44,162 nt of DNA. Origin: Prolixibacteraceae bacterium (GTDB taxonomy: Bacteria; Bacteroidota; Bacteroidia; Bacteroidales; Prolixibacteraceae). This document shows positions 1-44,162 of this stretch, one piece after another (the stretch's first letter is position 1; every line of letters starts with the position of its first letter). Under the pieces are notes generated by a model. It did no database searches. It was given only the letters and a program-made list of their open reading frames with translations, and was not told the DNA's origin. The stretch covers positions 1 to 44,162 of the forward strand of contig JAFGEV010000334.1 in assembly GCA_016931385.1 (NCBI GenBank), written 5' to 3'. A program made the translations under genes and the position numbers.

Positions 1-288
1 GCCCTTTAATCAATTCTATAAAACTACGATTATCCGATAACTTTATCTCCCTAACCTCATTCACGTTATTAAGAGATAATGCATTTTTATGATCCCCCTG
101 CCAAAACATGCAAAATCTTTTGACTTGAGAATAGAGATTCTTCGTAAGAAAATTATTCATTTTCCTATCCACCAATTACAAGCCCAACTCAGTGTTCAAA
201 AATTTTCTGAACACGTCCTTTGCCTTTTATTTGTATCTTCATGGCCAAAATTGGAACACATAATTGGGTGAGTTTATTATTTTAAGTT

Positions 289-765
289 ATGAAGATTGCG
301 TTTTTTTGTTTATTAATTTTAGCTATTACCTGCTCAGCATCAGTGGATAAAAACAATTTTTACGAAGTTTTATCAGGAGATTCTAAAGAGCTGGTTGATA
401 ATTTAATTAACGAATACGAGCAGGTTGACGATCAAAACTCATTGGTAAATGTTTTTAAGGGCGCTCTGTACATAAAAAGGGCTGCTTTCCTGCAGATTCC
501 TGCTCGTAAATTGGGGAGTTTTACAAAAGGCCGGGATTTGTTGGAGCATGAAATTTTGCAAAATCCCACTAACACAGAATATCGGTTAATCCGGTTGATT
601 CTTCAGGAACAAACGCCGCCATTTTTAAAATATAAAATAAATTTGGAAGAAGACAAACAGTTTATTATAGCAGCGTACCCCACTGCCAATGAGCAGTTGA
701 AAAAAAGAATATTAAACTATTCAGGTAAATCCAAGGTGTTGAAAGCAGATAATTTTGGGGAGTAG
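289..765 (+). CDS. Conserved hypothetical exported protein at upstream edge of cluster
   Basis: ORF with N-terminal hydrophobic signal-like segment MKIAFFCLLILAITCSA; no family recognised. Confidence 0.6.
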   Translation: MKIAFFCLLILAITCSASVDKNNFYEVLSGDSKELVDNLINEYEQVDDQNSLVNVFKGALYIKRAAFLQIPARKLGSFTKGRDLLEHEILQNPTNTEYRLIRLILQEQTPPFLKYKINLEEDKQFIIAAYPTANEQLKKRILNYSGKSKVLKADNFGE

Positions 766-860
766 ATCGATGCAATCTCTCTTTATTAGTCCTTTGCCTA
801 ATGGCGCCTCTGCTTTCAAGCTTCTATTACGAAACAGTGTTTTAATCAATTCAAAAACAA

Positions 861-996
861 ATGAAACGAGCCATGAGTAAACCATACTCATTCAGGGGAA
901 TCGAAGATCGGCGAAGCCAATTATTATCTGGCGAGTTCCCCCGCTCATTAACGGGGCTACCTGTCCCGACAAAAAGACAGGAGGCTATGTGACCAT
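861..996 (+). promoter_or_regulatory. Leader element copy 1 (candidate structured 5' UTR / leader-peptide element) upstream of darA
   Basis: ATGAAACGAGCCATGAGTAAACC...CTGGCGAGTT...GTGACCATT; shared with three other intergenic regions; GCCA(870-873)/TGGC(929-932) pairing; GAC ends 24 nt before ATG at 1018. Confidence 0.6.
938..987 (+). repeat. Nested palindromic repeat inside leader copy 1
   Basis: CGGGGCTACCTGTCCCG matching the copy 2 insert (CGGGACTACCTGTCCCG); additional CCTGTC...GACAGG stem. Confidence 0.6.
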
Positions 997-1017
997 TGAA
1001 AAATAAATTTTAGACTC

Positions 1018-1920
1018 ATGAATATTCTAGTTATATCATACACACAAACGGGCCAATTGGATGAAATTTTGAAATGCATTGTAACGCCTCTTAACACATT
1101 TGACATTGATTACGTTCAGATTAAGCCTAATACTGCCTTCCCATTTCCATGGACATCAGCCACATTTTTTGATGCAATGCCCGAAACGGTCCTTGAAATA
1201 CCAATAGAACTGGCCGATTGTACCTTTAAGCACAGCACTTACGACTTAATTATTTTGGGTTATCAGACCTGGTTTTTATCGCCTTCATTACCCATTTCAT
1301 CCTTGCTTCAATTGGATAAATTCAAGGAAATGGTTAAAAACACACCCGTGATTACTATTATTGGAGCCCGTAACATGTGGATTAATTCTCAAAAGAGCAT
1401 CAATAAACGCATTGCTGAGGCGGGAGGAAAAATGGTTGGCAATATACCATTTATCGACCGCAACAATAATTATGCGAGTGCCGTAACTATTTTATACTGG
1501 ATGCTTACTGGTAAAAAGGATCGGATGTTAAAAATATTTCCGGTTCCAGGAGTTGGACAAAACGATATTGACCAGGCACCTAAATTTGGCGAAATGATTG
1601 AAAAACACATATCAGCCAACTCGTTATATAATTTACAGCACGACATAGTAAAAACCAACCACATTGAAGTTTCAACTAATATCCTTTTTATTGAAAACCG
1701 GGCGAAACGAATATTTATGATATGGGCCAAACTCATCAACAAGTTTAAACCTGGAACTGTGGTGCGTAAAGTTTTTGTAACCCTATTTAAATACTATTTA
1801 CTTATTGCCCTGTTTGTTGTGGCCCCAATTGTTTTAGCAATTTACAACCTGTTGATTTTACCGTTTGTTTATAAATCGGTTGAGCATGAAAAAAATAATA
1901 TCAGATATAATAGTCTGTAG
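1018..1920 (+). CDS. darA: Dialkylresorcinol biosynthesis protein DarA-like (flavodoxin-like N-terminus, C-terminal TM segment)
   Basis: MNILVISYTQTGQLDEIL flavodoxin-like start, ~300 aa, immediately followed by a KAS III (DarB) gene. Confidence 0.8.
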   Translation: MNILVISYTQTGQLDEILKCIVTPLNTFDIDYVQIKPNTAFPFPWTSATFFDAMPETVLEIPIELADCTFKHSTYDLIILGYQTWFLSPSLPISSLLQLDKFKEMVKNTPVITIIGARNMWINSQKSINKRIAEAGGKMVGNIPFIDRNNNYASAVTILYWMLTGKKDRMLKIFPVPGVGQNDIDQAPKFGEMIEKHISANSLYNLQHDIVKTNHIEVSTNILFIENRAKRIFMIWAKLINKFKPGTVVRKVFVTLFKYYLLIALFVVAPIVLAIYNLLILPFVYKSVEHEKNNIRYNSL

Positions 1921-2095
1921 CTTTTTATTCTTGGAATTTTTCAGTTAAGAGATTTAAACAGTCGAACTGTCAATAACAGAAATGTATTATTATCTCTGAG
2001 CCAATTGCGAATAGTAAAAAGGCGTAGTCTTAAGAAAAAAGTATAAATTTGCCTTTGTTAAAAGGAATCCTCAAAAATAAAATTGATTGCAAACT

Positions 2096-3235
2096 ATGGC
2101 GGACGTTTACATTAACAGAATTTCCTCTTTTCTACCTAACAATCCGGTACCAAACAGTGACATGGAAGACTATTTAGGTTTCATAAATGGAGGAAAATCA
2201 AAATCAAAAAATATTGTTTTACGTAATAATGGCATCGAACAACGGTACTATGCAATGGATAAAAATGGTATTGCAACCCATTCCAATGCAGAATTGGCAG
2301 CCATTGCCATCAGAAAATTATTTGACACACCTGATGAAATTGGCGAAATCGAGCTATTAGCCTGTGGCACAACCAATCCCGACATTCTATTACCATCGCA
2401 TGCCGTAATGATTCATGGTCTCTTAAAAGAAGCATCCAGCATTGAAGTCATTTCAAATTCAGGGGCTTGCTGTTCTGCAATGCAATCTTTTAAACATGCT
2501 TATTTATCAGTAAAAGCCGACGACAAGAAAAAAGTTGTTTGCTGTGGCTCAGAGCGATTTTCAACTTTGATGCGGGCCAATAGTTTTAAAGAAGAGGTGG
2601 AGCACTTAAAGAGAATGGAGCAAAATACATACATCGCTTTTGAAAAGGATTTCCTACGATGGATGTTGTCTGACGGTGCTGGGGCCTTTTTAATTGAGAA
2701 TAAAAAGAATGAGGTTGGTTTATCCTTAAGAGTTGAGTGGATTGAAATATGCTCATTTGCCAATGAGTTGGAAACCTGTATGTATATGGGTGCCGATAAG
2801 GACAGCGATGGCAATATAGTAGCCTATCAGGATATGTCGATGCAGGAAATTGTGCAAAAATCGGTCTTAAGCCTAAAGCAAGATGTTAAATTGCTAAGTG
2901 AAAATATTATTAATAAAGGTTTTGAGTTTTTATGTAACTTATTGCACAGCAAAGGCATTAAGGTTGATGATATTGATTACTTTTTACCGCATATTTCAAG
3001 CTACTTTTTTAAGCCAAAAGTGTACGATATTTTAGAGAAAAACGGCATGCCCATACCTTATGAAAGATGGTTTATGAACCTAAAAACAAAAGGAAATGTT
3101 GGTGCTGGCTCAATTTATTTAATGTTAGAAGAGCTATTTAATGGCGGCAAATTGAAAAAAGGTGATAAAATTTTATTGGCTGTACCCGAAAGTGCACGTT
3201 TTTCTTATGCCTTTAGTTATTTAACTGTTTGTTAA
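2096..3235 (+). CDS. darB: 3-oxoacyl-ACP synthase III-like DarB
   Basis: KAS III-like; candidate Cys in SNSGACCSAMQSF, His in FLPHISSYF, Asn in TKGNVGAGS; ATG at 2096 preferred over TTG at 2087. Confidence 0.85.
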   Translation: MADVYINRISSFLPNNPVPNSDMEDYLGFINGGKSKSKNIVLRNNGIEQRYYAMDKNGIATHSNAELAAIAIRKLFDTPDEIGEIELLACGTTNPDILLPSHAVMIHGLLKEASSIEVISNSGACCSAMQSFKHAYLSVKADDKKKVVCCGSERFSTLMRANSFKEEVEHLKRMEQNTYIAFEKDFLRWMLSDGAGAFLIENKKNEVGLSLRVEWIEICSFANELETCMYMGADKDSDGNIVAYQDMSMQEIVQKSVLSLKQDVKLLSENIINKGFEFLCNLLHSKGIKVDDIDYFLPHISSYFFKPKVYDILEKNGMPIPYERWFMNLKTKGNVGAGSIYLMLEELFNGGKLKKGDKILLAVPESARFSYAFSYLTVC

Positions 3236-3243
3236 TTTAGCCT

Positions 3244-3642
3244 ATGAAGCGACAAGAATTGCCGCAGGATTCCAGTGCCTTAAATAATATAACCCGCGAA
3301 TTACACTACGTTAAGGACGAAGATGGTAAATATCGTACCGGCTTAAGTACTGGCTGGGAAATAAAATCATCAGCTCTGGATAATGCTTGGGAAGAAGTTA
3401 ACGATCATATTAAGGAAGCCGAACGCCTGGTTAAAAGCGGCGATAAAAGTCCAATTTATGTGTTGATGTTTATAAACCGGATGGACTTATCCATACTGAG
3501 CAGTTATACCGGCTACTGGAAATTATGTATTAAACAGCATTTTAAACCTTCGGTTTTTGCAAAGCTTAGCGATAAAAAGCTTAAGAAATATGCTGATGCT
3601 TTTAACATGGGGGTTGAAGAACTTAAAAATTACAAAGCGTAA
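3244..3642 (+). CDS. Conserved hypothetical protein between darB and the BtrH-like gene
   Basis: 132-aa ORF in tight synteny; TAATG stop/start overlap with next gene. Confidence 0.7.
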   Translation: MKRQELPQDSSALNNITRELHYVKDEDGKYRTGLSTGWEIKSSALDNAWEEVNDHIKEAERLVKSGDKSPIYVLMFINRMDLSILSSYTGYWKLCIKQHFKPSVFAKLSDKKLKKYADAFNMGVEELKNYKA

Positions 3643-4658
3643 TGCAGAATGGTTTTGAGCACATACAGTCGGCTCATTGTGAAAATGGAGTGGTGGTTAT
3701 GCTTCTTAAATCCAATGGAATAGACTTTATTAATGAACCCTTGGCTTTTGGAATTGGGTCGGGTTTGTTTTACTGTCACATCCCGTTTCTAAAACTGAAC
3801 AATGCCCCGGCTATATCTTTCAGAACCATGCCCGGGCGAATATTCAAGCAAAGCTGCAAATACCTAAACATCGAATTTGACTCCAAACGTTTCCGCAGTG
3901 AAACAAAGGCCAAGGAGTGCCTTGATAGTTTATTGGAGAATAATATTAATGTTGGCTGTCAGGTTGGTGTCTTCAATTTGTCCTACTTGCCGGTTGAATA
4001 TCGGTTCCACTTTAATGCCCACAACATTGTTATTTACGGCAAAGAAAACGGCAACTACAAAATCAGCGATACCATTATGGAAGCACCAACAGAACTAAGT
4101 GCTACTGAATTAATGAAATGCCGATACGCCAAAGGTATATATGCCCCCAAAGGTCATTTATATTATGTTAAAAATGCTGGCTTTGTGGATGATACCTTGA
4201 TAAAAAAAGCCATCATCAAGGGAATAAACCGAAATGTGCGCGACATGCTTCACATTCCCGGAAATTTTGGAGGTGTGAGAGGCATTAAATATACTGGCAA
4301 AAAAATTCGTAAATGGAGAGATGATCTTGGCATTCGCAAAGCTGGAAAATACTTGGGCCACATTGTAAGAATGCAGGAGGAGATTGGAACAGGCGGCGGT
4401 GGTTTTCGGTTTTTATATGCTGCGTTTTTACAACAATCGGCCGAAATATTTAACAACACTGTTTTGTCGGATGTATCAGATGAATTTACCAAAGCTGGCG
4501 ACATGTGGCGCAGTTCGGCTGTGAAAATGGCCGGCGTATTTAAAGGCAGAACCACCGAACAGCATCACTTCAATGAAATTTCAGATTTGCTTTTTGAGAT
4601 CTATGAAGTTGAAAAAAGCGCCTTTAAAAAGCTTTCAAAACTTAACCTAAAAGCTTAG
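3642..4658 (+). CDS. BtrH N-terminal domain-like protein (candidate acyl-ACP acyltransferase)
   Basis: N-terminal HCENGVVVMLLKSNG motif and overall pattern resemble BtrH_N/DUF4872 proteins. Confidence 0.7.
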   Translation: MQNGFEHIQSAHCENGVVVMLLKSNGIDFINEPLAFGIGSGLFYCHIPFLKLNNAPAISFRTMPGRIFKQSCKYLNIEFDSKRFRSETKAKECLDSLLENNINVGCQVGVFNLSYLPVEYRFHFNAHNIVIYGKENGNYKISDTIMEAPTELSATELMKCRYAKGIYAPKGHLYYVKNAGFVDDTLIKKAIIKGINRNVRDMLHIPGNFGGVRGIKYTGKKIRKWRDDLGIRKAGKYLGHIVRMQEEIGTGGGGFRFLYAAFLQQSAEIFNNTVLSDVSDEFTKAGDMWRSSAVKMAGVFKGRTTEQHHFNEISDLLFEIYEVEKSAFKKLSKLNLKA

Positions 4659-4659
4659 A

Positions 4660-5412
4660 ATGAGCAACATTCTTATTTCAATTGACCAACTAAGCAAGAA
4701 ATACCCATCGGCCAAAGAGGAGAGTTTGAAAAAAGTTTCACTGGAGATTAAAGTTGGTGAAAAGTTTGGCATATTCGGGCCTAATGGTGCAGGCAAAACC
4801 ACTCTTATTTCCATCATGTGCCATATTTTACCCTACCGCCATGGTTCCGTTAAGTTTTACCACAAGGGTGAATTAATTCGATTTACCGAAATTAAAAAGC
4901 GCATCGGTTTTGTGCCTCAAGATTTGGCGATGTATGAAGAACTTACGGCCTTTCATAACGTTGAATACTTTGGAGCGTTGTATAATTTAAGCAGAGACCA
5001 AATTCAGGAGCGCGCCAATCATCTTTTTAAACTACTCGGACTGAGCAATGTAGCTAACAAAAAAGTTAAAGCATTTTCGGGCGGTATGAAACGCCGTTTG
5101 AACCTCATCATTGGTGTAATTCACCAGCCTGACATTCTCTTTTTGGATGAGCCAACTGTTGGTGTTGACATTCAAAGCCGAAATGCCATTCTCGATTTTT
5201 TGAATACCATCAATGCAAATGGCACCTCCATCATTTACACATCTCATCATTTGGAGGAGGCTGAACAACTTTGCAGCAGAATTGCAATAATTGATTACGG
5301 AAAACTGATTGCGCTCGATGAAATCAGCACTCTTTTATCCGATAACAAAGTTCAAAACTTAACACAGTTGCTCATCAAATTAACCGGAAAAGCATTCAGG
5401 GACAATGTATAA
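4660..5412 (+). CDS. ABC transporter ATP-binding protein
   Basis: Walker A GPNGAGKTT, signature FSGGMKRRL, Walker B ILFLDEPTVGVD. Confidence 0.95.
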   Translation: MSNILISIDQLSKKYPSAKEESLKKVSLEIKVGEKFGIFGPNGAGKTTLISIMCHILPYRHGSVKFYHKGELIRFTEIKKRIGFVPQDLAMYEELTAFHNVEYFGALYNLSRDQIQERANHLFKLLGLSNVANKKVKAFSGGMKRRLNLIIGVIHQPDILFLDEPTVGVDIQSRNAILDFLNTINANGTSIIYTSHHLEEAEQLCSRIAIIDYGKLIALDEISTLLSDNKVQNLTQLLIKLTGKAFRDNV

Positions 5413-6673
5413 ACCATGGATATCCATACGCAAAGAATTTTACCTGCTCTTTAGCGACAAAGTGGGTTTGTCGCTGATGTTTTTAATGCCGTTGCTGCTC
5501 GTGTTTGTCATCACCATCATACAAGACAGTGCCTTTAAGGTTGTTAATGAGAATAAGATATCGCTGATAATTACAAACAACGATGAGGGTGAACTTGGCA
5601 AAAAGCTTTCCGAAATGCTTCTGACCAGCGGCATGTTTGATGTGATTGAAAAAGAATATTCCGATCCGCTTCAACTTCAAAAAGAAGTTACCAATGGAAA
5701 CTCACTTACAGCATTGTTTATTTCTACCGATTTCTCCGAGAAAATTGAGTTGAAATCAACTCAGTTCAGTCAAATAATAATGGCCAATTTAGGGTTGCAG
5801 GAGAGCAAACAGTTTAAGGAGATCAATTTGCCTTTTATCAAGTTTTTTAATGATCCAGCATTGCAGGATAACTACGTCTATTCCATCATCAGCGTGATTT
5901 ATACCCACCTGAATGTTATTGAAATATCGCAAATGCTCGAAGGTATTTACATTGAAATGGGTTACGCTGGCATTCCACCGGAAGTGGAGCAAGGTATCTT
6001 TAAAAACCGGATTCAAATTGAACGTCATGTGAATGGAGAGGCTTTTCAATTGCCCAACAGCACGCAACACAATGTACCCGCCTGGACAATATTTGCCATG
6101 TTTTTTATGGTTATTTCTCTTGGTGCCAATATTGTTAAGGAGCGATCAACTGGTAGTTTCATGCGTCTCAAAGCCATGCCAACACATTTTGGCGTGATCA
6201 TGGCCAGCAAACAAATTGTTTATGTTACCGTTGGCGTGCTGCAAGTACTATTTATTTTCAGTGTAGGTGCGTTTGTTTTTCCGTTTTTAAACCTGCCACC
6301 CTTGTCAATGCCTGCCAATGCTTTGGGTATTATGGCCGTGGTTTTTGTAAGTGCTTTTACTGCTGTAAGTTATTCCCTGATGCTTGGCTCAGTTTCAAGA
6401 ACTCAGGAGCAATCCAACGGTTTTGGGGCCATCTCCATCATTATATTTGCAGCCATTGGTGGCGTTTGGGTGCCAACCTTTGTAATGCCCGAATACATGA
6501 AGGTCATCAGCCAGTTTTCGCCATTACATTGGTGTATTGAGGCTTTTTATGTGCTTTTCCTGCGGGGCGGCGGATGGGCCAATCTGTTCAAGCCGCTTTA
6601 TATTCTGGTAATTTTTGCTTTATTTTGCCAAATTATTACGTTCGTAAAATTGAAACAAGACAAACTTATATAA
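5405..6673 (+). CDS. ABC transporter permease (ABC-2 type)
   Basis: N-terminal TM, long periplasmic loop, five C-terminal TM-like segments; overlaps the ATPase gene by 8 bp. Confidence 0.9.
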   Translation: MYKPWISIRKEFYLLFSDKVGLSLMFLMPLLLVFVITIIQDSAFKVVNENKISLIITNNDEGELGKKLSEMLLTSGMFDVIEKEYSDPLQLQKEVTNGNSLTALFISTDFSEKIELKSTQFSQIIMANLGLQESKQFKEINLPFIKFFNDPALQDNYVYSIISVIYTHLNVIEISQMLEGIYIEMGYAGIPPEVEQGIFKNRIQIERHVNGEAFQLPNSTQHNVPAWTIFAMFFMVISLGANIVKERSTGSFMRLKAMPTHFGVIMASKQIVYVTVGVLQVLFIFSVGAFVFPFLNLPPLSMPANALGIMAVVFVSAFTAVSYSLMLGSVSRTQEQSNGFGAISIIIFAAIGGVWVPTFVMPEYMKVISQFSPLHWCIEAFYVLFLRGGGWANLFKPLYILVIFALFCQIITFVKLKQDKLI

Positions 6674-6677
6674 ATAG

Positions 6678-6938
6678 ATGAATAAGGAAATTTTAAAACA
6701 GGAATTAAAAGCTCATTTGGTTAGTTACCTTAATATATTGGAATATAAGCCGGAAGAAATTGCCGACGACATGCCATTATTCGGAACTGGTCTTGAACTG
6801 GATTCAATTGATTCCTTGGAATTAATTGTAATGCTTGAGCGCGAGTATGGCCTAAAAATTACCAATCCGGCCGATGGTCGTAAAATTCTGGTAAACATTG
6901 AGAGCATGGCAGATTTCATTATCGCAAACAAAAAATAA
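6678..6938 (+). CDS. Acyl carrier protein 1
   Basis: 86 aa, phosphopantetheine site ELDSIDSLELIVMLE. Confidence 0.93.
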   Translation: MNKEILKQELKAHLVSYLNILEYKPEEIADDMPLFGTGLELDSIDSLELIVMLEREYGLKITNPADGRKILVNIESMADFIIANKK

Positions 6939-6956
6939 CAAATAATACTGGCTCAA

Positions 6957-8147
6957 TTGGAGGTATTTATTACTGGCATGGGTTGCGTTACGCCCATAGG
7001 TAACAACAAGCACGAAAATTTAACATCCCTCACTGAGAGCAAATCAGGACTGAAAAAACCAGCAATTTTTCAATCCAAGTATGCTTCGGATTTTATTTTT
7101 GGTGAAGTTGATATGGACAATACCGCTCTTTTGTCGTTGGTAGATATTAATGGTTTAACAGGATTAACCCGAACCGATTTGCTGGCGTTGATGGCATTTG
7201 ATGAAGCCATTAATGATGCAGGATTATCCCGCGAGGAAGTTTCTTCAAATAAAACAGCTTTCATATCGGCCAGCACTGTTGGCGGAATGTGCCTGACTAA
7301 TCAACTTTACGACGACTCAAATCTGAAATCCAATACAACCGAGTTTCTGGAGTCATACAGTGGCTCGGCACACGCTCAACAAATTTGCAAAAAATACAGG
7401 ATTAAGGGATTGGTGAATGTTATCAACACGGCCTGCTCCTCATCGGCCAATGCCATTGCTTATGGCACCCGTTTAATTAAGGCAGGGCGCGCAACCCGAG
7501 CCGTTGTTGGAGGGGTAGATAGCCTCTCTAAATATACCGTAAACGGGTTTAACTCCTTGCAAATTCTTTCCAACGATAAATGCACCCCCTTTGATGAAAA
7601 CCGGAAAGGCCTGAATTTGGGTGAAGCGGCCGGTTACCTTGTGCTTGAGGCTGCCAATGTTGTTGCCAAAAAGAATTGTTATGCAAAAGTGGCCGGTTAC
7701 GGAAACTCCAATGATGCCTTCCATCCATCGTCCATGTCGGATCATGCCAAAGGCATTACCATTGCCATCAACAAAGCCCTCGAGGCAGCCAATATTTCAT
7801 CGGCTGACATCGATTACATCAATGCCCACGGAACTGGAACTCAGAACAACGATTTGATAGAACTTACCGGATTTAAAACTATCTTTGAAACAATTCCACC
7901 GTTTAGTTCCACAAAATCATACATCGGTCATACGCTTGGTGCCGCCGGTGCTGTAGAAGCCATTTATTCAGTTTTCAGTCTTATCGAAGGTGATTTTTAT
8001 CCAAATCTAAATTTTAATACACCCATAGGTGATTTAAATGTTCTGCCAATTACGGAAGTTGTTCACAAAAAAAATGTTCGTTATGTGATGTCGAACTCCT
8101 ATGGTTTCAGCGGAAATTGCACCTCATTAATCTTCGAAAAAGCGTAA
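6957..8147 (+). CDS. Beta-ketoacyl-ACP synthase (FabF-like), module 1; TTG start
   Basis: FITGMGCVTPIGN N-terminus; active-site NTACSSSANA; YINAHGTGTQNND; SYIGHTLGAAG. Confidence 0.93.
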   Translation: MEVFITGMGCVTPIGNNKHENLTSLTESKSGLKKPAIFQSKYASDFIFGEVDMDNTALLSLVDINGLTGLTRTDLLALMAFDEAINDAGLSREEVSSNKTAFISASTVGGMCLTNQLYDDSNLKSNTTEFLESYSGSAHAQQICKKYRIKGLVNVINTACSSSANAIAYGTRLIKAGRATRAVVGGVDSLSKYTVNGFNSLQILSNDKCTPFDENRKGLNLGEAAGYLVLEAANVVAKKNCYAKVAGYGNSNDAFHPSSMSDHAKGITIAINKALEAANISSADIDYINAHGTGTQNNDLIELTGFKTIFETIPPFSSTKSYIGHTLGAAGAVEAIYSVFSLIEGDFYPNLNFNTPIGDLNVLPITEVVHKKNVRYVMSNSYGFSGNCTSLIFEKA

Positions 8148-8148
8148 T

Positions 8149-9213
8149 ATGTTTATTAAAGATATACTATCCATTTCCCCGCAGGATACCTATAATAATC
8201 ATAATTACTGGTACAATGTTAAAACCTATATTGGTAACAAGCTGTCGTGCATTGAACCCAGTTACGACGGTATCATTAAGCCCAGTCAATTGCGACGAAT
8301 GGGTAAAGCTTTACGGATGGGTATTGGCTGCGGCCTCCCACTGTTGGACAAACATGGTAAAGTTGATGGCATTATCATTGGCACCTCGGAAGGCGGACTT
8401 GAAGACTGCATCAAATTTCTGAATCAGATTGTGGATTATGATGAGGGAACCTTAACGCCCACCAATTTTATGCAGAGCACCCCCAATGCTTTATCGGGGC
8501 ATTTGGCTCTGATTACTGGCAACACCAATTACAACATCACCCATGTAAACAAAGGGTTATCCTTCGAAAATGCTTTGATTGATGCTCAAATGCTTTTGCA
8601 GGATGGCAGTGCCAACGTGCTGCTGGTTGGGAGCGTTGAGGAGATTTCGGATTACAATTACAACATTGAGCAATCGGCCAATCAATACAAAAAGGTTGAA
8701 TGCCGTTCAAATGAACTCATCCATTCCAATACTGAAGGAACCGTTTGTGGCGAGGGTGCTGTGATGTTTGTTTTATCTTCACAACCTGAAAACGGTAGCA
8801 TTTGCATCAAAGATGTTGATGCCATCACCTTTCCCGAAGAAAGTGAACTGCTCGATTTGTGCAAAAATATGCTTAGGCGAAATGGAATAGTGACCAACGA
8901 CATTGATGGTGTGATTGTTGGCTTGAATGGCGACATTAGAACCGACCATTGGTACACCAATTTTATAAGCAGTTTGTTTAGTGACCAAACCATTTACACC
9001 TATAAAAATTTGGTTGGGGAATATCCAACTTCGGCATCATTTGCGGTGAAGCTGGCGCACGACATATTGAAAAATAACATGATTTGTCCCGAAATAATTT
9101 TCAAAAATTCAAATCGGGCACAAAAAAACATCCTCATATACAATCATTTTAAAGGCGTTCAGCATAGTCTTATCCTTATCAGTGACATTAATTCGTCTAA
9201 TGAAAGTCTATAA
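8149..9213 (+). CDS. Ketosynthase-like chain length factor homologue, module 1
   Basis: KS-like fold pattern (PTNFMQSTPNALSGHLAL) with active-site Cys replaced (HVNKGLSFENAL); directly follows KS. Confidence 0.8.
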   Translation: MFIKDILSISPQDTYNNHNYWYNVKTYIGNKLSCIEPSYDGIIKPSQLRRMGKALRMGIGCGLPLLDKHGKVDGIIIGTSEGGLEDCIKFLNQIVDYDEGTLTPTNFMQSTPNALSGHLALITGNTNYNITHVNKGLSFENALIDAQMLLQDGSANVLLVGSVEEISDYNYNIEQSANQYKKVECRSNELIHSNTEGTVCGEGAVMFVLSSQPENGSICIKDVDAITFPEESELLDLCKNMLRRNGIVTNDIDGVIVGLNGDIRTDHWYTNFISSLFSDQTIYTYKNLVGEYPTSASFAVKLAHDILKNNMICPEIIFKNSNRAQKNILIYNHFKGVQHSLILISDINSSNESL

Positions 9214-9268
9214 CATCAGGATTACAAATTTTAAGTAGCACATCAGGAAATAGAAATAACTAGAAGAA

Positions 9269-9380
9269 ATGAAACGAGCCATAAGTAAACCTTCCTTACA
9301 CAGGAATTTGATTATCTGGCGAGTTCTCCCGATAGATCGGGACTACCTGTCCCGACTGAAAGACGGGAGACTATCTGACG
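9269..9380 (+). promoter_or_regulatory. Leader element copy 2 upstream of ammonia-lyase gene
   Basis: ATGAAACGAGCCATAAGTAAACC...CTGGCGAGTT[palindrome]CTGAC; GCCA(9278-9281)/TGGC(9317-9320); GAC ends 23 nt before ATG at 9403. Confidence 0.6.
9326..9374 (+). repeat. Nested palindromic repeat inside leader copy 2
   Basis: CTCCCG...CGGGAG outer arms (9326-9331/9364-9369) and TCGGGAC-TACCT-GTCCCGA hairpin (9337-9355). Confidence 0.65.
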
Positions 9381-9402
9381 ATATAAAACAAATTATAAAC
9401 AG

Positions 9403-10953
9403 ATGAAACAGATTAACTCATTTAAGGACATATCACTTGACGATTTAGATGCAATCGTTTTACACGGAGAATCAGTAGAAATTAGCGAAGAGAGCGTTAA
9501 ACATGTTGAGGCTTCGCACGATTTTTTATGCAAATTTGCCAAAGAAAAGATAATTTATGGCGTAAACACTGGCTTTGGACCCATGGCTCAATATAAAATT
9601 GACGAAGGCGACCAAATTAGTTTACAATACAATTTGATTAGAAGTCACTGTGCCGGCGCTGGTGATAAACTAGAGGATTTATACGTTAAATCGTCGATGC
9701 TTGTGCGTTTATGTGCCATTTCGAAAGGATACTCCGGTATTCACCCATCAACCATCTTTTTGCTAAAAGAATTAATTAATAAGGAGATTTATCCATTCAT
9801 TCCAAAACACGGAGGTGTTGGCGCCAGTGGCGATTTGGTGCAGCTTTCGCACTTGGCTCTAGCTTTAATTGGCGAGGGGTTGGTTACTTACAAAGGTGAG
9901 TTGCGCAAAACCGAAGAGGTGTTCAAGCAACTTGGCTTAAAACCTATAGAGGTTAAATCAAGAGAAGGTTTGTCGCTGATTAATGGAACATCAGTAATGA
10001 CAGGCATTGGTGCAATTAACATCATCAAATCAAAACAATTGCTGGGATGGTCGGTTTGTGCCTCATCGCTGCTGAATGAACTGGTTGGCGCCTTTGACGA
10101 TTATTTTTCCAAGGAGCTCAATGGCGTTAAAAAACATCGCGGCCAGCAACTTATTGCCGAACGGATGACCGAGATATTAAGCTCTAGTCAGTCGATTTTG
10201 CGTCGTGAAGATTATTTCTACAACCACTCCAAAGACCACGATACAATCGAGTTTAGCAAGAAAGTGCAAGAGTACTATTCGTTGCGTTGCGTTACCCAGA
10301 TTCTTGGCCCCATTTACGATACCATTGAAAATGCGCAGGAAGTTATTGTAAATGAAATCAATTCGGTGAGCGACAATCCAATCATCGACCACGTGAAGGA
10401 AAATGTGTTTCATGGCGGTAATTTCCATGGCGATTACATTTCGTTGGAGATGGATAAGTTGAAGCTGGCCGTCACGAAGATGTCGATGCTGTCGGAGCGG
10501 CAATTGGCGTTTTTGTTTAATCCAAAGATAAATGGTATACTTCCACCGTTTGTTAATTTGGGCCGTTTGGGACTGAACATGGGTATGCAAGGAGTTCAGT
10601 TTACAGCAACTTCCACGGTGGCCGAAAACCAAATGCTGTCCAACTCAATGTACGTGCACAGTATCACCACCAATAACGACAACCAGGACATCGTGAGCAT
10701 GGGAACCAACTCAGCGCTTGCTGCAAAAACAGTGATAGACAACGCCTATCAGGTGCAAGCCATTGAAATGATTGCGCTGCTTCAGGCGGTGGATTATTTA
10801 AAGGTGGCTGATAAACTGTCGGATCATACATTGAACGTTTACAACCAGCTGCGGGCAATTGTTCCGGTATTCATCGAGGACACGCCGAAATATGAAGAGA
10901 TACGCAAGGTTTGCGATTTTCTTTACAATAATGAATTTGAATTCCCAATTTAA
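9403..10953 (+). CDS. Aromatic amino acid ammonia-lyase, probably tyrosine ammonia-lyase
   Basis: MIO-forming ASG in GGVGASGDLVQLSHLAL; close pattern match to remembered Flavobacterium johnsoniae TAL (VIYGVNTGFGPMAQYRI, QYNLIRSH, HGGNFHGDYISLEMDKLK). Confidence 0.9.
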   Translation: MKQINSFKDISLDDLDAIVLHGESVEISEESVKHVEASHDFLCKFAKEKIIYGVNTGFGPMAQYKIDEGDQISLQYNLIRSHCAGAGDKLEDLYVKSSMLVRLCAISKGYSGIHPSTIFLLKELINKEIYPFIPKHGGVGASGDLVQLSHLALALIGEGLVTYKGELRKTEEVFKQLGLKPIEVKSREGLSLINGTSVMTGIGAINIIKSKQLLGWSVCASSLLNELVGAFDDYFSKELNGVKKHRGQQLIAERMTEILSSSQSILRREDYFYNHSKDHDTIEFSKKVQEYYSLRCVTQILGPIYDTIENAQEVIVNEINSVSDNPIIDHVKENVFHGGNFHGDYISLEMDKLKLAVTKMSMLSERQLAFLFNPKINGILPPFVNLGRLGLNMGMQGVQFTATSTVAENQMLSNSMYVHSITTNNDNQDIVSMGTNSALAAKTVIDNAYQVQAIEMIALLQAVDYLKVADKLSDHTLNVYNQLRAIVPVFIEDTPKYEEIRKVCDFLYNNEFEFPI

Positions 10954-11002
10954 CTGTTAATTTTATTTTAAATAAAAATGAGATAAAAAGAATATTTGAA
11001 TT

Positions 11003-11105
11003 TTAGAAGAATAGATAAGATATTATTGATAATCTCAGATGAAAAATGCTTTTCTCATCTGCGATTATCTCATCTATCACTCTTAAGTTCTGACCTCTTT
11101 CTATC
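11003..11105 (+). repeat. Intergenic GA/TC-rich inverted-repeat element, copy A
   Basis: Arms GATAATCTCAGATGA (11028-11042) / TCATCTGCGATTATC (11055-11069), 14/15 complementary; 3' half matches copy B. Confidence 0.55.
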
Positions 11106-11167
11106 ATTAAAAAAGTAAATTTAAACTACAAGTAAGCAACTGAGTTAATAACTATAAAGCAAATAAT

Positions 11168-11896
11168 ATGAAGTTTGCATTGGTTACCGGAGGTTCAAGA
11201 GGAATTGGGCGTGGCATTAGCATTAAATTGGCGCAAGATGGTTATTTTGTGCTTATTAATTACCGCTCAAATCAGCCAGAGGCCGAAAATACCCTTGCCG
11301 AGATCAGGGCCAATGGCGGCGACGGCGAATTGTTGAAATTTGATGTTAGCAATGTCGATGACGTGAATGCCGTACTTGGTGGCTGGATGTCGCAAAACAC
11401 CGATAAACATCTAGAAGTACTGGTCAACAATGCCGGCATCACCAAAGATAACCTCATGGTTTTTATGCCCGTTGAGGATTGGACTTCGGTCATTTCAACA
11501 AACCTAAACAGTTTCTTTTTTGTAACTAAGCTGTTGTTGCAAAACATGTTGCTCAAAAAAAATGGTCGCATCGTCAACATTGTATCGCTATCGGGTCAAA
11601 AAGGACAGCCCGGTCAGGTGAACTATGCCGCATCCAAAGGGGCCATCATTGCCGCCACCAAAACGCTGGCCATGGAAATCGGGAAAAAGAAAGTGACCGT
11701 AAATGCCGTTGCGCCCGGGTTCATTAAAACCGAAATGACCGAACACCTCAACGAGGATGAAATGAAACGCCTGGTACCGTTAAACCGTTTTGGCACCGTT
11801 CAGGAGGTTGCCGAAGTGGTTAGCTTTTTGGCTTCCAGCAAGGCTTCGTACATTACTGGTGAGGTGATTTCTGTGAATGGGGGTATGTATAGTTAG
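11168..11896 (+). CDS. fabG: 3-oxoacyl-ACP reductase (FabG-like SDR)
   Basis: GGSRGIGRG cofactor motif, NNAG, YAASKG catalytic motif. Confidence 0.93.
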   Translation: MKFALVTGGSRGIGRGISIKLAQDGYFVLINYRSNQPEAENTLAEIRANGGDGELLKFDVSNVDDVNAVLGGWMSQNTDKHLEVLVNNAGITKDNLMVFMPVEDWTSVISTNLNSFFFVTKLLLQNMLLKKNGRIVNIVSLSGQKGQPGQVNYAASKGAIIAATKTLAMEIGKKKVTVNAVAPGFIKTEMTEHLNEDEMKRLVPLNRFGTVQEVAEVVSFLASSKASYITGEVISVNGGMYS

Positions 11897-12111
11897 GGCT
11901 AAATCTTTCATCGCAGAATAAATTTCAGCCCAACAATATGGGCCAAGCCTCTGGCTCGAGTAAAATGCAACCTGTTTTTTTCTTTTTGCAGAACACGTAA
12001 AGTCATTTCATTTTGTTAATGAAGATTTTTTCCACTGATTAAGTATCGCTGAACAAACTCCTCAATTTTTCATATCTTTCCACCTAACAAACCTCCCAAA
12101 AACGCATTAAT

Positions 12112-12294
12112 ATGGAATTATACACAATTACCATTTGGCTGGGCGTAGTTACCTACCTTCTTTTGGTAGCCACCATACTGGTTGGTAGCCGAGTTATTAA
12201 AACCAGCTTTAAAAGACATACACAGCTTGCGTTTACAACATTAATTCTGGCAACGGTGCATGCAAGTTTGTTTGTATATATGAACTTTTTCTGA
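12112..12294 (+). CDS. Small membrane protein, two predicted TM segments
   Basis: 60 aa, two hydrophobic stretches separated by a basic loop; ATG start, isolated between non-coding stretches. Confidence 0.5.
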   Translation: MELYTITIWLGVVTYLLLVATILVGSRVIKTSFKRHTQLAFTTLILATVHASLFVYMNFF

Positions 12295-12366
12295 TTAACT
12301 TTAGGTGGTTAAGTAGCTGTTTACATTTTAAGATAACTTTTATTAGGCAACAATATTTTTAGGTTG

Positions 12367-12480
12367 TAGATGAATAGAGTAGAAATTAAAGAAGAAAGAG
12401 AAGTTTTTTTCATCTTTTTCCCAAGACTTCGGATCTAAAACATCTTATCTATCTGTCTTAAATCTAACATTCTTCCTATC
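12367..12480 (+). repeat. Intergenic GA/TC-rich element, copy B
   Basis: GATGAATAGAG...GGATCTAAAACATCTTATCTATCTGTCTTAAATCTAACATTCTTCC. Confidence 0.5.
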
Positions 12481-12559
12481 TTCTATAATTTAAATAAAAC
12501 TAATCTGTTCCTAATCTGTTATCTGTTTTTACATTAAACAACCACCTAAATTAATTATT

Positions 12560-13201
12560 ATGAAGAGGAGCATTTTATTAATTTGGGTTTTAACCTTTAG
12601 TTTGAACCTGTTCTCCCAAACCACCACCAAGGATGTTTTTAAGGAAGGCGAAATCGTTTGGTTTGGTTTGGATTTTAGTCAGGCTAAATTTATTGGACAG
12701 TTTGTTGGTGCTCAAAGTTCGGGGCCTCTCTCGGCACAGGACCTCAAGCAAAACATGATGCCGTTGTGGAATGGAGTAATAATAAATGAGCCGTTGCGCT
12801 ATAATATTCCGCTCGTCTTTCGCAAAACTTCGGTATACAACGACATTGAAATGGTTGCCAACCGCAACAAAACCATTGACGAAAACACCATGCTATCCGT
12901 AAATCAGGAAAAACGGGAAATTGATGTAAATGTGATGGTATCAAGCTACACAAAGGGCGAAAAAGCGGAAGGTTTGGGCTTGGTATTTATTGTTGACTAT
13001 TTCAACAAAATCAACATTGAAGCCGCGGTTATTGTCACCTTTTTCGACATTAAAACAAAAAAAGTACTGTTCTCAGAAAGTATCACTGCCAAACCTCGAG
13101 GATTTGGCTTGCGAAACTACTGGGCTGGCGCCATTTATAGCATTTTCATGCAAATAAATAAAACGCAGTTTGATTCGTGGAAACAGAAACTTGACAATTA
13201 A
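12560..13201 (+). CDS. Hypothetical exported protein
   Basis: Signal peptide-like MKRSILLIWVLTFSLNLFSQ; 213 aa. Confidence 0.7.
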   Translation: MKRSILLIWVLTFSLNLFSQTTTKDVFKEGEIVWFGLDFSQAKFIGQFVGAQSSGPLSAQDLKQNMMPLWNGVIINEPLRYNIPLVFRKTSVYNDIEMVANRNKTIDENTMLSVNQEKREIDVNVMVSSYTKGEKAEGLGLVFIVDYFNKINIEAAVIVTFFDIKTKKVLFSESITAKPRGFGLRNYWAGAIYSIFMQINKTQFDSWKQKLDN

Positions 13202-13251
13202 ATATGAGTATCTTGGTAGTTATTCTGTAAATTAATTTAAACACTGAAACA

Positions 13252-13590
13252 ATGAAAAAAGCTATTGCAATTTTAGGCTTTGTTTTAATGGGTTCTGCGC
13301 TGGTGGCCAGTCCTCCAAAAAAAGTAAATTTAACCTTCAATAAGGCTGCTAAGGAGTTAACCATTCAAGCCATACATAAAACAAAAGATGTTAACAAGCA
13401 CTTCATTAAGACATTGAAAATATCGGTGAATGGAACAGAGCGTGAAGTCGTAGAACTCAAAAAACAATCCAGCCTGGAGGAGAACCTTTACGTATATAAA
13501 ATGGATGATGTAAAAGCGGGTGATGTTATTAAAGTGGTGGCCAAATGTAATAAGCCAGGTTCAAAATCTGCCGAACTCACCGTTGAATAA
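13252..13590 (+). CDS. Small hypothetical exported protein
   Basis: Signal-like MKKAIAILGFVLMGSALVAS; 112 aa. Confidence 0.65.
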   Translation: MKKAIAILGFVLMGSALVASPPKKVNLTFNKAAKELTIQAIHKTKDVNKHFIKTLKISVNGTEREVVELKKQSSLEENLYVYKMDDVKAGDVIKVVAKCNKPGSKSAELTVE

Positions 13591-13833
13591 AGCCTGCTAT
13601 TATTCACGAATTATTTCAGACCATTTTTTGATTGGTATATAATCCGGCAAAAAGCATAATAACGCGTACCGCAAAGTAACTATTAATAACTCTTAGCGGT
13701 ATGCGTTTATTATATTATGTTTGATCTCTATTTTAGAGCAAATTAGGGTTTGATAATTCTCTGCGAAATTATGTGTAACAAAAATTGGGTTCTCAGAGTT
13801 ACGCTGAGTTATATTATTAGTCATTTTTATTTT

Positions 13834-13960
13834 TGATGGATAGAGGAGGTAATATTTAAGAAGGAGAATCGATTTTCACATTACCCGAGGTTCCGGAACT
13901 AAACATCTTATCTATCTTTATCCTGACTGTTGGCAGACAGATCTAGCATTATTCCTAACT
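13834..13960 (+). repeat. Intergenic GA/TC-rich element, copy C
   Basis: GATGGATAGAGGAGG...GGAACTAAACATCTTATCTATCTTTATCCT similar to copy B. Confidence 0.5.
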
Positions 13961-13977
13961 CTTTATTAATTTTTTTT

Positions 13978-15558
13978 ATGGTTTTTGATGTTGTAATAAT
14001 TGGAGGGGGAATCAGTGGTTTAACCTCAGCCGCTTTGCTTTCTAATGCCGGATTAAAAGTATGCGTGTTGGAGCTAAACAGTCAATTGGGTGGCTATTTG
14101 GCAAAATACGAGAAAAACGGCTTCGTGTTTGATACATCCATTCATTGGTTGAACAATTGTGGCGAAGATGGCGTGGTTACAAAGGTTTTCAAGTTGATTG
14201 GAACTGATCATCCCACCACCCGTCCATTAAAAGGCATTAAGTGCAACGCTGGAAATGATTTCAGTTATTTACTCACCAATAACCCGGATGAATTAAGAGA
14301 TAAGTGGATTCAAGATTTTCCTCAAGACAAAAAAGGCATTGAGCGTTTCTTTACTGCCGCTCGAAAAATTGGCCTTCGGTTGATCGATCACCATAAACTA
14401 TTTAGAATACCCGCAACATTGGGTGGCTGGGGGAAATTGAAATTGATTTCAACCAAAATAAAGTTCATCGTCCCATTCATCAGATACGTACGTTATACCG
14501 GCGAAGTTGGCAAGCACAACGGTTTAAACCAGTTCTTTAAATCACCAACATTGCATCGGGTTTTCTCCAACGAGCCCGATTTGCTATCTTGTCTCATACC
14601 CATTGCCTGGGCGTATGGAAAAGATTATCAAGCGCCACCGGAAACCGGCAGTTACGCTTATCCATTATGGCTGAAAGCTAAAATCAAGGCCAATGGAGGC
14701 ACCATCATTTGTAAAGCTCAGGCAACAAAAATAACAGAACAAGCCGGCGCCTGTAAATCAGTGATTTATGTACGCGACAGAAAAACAAACGAAGTGTTTT
14801 GCGATCAAATCATCTCAACATCAGATGTTCGCATATTGTACGAAAAAATTATGCCGAGCCAATACGTGCCACAAAAAGTTCTGAACAAATTGCGCCAAGC
14901 CGAACTTTACAATTCTGCATTGGTGCTAAACATTTCATTAGATTGCCCCGCCGAATCATTGGGTTTTAATGATGAGATATTCGATTTGGAAAAAAGCGAA
15001 GTGGGCGAATCGCCCAACTACCACGCTGATGTGGCCATCAGTCAAATATCAGTCTTCTCACAATCGGCCCGAAACAAATCATTAGCACCAGAAGGAAAAG
15101 GTTCCCTCACCGCTATTATGCCAGCTCTTTTCAGCAGCAACAACCAATGGCAAACCACAATTAATGAAAATGGTGACATCACCCAGGACGATGCCTATAA
15201 AAAACTCAAAAAATTGTATGCCGATAAAATCATTGCCCAAATAGAAGACAAACTTTCTATCGACATTCAAAGTCACCTCATTGATTACAATGTAGCAACT
15301 CCAATATCACTTTGGCGATACACAAAAAATCATCAGGGCTCCATTATGGGCCAAAAACCGGGTAAAAAGAACAGTATGTTGGGCATTTCAAAATACACCA
15401 CACCGTTAAAAGGTTTATATATTGGGGGGCATTGGGCCGAAATGGGGGGCGGTGTTCCAATTGCCGTGAAGGCTGCTTTAAACACGGCACTCCTGGTATT
15501 AAAGGCCCGAAAACACAACTATTTTAAGGTGTATTCCAATTATTTCGACAGCTTGTGA
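13978..15558 (+). CDS. FAD-dependent oxidoreductase, phytoene desaturase/isomerase (CrtI-like) family
   Basis: VVIIGGGISGLTSAALLSNAG dinucleotide-binding motif; C-terminal GLYIGGHWAEMGGGVPIAV; ATG at 13978 preferred over upstream TTG at 13930. Confidence 0.88.
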   Translation: MVFDVVIIGGGISGLTSAALLSNAGLKVCVLELNSQLGGYLAKYEKNGFVFDTSIHWLNNCGEDGVVTKVFKLIGTDHPTTRPLKGIKCNAGNDFSYLLTNNPDELRDKWIQDFPQDKKGIERFFTAARKIGLRLIDHHKLFRIPATLGGWGKLKLISTKIKFIVPFIRYVRYTGEVGKHNGLNQFFKSPTLHRVFSNEPDLLSCLIPIAWAYGKDYQAPPETGSYAYPLWLKAKIKANGGTIICKAQATKITEQAGACKSVIYVRDRKTNEVFCDQIISTSDVRILYEKIMPSQYVPQKVLNKLRQAELYNSALVLNISLDCPAESLGFNDEIFDLEKSEVGESPNYHADVAISQISVFSQSARNKSLAPEGKGSLTAIMPALFSSNNQWQTTINENGDITQDDAYKKLKKLYADKIIAQIEDKLSIDIQSHLIDYNVATPISLWRYTKNHQGSIMGQKPGKKNSMLGISKYTTPLKGLYIGGHWAEMGGGVPIAVKAALNTALLVLKARKHNYFKVYSNYFDSL

Positions 15559-18089
15559 AAACCAACCTAAATAGATTGATCCGTTCATTAGAACCATTGT
15601 TGATGGTGGCATTGTTATTGATTGCTTCAGCCTCTCATGCGCAGTCAACAATTGTTCAGGGTTCCGTGGTTGATGCCACCACCATGGAGCCGATAGCCTT
15701 TGCCAACGTTTACTACAAATCCACCATCATAGGCACGACCACCAATTTTGAAGGGAAGTACACCATAGAAACTAATGAGCCACGGGATTCTATTACAATC
15801 AGTATTCTTGGATACGCCACCGTTTCAAAACCGATAATCAAAGGACGTGAGCAAAACTTGAACTTTACCCTCTACCCTTTGTCAATTGGGCTAAATGAGG
15901 TTAACATTTACCCTGGAGAAAATCCGGCCATTACCTTACTTAAAAAGGTATGGGCACATGAAAGCCACAACAATGTTGCCCGGCTGGAGGCTTATTCCCT
16001 CGAAACCTACACCAGAACTCAATTATTTTTGAGGCCCATCATTAAGCGACGTTCCAATAAGCCCCACTCAAGGGAAACTGTTTTTGATACCTACTCGATG
16101 GTTGCCGAGGAAGGTGCCATGCCAGCTTTGCCGGTATACATGAATGAGAGCAGCATCGACATTCATTACCTCCGGAATCCAAAAAGGGAAAAAGTGGTCA
16201 TAAAAGCCACCAACACCAACAGTTTGGCCGATGTTGAATCTGATATAATAACACAATTGATTCAAAAGAGCAACCGGTTTAATTTTTACAATAACCATGT
16301 TAGGATTTTGGATAAAGAGTTTGTTTCACCTTTGTCCACCATGGGGCGCTTTTTTTACAAATATCATTTAGTCGACAGCCTTTTTATCGATGATAAATAC
16401 TGCTACGAAGTTCGCGTTGCGCCATTAAGGGATGGCGACCTCACCTTTAATGGAACCGTTTGGATCAACGATTCCACCTTTGCACTTAAAAGGATTTCAG
16501 TGGAAGTTAGCAACAAGGCGAACCTCAATTTTATTGACCGGATTACCATTCAGCAGGAATTAATTCCAACGGCCACCGGAGCCTGGATTCCATTTAAAAC
16601 GCGAATTTTGTCCGATGCCGTTAACATTTTCATCAATGCGTACACCATAAACCAGAATTTTTCCACCAACCGATACCCTTTGAGTTTTTACAATACCGAG
16701 CTTCAAATTGCCGATTCGGCAAACAAAGTAAGCAATGAAACCTGGAAAGAAATTCGGGGAAGCTCACTTGATTCACAGGCCATTGCATCCATTGCCAAAA
16801 TTGACACGCTTCGAAACATTCCATTGGTGAAAATTACAACAGCTCTGGTAAACATGTCAATAAAAGGTTTTGTGAACCTCGGCAAGGTAGAAGTTGGTCC
16901 TTACATGCTTCTTTACAAAAATAATGAGGTGGAAGGACATCGTTTCCGGATAGGTTTCAGAACCAATTCAAACCTGAGTGAAAAGTGGATTGCCAAAGGC
17001 TTTCTGGCATACAGCACCAACCTTCAGGAGTTCAAATACAATGCACAATTGGAGCGGTTTTTATCGAGAAAAAGCTGGACGAAAATTGGTGTTCAGTATT
17101 CCGAAGATGTTGAAAATTTGGGCGCTCTGGATGAATTTTACAGTAACAGCGCCTTCAATTCCTTTGCTGCATCATTTGGTGGTGGCGATAAAATGAATGA
17201 AATAAAAATTGGTCGAATTTGGATTGAGACCGATTTATTCCGGGGATTCACCCAGAAGGTGATCTTTAAACACAAATTCTTCCGTCCCTTAAGTCCCGAT
17301 TACCATTTTGCTTATTATACCGATAAAAACCGCACCCAAACAAATTCAGACATTACCGTGTCAGAACTTAATTTCACCTCCATTTATCAGCCAAAGGCCA
17401 CCTTCATCATCGATAAAAATGAACGATTCCCGGTGTCAATTACAAAGGCTCCAACGCTCACATTTAATTACAGCATTGGTTTAAAAGGTGTTTTGGATGG
17501 CGGTTTTTCGTACCACAAAACCTCCTTGGGCATTAAGCAAACTATTCCTTTGGGCAGCTTGGGTAGTTTTGCGTACGATTTAACACTCGCAAAAACCTAT
17601 ACTTCGCTACCATATCCTTTGCTCCATATGTTTAACGGCAATGAATCATTTTTCCGCCTATCGAGGACTTTTAACCTTATGACCTACGGAGAGTTTATTG
17701 CGGATGAATCGGCTGAGTTTTTTTTCAGCTTCCGGCAAGATGGTTTTATTCTGGATAAAATACCGCTCATTAAAAAGTTGAAATGGCGCTCAGTGGTTAC
17801 GGCGAGTTTGGCCTATGGTAGTTTTGATGAGGCAAGAAATGGCATTTACCACCCCGAGGATAATCCTAAGGGTATTTTATCAGCCACGCTTCCCGATGGT
17901 AATGCCATAACGACCTTTAAAACCCTTGATGGCGGTATGCCATACGTAGAAGTCTCCTACGGAATTGAAAATATTTTCCAGCTGTTTCGCATCGATGCAA
18001 TTCACCGGCTGTCGTACCTTAACATAGATGTCAATGGCGATAAACCCAAACCTTTTGGCATCAAAGTAAGTGCCGTTTTCAGATTTTAA
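15555..18089 (+). CDS. DUF5686-type outer-membrane protein with N-terminal carboxypeptidase-regulatory-like domain; GTG start
   Basis: Signal peptide, GSVVDATTMEPIAFANVYYKSTIIGTTTNFEGKYTIE domain, long beta-rich C-terminus ending in aromatic F; 4-bp GTGA overlap with preceding gene. Confidence 0.8.
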   Translation: MKTNLNRLIRSLEPLLMVALLLIASASHAQSTIVQGSVVDATTMEPIAFANVYYKSTIIGTTTNFEGKYTIETNEPRDSITISILGYATVSKPIIKGREQNLNFTLYPLSIGLNEVNIYPGENPAITLLKKVWAHESHNNVARLEAYSLETYTRTQLFLRPIIKRRSNKPHSRETVFDTYSMVAEEGAMPALPVYMNESSIDIHYLRNPKREKVVIKATNTNSLADVESDIITQLIQKSNRFNFYNNHVRILDKEFVSPLSTMGRFFYKYHLVDSLFIDDKYCYEVRVAPLRDGDLTFNGTVWINDSTFALKRISVEVSNKANLNFIDRITIQQELIPTATGAWIPFKTRILSDAVNIFINAYTINQNFSTNRYPLSFYNTELQIADSANKVSNETWKEIRGSSLDSQAIASIAKIDTLRNIPLVKITTALVNMSIKGFVNLGKVEVGPYMLLYKNNEVEGHRFRIGFRTNSNLSEKWIAKGFLAYSTNLQEFKYNAQLERFLSRKSWTKIGVQYSEDVENLGALDEFYSNSAFNSFAASFGGGDKMNEIKIGRIWIETDLFRGFTQKVIFKHKFFRPLSPDYHFAYYTDKNRTQTNSDITVSELNFTSIYQPKATFIIDKNERFPVSITKAPTLTFNYSIGLKGVLDGGFSYHKTSLGIKQTIPLGSLGSFAYDLTLAKTYTSLPYPLLHMFNGNESFFRLSRTFNLMTYGEFIADESAEFFFSFRQDGFILDKIPLIKKLKWRSVVTASLAYGSFDEARNGIYHPEDNPKGILSATLPDGNAITTFKTLDGGMPYVEVSYGIENIFQLFRIDAIHRLSYLNIDVNGDKPKPFGIKVSAVFRF

Positions 18090-18202
18090 GTATAGCTACA
18101 ATCCAGGTTTTTATTGATCTCATAAGTTTTTTGTATCCTTTTATCACTAAATTTTCACACTTTAGTAGCAAACAATTGCTGAAACACATGCCGCTGGAGA
18201 AG

Positions 18203-18234
18203 TTGGTTTATTAAATATTTTTTTTATACTTTCG
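18203..18234 (+). promoter_or_regulatory. Possible Bacteroidota-type promoter
   Basis: TTGG at 18203 and TActTTcG (cf. TAnnTTTG) at 18227-18234, 21-nt spacing, in the longest intergenic region (452 bp). Confidence 0.25.
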
Positions 18235-18428
18235 CACTCTGTTTTTGTAGGAAAATCCTTTGGTTTTAACTTACTAAAGAAACCCTTTCTTGGGTAATAT
18301 TTCCCTCAAAATTTGCAGTGGCAGTTTTATAAATTATTGCAGTTTGCCTAAACCGGTGAATTACGTCAGTACTTATTTGTCTCTTTTTTTGCATATAATA
18401 AAAATAAATAACCAATTTCGCAAGAGTG

Positions 18429-18516
18429 AAACGCGCATGAGCGGAAAACTATCGACAAGAGGATAAATCAAAGATAGGCAGAGCCAATATTATTCCTCAT
18501 GCAAGTTCCACTTGAC
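18429..18516 (+). promoter_or_regulatory. Leader element copy 4 upstream of KS/ACP operon
   Basis: GAAACGCGCATGAG...CTCATGCAAGTTCCACTTGAC; 7-bp perfect GCATGAG(18435-18441)/CTCATGC(18496-18502); GAC ends 25 nt before TTG at 18542. Confidence 0.5.
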
Positions 18517-18541
18517 AAATGACTAAACAAATAATACACAA

Positions 18542-19765
18542 TTGAAAAGAGTTGTTATTTCTGGAATGGGAATTTACTCAACGATAGGCAAGAATGTTGA
18601 GGCGGTTAATAATTCTCTGTATAATGGTATATCGGGCATTGGCATTGATCCAAGACGTAAGGAATATGGGTTTCGTTCTGCCTTAACAGGAATTATTGAA
18701 AGGCCAAACCTTAAAGGATTATTATCGCGCCGCGAGCGCATTGGAATTCCCGAGCAAGGTGAATACGCCTACGTTGCAACCATGGAAGCTCTGGTTAATG
18801 CAAATATTGACCTTGACTTTTTAACCAAAAATGAAGTTGGCATACTCTATGGCAACGACAGTTCAACCATTCCAGTTATTGATGCCATTGATATTGTAAG
18901 AGCAAAAAAAGATACCACACTCATTGGTTCAGGCTCCATATTTCAGTCTATGAACTCAACCATTACCATGAATTTATCGGTAATATTAAAGTTGAGGGGC
19001 ATCAATTTAACCATTAGCGCCGCATGCGCCAGCAGTTCACATGCCATTGGTTTGGCTTATATATTAGTATCTCAAGGATTTCAGGACATCATTATTTGCG
19101 GTGGCGGGCAGGAAATCAATGCCGAGTCCATGGGTAGTTTTGACGGACTAAGTGCTTTTTCAACGCGAGAAGACGATCCAACTAAAGCCTCACGACCATT
19201 CGATAAAGATAGAGATGGACTGGTTCCAAGTGGAGGCGCAGCAACCGTAATTGTTGAAAGTCTGGAATCGGCACTTAAAAGAAGCGCCAATATTTTAGGC
19301 GAAATCAGAGGTTACGGATTCTCATCCAATGGCAATCACATTTCTGTGCCAAATGTAGAAGGCCCCAGAACTTCGCTTGAAAGAGCTCTGAAAAATGCCA
19401 GCTTAACCCCACGCGATATTGATTACATCAACGCACATGCCACATCAACGACTACTGGCGACATAAATGAAGGCAAAGCAATTTTGGATGTTTTTGGCGA
19501 TTGCAACACACCAATCAGTTCAACCAAATCAATGACTGGTCATGAAATGTGGATGGGTGGCACAAGCGAAATTATTTATTCTTTGCTGATGATGAAGAAT
19601 GGATTCATTGCACCAAACATAAACTTCAATGGTGCCGATGACGAATTGGCCCGATTAAACATCATACCAGAAACCAGAGAACAAAACATTGATACCATTT
19701 TATCAAATTCATTTGGTTTTGGTGGCACTAACTCGACTTTAATTGTTACAAGATTCAAAAAATAG
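18542..19765 (+). CDS. Beta-ketoacyl-ACP synthase (FabF-like) 2; TTG start
   Basis: VVISGMGIYSTIGKN N-terminus; SAACASSSHAIG; YINAHATSTTTGD; STKSMTGHEMW. Confidence 0.9.
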   Translation: MKRVVISGMGIYSTIGKNVEAVNNSLYNGISGIGIDPRRKEYGFRSALTGIIERPNLKGLLSRRERIGIPEQGEYAYVATMEALVNANIDLDFLTKNEVGILYGNDSSTIPVIDAIDIVRAKKDTTLIGSGSIFQSMNSTITMNLSVILKLRGINLTISAACASSSHAIGLAYILVSQGFQDIIICGGGQEINAESMGSFDGLSAFSTREDDPTKASRPFDKDRDGLVPSGGAATVIVESLESALKRSANILGEIRGYGFSSNGNHISVPNVEGPRTSLERALKNASLTPRDIDYINAHATSTTTGDINEGKAILDVFGDCNTPISSTKSMTGHEMWMGGTSEIIYSLLMMKNGFIAPNINFNGADDELARLNIIPETREQNIDTILSNSFGFGGTNSTLIVTRFKK

Positions 19766-19774
19766 AGAGATACC

Positions 19775-20014
19775 ATGCAAAGGGAAGAAATTGTTCAGAT
19801 TGTAAATCAATTTTTTGTTGAAGAATTTGAAATTGACGCGGATGCATTAAAACCAGAGGCTCAGTTGGTTCATGACTTGGGCATCGAAAGCCTTGATTTT
19901 GTTGACATTGTTGTCATCATTGAAAAGGAATTTGGATTTAAAGTGAAAAGGGAGGAAATGATCAACGTGAAAACCCTTGACGACATGTATAAATACATAG
20001 AAGAAAGAGTATAA
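19775..20014 (+). CDS. Acyl carrier protein 2
   Basis: 79 aa; LGIESLDFVDIVVIIEKEFGF phosphopantetheine site. Confidence 0.92.
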   Translation: MQREEIVQIVNQFFVEEFEIDADALKPEAQLVHDLGIESLDFVDIVVIIEKEFGFKVKREEMINVKTLDDMYKYIEERV

Positions 20015-20031
20015 GTCTCATTGTCGTGATT

Positions 20032-20928
20032 ATGGCGAAATGGTCTGGTAAAACAAGAGGTGGAGCCTTTGGTTATAGCTTCTTCATATTCTTAATAAAA
20101 CATGCAAATAGAAAAGTTACTTATTCTTTTATGAGAATTGTAGCTTTTTATTTTTTTTTGTTTTCCAGAAGTAAGTCCATCTTGTTTTATTTTCAGACAA
20201 TTCACGGATTATCTGGCAATCAGTTAAAAGCAGCGATATACAAGAATTACGTTCTTTTGGGTGAAGTTATTGTCGATAAAATAACTTTCATGGTTAAGCC
20301 CAAAACCAATTTTACTTTTAACTACGAGGGCGAGGATCATTTACGTCAGATGGCCACTTCGGGTAAAGGTGGCATGCTCATTGGCGCCCACATGGGCAAC
20401 TGGGAGCTGGCAGGTAATTTACTCGATCGCATTGATGTTAAAGTGAACATTGTTTTGATGGATGCTGAGCATGAAAAAATTAAAGCGCTTTTAGAACGAA
20501 ACAATATAGTGCGCAAGTTCAATGTGATACCAATAAAAGACGATTTTTCGCACCTATCGAAAATTAAGGAAGCCATTGCAAACAAAGAATTTGTGGTTAT
20601 GCACGGCGATCGTTTTGTGGAGGGTAATGGCGTTTCAACCGTCAATTTTTTAGGTCGAAAAGCTACTTTCCCAACCGGACCGCTTTACATCGCAAGTAAA
20701 TTTGGCGCTCCTGTTTCATTTGTTTACACCTTGAAAGAAAAGGCAACACATTATCATTTTTATGCCACCAAGCCTGAAATTTTTGAATACCCTAACAACC
20801 TGAAAACCAGGAAGGACGACATCACAAAAATGGTGGAGGCGTACGTTTCAAACTTAGAAGTAATTGTTAGAAAATATCCAACTCAATGGTTCAATTATTT
20901 CCCATTTTGGGAAGAAGAAAAAATATGA
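20032..20928 (+). CDS. LpxL/HtrB-like lipid acyltransferase
   Basis: HX4E-type motif GAHMGNWELAGNLL; MHGDRFVEG; WFNYFPFW; ATG 20032 preferred over GTG 20026. Confidence 0.85.
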   Translation: MAKWSGKTRGGAFGYSFFIFLIKHANRKVTYSFMRIVAFYFFLFSRSKSILFYFQTIHGLSGNQLKAAIYKNYVLLGEVIVDKITFMVKPKTNFTFNYEGEDHLRQMATSGKGGMLIGAHMGNWELAGNLLDRIDVKVNIVLMDAEHEKIKALLERNNIVRKFNVIPIKDDFSHLSKIKEAIANKEFVVMHGDRFVEGNGVSTVNFLGRKATFPTGPLYIASKFGAPVSFVYTLKEKATHYHFYATKPEIFEYPNNLKTRKDDITKMVEAYVSNLEVIVRKYPTQWFNYFPFWEEEKI

Positions 20929-22001
20929 ATATGAGTTTAAACTATGGTTCCGATGAAAAATCGGCTTTGCAATCAAAATATGACGCTCAAAAAATAGCCT
21001 TTGGCCCAATTATGTTTCAGGCTGCCAAGGCTTTGCGCGATTTGGGCATACTCGAATTAATTAAAAGCAAACGCAAGATAGGCATCACTCAGGAAGACAT
21101 TGCCGCCGAGTTGGACCTATCGGTTTATGGCGTTAAAGTATTGCTAGAGGCTGGTTTAAGCCTTGAATTGGTTAAAGTTGAAAACGACAATTACACAATC
21201 ACAAAAACCGGCTGGCATATTTTATCCGATGAGTTAACCCGTGTAAACATGGATTTTACTCACGATGTTAATTATTTGGGAATGTTTTCTTTAACCGAAT
21301 CCATAAAAACTGGCAAACCAACAGGTTTAAAAGTTTTTGGAGATTGGGATACCGTTTACGAAGGCCTGTCGCAACTTCCTGAAGAGGTTCAAAAGAGCTG
21401 GTTTGGATTCGACCACTTTTACTCCGATTTTGCTTTCCCTGAAGTGCTGCCATTGGTAATTACCAGCCAAGTTAAAAAAGTGCTGGATGTAGGCGGAAAC
21501 ACAGGTAAGTTTGCTATTAGGTGTGCCGCTTTTAACAAAGATGTGAAAGTTGAAATTATGGACCTACCCGGCCAGTTGAATAAAGCTTACGTAAACATCA
21601 AAGCACATGGTTTTGAAGATCGTATTTCGGGACGTCCATTAAACCTGTTGGATCACTCGGTGCCATTTCCAAAAGGAGCCGATGTTATTTGGATGAGCCA
21701 ATTCCTCGATTGTTTCTCGCAGGAAGATGTTTTGCAATTATTGCTTCGCGCCAAAAATGCCTTGAGCAATGGTGCTTCCCTTTACATTATGGAAACCTAT
21801 TGGGACAAGCAAAAATTTGAGGCGTCAACCTATAGTTTGCATGCTACAAGTCTCTATTTTACAAATATAGCTAACGGTTGCAGCCAAATGTACCACTCGC
21901 AAGATATGCTCAATTTAATTGAAAAAGCCGGCATGTATGTCGATCAATCATTTGAAGATATAGGCGTTAGTCACACGCTTTATAAGTGTATGGTTAAGTA
22001 A
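20925..22001 (+). CDS. SAM-dependent methyltransferase (O-methyltransferase-like, winged-helix N-terminus)
   Basis: KKVLDVGGNTGKFAIRC SAM motif; GITQEDIAAELDLSVYGVKVLLEAG helix-turn-helix-like dimerisation region; ATGA overlap. Confidence 0.85.
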   Translation: MNMSLNYGSDEKSALQSKYDAQKIAFGPIMFQAAKALRDLGILELIKSKRKIGITQEDIAAELDLSVYGVKVLLEAGLSLELVKVENDNYTITKTGWHILSDELTRVNMDFTHDVNYLGMFSLTESIKTGKPTGLKVFGDWDTVYEGLSQLPEEVQKSWFGFDHFYSDFAFPEVLPLVITSQVKKVLDVGGNTGKFAIRCAAFNKDVKVEIMDLPGQLNKAYVNIKAHGFEDRISGRPLNLLDHSVPFPKGADVIWMSQFLDCFSQEDVLQLLLRAKNALSNGASLYIMETYWDKQKFEASTYSLHATSLYFTNIANGCSQMYHSQDMLNLIEKAGMYVDQSFEDIGVSHTLYKCMVK

Positions 22002-22038
22002 TTGCGGTATCCGCAGCCAATTTTATAAACCTAACCTC

Positions 22039-22461
22039 ATGAATATTGAAGATATTGACATAAAAGAGCTTATTCCGCAGCGGGAACCTGTTGTGATGGT
22101 AGGCAAATTGTTGAGGGCCACCGAAAAATCGGTTACCACCGCTTTGGAAATATCGGCAACCAATATTTTTTGCCAAAACGGTTACTTTCAAGAGTGCGGG
22201 CTTATCGAAAACATTGCCCAAACCGCAGCCGCATTGAATGGCTATGCGGCATTATTGAAAAGCACCAAGGTTAAACTAGGTTACATTGGTGCCGTTAAGA
22301 ATTTGGTAATTCACACGTTGCCAGCCGTAAATTCTGTAATTGAGACTACTGTAAGCCTGGGAAACCAGGTTTTAAACGTTGATATTATTAAAGGGGTTAT
22401 CAGGCAGAATAACAGTGTTGTAGCCGAATGTGAGATGAAGATATTTGTGGATGAAAACTAG
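22039..22461 (+). CDS. 3-hydroxyacyl-ACP dehydratase-like hot-dog protein (ApeP/FabZ-like)
   Basis: IPQREPVVMVGKLL and GLIENIAQTAAAL pattern; lacks HFP His. Confidence 0.75.
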   Translation: MNIEDIDIKELIPQREPVVMVGKLLRATEKSVTTALEISATNIFCQNGYFQECGLIENIAQTAAALNGYAALLKSTKVKLGYIGAVKNLVIHTLPAVNSVIETTVSLGNQVLNVDIIKGVIRQNNSVVAECEMKIFVDEN

Positions 22462-22488
22462 ATTTTAAGTTTTAGAATTATAGATTGA

Positions 22489-22914
22489 ATGGAAAAACAG
22501 GAATTGATTAACACCACCGAAACCTACGTGCGTTTTAGCGAGGTTGACTCAATGGCAGTTGTTTGGCATGGAAATTACGTCAAATATCTTGAGGATGGCC
22601 GTGAAGCCTTTGGACGCGAGTTCGGCATGGGTTACAATGACGTTTTTGAAAAGGGTTTCATGACACCCATCGTTAAGCTCGACATCAATTATACCAAGCA
22701 AACCAAATACGGCGAGCAGGTGGTTATTGAAACCAAATTTGTGAGAACAGATGCGGCTAAAATCATTTTCGACTATAAAATTTGGCGCAAATCAGACAAT
22801 GCCGTTGTTTTAAAAGCCCGCAGCATTCAAGTGTTTATTGATTTAAAGGGGGAGATGGAAATTTCCAATCCTGAGTTTTATATTCAGTGGCAAAGAAAAT
22901 TTGGATTGCTGTAA
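22489..22914 (+). CDS. Acyl-CoA/ACP thioesterase, 4-hydroxybenzoyl-CoA thioesterase-like hot-dog
   Basis: RFSEVDSMAVVWHGNYVKYLEDGREAFGREFG motif. Confidence 0.9.
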   Translation: MEKQELINTTETYVRFSEVDSMAVVWHGNYVKYLEDGREAFGREFGMGYNDVFEKGFMTPIVKLDINYTKQTKYGEQVVIETKFVRTDAAKIIFDYKIWRKSDNAVVLKARSIQVFIDLKGEMEISNPEFYIQWQRKFGLL

Positions 22915-22941
22915 CCACAACTAAAACCATAATCAAACAAT

Positions 22942-24060
22942 ATGACAGTTTTTATAGAATCAAGCAATATAATTTCCTCACTTGGATTTACTACGAAAGA
23001 AAACTATAAAAATGTCTGTTCGGGTGTCTCTGGTCTTAAACGGTATGTGGACTCTCCTTTTTCTGATGTTCCCTTGCAGGCATCCATTATAGATCAGGAT
23101 CGTTTGCAACTGGAATCTGCCGAATTGACGGTAAATAAGGGTTATACAAAGTTTGAACAGATTTGCATTTTGTCGGTTTTCAAGGCGCTTCAAAATTCTG
23201 CCGTTGATATAAAATCACCCCGAACCATTCTCATTTTATCAACCACCAAAGGCAACATCGAATTGTTGGCCGATGCCGGTGCATTTTCGCCCGACCGAGT
23301 TTACCTCTGGAAAGCAGCCAACGTGATTGCCGGTTTCTTTGCTGCGTCAAATACCCCCCTCATTGTTTCAAATGCCTGTATTTCAGGGTTGTCGGCAATG
23401 CTTCTTGCAAAACGGCTAATTGCCTCCAAAAAGTACGATCATGCAGTGGTTGTTGGCGCCGATGTGATTTCAAAATTCATCGTTTCAGGTTTTCAGTCGT
23501 TCATGTCGCTAAGCCCATTGCCTTGCAAGCCGTTTGACGAAAAACGTGACGGATTGAGCTTAGGCGAGGCAGCTGCAACGGTTGTTATATCAAATAAATC
23601 AGCTCAGTCCTTTACCGAAATCGTTAATGGCTCCATCAACAACGATGCAAACCACATTTCCGGACCATCGCGTACTGGCGAAGGCTTGCTTGCTGCCATC
23701 AGTCACACACTTGGTGGCGAAGGGGTAGACCTTATTTCGGCACATGGTACCGCCACGCCCTACAACGATAACATGGAGGCCGTAGCTATTAGCAGGGCCG
23801 GATTAAACCAAACGCCTGTGAACAGTTTAAAGGGTTATTTTGGCCATACACTAGGAGCCGCAGGTCTTTTGGAATCCATCATCAGCATTGAAGCGATGAA
23901 AAACAACACCATCATAAAAACAATGGGTTTTGATACTATCGGCGTAACCGAGCCAATAACCATTGTAAATATCACCAGCCATCAAAATATTAACTCAGTA
24001 CTGAAACTGGCCTCTGGTTTTGGAGGATGCAACGCGGCAGTGTTACTCAAAAAAATATAA
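22942..24060 (+). CDS. Beta-ketoacyl-ACP synthase 3
   Basis: VSNACISGLSAMLLA active-site Cys; SAHGTATPYND; YFGHTLGAAGLLE. Confidence 0.88.
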   Translation: MTVFIESSNIISSLGFTTKENYKNVCSGVSGLKRYVDSPFSDVPLQASIIDQDRLQLESAELTVNKGYTKFEQICILSVFKALQNSAVDIKSPRTILILSTTKGNIELLADAGAFSPDRVYLWKAANVIAGFFAASNTPLIVSNACISGLSAMLLAKRLIASKKYDHAVVVGADVISKFIVSGFQSFMSLSPLPCKPFDEKRDGLSLGEAAATVVISNKSAQSFTEIVNGSINNDANHISGPSRTGEGLLAAISHTLGGEGVDLISAHGTATPYNDNMEAVAISRAGLNQTPVNSLKGYFGHTLGAAGLLESIISIEAMKNNTIIKTMGFDTIGVTEPITIVNITSHQNINSVLKLASGFGGCNAAVLLKKI

Positions 24061-24064
24061 CAAG

Positions 24065-24616
24065 GTGGACGTATTTAAACATATAGAAATTAAAGAAGGC
24101 TCCATCTACGAAGATGGCGTTCAGATTGAATCTTTTACTGATACAGATGATTTTTCGGCATTTGCGAAGTATCTATACAAACAGTTGGAAATAACGTATC
24201 CCAAGTTTTACAAGATGTCGAACATGTCCAAGCTTGGTTTTTTGGCTACTGAGTTTCTGTTGCAGAATTTTGAAATTTCAGATGACGAAAAGTGTCGTGT
24301 TGCTTTAGCTTTAGCATGCAAATCGTCATCGCTTAATACCGATACCGAATACCAAAAATCCATCGCTGATGTTCCAAGTCCGGCATTGTTTGTTTACACC
24401 TTGCCGAATATTGTAACAGGAGAAATTTGCATCCGAAATGGTTTCAAAGGTGAAGAAATCATGCTAGTTCAGGAAAAATTCGACCGGGAATTTATGTTTC
24501 AGTACGCGCAAATTCTTTTCGATGAAGGACACACCAATTTATGCGTGACCGGCTTTATCGACTATGACGAGAATAATATCTATTTTGCAAGCCTCTTTTT
24601 AATCAGTAACAAGTGA
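24065..24616 (+). CDS. Half-length ketosynthase-like protein (Ketoacyl-synt_2-like), GTG start inferred
   Basis: YKMSNMSKLGFLATEFLLQ, SPALFVYTLPNIVTGEICIRNGFKGE pattern; no Cys at expected site; no C-terminal KS half. Confidence 0.6.
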   Translation: MDVFKHIEIKEGSIYEDGVQIESFTDTDDFSAFAKYLYKQLEITYPKFYKMSNMSKLGFLATEFLLQNFEISDDEKCRVALALACKSSSLNTDTEYQKSIADVPSPALFVYTLPNIVTGEICIRNGFKGEEIMLVQEKFDREFMFQYAQILFDEGHTNLCVTGFIDYDENNIYFASLFLISNK

Positions 24617-24641
24617 TATTTTTTATTGATAAAGACCCCCT

Positions 24642-24899
24642 ATGAACGCAGATTTAGTTGAAAAATTGAAAGTTGAACTTATTGAACAACTTAACCTTGA
24701 AGAAATAACCCCTGATGAGATTGATGCTGCCGCGCCCCTTTTTGGCGATGGCTTAGGCTTGGACTCAATTGATGCGCTTGAGATAATTGTGCTTCTGGAA
24801 AAGGAGTATGGCATAAAAATCACCGATCAAGCTTTAGGCAAGGAAGCCATGCAATCGATTAATTCACTGGCGGCATTCATCAAGAGTAATAGCAAGTAA
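24642..24899 (+). CDS. Acyl carrier protein 3 (paralogue of ACP1)
   Basis: 85 aa; GLGLDSIDALEIIVLLEKEYGIKI. Confidence 0.93.
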   Translation: MNADLVEKLKVELIEQLNLEEITPDEIDAAAPLFGDGLGLDSIDALEIIVLLEKEYGIKITDQALGKEAMQSINSLAAFIKSNSK

Positions 24900-24905
24900 A
24901 CGGCT

Positions 24906-26102
24906 ATGCAAAAGGAGATCTTGATAACCGGATTAGGAGTAATTTCTGCTATTGGTAATTCAGTGGCAGAAAATTTGGCGTCTTTAAAATCAGGGAAGTC
25001 AGGTATTGATAAGATCCAATTTTTGCAGACCATCCACAAAGATACCTTTAAAGTCGGCGAGGTGAAACTGTCGAACCTGCAGATGTGCGACCTGCTGGGT
25101 CTCTCGGCCAACGACTATAAAAAGCAGACGCGCACCAGCTTGCTGGCCATTATGGCTGCGAAGGAAGCTCTGCAAAGTGCCGGTTTGGCGCCAGATGGTT
25201 TGAATAGGCGGATTGGGGTGGTTTCAGCCACTACCGTTGGGGGAATGGACAAAACCGAACTTGAGTATGCCGACAGGAATTTCGATTCCGGCTTTATTCA
25301 AACCCATCCCAGTGGCGACTCCACCGACAGCATTGCCGAATATTTGAAGATTGGTGGTTACCGAACCACCATTTCAACGGCCTGTTCATCAGCCGCTAAT
25401 GCCATTATACACGCTGCCAAATTAATCCAGCACGGATATTTGGATATGGCGCTTGTGGGAGGTACTGATGCCTTGTCGAAATTCACACTAAACGGATTCA
25501 ATTCGCTGATGATTCTCGACAAAGATTTCTGCAAGCCATTTGACCAAAACAGACAAGGCTTGAATTTGGGCGAAGGAGCTGGTTTTTTGATAATTGAATC
25601 GGTCGAATCGGCTAAAAAACGACATGCAAAGGTGTTTTGCAAGTTGGCCGGCTTTGCCAATACCAACGATGCCTATCATCAAACGGCTTCTTCGCCCGAA
25701 GGGGAAGGCGCTTATAGGGCCATGCAGGAAGCTTTGAAAATGAGTGGACTCAACATTGGCGACATCGACTATATTAACGTGCATGGAACAGGAACCAACA
25801 ACAACGACCTTTCGGAAGGTGTGGCCTTAAAACATATTTTTGGCGATCACCTGCCGCCATTCAGCTCCACGAAATCCTTTACCGGTCACACCCTAGGTGC
25901 AGCAGCCGGCATTGAAGCCGTTTTTTCAATTCTTGCCATTTTACATGGAATTGTTTATCCAAATTTGAACTTCACCACAGCCATGGAAGAATTGGGTATT
26001 TATCCACAAACAGAGTTAATTACAGATTGCAACATTCAACATGTACTTTCTAATTCCTTTGGTTTTGGAGGAAACAATTCAACACTGGTTTTTTCAAAAT
26101 AG
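24906..26102 (+). CDS. Beta-ketoacyl-ACP synthase (FabF-like), module 2
   Basis: ILITGLGVISAIGNS; STACSSAANAI; YINVHGTGTNNND; SFTGHTLGAAAG. Confidence 0.93.
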   Translation: MQKEILITGLGVISAIGNSVAENLASLKSGKSGIDKIQFLQTIHKDTFKVGEVKLSNLQMCDLLGLSANDYKKQTRTSLLAIMAAKEALQSAGLAPDGLNRRIGVVSATTVGGMDKTELEYADRNFDSGFIQTHPSGDSTDSIAEYLKIGGYRTTISTACSSAANAIIHAAKLIQHGYLDMALVGGTDALSKFTLNGFNSLMILDKDFCKPFDQNRQGLNLGEGAGFLIIESVESAKKRHAKVFCKLAGFANTNDAYHQTASSPEGEGAYRAMQEALKMSGLNIGDIDYINVHGTGTNNNDLSEGVALKHIFGDHLPPFSSTKSFTGHTLGAAAGIEAVFSILAILHGIVYPNLNFTTAMEELGIYPQTELITDCNIQHVLSNSFGFGGNNSTLVFSK

Positions 26103-26105
26103 ATT

Positions 26106-27119
26106 ATGGGTATATACATTAAGTCATCGGAATCAATTTCGTCGCAGGATACTTTTGATAAAAAAGAGGTGCTGATTGACATTATTAACCATGATGGAGA
26201 TTATCAGCAATGTATTTTACCTGATTTTAAGCAATACATAGATGCCAAATTGTTGAGGCGAATGAGCAAGATTCTTAAGATGGGCGTTTCTTCGGCCAAG
26301 TCGTGTTTGGGTAAGGCAGGACTTGAAGTTCCCGATGCCATTCTTGTGGGAACCGGTTTGGGCTGTATAAACGATACCGCCAAATTCTTGAATCTTATTA
26401 TCGACAACGATGAGCAGTTGCTCAACCCAACGCCGTTTATTCAATCAACCCACAATACCATTTCGGGCCAGATAGCGCTGTTGATTAAGTGCAAAAAGTA
26501 CAACTTAACCTTTACGCAAAAAACCATTTCGTTTGAAACGGCCTTGCTGGATGCCTCCATGCTTCTGAAGGACAACGTTGCCACCAACGCATTGGTGGGA
26601 GGTGTTGATGAAATGAATAACCTTGCCTTCGAGCTGATTAAGGCTTCTGGTTGTGAATCGTCTGGTCATTCATCTGAGGGCTCAACATTTTTTGTGTTGA
26701 GCAACGAAAAAGGAGCTTCAACCGTTGAGTTGACCGATGTCACCATCATCAACCGGGTGCGCGATCTGGTTGATTTGCAGAACCAATTGTCACAATTTTT
26801 ATCGCGTAGCAATTTGAAATTCGACGATGTGGATGTGGTTGTTTCGGGCATGACGGGCGATGCTAAAGGTGATGGTAGTTACAAGGAAGTCAATGGCTGG
26901 TTTTCAAAAAGTAACATCACAAAATACAAGCACCTTGTGGGCGATTACTACACTGCTTCCGCTTTTGGCATCTTCCTGGCAAATGACTTGCTCGCAAATA
27001 ACAGGATTCCTGAATCAGTTGTCGCTACAAAAGTAAGCCGGCCAAGTATAAAGCGAGTTCTGGTTTTTAACCATTCAATGGATAAGGATTTTTCTTTTGT
27101 ATTATTATCGAAATGCTAA
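26106..27119 (+). CDS. Ketosynthase-like chain length factor homologue, module 2
   Basis: Aligns by eye with the 8149-9213 protein (LLRRMSKILKMG / PTPFIQSTHNTISGQIAL); no active-site Cys (TQKTISFETALLDA). Confidence 0.8.
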   Translation: MGIYIKSSESISSQDTFDKKEVLIDIINHDGDYQQCILPDFKQYIDAKLLRRMSKILKMGVSSAKSCLGKAGLEVPDAILVGTGLGCINDTAKFLNLIIDNDEQLLNPTPFIQSTHNTISGQIALLIKCKKYNLTFTQKTISFETALLDASMLLKDNVATNALVGGVDEMNNLAFELIKASGCESSGHSSEGSTFFVLSNEKGASTVELTDVTIINRVRDLVDLQNQLSQFLSRSNLKFDDVDVVVSGMTGDAKGDGSYKEVNGWFSKSNITKYKHLVGDYYTASAFGIFLANDLLANNRIPESVVATKVSRPSIKRVLVFNHSMDKDFSFVLLSKC

Positions 27120-27874
27120 GTTTATTTTTTACAACCATCGTTTTCACCCTTTTGTCGGCAGTGGTTTTTATACTGCCGCTTTCGTTTGGGGTAAAAGGGG
27201 CTGTTTTTATTGCGCTCCTGTTAATTGGCTTATCTGTCATGGTATGGGCATCAACAAATATCCGTTCGGGTGTTTACCTTAAAACCATCAACAGTAATCC
27301 CCGACACATCAATGAAGTGGCCATTACTTTTGATGACGGTCCCGATGGCGATCAAACTCCGCGAATACTCGATTTGCTTGAAAAGTACGATGCCAAAGCC
27401 ACGTTTTTTGTCATCGGCCGAAAGGCCAAAGAAAACCTGCCAGTATTAAACCGAATGGTTCAGAAAGGCCACATCATTGGAAATCATTCTTACGGACATT
27501 CCAATTGGTTTCCTTTTAAAACAGTTCAAACCATACGGCGGGAAATTTTGGAAACCCGTGCCATCATTGAACAGGTAATCAAAAAACCAAACAGCTACTT
27601 CAGGCCACCGTTTGGCATTTTGAACCCTAATATTGCAAGGGCATTGGCTAATTTGGATTTTTTAACCGTGGGTTGGACCATTCGTTCGCTGGACACCCAA
27701 AATGAGGAGGCCAAAATCGTTTTCAACCGCATCATAAAAAAAATGAAGGGTGGCGACATCATCCTTTTGCACGACACCTCCAAAAATATTTTGGGTATTT
27801 TGGAAAAATTGCTTGTATATTTATCTGATAATGAAATAAAAGCTGTGACCATTGATGAGCTAATGAAAGACTAG
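27113..27874 (+). CDS. Polysaccharide deacetylase family protein
   Basis: AITFDDGPDGDQTPRIL; GNHSYGHSNW; RPPFGI; LLHD. Confidence 0.92.
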   Translation: MLSLFFTTIVFTLLSAVVFILPLSFGVKGAVFIALLLIGLSVMVWASTNIRSGVYLKTINSNPRHINEVAITFDDGPDGDQTPRILDLLEKYDAKATFFVIGRKAKENLPVLNRMVQKGHIIGNHSYGHSNWFPFKTVQTIRREILETRAIIEQVIKKPNSYFRPPFGILNPNIARALANLDFLTVGWTIRSLDTQNEEAKIVFNRIIKKMKGGDIILLHDTSKNILGILEKLLVYLSDNEIKAVTIDELMKD

Positions 27875-27885
27875 AACTGAGAGAA

Positions 27886-27954
27886 ATGAAACGAACCATT
27901 AGCAAGCTTTTCTCACACAGGGGAATGACTCAGTGGTGAGTTTCATGTGACCAT
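27886..27954 (+). promoter_or_regulatory. Leader element copy 3 (compact form) upstream of lolA
   Basis: ATGAAACGAACCATTAGCAAGC...CAGTGGTGAGTTTCATGTGACC; ACCA(27895-27898)/TGGT(27934-27937); GAC ends 24 nt before ATG at 27976. Confidence 0.6.
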
Positions 27955-27975
27955 TAAAAAACAAATTTAAGACAC

Positions 27976-28608
27976 ATGAAACATATTTTATTCTTACTAT
28001 TTTTATTTACCAGCCTTGCAGCCCATTCGCAAATAGCAGGTTATACCAAAATTACCGACTATTCAATCCTTGAGCAAGAAATCAACAACAACTCCAATAA
28101 AATCAACTCTATAAAAAGTGATTTTATTCAGGAAAAGAAGATTGATTACCTAGATGTTGTCATCGAGAGCAAAGGCAAATTCTGGTACAAAAAGGAGAGT
28201 TACCTAAGGTGGGAATACAATGAGCCATTTAAGTACCTGATTGCCATTGCTAACGGTAAATTTTCAATTCAGGACAATGGCAAAGTGAGCGTTTATGATG
28301 TATCCACCAATGTGGTTTTTAAGGAAATTAACGATTTGATTTTGAGCATTGCAAAAGGCAACATGATTAAAGACAATAAGTTTACAATTGATGCTTATGA
28401 AAACAAAACCTCGTACTTACTAAAACTCACCCCAAAAGATGAGAAAATGCGAAAGTTTATTCAGAACACCGAAGTGTTCATTTCCAAAGCAGATTTATCG
28501 GCAACCAAGGTCATCATGCGCGAATCGGCCACGGATTACACCGTAATATCGTTTGTAAACAAAAAAATGAATGATGAAATTCCTGATACCATTTTTATTA
28601 TTAAGTAG
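27976..28608 (+). CDS. lolA: Outer membrane lipoprotein carrier protein LolA-like
   Basis: Signal peptide; SIKSDFIQEKKIDYLDVVIESKGKFWYKKESYLRWEYNEPFKYLI pattern. Confidence 0.88.
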   Translation: MKHILFLLFLFTSLAAHSQIAGYTKITDYSILEQEINNNSNKINSIKSDFIQEKKIDYLDVVIESKGKFWYKKESYLRWEYNEPFKYLIAIANGKFSIQDNGKVSVYDVSTNVVFKEINDLILSIAKGNMIKDNKFTIDAYENKTSYLLKLTPKDEKMRKFIQNTEVFISKADLSATKVIMRESATDYTVISFVNKKMNDEIPDTIFIIK

Positions 28609-29203
28609 TTATTTCCTTCAGCCGTGTTACAGTTCCAACCAACCAAAGTTAGTTGATAATGCCTTGTCCGATAAAAGCGTTTTGGCCGTTGATTACAATT
28701 TAATGCTTTATAAGATTCGAATTTCTTTTCGCAGCTATAATTTTTCGGGTCTTATCCTCTTGAAAAATCAAGAACAGGATTCCTCAACTCATGTTGTTTT
28801 TATGTCGGAATTTGGGTTAACCTTGCTCGATTTAAAATATAGAAACGATGATTTTGAAGTGGTTTCGAGTAAGGAATTTTTCAGCGACACCAGAATCATC
28901 AATGTAATAAAAGGAGATTTTCGCATTCTACTTCAAAACCTTAACATTATTCAGGATTATCGCATTTCGGATACCAAAACCCTGAACGTGAAAAAGTTGA
29001 AATTCCGCCATTTATCAAACAGGTTTATTTATCTTTACAAACCTGATTTTTTTGTGCACCGGGCAACAAAGCGCAGCAATATGCTGGATGTTGTTCACAT
29101 GGATATACTTAGGAATGAGTCTTATACACCCAATACAGTACATTTTACGCATAGAGGCATCAGCTTGAAAATAGATTTAGAATTGATAAATATTAAACCA
29201 TAA
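28571..29203 (+). CDS. Hypothetical exported protein
   Basis: Signal-like MMKFLIPFLLLSSYFLQPCYS; 38-bp overlap with lolA; TAATG overlap with next gene. Confidence 0.7.
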   Translation: MMKFLIPFLLLSSYFLQPCYSSNQPKLVDNALSDKSVLAVDYNLMLYKIRISFRSYNFSGLILLKNQEQDSSTHVVFMSEFGLTLLDLKYRNDDFEVVSSKEFFSDTRIINVIKGDFRILLQNLNIIQDYRISDTKTLNVKKLKFRHLSNRFIYLYKPDFFVHRATKRSNMLDVVHMDILRNESYTPNTVHFTHRGISLKIDLELINIKP

Positions 29204-29571
29204 TGTTACTTCTTGATTTCTACACTTTTCAAATACTCAATGCCGAGGTCAATCAGGTTCAGGCCTCGGTTGTTCTAAATAAAAACCACGATGTTTACAA
29301 AGGGCATTTCCCGCAAGTACCAATAACACCAGGCGTTTGCCAGGTTTTAATCATCAAGGAATTGTTGAGCCATGTTTTGGGCAAGTCGCTACAGATGCTA
29401 AATTCACGTGACATCAAATTTCTTTCGATGCACAACCCAACCAACAAAGAGGCACTGGATGTGACAATCAACTATCAAACCACCTCAGATTCAACTATAT
29501 CGGTAAATGCTTTAATTTCTTCAAATGCGACCAAAATATTGAAGTTTAATGGAGAGTTTAAATCAATATAG
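29203..29571 (+). CDS. FabZ-like 3-hydroxyacyl-ACP dehydratase (ApeI-like)
   Basis: DVYKGHFPQVPITPGVCQVLIIKELL hot-dog motif with HFP His. Confidence 0.8.
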   Translation: MLLLDFYTFQILNAEVNQVQASVVLNKNHDVYKGHFPQVPITPGVCQVLIIKELLSHVLGKSLQMLNSRDIKFLSMHNPTNKEALDVTINYQTTSDSTISVNALISSNATKILKFNGEFKSI

Positions 29572-30733
29572 TAATTTTAAGAAGCTGTTTCAGGAGAAAA
29601 AGTGCTGTGTAATTGTGCCAACATACAACAATGCTCAGTTTCTTGTAAGCGTTTTGAACGATGTTCTAGCGTATTGCAACGATGTGATTGTGGTAAACGA
29701 TGGCAGTACCGACAATACGCTCACGGTTTTGGAGCCGTTCAGTCAAGTAAAAGTGGTTTCCTACCCCAAAAATAAGGGTAAAGGTCACGCCTTGAAAACA
29801 GGATTTAAACTTGCTTGTGTTTCAGGTTACCAATACGCTATTACCATTGATTCAGACGGCCAGCATTATGCCAAGGATTTACCCACGTTTTTAGAGTTAA
29901 TTGATGCGCATCCCAAAACCATTATTATTGGAGCACGCAACTTGAACCAGGAAAACATGAACGGTAATAGTAGTTTTGCCAATAAGTTTTCAAACTTCTG
30001 GTTTAAGGTTGAAACCGGCATTGAAATGCCCGACACGCAATCGGGCTATCGTTTGTATCCGATTAAAGCATTAAGCGACATGCGCTTTTTTACCAATAAA
30101 TACGAGTTTGAGATTGAGGTTTTGGTACGGGCATCGTGGAAAGGTATTGAAATTATGGCAGCACCCATTGATGTTTACTACCCCGCGAAAGCCGACCGCG
30201 TTACGCATTTTCGACCATTTAAGGATTTTTTCAGAATCAGCGTTTTAAACACGGTTTTGGTTACTCTTGCGTTGCTCTATTATTTGCCACGTAAACTATT
30301 TTTGCAGTTTCGCGGTAAATCCATAAAAGAGGTTGTTGCCGAAATTGTACGTTCATCCATTTCCTTACCCAACCATACCATTGCGTTTTCGATTTCGCTC
30401 GGCGTTTTCATGGGCATCTTTCCAATTTGGGGATATCAATTGCTCATTGGATTTTTTCTGGCACATGTATTAAAATTGAACAAGGCAATATTTTTTCTGG
30501 CGGCCAATATAAGCATTCCACCCATGATTCCGTTCATCATTTATTTGAGTTATGTCACAGGTAGTTTTTTATTGGGCGAAGGCAGTTGGGCTTTAGATTT
30601 GGAATTGTCGACACAAGCAGTAAAAGAAAATTTAATACAGTATATACTTGGTGCAGTGACCTTGTCTGTTATGGCAGCATTAGCATTCGGGGTAGTTTCC
30701 TATTCGTTGTTGTCGATTTTTAAAAAGAGTTAA
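29549..30733 (+). CDS. Glycosyltransferase family 2 with C-terminal DUF2062-like membrane domain
   Basis: CVIVPTYNNAQFLVSVLNDV...VVNDGSTDNT...DSDGQH; C-terminal SISLPNHTIAFSISLGVFMGIFPIWGYQ. Confidence 0.9.
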   Translation: MESLNQYSNFKKLFQEKKCCVIVPTYNNAQFLVSVLNDVLAYCNDVIVVNDGSTDNTLTVLEPFSQVKVVSYPKNKGKGHALKTGFKLACVSGYQYAITIDSDGQHYAKDLPTFLELIDAHPKTIIIGARNLNQENMNGNSSFANKFSNFWFKVETGIEMPDTQSGYRLYPIKALSDMRFFTNKYEFEIEVLVRASWKGIEIMAAPIDVYYPAKADRVTHFRPFKDFFRISVLNTVLVTLALLYYLPRKLFLQFRGKSIKEVVAEIVRSSISLPNHTIAFSISLGVFMGIFPIWGYQLLIGFFLAHVLKLNKAIFFLAANISIPPMIPFIIYLSYVTGSFLLGEGSWALDLELSTQAVKENLIQYILGAVTLSVMAALAFGVVSYSLLSIFKKS

Positions 30734-33700
30734 ATGGGTGAATTATTTGTAAATATTCATAATTTTCTTTCCAAACGGTTACTCGTTTCTTCCATTCTTT
30801 TCGTTGCTGTATTCCTTTCCGCGATATTTTTCATTTACAACACCAAATTCAAGGAGGATGTTGGGTCGGTAATTCCAAGTGATAAAAGAATTGATGAGAT
30901 TAGTGAGGTTTTTAACAGTTCTAAGTTTGCCGACAGGATTATTGTAAACATCTCATTGGATGATACCAGTTTGGTTGATGCGGAGGTGCTAGTTTTAGCC
31001 GCACAGCAGTTGTTCGACAGCATCAGCACCGATACCACCCTAATTGCAAACATTGATTTCCTAGTGGATGAGTCGGCTTTCTTAAATGTTTATGATTTCA
31101 TCTACAATAATTTGCCATTTTATTTATCCGATGAAGATTATGTAGCCATTGATGCATTTTTAAATGACAGTGCCATTGATGAAAAGATAAAAGCCGGTTA
31201 TAGGTCGTTGATCTCGCCAACGGGTATTGCCACCAAGCAATATCTTTTTAAAGACCCACTCAATATTGTAACCATCGCCATAAAAAAACTGCTCAATTTT
31301 CAAATTGACGACAATTTTATCACTCACAACGCACATATTTTCACCAAGGATAAAAAGCATTTGCTGCTATTTATTGATCCATCGCATCCTTCGAGCAACA
31401 CCCAGGAAAGCAGCAAGTTAGTTGATTTGATAAACGGCGCCAGAAATGAAGTAACCACCCAATTTCCCACGGTAAAAATTGAAGCCTACGGCGGAACCGT
31501 GGTAGCCGTTGAAAATTCCAGACAGGTAAAAAGGGACATCATCACCACAGTTTCCATATCCATTCTTTTCCTCACACTGTTGTTCTGGTTCTTTTTCCGA
31601 CGAGTTCGCATCATCGTGTTTTTGTTTGTGCCTGTTTTAATTGGCGTTACATTTTCGCTGGTGTTGCTATCCTTAATTGTGGGCGAGGTTTCTGTTATTT
31701 CGCTTGGCATAGGCGCCATATTATTCGGTGTATCAATTGATTACTCGCTTCATCTGTTCACCCATCAAAAACTCACCAATTCGCTGGTTGAAACCATCAA
31801 AAAAGTTTCGGGCCCAATTTTGTTAAGCAGTATTACCACAGCAGCGGCTTTATTGTGCATATATGTTTTAAAATCGGAAGCACTAAAGCAGTTTAGTTTG
31901 TTTGCCACCTTCGGCATTATATTTTCTTCTTTATCGGCCTTAATTATTCTCCCGTTTTTATCGAAAAACATTAAGTATCCAAAGGAGAATAAAACCTCCA
32001 AACTATTTGAAAACCTGATAAAACCAGATTTTCATAAGAGCAAAATTTTAATAGCATTTATATTTTTATTGAGCATAACCCTTGCATTTTTTGTTAAGGA
32101 TATAAAGTTTAACAGCGATATATCTTCGCTCAATTATCAATCGGCCGAAGTTACCAGAGCTGAGCAGAACCTAAACGCAATCAGTTCAGAAGCTAACCGA
32201 GGTGTCTTCATTTTTTCGCATGCCGAGTCGCTCGAAAAAGCCTTAATTATTGCCGAGGCAAACAAGCCGTTTATTCAATCTCTGGCCGAGCAAGGCTTTA
32301 TTAAGTCATCAACGGGAGCAACCGATTTAATAATGAGCCGCAAGGTTCAGCAGGAAAAAATAGCTACCTGGAATAGGTTTTGGACACTTGACAAACGCCA
32401 ACAAGTACAAGAATCAATCATTCGAGTAAGTTCAATTTATCGGTTTAAAAATTATGCCTTTAATGAATTTTTTGACCTGATGAACACCGATTTTAAGGTG
32501 CTTGAGCTGAATGAATTTGAATTGGTAACTAACACTTTTTTAGGCAACTACATTAATACTGCCGGCAACCAGTATTACGTAGCCTCCGTTTTAAAAGTAA
32601 GCAGCGAAAACAAAACAAAACTGATTGATAAATTGCTATCGAACAAAGAGATACTTGTATTTGACAAACAACTTTTCATCAATAGGTTGCTTGAGATTTT
32701 AAAAGATGATTTCAATAAGCTATCAATGCTTTCCATAGTTGTGGTATTTGTAATTTTGCTGATTTTCTTCGGACGCATTGAAATTGCAACCATAACGTTT
32801 GTGCCTATTGTGATTGGTTGGCTCTGGACGCTTGGTTTGATGGGACTGCTGGGCATAGAGTTCAACATCTTTAACATCATCATTTCCAGTTTTATTTTTG
32901 GTATTGGTTTGGATTACAGTGTGTTTTTGGTGAGTGGATTAATTGATGATTACAAATACGGTAACAAACCCATTACTCCCTATAAACTATCCATTTTTAT
33001 TGCCGCACTTACCACCATTGGAGGTTTTGGGGTACTGATATTTGCCAAACATCCTGCTATAAAATCAATTGCATCAGTTTCCATTATTGGGGTACTTTCG
33101 GTACTGTTTGTTTCGGTTACGCTGACACCGGTGTTTTTTAATGCATTGGTCAACACCAAAAAAAGCAAAAGACTACAGCCCATAGTGCTAAAAAATGCCA
33201 TTGTTTCCATTGGAACCTTCCTCGTATTTATTGTCGGCTCACTTTCCATGACGCTGACTTTGCCTCTTATTTACCTCATCCCACTTAAAAAAACACACAA
33301 AAGGGTATTAATGTGTTGGCTGATTTCCAGTTTTTCGAAACTGGTGGTTAACATCAACATCTCTATTAAACGCAAGTACATTGATAAACACAAGCTGAAT
33401 TTTTCCAAGCCGGCTGTGATTATTGCCAATCATCAATCGCACTTGGATTTAGTACTTATCCTGATGCTAAACCCCAAGATAATTGTATTCACCAACAAAT
33501 GGGTTTGGAACAACATTTTCTATGGTTTTGTGATTCGATATGCCGAGTATTTTCCAGCCTATAAAGGCATTGACGATGGGTTTGAACAGGTTAGACGAAA
33601 AGTTAGCGAAGGATATTCCATCCTTATTTTTCCAGAAGGCAAGCGAACACTTGATGGCAACATCAACCGGTTTCACCAAGGCGCCTTTAGCGTTGCGCAC

Positions 33701-34585
33701 GAATTAAATATCGACATTCAACCGGTAATGATTCACGGTGCATTCGATTGCTTACCCAAGCGCGAGTTCTTTTTAAAGTCGGGCCACATCACTTTAAAGT
33801 TTTTCGACCGAATTACTCCCCGGCCCGAGGAAACCGACCATGGCATCACGTTTAAACAACAAACCAAAGACGTTACCGCTATATACCGGGACGAATATGC
33901 CCTGCTAAAACTTCAGTTGGAGACTCCCGGTTTTTTTAAATCGAAATTGGTCCACCAATATGTTTACAAAGGCCCAGTTTTGGAGTGGTATCTGAGGGTT
34001 AAAATCAAGCTGGAAGAAAATTACACGTTCCTGAACGACATCATTCCGCTAAAAGCCAGCATAGTGGATGTGGGTTGCGGGTATGGCTTTCTGGCCTACA
34101 TGCTTCGAATGGTTTCAAAAAACAGAACCGTTTTGGGCATCGATTATGATGAGGAAAAAATTGCCATCGCCAACAACGCCCCTGCCAAAGACGACGGCAT
34201 TGGGTTTAAAGTAATGGACCTAACAGAGGAAGATTTGCCCAAAGCCGAGGTGTACATTATGAACGACGTGCTACATTATATGCCCGAACCGATTCAGGTA
34301 AAGCTGATTAACCAATGCATCGATATTTTGCCCGACAATGGCATGCTCATTATACGCGATGCCGACTCGGACTTAAAGGAAAGAACCAGATACACTCGCC
34401 TGACCGAAATTCAATCAACCAAAATATTCAAATTCAATCGTACCAAGTATGAACTGGCTTTTGTATCGGGTAGCTTGATTAAAAATTTGGTAGCTGATAA
34501 AGGCGTCACTTGCGAGGTTTACGATAAATCCCGACTGACATCGAACATTACCTACGTGATCAGAAAAACAGCCCGAAATGAGTAA
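30734..34585 (+). CDS. Trifunctional fusion: MMPL/RND-type exporter + lysophospholipid acyltransferase domain + class I SAM methyltransferase
   Basis: TM-rich repeat ~aa 1-840; AT motifs NHQSHLD and FPEGKRT; MT motif VDVGCGYGFLAYML, all in one frame. Confidence 0.92.
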   Translation: MGELFVNIHNFLSKRLLVSSILFVAVFLSAIFFIYNTKFKEDVGSVIPSDKRIDEISEVFNSSKFADRIIVNISLDDTSLVDAEVLVLAAQQLFDSISTDTTLIANIDFLVDESAFLNVYDFIYNNLPFYLSDEDYVAIDAFLNDSAIDEKIKAGYRSLISPTGIATKQYLFKDPLNIVTIAIKKLLNFQIDDNFITHNAHIFTKDKKHLLLFIDPSHPSSNTQESSKLVDLINGARNEVTTQFPTVKIEAYGGTVVAVENSRQVKRDIITTVSISILFLTLLFWFFFRRVRIIVFLFVPVLIGVTFSLVLLSLIVGEVSVISLGIGAILFGVSIDYSLHLFTHQKLTNSLVETIKKVSGPILLSSITTAAALLCIYVLKSEALKQFSLFATFGIIFSSLSALIILPFLSKNIKYPKENKTSKLFENLIKPDFHKSKILIAFIFLLSITLAFFVKDIKFNSDISSLNYQSAEVTRAEQNLNAISSEANRGVFIFSHAESLEKALIIAEANKPFIQSLAEQGFIKSSTGATDLIMSRKVQQEKIATWNRFWTLDKRQQVQESIIRVSSIYRFKNYAFNEFFDLMNTDFKVLELNEFELVTNTFLGNYINTAGNQYYVASVLKVSSENKTKLIDKLLSNKEILVFDKQLFINRLLEILKDDFNKLSMLSIVVVFVILLIFFGRIEIATITFVPIVIGWLWTLGLMGLLGIEFNIFNIIISSFIFGIGLDYSVFLVSGLIDDYKYGNKPITPYKLSIFIAALTTIGGFGVLIFAKHPAIKSIASVSIIGVLSVLFVSVTLTPVFFNALVNTKKSKRLQPIVLKNAIVSIGTFLVFIVGSLSMTLTLPLIYLIPLKKTHKRVLMCWLISSFSKLVVNINISIKRKYIDKHKLNFSKPAVIIANHQSHLDLVLILMLNPKIIVFTNKWVWNNIFYGFVIRYAEYFPAYKGIDDGFEQVRRKVSEGYSILIFPEGKRTLDGNINRFHQGAFSVAHELNIDIQPVMIHGAFDCLPKREFFLKSGHITLKFFDRITPRPEETDHGITFKQQTKDVTAIYRDEYALLKLQLETPGFFKSKLVHQYVYKGPVLEWYLRVKIKLEENYTFLNDIIPLKASIVDVGCGYGFLAYMLRMVSKNRTVLGIDYDEEKIAIANNAPAKDDGIGFKVMDLTEEDLPKAEVYIMNDVLHYMPEPIQVKLINQCIDILPDNGMLIIRDADSDLKERTRYTRLTEIQSTKIFKFNRTKYELAFVSGSLIKNLVADKGVTCEVYDKSRLTSNITYVIRKTARNE

Positions 34586-36068
34586 CTACGATATTGTGAT
34601 TATCGGAGCCGGATTGGGCGGTTTGCTTTGCGCCAACATTCTGGCCAAGGAAGGTATGAGCGTTTGTGTAATAGAGAAAAATAAAAAACCCGGTGGCAGC
34701 ATTCAGTCGTTTGTCAAGGATAAAGCAATTTTCAACACTGGCCTAAACTACACCGAAGGACTTGGCGATGGAGAGGTTTTAAATAGGTATTTCAAGTATT
34801 TCAACATCCTCGATAAGATAAAAATCAAACAAATGGATGTTGATGGCTTCGAACGCATTAGTTTTGAAGGCGATATAACTGAATATCCTATTGCTCAGGG
34901 ATACGATAATTTTGTGGAAAAACTGTCGGCCCATTTTCCCGCTGAAAGAAATAAGTTGAAAATGTACATTCAGAAGATGCGCACGGTCTGCAACTCCTTT
35001 CCATTTTACACCTTCAGTAATTTGGACGAGATCAACAGCAAAACCGATTTCTTCAACCTCAGTGCCCACGATTATGTCTCGAACCTAACATCAAACCCCA
35101 AGTTGAACAATATTTTGGCAGGAATGAGCTCCCTGTATGCCGGCGACAAGGAAAACACGCCCATGTATGTTCATTCACTTATAAATTACACGTTTATTGG
35201 GAGTGCCTGGCGATTTGTGGATGGTGGTTCACAGCTTGCCGCTCGCATTTCAGACGAGATTAAAAAACACGGTGGCGATATTCTTTTAAATCAGGAAGTT
35301 GTTCAAATAGGTGGAAATAAACAGGCCGACTTTGTGGAATTGAAGAACGGAGAGAAAATTTTTGCCAAACAATTCATCTCCAACGTGCATCCAAAAATCA
35401 CGCTTAATTTGGTGAATAAAAATATTTCCAAGGCAGCTTTTAAGGCACGTATCGATTCTCTGGATAACTCTATCGGTATGTTTTCGATGTACATTGTTTT
35501 AAATGAGAATCAATTTCCGTATTTAAACTACAATCACCACCATTTCAATGCAGTAAATACCTGGACTACAGATTACAATGAAAAGGAGTGGCCAGAGCAT
35601 TACATGTTGTACACCCCTCCAAATTCTCAATCGGAAAAATGGGCTAATGCCTTGATTATTATTACCTACATGAAATACGACGAGGTAAAGAAGTGGGCGC
35701 ATACATTTGTAGAACAACGTGGCGATGAGTACCTCGATTTCAAAAGGAGGAAAGCCGAAAAGTTGCTTGACTTTGTGGAGAAGAAATTTCCGCAGTTGCG
35801 CACCAAAATAAGAAGTTATTACAGCTCTACCCCACTCACTTATCGCGATTACACCAACACCCATGAGGGTTCAGCATACGGTATCATTAAAAAGTTTCAC
35901 GACCCCATTTCAACAATAATAAAACCAAAAACCCGCATTCGTAATTTGTACTTTACCGGACAAAATCTTAATATGCATGGCGTTTTGGGGGTGTCGATTG
36001 GTGCCGCGTTAACCTGCGCTGAACTGGTTGGCAGTCAGTATTTGTTTAATAAAATAAAGAATTCATAG
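34578..36068 (+). CDS. CrtI-like FAD-dependent oxidoreductase
   Basis: YDIVIIGAGLGGLLCANILAKEG; C-terminal NLYFTGQNLNMHGVLGVSIGA. Confidence 0.9.
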   Translation: MSNYDIVIIGAGLGGLLCANILAKEGMSVCVIEKNKKPGGSIQSFVKDKAIFNTGLNYTEGLGDGEVLNRYFKYFNILDKIKIKQMDVDGFERISFEGDITEYPIAQGYDNFVEKLSAHFPAERNKLKMYIQKMRTVCNSFPFYTFSNLDEINSKTDFFNLSAHDYVSNLTSNPKLNNILAGMSSLYAGDKENTPMYVHSLINYTFIGSAWRFVDGGSQLAARISDEIKKHGGDILLNQEVVQIGGNKQADFVELKNGEKIFAKQFISNVHPKITLNLVNKNISKAAFKARIDSLDNSIGMFSMYIVLNENQFPYLNYNHHHFNAVNTWTTDYNEKEWPEHYMLYTPPNSQSEKWANALIIITYMKYDEVKKWAHTFVEQRGDEYLDFKRRKAEKLLDFVEKKFPQLRTKIRSYYSSTPLTYRDYTNTHEGSAYGIIKKFHDPISTIIKPKTRIRNLYFTGQNLNMHGVLGVSIGAALTCAELVGSQYLFNKIKNS

Positions 36069-36071
36069 CTG

Positions 36072-37568
36072 ATGGAGCAGGAGTATGATGTGGTAATTAT
36101 TGGTAGCGGACTGGGAGGCCTTCTGTGTGGAGCTATTCTGAGTAAGCATGGCCATTCTGTTTGCGTGTTGGAGATGCATTCCGTCGTGGGAGGTAATCTC
36201 CAAACCTTTGTGCGCAAGGGATGTACGTTCAGCACCGGCATGCATTATGTGGGTGCACTTGATAAAGGTCAGGTTTTACATAAAATATTCAACTACCTGG
36301 GCGTTTTAAACAAAGTGAGCTTCGATAAGTTTGACGCAGCCTGTTTCGATAAGGTATTTATCGAAGGTAAGGAATACTGGAATGTTTCCGGCATTGAAAA
36401 TTACAAGAAGGCTTTGATTGGCTATTTTCCTGATGAGTCAGTGGCCATTGAAAAATACATCAGCAAATTAGAAAATGTTTGGAATAGCAATCCAATACTC
36501 AATTTTAAGGAGGTTGATTTTGAAGAATACCATCGGAGTGAATTCTTAAATGAGGGCTTGATGGATGTTATCAATGACATCACCTCCAACGAAGAGCTGA
36601 AGGCATTTTTGCTCTCCAACAACGGATTATACGCAGGAATTCCTTCTAAAACTCCGTTTTACATTCATGCGCTCATCAACTTCTTTTTCATCCAAAGTGC
36701 ATATAAAATACGTGGCGGTAGCGGTATGTTGGCAACCGCCTTGCAAGAAATTATTGAAGAACAAAAGGGCGTTGTCTTGGTCAATAAAAAAGTGACAAAA
36801 ATAAATACTGAGGATGGCAAAGCCGTTTCAGTTGTAACCGCCGATGGGCAAGTCATTGCCGGCAAATCATTCTTTTCGAACATACACCCGGCTGCAACAC
36901 TGAAACTGCTTGACGATGGCGTTTTTAGGAAACCATATGTGACCCGGATTATGAGTATGGAGAATACCGTAGGTTCATTTGTGCTTTATGTGGTTTTTAA
37001 AAAGAAGGCCTTTAAGCACATAAATTCAAACATTTACTATTCAAAAACCAAAGATGTTTGGGGTGCGGTTTATACCGAAAATGAATGGCCAAAAGGCTAC
37101 ATGCTTTACACCACCCAAGATGCCAAAAATCCCGAGTACGCCGAGAGTGCCACCGTTATCACCTTTATGAAGTATGCCGATGTTAAGCAGTGGAAAGAAA
37201 CAACTATTGGCAAACGTGGTAAGGCCTATCTCGATTTTAAAACGCAGAAAGGTAACCAATTGCTCCAACTTGTGAATGAAAAATATACGGAGTTCATTGA
37301 GTGTATGGATGCGGTGTATTCTTCATCGCCATTGACCTATCGCGATTACACAGGAATTCCCGAAGGGGCCATGTATGGCATTGCCAAGGATTACAACAAT
37401 GCGTTAAGTGCTTATATTTCGATCAATACAAGAGTACCAAACTTGTTTTTAACCGGGCAAAGTATTGGTATTCATGGTATTTTAGGCGTTGCCATAAACG
37501 CCTTGCTGGCCAGTGCCAATAAAGTGGACCTGCGGAAATTGTTAAAGGAGATAAAAAGCGTTGAATAG
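36072..37568 (+). CDS. CrtI-like FAD-dependent oxidoreductase (tandem paralogue)
   Basis: YDVVIIGSGLGGLLCGAILSKHG; NLFLTGQSIGIHGILGVAINA. Confidence 0.9.
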   Translation: MEQEYDVVIIGSGLGGLLCGAILSKHGHSVCVLEMHSVVGGNLQTFVRKGCTFSTGMHYVGALDKGQVLHKIFNYLGVLNKVSFDKFDAACFDKVFIEGKEYWNVSGIENYKKALIGYFPDESVAIEKYISKLENVWNSNPILNFKEVDFEEYHRSEFLNEGLMDVINDITSNEELKAFLLSNNGLYAGIPSKTPFYIHALINFFFIQSAYKIRGGSGMLATALQEIIEEQKGVVLVNKKVTKINTEDGKAVSVVTADGQVIAGKSFFSNIHPAATLKLLDDGVFRKPYVTRIMSMENTVGSFVLYVVFKKKAFKHINSNIYYSKTKDVWGAVYTENEWPKGYMLYTTQDAKNPEYAESATVITFMKYADVKQWKETTIGKRGKAYLDFKTQKGNQLLQLVNEKYTEFIECMDAVYSSSPLTYRDYTGIPEGAMYGIAKDYNNALSAYISINTRVPNLFLTGQSIGIHGILGVAINALLASANKVDLRKLLKEIKSVE

Positions 37569-39242
37569 ATGAAACGAATCGGGATAATACTATTAAAGAT
37601 AATTGCAGTGTTTTCAATAATAACAGCACTGCTGGCAACTTGGTTTGTATACGTCACACGGCTTAACAATCCGGAGGTTGAGAATGCTTTTAATCCCAAC
37701 GAACAAAAGCAGGTAACTGCACCAAACACTTATACCTTTCAAGACAGCTGGCTGAAGAAAAATGAATTCGGTCTTTGGGAAATGTATATAACCGGCGATG
37801 ATTTTGAGATGGGGTACAAAAATGGAATTCTTGCTGATAGCTTAATTGAACTTCAGGAGCATTATTTTGTAAACAACATCCGAAAATTGGTGCCATCAAA
37901 ATCGTACCTAAACATCTTGAAGTATTTTGTGGCTTTCTACAACCGGAACCTGGATACCTATGTGCCGGAAGAATATTTAAAGGAAATTTATGGTGTTTCG
38001 CTATTTGCATCCCATGAATACAACTTTATTGGGACTCCTTATCGACGCATTTTAAACTACCATGCAGCCCACGATTTGGGACATGCTCTTCAAAATATGA
38101 ATTTGGTGGCTTGTACCGCTTTTATGGTTAAGAATGAGAAATCGGCCGACAGCACCATGATCATTGGTAGAAACATGGATTTTACCTCGGGTGATGATTT
38201 TGCCGAAAACAAAATAATTGCTTTTTACAAACCTAACCTAGGTCATAGTTTGTGTTTCATTACCTGGGCCGGCTTGGTTGGCGTGGTTTCAGGTATGAAT
38301 GACCAAGGCCTGGTTGTAACGCTAAATGCAGCAAATTCCGACATCCCAACATCGGCTAAAACCCCAGTGTCGCTTTTGGCCCGAAATATTTTGCAGCATG
38401 CCTCCAACATTGAGGAAGCCTTAGCCATTATTGAAAAAACCGATGTTTTTGTCGCTGAGTCATTTCTGATAGGTTCAGCTAAGGACAATCAAACGGTTGT
38501 CATCGAAAAAGCCATTGATAAAACCGGCCTTTATAAAACCACCACCAACCAACTCATTCTGACCAACCATTTCCAGAGCGATTCGCTAAAAAACACCGAT
38601 CTTAACAAAGAGAGTATCATCGATGGCCTGTCACCCTATAGATGGAACAGAGTAGATGAACTGTTGGCCAAAACTGACAAACATACTGCTGAATCTTTCG
38701 CAAAGATTCTGCGTGATCAAAAAGGCATGAATGATGCAAATATTGGCATGGGCAATGAGAAAGCTATTAATCAACTAATAGCCCATCACTCGGTGATTTT
38801 TAAGCCTGAGAAACTACAAATCTGGATTTCTGTCAATCCATATCAATTGGGACGCTATCTTTGCTACGATTTAAATACAATTTTTAACCTTGAAACCGAC
38901 ATTAGTAAAGATGTTTTTGTTTCGGAATACACCATTGCCGAAGACGAGTTTATATACACCAAAGCTTTTGCTAATTTTAACCATTACAAAGAAATGACCG
39001 CTCAATTTAAGGAATACATTAAGCATGATAAAGCTCACGAAATTAAGGTTTCGGATGTTGAGGGCTATGAAAAACTGAACCCTGAAAACTTCTACACCTA
39101 TGTTGTAATTGGCGAGTACTATAGCAGCCTAAAGGAAAACACCAAAGCAATTGCCTACTACAGGAAAGCATTGGAAAAAGAAGTTGCCAGGAAGTCTGAA
39201 AGGGAAATGATTGAAAACCGAATAAAGGCCTTAACGAAATAA
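37569..39242 (+). CDS. C45-family (Ntn-hydrolase) autoproteolytic acyltransferase/hydrolase-like, N-terminal TM, C-terminal TPR-like tail
   Basis: NLVACTAFMVKNEKSADSTMIIGRNMDFTSG; VSGMNDQGLVVTLNA; C-terminal YVVIGEYYSSLKENTKAIAYYRKALE. Confidence 0.8.
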   Translation: MKRIGIILLKIIAVFSIITALLATWFVYVTRLNNPEVENAFNPNEQKQVTAPNTYTFQDSWLKKNEFGLWEMYITGDDFEMGYKNGILADSLIELQEHYFVNNIRKLVPSKSYLNILKYFVAFYNRNLDTYVPEEYLKEIYGVSLFASHEYNFIGTPYRRILNYHAAHDLGHALQNMNLVACTAFMVKNEKSADSTMIIGRNMDFTSGDDFAENKIIAFYKPNLGHSLCFITWAGLVGVVSGMNDQGLVVTLNAANSDIPTSAKTPVSLLARNILQHASNIEEALAIIEKTDVFVAESFLIGSAKDNQTVVIEKAIDKTGLYKTTTNQLILTNHFQSDSLKNTDLNKESIIDGLSPYRWNRVDELLAKTDKHTAESFAKILRDQKGMNDANIGMGNEKAINQLIAHHSVIFKPEKLQIWISVNPYQLGRYLCYDLNTIFNLETDISKDVFVSEYTIAEDEFIYTKAFANFNHYKEMTAQFKEYIKHDKAHEIKVSDVEGYEKLNPENFYTYVVIGEYYSSLKENTKAIAYYRKALEKEVARKSEREMIENRIKALTK

Positions 39243-39269
39243 AAATATTGCACAAACAAGTTGAAAAAC

Positions 39270-39350
39270 AGAAAGATGACTAGAAGAATGTATAATATAG
39301 CAATGAGGGAACAAACATTACTATCCATCTAAAATCCCGATCTTCTTTTT
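39270..39350 (+). repeat. Intergenic GA/TC-rich element, degenerate copy D
   Basis: AGAAAGATGACTAGAAG...GGAACAAACATTACTATCCATCT resembles copy C GGAACTAAACATCTTATCTATCT. Confidence 0.35.
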
Positions 39351-39380
39351 AAATTAACAACACTAAACCTAATATCCATT

Positions 39381-40280
39381 TTGAACTATTCGATAACTCA
39401 CCGTACCAAATCATTTTTGAATGTTCATCAAATTGCTTTCCTTATGTTTGGACTGTTTTCAGCCATTGGCGTTGTGGTTGGAATGATTAGGGGAATCAAC
39501 TATTTTTTCCTGTTTTTCAGCATTGGCATGTTTGAGATGAATACCCGCATTCTAATAGCATTTTATCCCAAATTAAGGCAGGCGCTTCGCATTGCTGTTC
39601 AAGGTTTAATAGGGTTGTTTTTTATTTTTTGGCTGGGAATGGCCAAGGGCGTAAATTTTCAGTTTCCACAAATTGTGTTCGATTTTTACAATGGAATAAT
39701 CACTGGAGCAGTTATTCAGGTGGTGGTTTCACGTTTGCTCCTGCCATTTGTATTTGGAAACGCTTTTTGTTCGCGGGCATGCTGGGCAGGCTTTTTTTTC
39801 GAGCTAACCAATAAAAAGCAACCTGACTTAAAGCCATTAAAACGCAATGACACAATAGCTTACGCTTATATGTTGTTTTTAGTTGCGTTGGCAGCATATG
39901 TTGTTTTTATCTGGAAACCACTTCAAAATGATGATTTTCGAAAGAATTGGATAATAGTAGAGAATATTTTAATTTTAGCCGCTGGTTTTTTCATGACATA
40001 TGTGGTTGGAAGCAGGGCGTATTGCAGATTGTTATGCCCCTTTCTGACCTTATCAAGTACCATTGCTCCATATTCGTTTTTTAAAATAACACCGGTTAAC
40101 GCCGCTAATTGTGTTAATTGTATGAAATGTAACGATGGATGCCCAATGCTTATTGATGTTCACAGTTATGTGTTGAAAAATCAAAGCGTAAATCATAAAA
40201 TCTGTATAGTGTGTGAGCGGTGCGTCTCCAATTGTGACAGAAATGTTTTAAAGTTATCTAGTAAATTTTCTAAAAAATGA
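39381..40280 (+). CDS. Membrane 4Fe-4S ferredoxin protein (NapH/NosR-like); TTG start
   Basis: Multiple TM segments; CVNCMKCNDGCPM and CIVCERCVSNCDR clusters; FCSRACWAG and SRAYCRLLCP. Confidence 0.88.
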   Translation: MNYSITHRTKSFLNVHQIAFLMFGLFSAIGVVVGMIRGINYFFLFFSIGMFEMNTRILIAFYPKLRQALRIAVQGLIGLFFIFWLGMAKGVNFQFPQIVFDFYNGIITGAVIQVVVSRLLLPFVFGNAFCSRACWAGFFFELTNKKQPDLKPLKRNDTIAYAYMLFLVALAAYVVFIWKPLQNDDFRKNWIIVENILILAAGFFMTYVVGSRAYCRLLCPFLTLSSTIAPYSFFKITPVNAANCVNCMKCNDGCPMLIDVHSYVLKNQSVNHKICIVCERCVSNCDRNVLKLSSKFSKK

Positions 40281-41515
40281 TGAAGAAAGTTATAGGGCTG
40301 ATAGTTCTTTTTAGCATTAGCCCAATGTTTTTATCAGCTCAAAAGGATAGCATTTACACTTTCATACCTAAACCAACAGGTAGCTACAGTATTGGTACCC
40401 AAAAAATGTTTCTTGTTGACAGCAGCCGCCATGAAACCGTGTCGCGTAAAGTTGATTTTCGCGAAATCTATGTAAAAATTTGGTATCCCGTAAGCCATCA
40501 AAACGATCGTCAAATTTCAAAATACCTAAATGATTACCCTGATGATGTTGTCTCTGATATTTTTTCAGAAATAGGCGTAAGTCATGAGTTAATTACCCAA
40601 ATTAAGCAAAATCACACCCATTCATTTTCAGGTTCTCCCATCATATTGAACCAAAATAAATACCCTGTTATTATATTCAATCCAGGATATTATTTCGGCA
40701 TGCCCGATTTTTACACATCCATTCTTGAAAACCTCGCAAGCAATGGCTTCATAGTTTGCTGTGTCAACCATCCTTTCGATCAGCCGTTTGTGGAATCAGG
40801 CAATGGCGAAGGCTCTCGTCTGGTAAAAAAGAAAGCACGCTTGGGCTATTTGCAATTGTTCATAACCAATTCATTTCAGTTTAGGAAATTGGAAACTCAG
40901 GAACAAATGGAAAAAACAACCAATTATTATTTAAGACGTCTTTCACGTTTCGACAAAATAACAAGACGATGGGCCGATGACACCAATTTTTTCATCGATT
41001 ATATAAATAAAACTGAAAATAGCCATCGTGAAAATAGCATCTTGTCCATGATGGATTTAAACAACATTGGAACCATGGGGCATTCAATAGGTGGAGCTGT
41101 GGCCGGCCAGTTAAGCATTACCAATAAAAGCATTAAGGCAGGCATTAACATCGATTGCTTTCAGTTTGGCGACATGATTGATAAACCTCTGGAAATCCCA
41201 TTTATGCTACTGCAAAGCGAGTACAATGCAAAATGGAACCTGGGCAATACAATAATTTTCAGCAATTCTAAATCCGATTTTTATAAGTTTACCCTAAAAA
41301 ACGCCACGCATTTTGCCTTTAGCGATGTTGCTTCATACGATTTGGAAAAAACAAAAAAAGAAAGTATGATTGGTAAAATTAATGGGCCTACAGCAATTCA
41401 ACTGGTGAATGAATATATTTTGCAATTTTTCAGCCATTACCTCCTCAATATGGATTCACCGCTTTTACAGACTGAGATTAACAATGACACCATCAATTTC
41501 ATAAAACCATTGTAA
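40277..41515 (+). CDS. Alpha/beta hydrolase, platelet-activating-factor acetylhydrolase-like, exported
   Basis: Signal peptide; nucleophile elbow GTMGHSIGGAVAG; PVIIFNPGYYFGMPDFYTSILENLASNGFIVCCVNHP; ATGA overlap. Confidence 0.85.
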   Translation: MMKKVIGLIVLFSISPMFLSAQKDSIYTFIPKPTGSYSIGTQKMFLVDSSRHETVSRKVDFREIYVKIWYPVSHQNDRQISKYLNDYPDDVVSDIFSEIGVSHELITQIKQNHTHSFSGSPIILNQNKYPVIIFNPGYYFGMPDFYTSILENLASNGFIVCCVNHPFDQPFVESGNGEGSRLVKKKARLGYLQLFITNSFQFRKLETQEQMEKTTNYYLRRLSRFDKITRRWADDTNFFIDYINKTENSHRENSILSMMDLNNIGTMGHSIGGAVAGQLSITNKSIKAGINIDCFQFGDMIDKPLEIPFMLLQSEYNAKWNLGNTIIFSNSKSDFYKFTLKNATHFAFSDVASYDLEKTKKESMIGKINGPTAIQLVNEYILQFFSHYLLNMDSPLLQTEINNDTINFIKPL

Positions 41516-41517
41516 TA

Positions 41518-42810
41518 ATGCATATAGAGATTTCAAAAAAATCGATAGCAGAAATTAAACAATATCAGAACGAAAGAATACCTGAAATTCTTGACTATGT
41601 GGTGAAGGCCTCTCCATTTTACAAGGAGCGTTTCGCCGATATCGACCTTTCTAAAATTAAAACCACGGATGATTTAAAGCTTTTACCAGTAACGACCAAG
41701 GCCGATTTGCAAACACGAAATTTGGATTTCTACTGTGTAGATCATGAAAAAATTGTGGATTATATCACCACTTCCGGAACACTTGGAAATCCGGTAACAT
41801 TTATAACCACCGAAAACGATTTAAACCGTCTGGCACTCAATGAATACCTCTCTTTTATTTGCGCCAACGGATCGAGCAGCGACATTTACCATTTAATGGT
41901 GACCCTCGACAGACGATTCATGGCAGGCTTGGCCTACTTCCTGGGCCTGAGAAAACTTGGCGCCGGCATTGTTCGCGTTGGCCCGGGAAATCCCGAATTG
42001 CAGTTCGACACCATAAAAAGGGTGTCACCAACCACTTTGGTTACCATTCCTTCATTTTTGCTTAACCTGATTGAATACGCCGAAAAAAACAACATCGACT
42101 ATAAAAACACAAATATCAAATCTGCAATTTGTATTGGTGAGCCTATTCGCGATAAAGATTTGAATCTGAATAAACTGGGCAATAAAATCAAAAGCAAATG
42201 GGACATAAAGCTATACTCCACCTATGCTTCAACTGAAATGGCTGCTGCTTTTACCGAGTGCGAAGCAGGAGCCGGCGGCCATTTAATCCCCGAAATGCTT
42301 ATTGTTGAATTTCTTGATGATGATAACAATCCAGTTAAAGAGGGCGAATTGGGTGAAATCACTATCACCAATATTGGTGTTGAAGGTATGCCTCTGATTC
42401 GATTTAAAACAGGCGATATTTGTTACCATTTTGAGGAGAGTTGCACATGTGGCAGAAACTCCTTGCGGATTGGCCCCATCATTGGCCGAAAAAACCAAAT
42501 GATTAAATACAAAGGAACTACGCTTTTCCCTCAGTCGCTTTACGATATTTTAAACGACATCCAAGGTGTTAAAAATTACTTGGTTGAAGTATCAACAAAC
42601 AGCATTGATACCGATGACATCATTGTTAAAATTGGATGCGATTCCTATGATGATGAATTTATGAAAAGTATAAAGGACCATTTCAGGGCCAAACTTAGAG
42701 TTGCTCCATCTATTGAGTTTTTAAGTCCTGCTGATTTGGCAAAAATGCAAATAACTGAAACTAGCCGAAAACCAATAACTTTCATCGATAGAAGAGTAAA
42801 TAATGGATAA
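41518..42810 (+). CDS. AMP-binding ligase, phenylacetate-CoA ligase-like
   Basis: TTSGTLGNPVTFITTEND; YSTYASTEMAAAFTECEAGAGGH; PLIRFKTGDIC; IIGRKNQMIKYKGTTLFP. Confidence 0.9.
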   Translation: MHIEISKKSIAEIKQYQNERIPEILDYVVKASPFYKERFADIDLSKIKTTDDLKLLPVTTKADLQTRNLDFYCVDHEKIVDYITTSGTLGNPVTFITTENDLNRLALNEYLSFICANGSSSDIYHLMVTLDRRFMAGLAYFLGLRKLGAGIVRVGPGNPELQFDTIKRVSPTTLVTIPSFLLNLIEYAEKNNIDYKNTNIKSAICIGEPIRDKDLNLNKLGNKIKSKWDIKLYSTYASTEMAAAFTECEAGAGGHLIPEMLIVEFLDDDNNPVKEGELGEITITNIGVEGMPLIRFKTGDICYHFEESCTCGRNSLRIGPIIGRKNQMIKYKGTTLFPQSLYDILNDIQGVKNYLVEVSTNSIDTDDIIVKIGCDSYDDEFMKSIKDHFRAKLRVAPSIEFLSPADLAKMQITETSRKPITFIDRRVNNG

Positions 42811-43945
42811 TTTCAAAGATCAGTTTGAAGTCATAAGGCCTTATAATGATGAAGAAGTAAACCCAGCTATTCAGCGTGTAATTGCCAATCCACTTTTTAA
42901 AGGAGTGGTAAATTACCTTTACGAAGGTGAGAATTACGAAGAGGTTATTGAAAGATTTAGACACATTAATACAGTTGATGGTTTCCAGAAAGCTTTTTCG
43001 GACCATGCCGTGAAGCGAACGCTTGAGAAAACAGCGAACGGGCTTACAACTACCGGAGCTGATAAACTTGATACAAGCAAAGGCTTTCTATTTGTGTCCA
43101 ATCACCGCGATATTGTACTCGATTCGGCCATCATGCAGATCTTACTTTTACAAAACGGCCATCATACATCCCAAATCACGTTTGGAAGCAACCTAATGTC
43201 GAGCGAATTTATTATTGACCTTGGCAAACTCAATAAAATGTTCACATTGTATAGGGGTGGTAGTCGCATCGAGCAATATCAAAATGCCATGTTGCACTCG
43301 GTATATATTAAGCATACCATTAAAAACAAAAATGAATCAATTTGGATTGCCCAACGTGATGGCCGCACAAAAAATGGTGATGACCAAACTCAAACCGGCC
43401 TGTTGAAAATGTTTTCGCTTGGGAATAAAGACATTTGCGAAGCGCTGGCAGAACTTAACATTGTTCCACTTACCGTTTCGTATGAATATGAACCATGCGA
43501 TGTGTTTAAAGTTAAGGAAGCCTATTTTTCTGAAAGCGGAAAATATGTAAAGGCGCCAAATGAAGATTTTGAGAGCGTGATGTATGGCATCACTATGTTT
43601 AAAGGAAAAATTCATATGGCATTTGGAACCCCTCTGAATGAATTTATTCGCAACCTATCAAAAACACCGGTTGACCAAAACGAAAAGGCATTACTAATTG
43701 CACAGGAAATTGACCGTCAAATACATTTGAACTATAAATTAAACGGGGTTAATTACATCGCGTACGATTTATTAAATGCCAGCAATAATTACCTCAACAT
43801 TCAATACAGCTTAGATGAGATCATACAATTTGAAAACTACATCGCCCAAAAACTGTTAATGATTGATGGAGATAAAGCCAAACTCCGAGATTATTTCATT
43901 AAAATGTATGCAAACCCGGTGACTAATTACTTGTCGAAAAAATAG
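42803..43945 (+). CDS. Glycerol-3-phosphate/1-acylglycerol-phosphate acyltransferase-like
   Basis: FVSNHRDIVLDSAIMQ; LYRGGSRIEQYQNAML; QRDGRTKNGDDQTQTGLLKM. Confidence 0.85.
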   Translation: MDNFKDQFEVIRPYNDEEVNPAIQRVIANPLFKGVVNYLYEGENYEEVIERFRHINTVDGFQKAFSDHAVKRTLEKTANGLTTTGADKLDTSKGFLFVSNHRDIVLDSAIMQILLLQNGHHTSQITFGSNLMSSEFIIDLGKLNKMFTLYRGGSRIEQYQNAMLHSVYIKHTIKNKNESIWIAQRDGRTKNGDDQTQTGLLKMFSLGNKDICEALAELNIVPLTVSYEYEPCDVFKVKEAYFSESGKYVKAPNEDFESVMYGITMFKGKIHMAFGTPLNEFIRNLSKTPVDQNEKALLIAQEIDRQIHLNYKLNGVNYIAYDLLNASNNYLNIQYSLDEIIQFENYIAQKLLMIDGDKAKLRDYFIKMYANPVTNYLSKK

Positions 43946-44035
43946 CTTTTTTTGACTTGGGCTAATCAGCAGATTATAATAAGAGTCACAAAATAAACCG
44001 ACACTAAAAAACAGAGTGCATAAGGTTACTTTTGC

Positions 44036-44052
44036 CAGAGCTTGAGGCTCTG
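44036..44052 (+). other. Short hairpin downstream of last gene
   Basis: CAGAGC-TTGAG-GCTCTG, 6-bp perfect stem; no T-tract. Confidence 0.3.
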
Positions 44053-44162
44053 CTCATATTGTTACTCCCGCGCATTTTATACTTCATAATGTTTATAAAT
44101 TGAGTAATTAACACTATTTTTGCTCTATTCAGGTTCCCTTTTTAAGGAGGATTACGTATACC

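Follow-up and report, generated by a model that had tools for sequence, protein, structure and literature searches.

The window, that is the whole stretch of 44,162 nucleotides analysed here, carries genes for ketosynthases, ACP, an aromatic ammonia-lyase (PF00221), LolA (PF03548) and acyltransferases; the ketosynthase, ACP, ammonia-lyase and LolA assignments come from Pfam. These genes fit a flexirubin-type pigment cluster. A short element stands four times in front of them, always on the coding strand of the next gene, and the 3' boundary of each copy is the start codon of that gene. The element is a hairpin that opens with NTGaA and closes with TTcCAT, followed by a short segment (referred to here as the guide), an A-rich leader and the start codon. 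All four copies lie where the preliminary description had placed them, can be seen in the sequence, and score 31.4-93.2 bits with R1, a covariance model built from 84 aligned copies, E3 and E4 among them.

861-1020, forward strand: copy E1, before the first cluster gene; R1 31.4 bits (861-959) and 25.8 bits (974-1023)
861-863, 864-1020 and 1018-1020, forward strand: old start-like ATG, inserted unit and new start codon ATG of E1
939-981, forward strand: nested palindromes of E1 as read from the sequence, CCCCG/CGGGG (939-943/952-956) and CCTGTC/GACAGG (960-965/976-981)
986-991, forward strand: guide TATGTG of E1, pairing imperfectly with CTCATG (1015-1020)
9269-9405, forward strand: copy E2, before the aromatic ammonia-lyase gene; R1 41.3 bits (9269-9361) and 22.2 bits (9371-9405)
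9269-9271, 9272-9405 and 9403-9405, forward strand: old ATG, unit and new start ATG of E2, with two nested palindromes at about 9325-9369
9372-9377, forward strand: guide TATCTG of E2, pairing with CAGATG (9400-9405)
18426-18544, forward strand: copy E3, before the ketosynthase/ACP block; R1 48.0 bits
18426-18428, 18429-18544 and 18542-18544, forward strand: old GTG, unit and start codon TTG of E3
18435-18441 and 18496-18502, forward strand: 7-bp stem GCATGAG/CTCATGC of E3
18509-18514, forward strand: guide CACTTG of E3, pairing at 5 of 6 positions with CAATTG (18539-18544)
27886-27978, forward strand: copy E4, before the lolA-like gene, in the canonical 90-nt form; R1 93.2 bits
27886-27888, 27889-27978 and 27976-27978, forward strand: old ATG, unit and new start ATG of E4
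27940-27946, forward strand: GTTTCAT of E4, forming a perfect 7-bp stem with ATGAAAC
27944-27949, forward strand: guide CATGTG of E4, pairing with CACATG (27973-27978)

In a MAFFT alignment of the four copies the invariant parts are TGAAACG, AGTT, TGAC and an A-rich stretch that closes with TGAA. From the end of GAC to the start codon there are 24, 23, 25 and 24 nt in E1 to E4, which bears out the fixed spacing of 23-25 nt noticed earlier; the stem GCATGAG/CTCATGC, on the other hand, had been given to the fourth copy and belongs to the third. Three features are absent from the preliminary description: the 3' boundary at the start codon, the pairing of the guide with the right end, and the palindromes nested in E1 and E2. 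The best unrelated R1 match in the window reaches 15.6 bits, below the main scores of all four copies, and the scores of E1 and E2 are independent because neither was used to build the model. E1 and E3 have an extra apical hairpin in common (GATCGGCGAAGCCAAT / GATAGGCAGAGCCAAT), and E1 and E2 hold two palindromes apiece between GTTC and the guide. Nested palindromes of this kind, 16-45 nt long, always sit there or in the apical loop; since exactly one 20-nt palindrome separates the orthologous copies L464 and L469 (in G015 and G001), the palindromes are insertions in their own right.

The element measures about 70-160 nt, and about 90 when intact. Its stem changes from lineage to lineage in a compensating manner (AAACGAGC/GCGAGTT, AAATGCCC/GGGCATT, AAATCGAGCATG/CATGCGAGATT, AAACATCCA/TGGATGTT), with NTGAA, TTCCAT and the guide pairing kept unchanged. 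An A.C mismatch between NTGaA and TTcCAT is also conserved, with E4 (GTTTCAT) as the exception. The guide forms a second, copy-specific pairing, in which CATnnn matches n'n'n'ATG at the element's own right end. An exact guide complement is present in 248 of 282 unselected copies, against a mean of 72.7 and a maximum of 94 in 1000 shuffles. In the 84-copy alignment, which admitted only copies with at least 5 of 6 guide positions matching and whose counts therefore lean towards pairing, 97% of stem cells are paired in the outer hairpin and 98% in the guide stem, and the guide pair at columns 108-142 is CG in 28 copies, GC in 27 and AU in 23, with 4 unpaired. Thus the structured, covarying leader of the preliminary description holds, as does its placing outside any familiar RNA family: Rfam gives no gathering hit in the window, and permissive scans that took in E1, E4 and relatives also leave the element without a hit. 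There is no conserved leader peptide, the frame that opens at the 5' ATG (MKRAM...) stopping at several different places.

How far does the element reach beyond the pigment cluster? At an E-value of 0.01, R1 matches 24 times in this genome, 42 times in its congener and as many as 45 times elsewhere. Of the 23 species of a related genus, 22 carry copies (R1, E 1e-9), and copies also occur in other families, orders and classes of Bacteroidota; an even draw across the phylum matched in 12 of 297 genomes, this one included, some with 13 copies (R1, E 1e-6). A simple pattern places the element in 104 of 140 family genomes, which is an upper bound, as the reversed control of the pattern also matches many of the 140; most of the listed matches show the full consensus. 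Among the named carriers are Breznakibacter, Carboxylicivirga, Natronoflexus, Labilibacter, Labilibaculum and Prolixibacteraceae MAGs. A covariance model with many unrelated matches is the outcome that the preliminary description had itself named as refuting its proposal, and this is the outcome obtained. A second subfamily, with the stem ATGAAATAGCCATGA...TCATGGCTATTCCAT or ATGAAATGAGCATGA...TCATGCGAATTCCAT, lies directly downstream of copies of the first type (L375, L383, L386, L388, L399, L402); R1 is blind to it, so the copy numbers are underestimates. Phage and plasmid records gave no match at the sensitivity used, apart from one IMG/VR contig (L404) with a full copy near the contig end, which is probably bacterial DNA in or beside a prophage. 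We found no published description of the element in the open-access literature.

The clearest view of what these copies are comes from comparing filled and empty sites between two related species, G001 and its close relative G015. At one site (L377) G015 is empty, reading ATGCTGGG directly followed by ATGAAAATTACT, and G001 carries 90 extra nt; at another (L341) G015 is empty exactly at the start codon and G001 is filled. A third site (L466) runs in the reverse direction, with G015 filled and G001 empty. Here the gene of the empty allele opens with TTG AAA. The filled allele keeps TTG at its left end but starts at the insert-borne ATG, from which it follows that the unit is [AAAC...n'n'n'ATG], placed after the start codon. 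More generally, what moves is [AA...hairpin...TTCCATnnn-A-rich leader-n'n'n'ATG], and it is inserted behind NTG. Only these three empty sites are exact to the base; L370 is approximate, and L465/L468 are ambiguous and uncounted. A left end of TTG, GTG or CTG beside a right-end ATG occurs in 10 of 221 copies (the left end of E3 is also GTG), which is explained by insertion after an existing start codon. Comparison of filled and empty sites shows no terminal inverted repeats at the unit ends, and the repeated core TGAA/ATGAA is indistinguishable from a common target core. No target-site duplication of the gene's own 5' sequence was detected either, upstream and downstream flanks being no more alike than shuffled pairs. 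In head-to-tail chains each right end is the left end of the next copy, with ATGAAAC in common. Near-identical copies (L227, L229) precede unrelated genes within one genome; together with the precise empty sites, this gives the element both general marks of mobile DNA. At one orthologous pair, L309 (G012) and L317 (G023), both alleles are filled at the start codon, with guides GTG/CAC and ATG/CAT and differing apical loops; this is either a case of independent insertions at the same codon or of compensatory change.

The genes behind the element have little to do with one another. For 96 of 120 non-tandem copies examined, the right end is the start codon of an ORF at least 50 codons long; about 20% of copies have no following ORF. 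The downstream products are unrelated, the frame beginning with MK or MN throughout the lists, and the genes include ddl, ispD, pyrG, argG, clpX and hisB (Ddl, IspD, CTP synthase, ArgG, ClpX and HisB were named by eye from their N-terminal sequences). In the same DNA, AA follows about 36% of ordinary ATG starts, which makes NTGAA a preference that belongs to the element. Some of the sampled copies had been retrieved with a pattern containing ATGAA, but those retrieved without this requirement also end in NTGAA. The 5' flanks of gene-adjacent copies show an A-rich start context at -13/-11, which is absent at copies away from ORF starts and is what would be expected if the left NTG was formerly a start codon. 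The element's own leader is A-rich too, as would be expected from the initiation regions described for Flavobacterium johnsoniae, in which initiation is favoured by an A at -3, -6, -12 and -13 (PMC6847099).

We therefore consider it likely, from sequence comparisons between species, that the four repeats of the window are four start-codon insertions of a small non-autonomous mobile element of Bacteroidota and not a switch dedicated to the pigment genes. The comparisons show the element sitting directly behind a start codon (NTG^AA), in sense orientation. Its 3' end is an A-rich initiation region of the Bacteroidota type that closes with ATG, so that the host gene keeps its frame and gains a new leader and start. 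On this reading the window copies are four such insertions, or subfamily relatives of them, at four operon starts of the flexirubin-type cluster. Insertion is supported directly; how a DNA guide or an RNA fold would work is what we infer from the conserved features. The conserved single-stranded fold fits two readings, folded DNA for a recombinase or an RNA leader. In the first, a trans-acting recombinase would read the folded single strand, and TTCCATnnn would define both ends, the right n'n'n'ATGAA being able to pair with it and the left NTGAA with its TTCCAT part. A simple one-guide model fails to account for the guide's three additional bases, which fit the right end but have no match in the left flank. 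Once the element is inserted, the guide stem would partly hide the new start codon and may damp translation; as RNA, CAT could also swap to the 5' ATG, so that translation would be damped or switched. Scans of Y1 transposase loci turned up no transposase or recombinase for the element, and patterns for its right and left ends led to no autonomous long form: 20 unmatched ends from three genomes all proved to be complete or decayed short elements.

Which known system could move such a unit? The closest in appearance are the REP/BIME/REPIN sequences with their TnpA-REP (RAYT) transposases and the ends of IS200/IS605, which are likewise short, structured, high-copy and ORF-less and have mismatches in their hairpins. 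By analogy with IS200/IS605 and REP elements, the guide-like complementarity would set the cleavage point. That the element is itself a REP mobilised by a Y1 (TnpA-REP/RAYT) transposase, for instance of the Bacteroidetes subclass 2.6, is nonetheless improbable. The mismatch-bearing hairpin, the complementarity and the copy number all resemble REPs. The conserved foot of the element is NTGAA and not the GT[AG]G of REPs; subclass 2.6 genes in Bacteroidetes are reported to be flanked by atypical structures that also lack GT[AG]G (PMC6006769). However, the guide lies 3' of the hairpin and not 5' of the foot, and the unit inserts at start codons and includes a leader and a translation start. Moreover, no association with Y1 genes was found: when 30 of the Y1 loci in 15 genomes were scanned, no copy lay within about 1.5 kb of any of them (a single 20-bit match has an E-value of 0.16), and a looser guide signature gives 1 hit at these loci against 0.8 expected. 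Two genomes (G082, G146) have good Y1 genes and no element, while one with 45 elements (G131) has only 3 Y1 matches, the best of them with an internal stop.

Slightly less probable still is that the repeats are what the preliminary description took them for, a cis-acting RNA that co-regulates the pigment cluster. It would be a riboswitch, protein-binding leader or thermosensor acting on translation and selected before operons. Such an RNA would alternate between two folds, the long hairpin with CAT paired to the 5' ATG and a hairpin at the start codon with CATnnn paired to n'n'n'ATG. Folding agrees with this. The start region has a predicted unpaired probability of 0.17 when the guide is intact and of 0.50 when it is broken, and about 25% of the predicted ensemble has CAT bound to the 5' ATG; the new start codon is thus predicted to be partly sequestered by the guide stem, with possible effects on translation. 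The covariation is strong, the copies are always sense, and there are more of them in this one cluster than the genome rate would give. The element also shares with the cis-regulatory leaders of Rfam (riboswitches, Bacteroidetes leader motifs) a covarying, structured 5' leader at a start codon, but differs from them in having no Rfam match, in its dispersal over unrelated genes and in being present or absent at orthologous sites. What the copies precede, in several genomes, is dozens of genes without a common function, and about a fifth of them precede no ORF at all. Among 23 congeners, ddl carries the element in 1 of 19 readable leaders, and the empty sites of close relatives show that it arrives by insertion. 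Between the orthologues L210 and L214, the G000 copy has lost a P2 pair (GCCA to GCCT), and the flanks have diverged at a comparable rate. What stands of the earlier proposal is thus a structured, covarying sense leader, and what finds no support is regulation shared by the operons of one pigment cluster; a side effect on the translation of the pigment cluster is possible.

Other comparisons lead less far. BOX, RUP, ERIC and small bacterial MITEs are non-autonomous, dispersed, intergenic and foldable, as is the element, but it has NTG as its left end and ATG as its right, only the core TGAA is repeated, its target is a start codon, and the terminal inverted repeats that are the hallmark of MITEs of DDE transposons are those missing from its unit ends. 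An integron-like, attC-like folded site or other tyrosine-recombinase site, with circular units joining at the core TGAA, is very unlikely: the AAC...GTT hairpin with conserved asymmetric mismatches, the tandem copies with a common core and the direct ATGAA repeats at both ends would suit it, but the arms RTGAAAC/GTTCCAT and the AAT...ATT variants of other lineages do not conform to the attC core RYYYAAC...GTTRRRY, the unit has no ORF and there are no gene cassettes.

If start-codon insertion is the right reading, the element may, as a tentative proposal that we hold with rather less confidence than insertion itself, represent a new class of mobile element that targets start codons by a short guide in its own folded strand, is near-harmless as it re-supplies the initiation region and start codon of the invaded gene, and has spread over much of Bacteroidota. 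An element that brings a replacement initiation region could pile up before essential genes such as ddl, pyrG and ispD and leave them functional. It would rewire 5' leaders in a phylum without Shine-Dalgarno sites, and its copies would offer a natural series of matched leaders in which to see how start-codon pairing tunes translation in Bacteroidota. It would also point to a mobilising enzyme. The case is a warning as well: covarying leaders common to the operons of one cluster need not regulate that cluster.

Why would four copies stand in a single cluster? Against the 0.19 copies expected in 44 kb from the other 20 of the genome, four is an excess (Poisson P ~5e-5) in a window that was chosen for them. 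This is more clustering than random insertion gives, and possible reasons are that tuned expression of the cluster was selected for, or that the element prefers to insert in DNA newly acquired. Full-length relatives of the ammonia-lyase (9403-10953) occur in 3 of the 140 family genomes, this one included (E 1e-100), so the pigment cluster may have been acquired horizontally or widely lost; the two other ammonia-lyase loci have no element. The leaders of ddl orthologues, for their part, hold two other dispersed palindromic repeats, GTCCGAAA...TTTCGGACGAAATGGTGAGATTCACC and CATAGGCACATAG...CTATGTGnCTATGTGGTT, found upstream of ddl at L158, L159, L167 and L168 and at L154, L162, L163 and L171.
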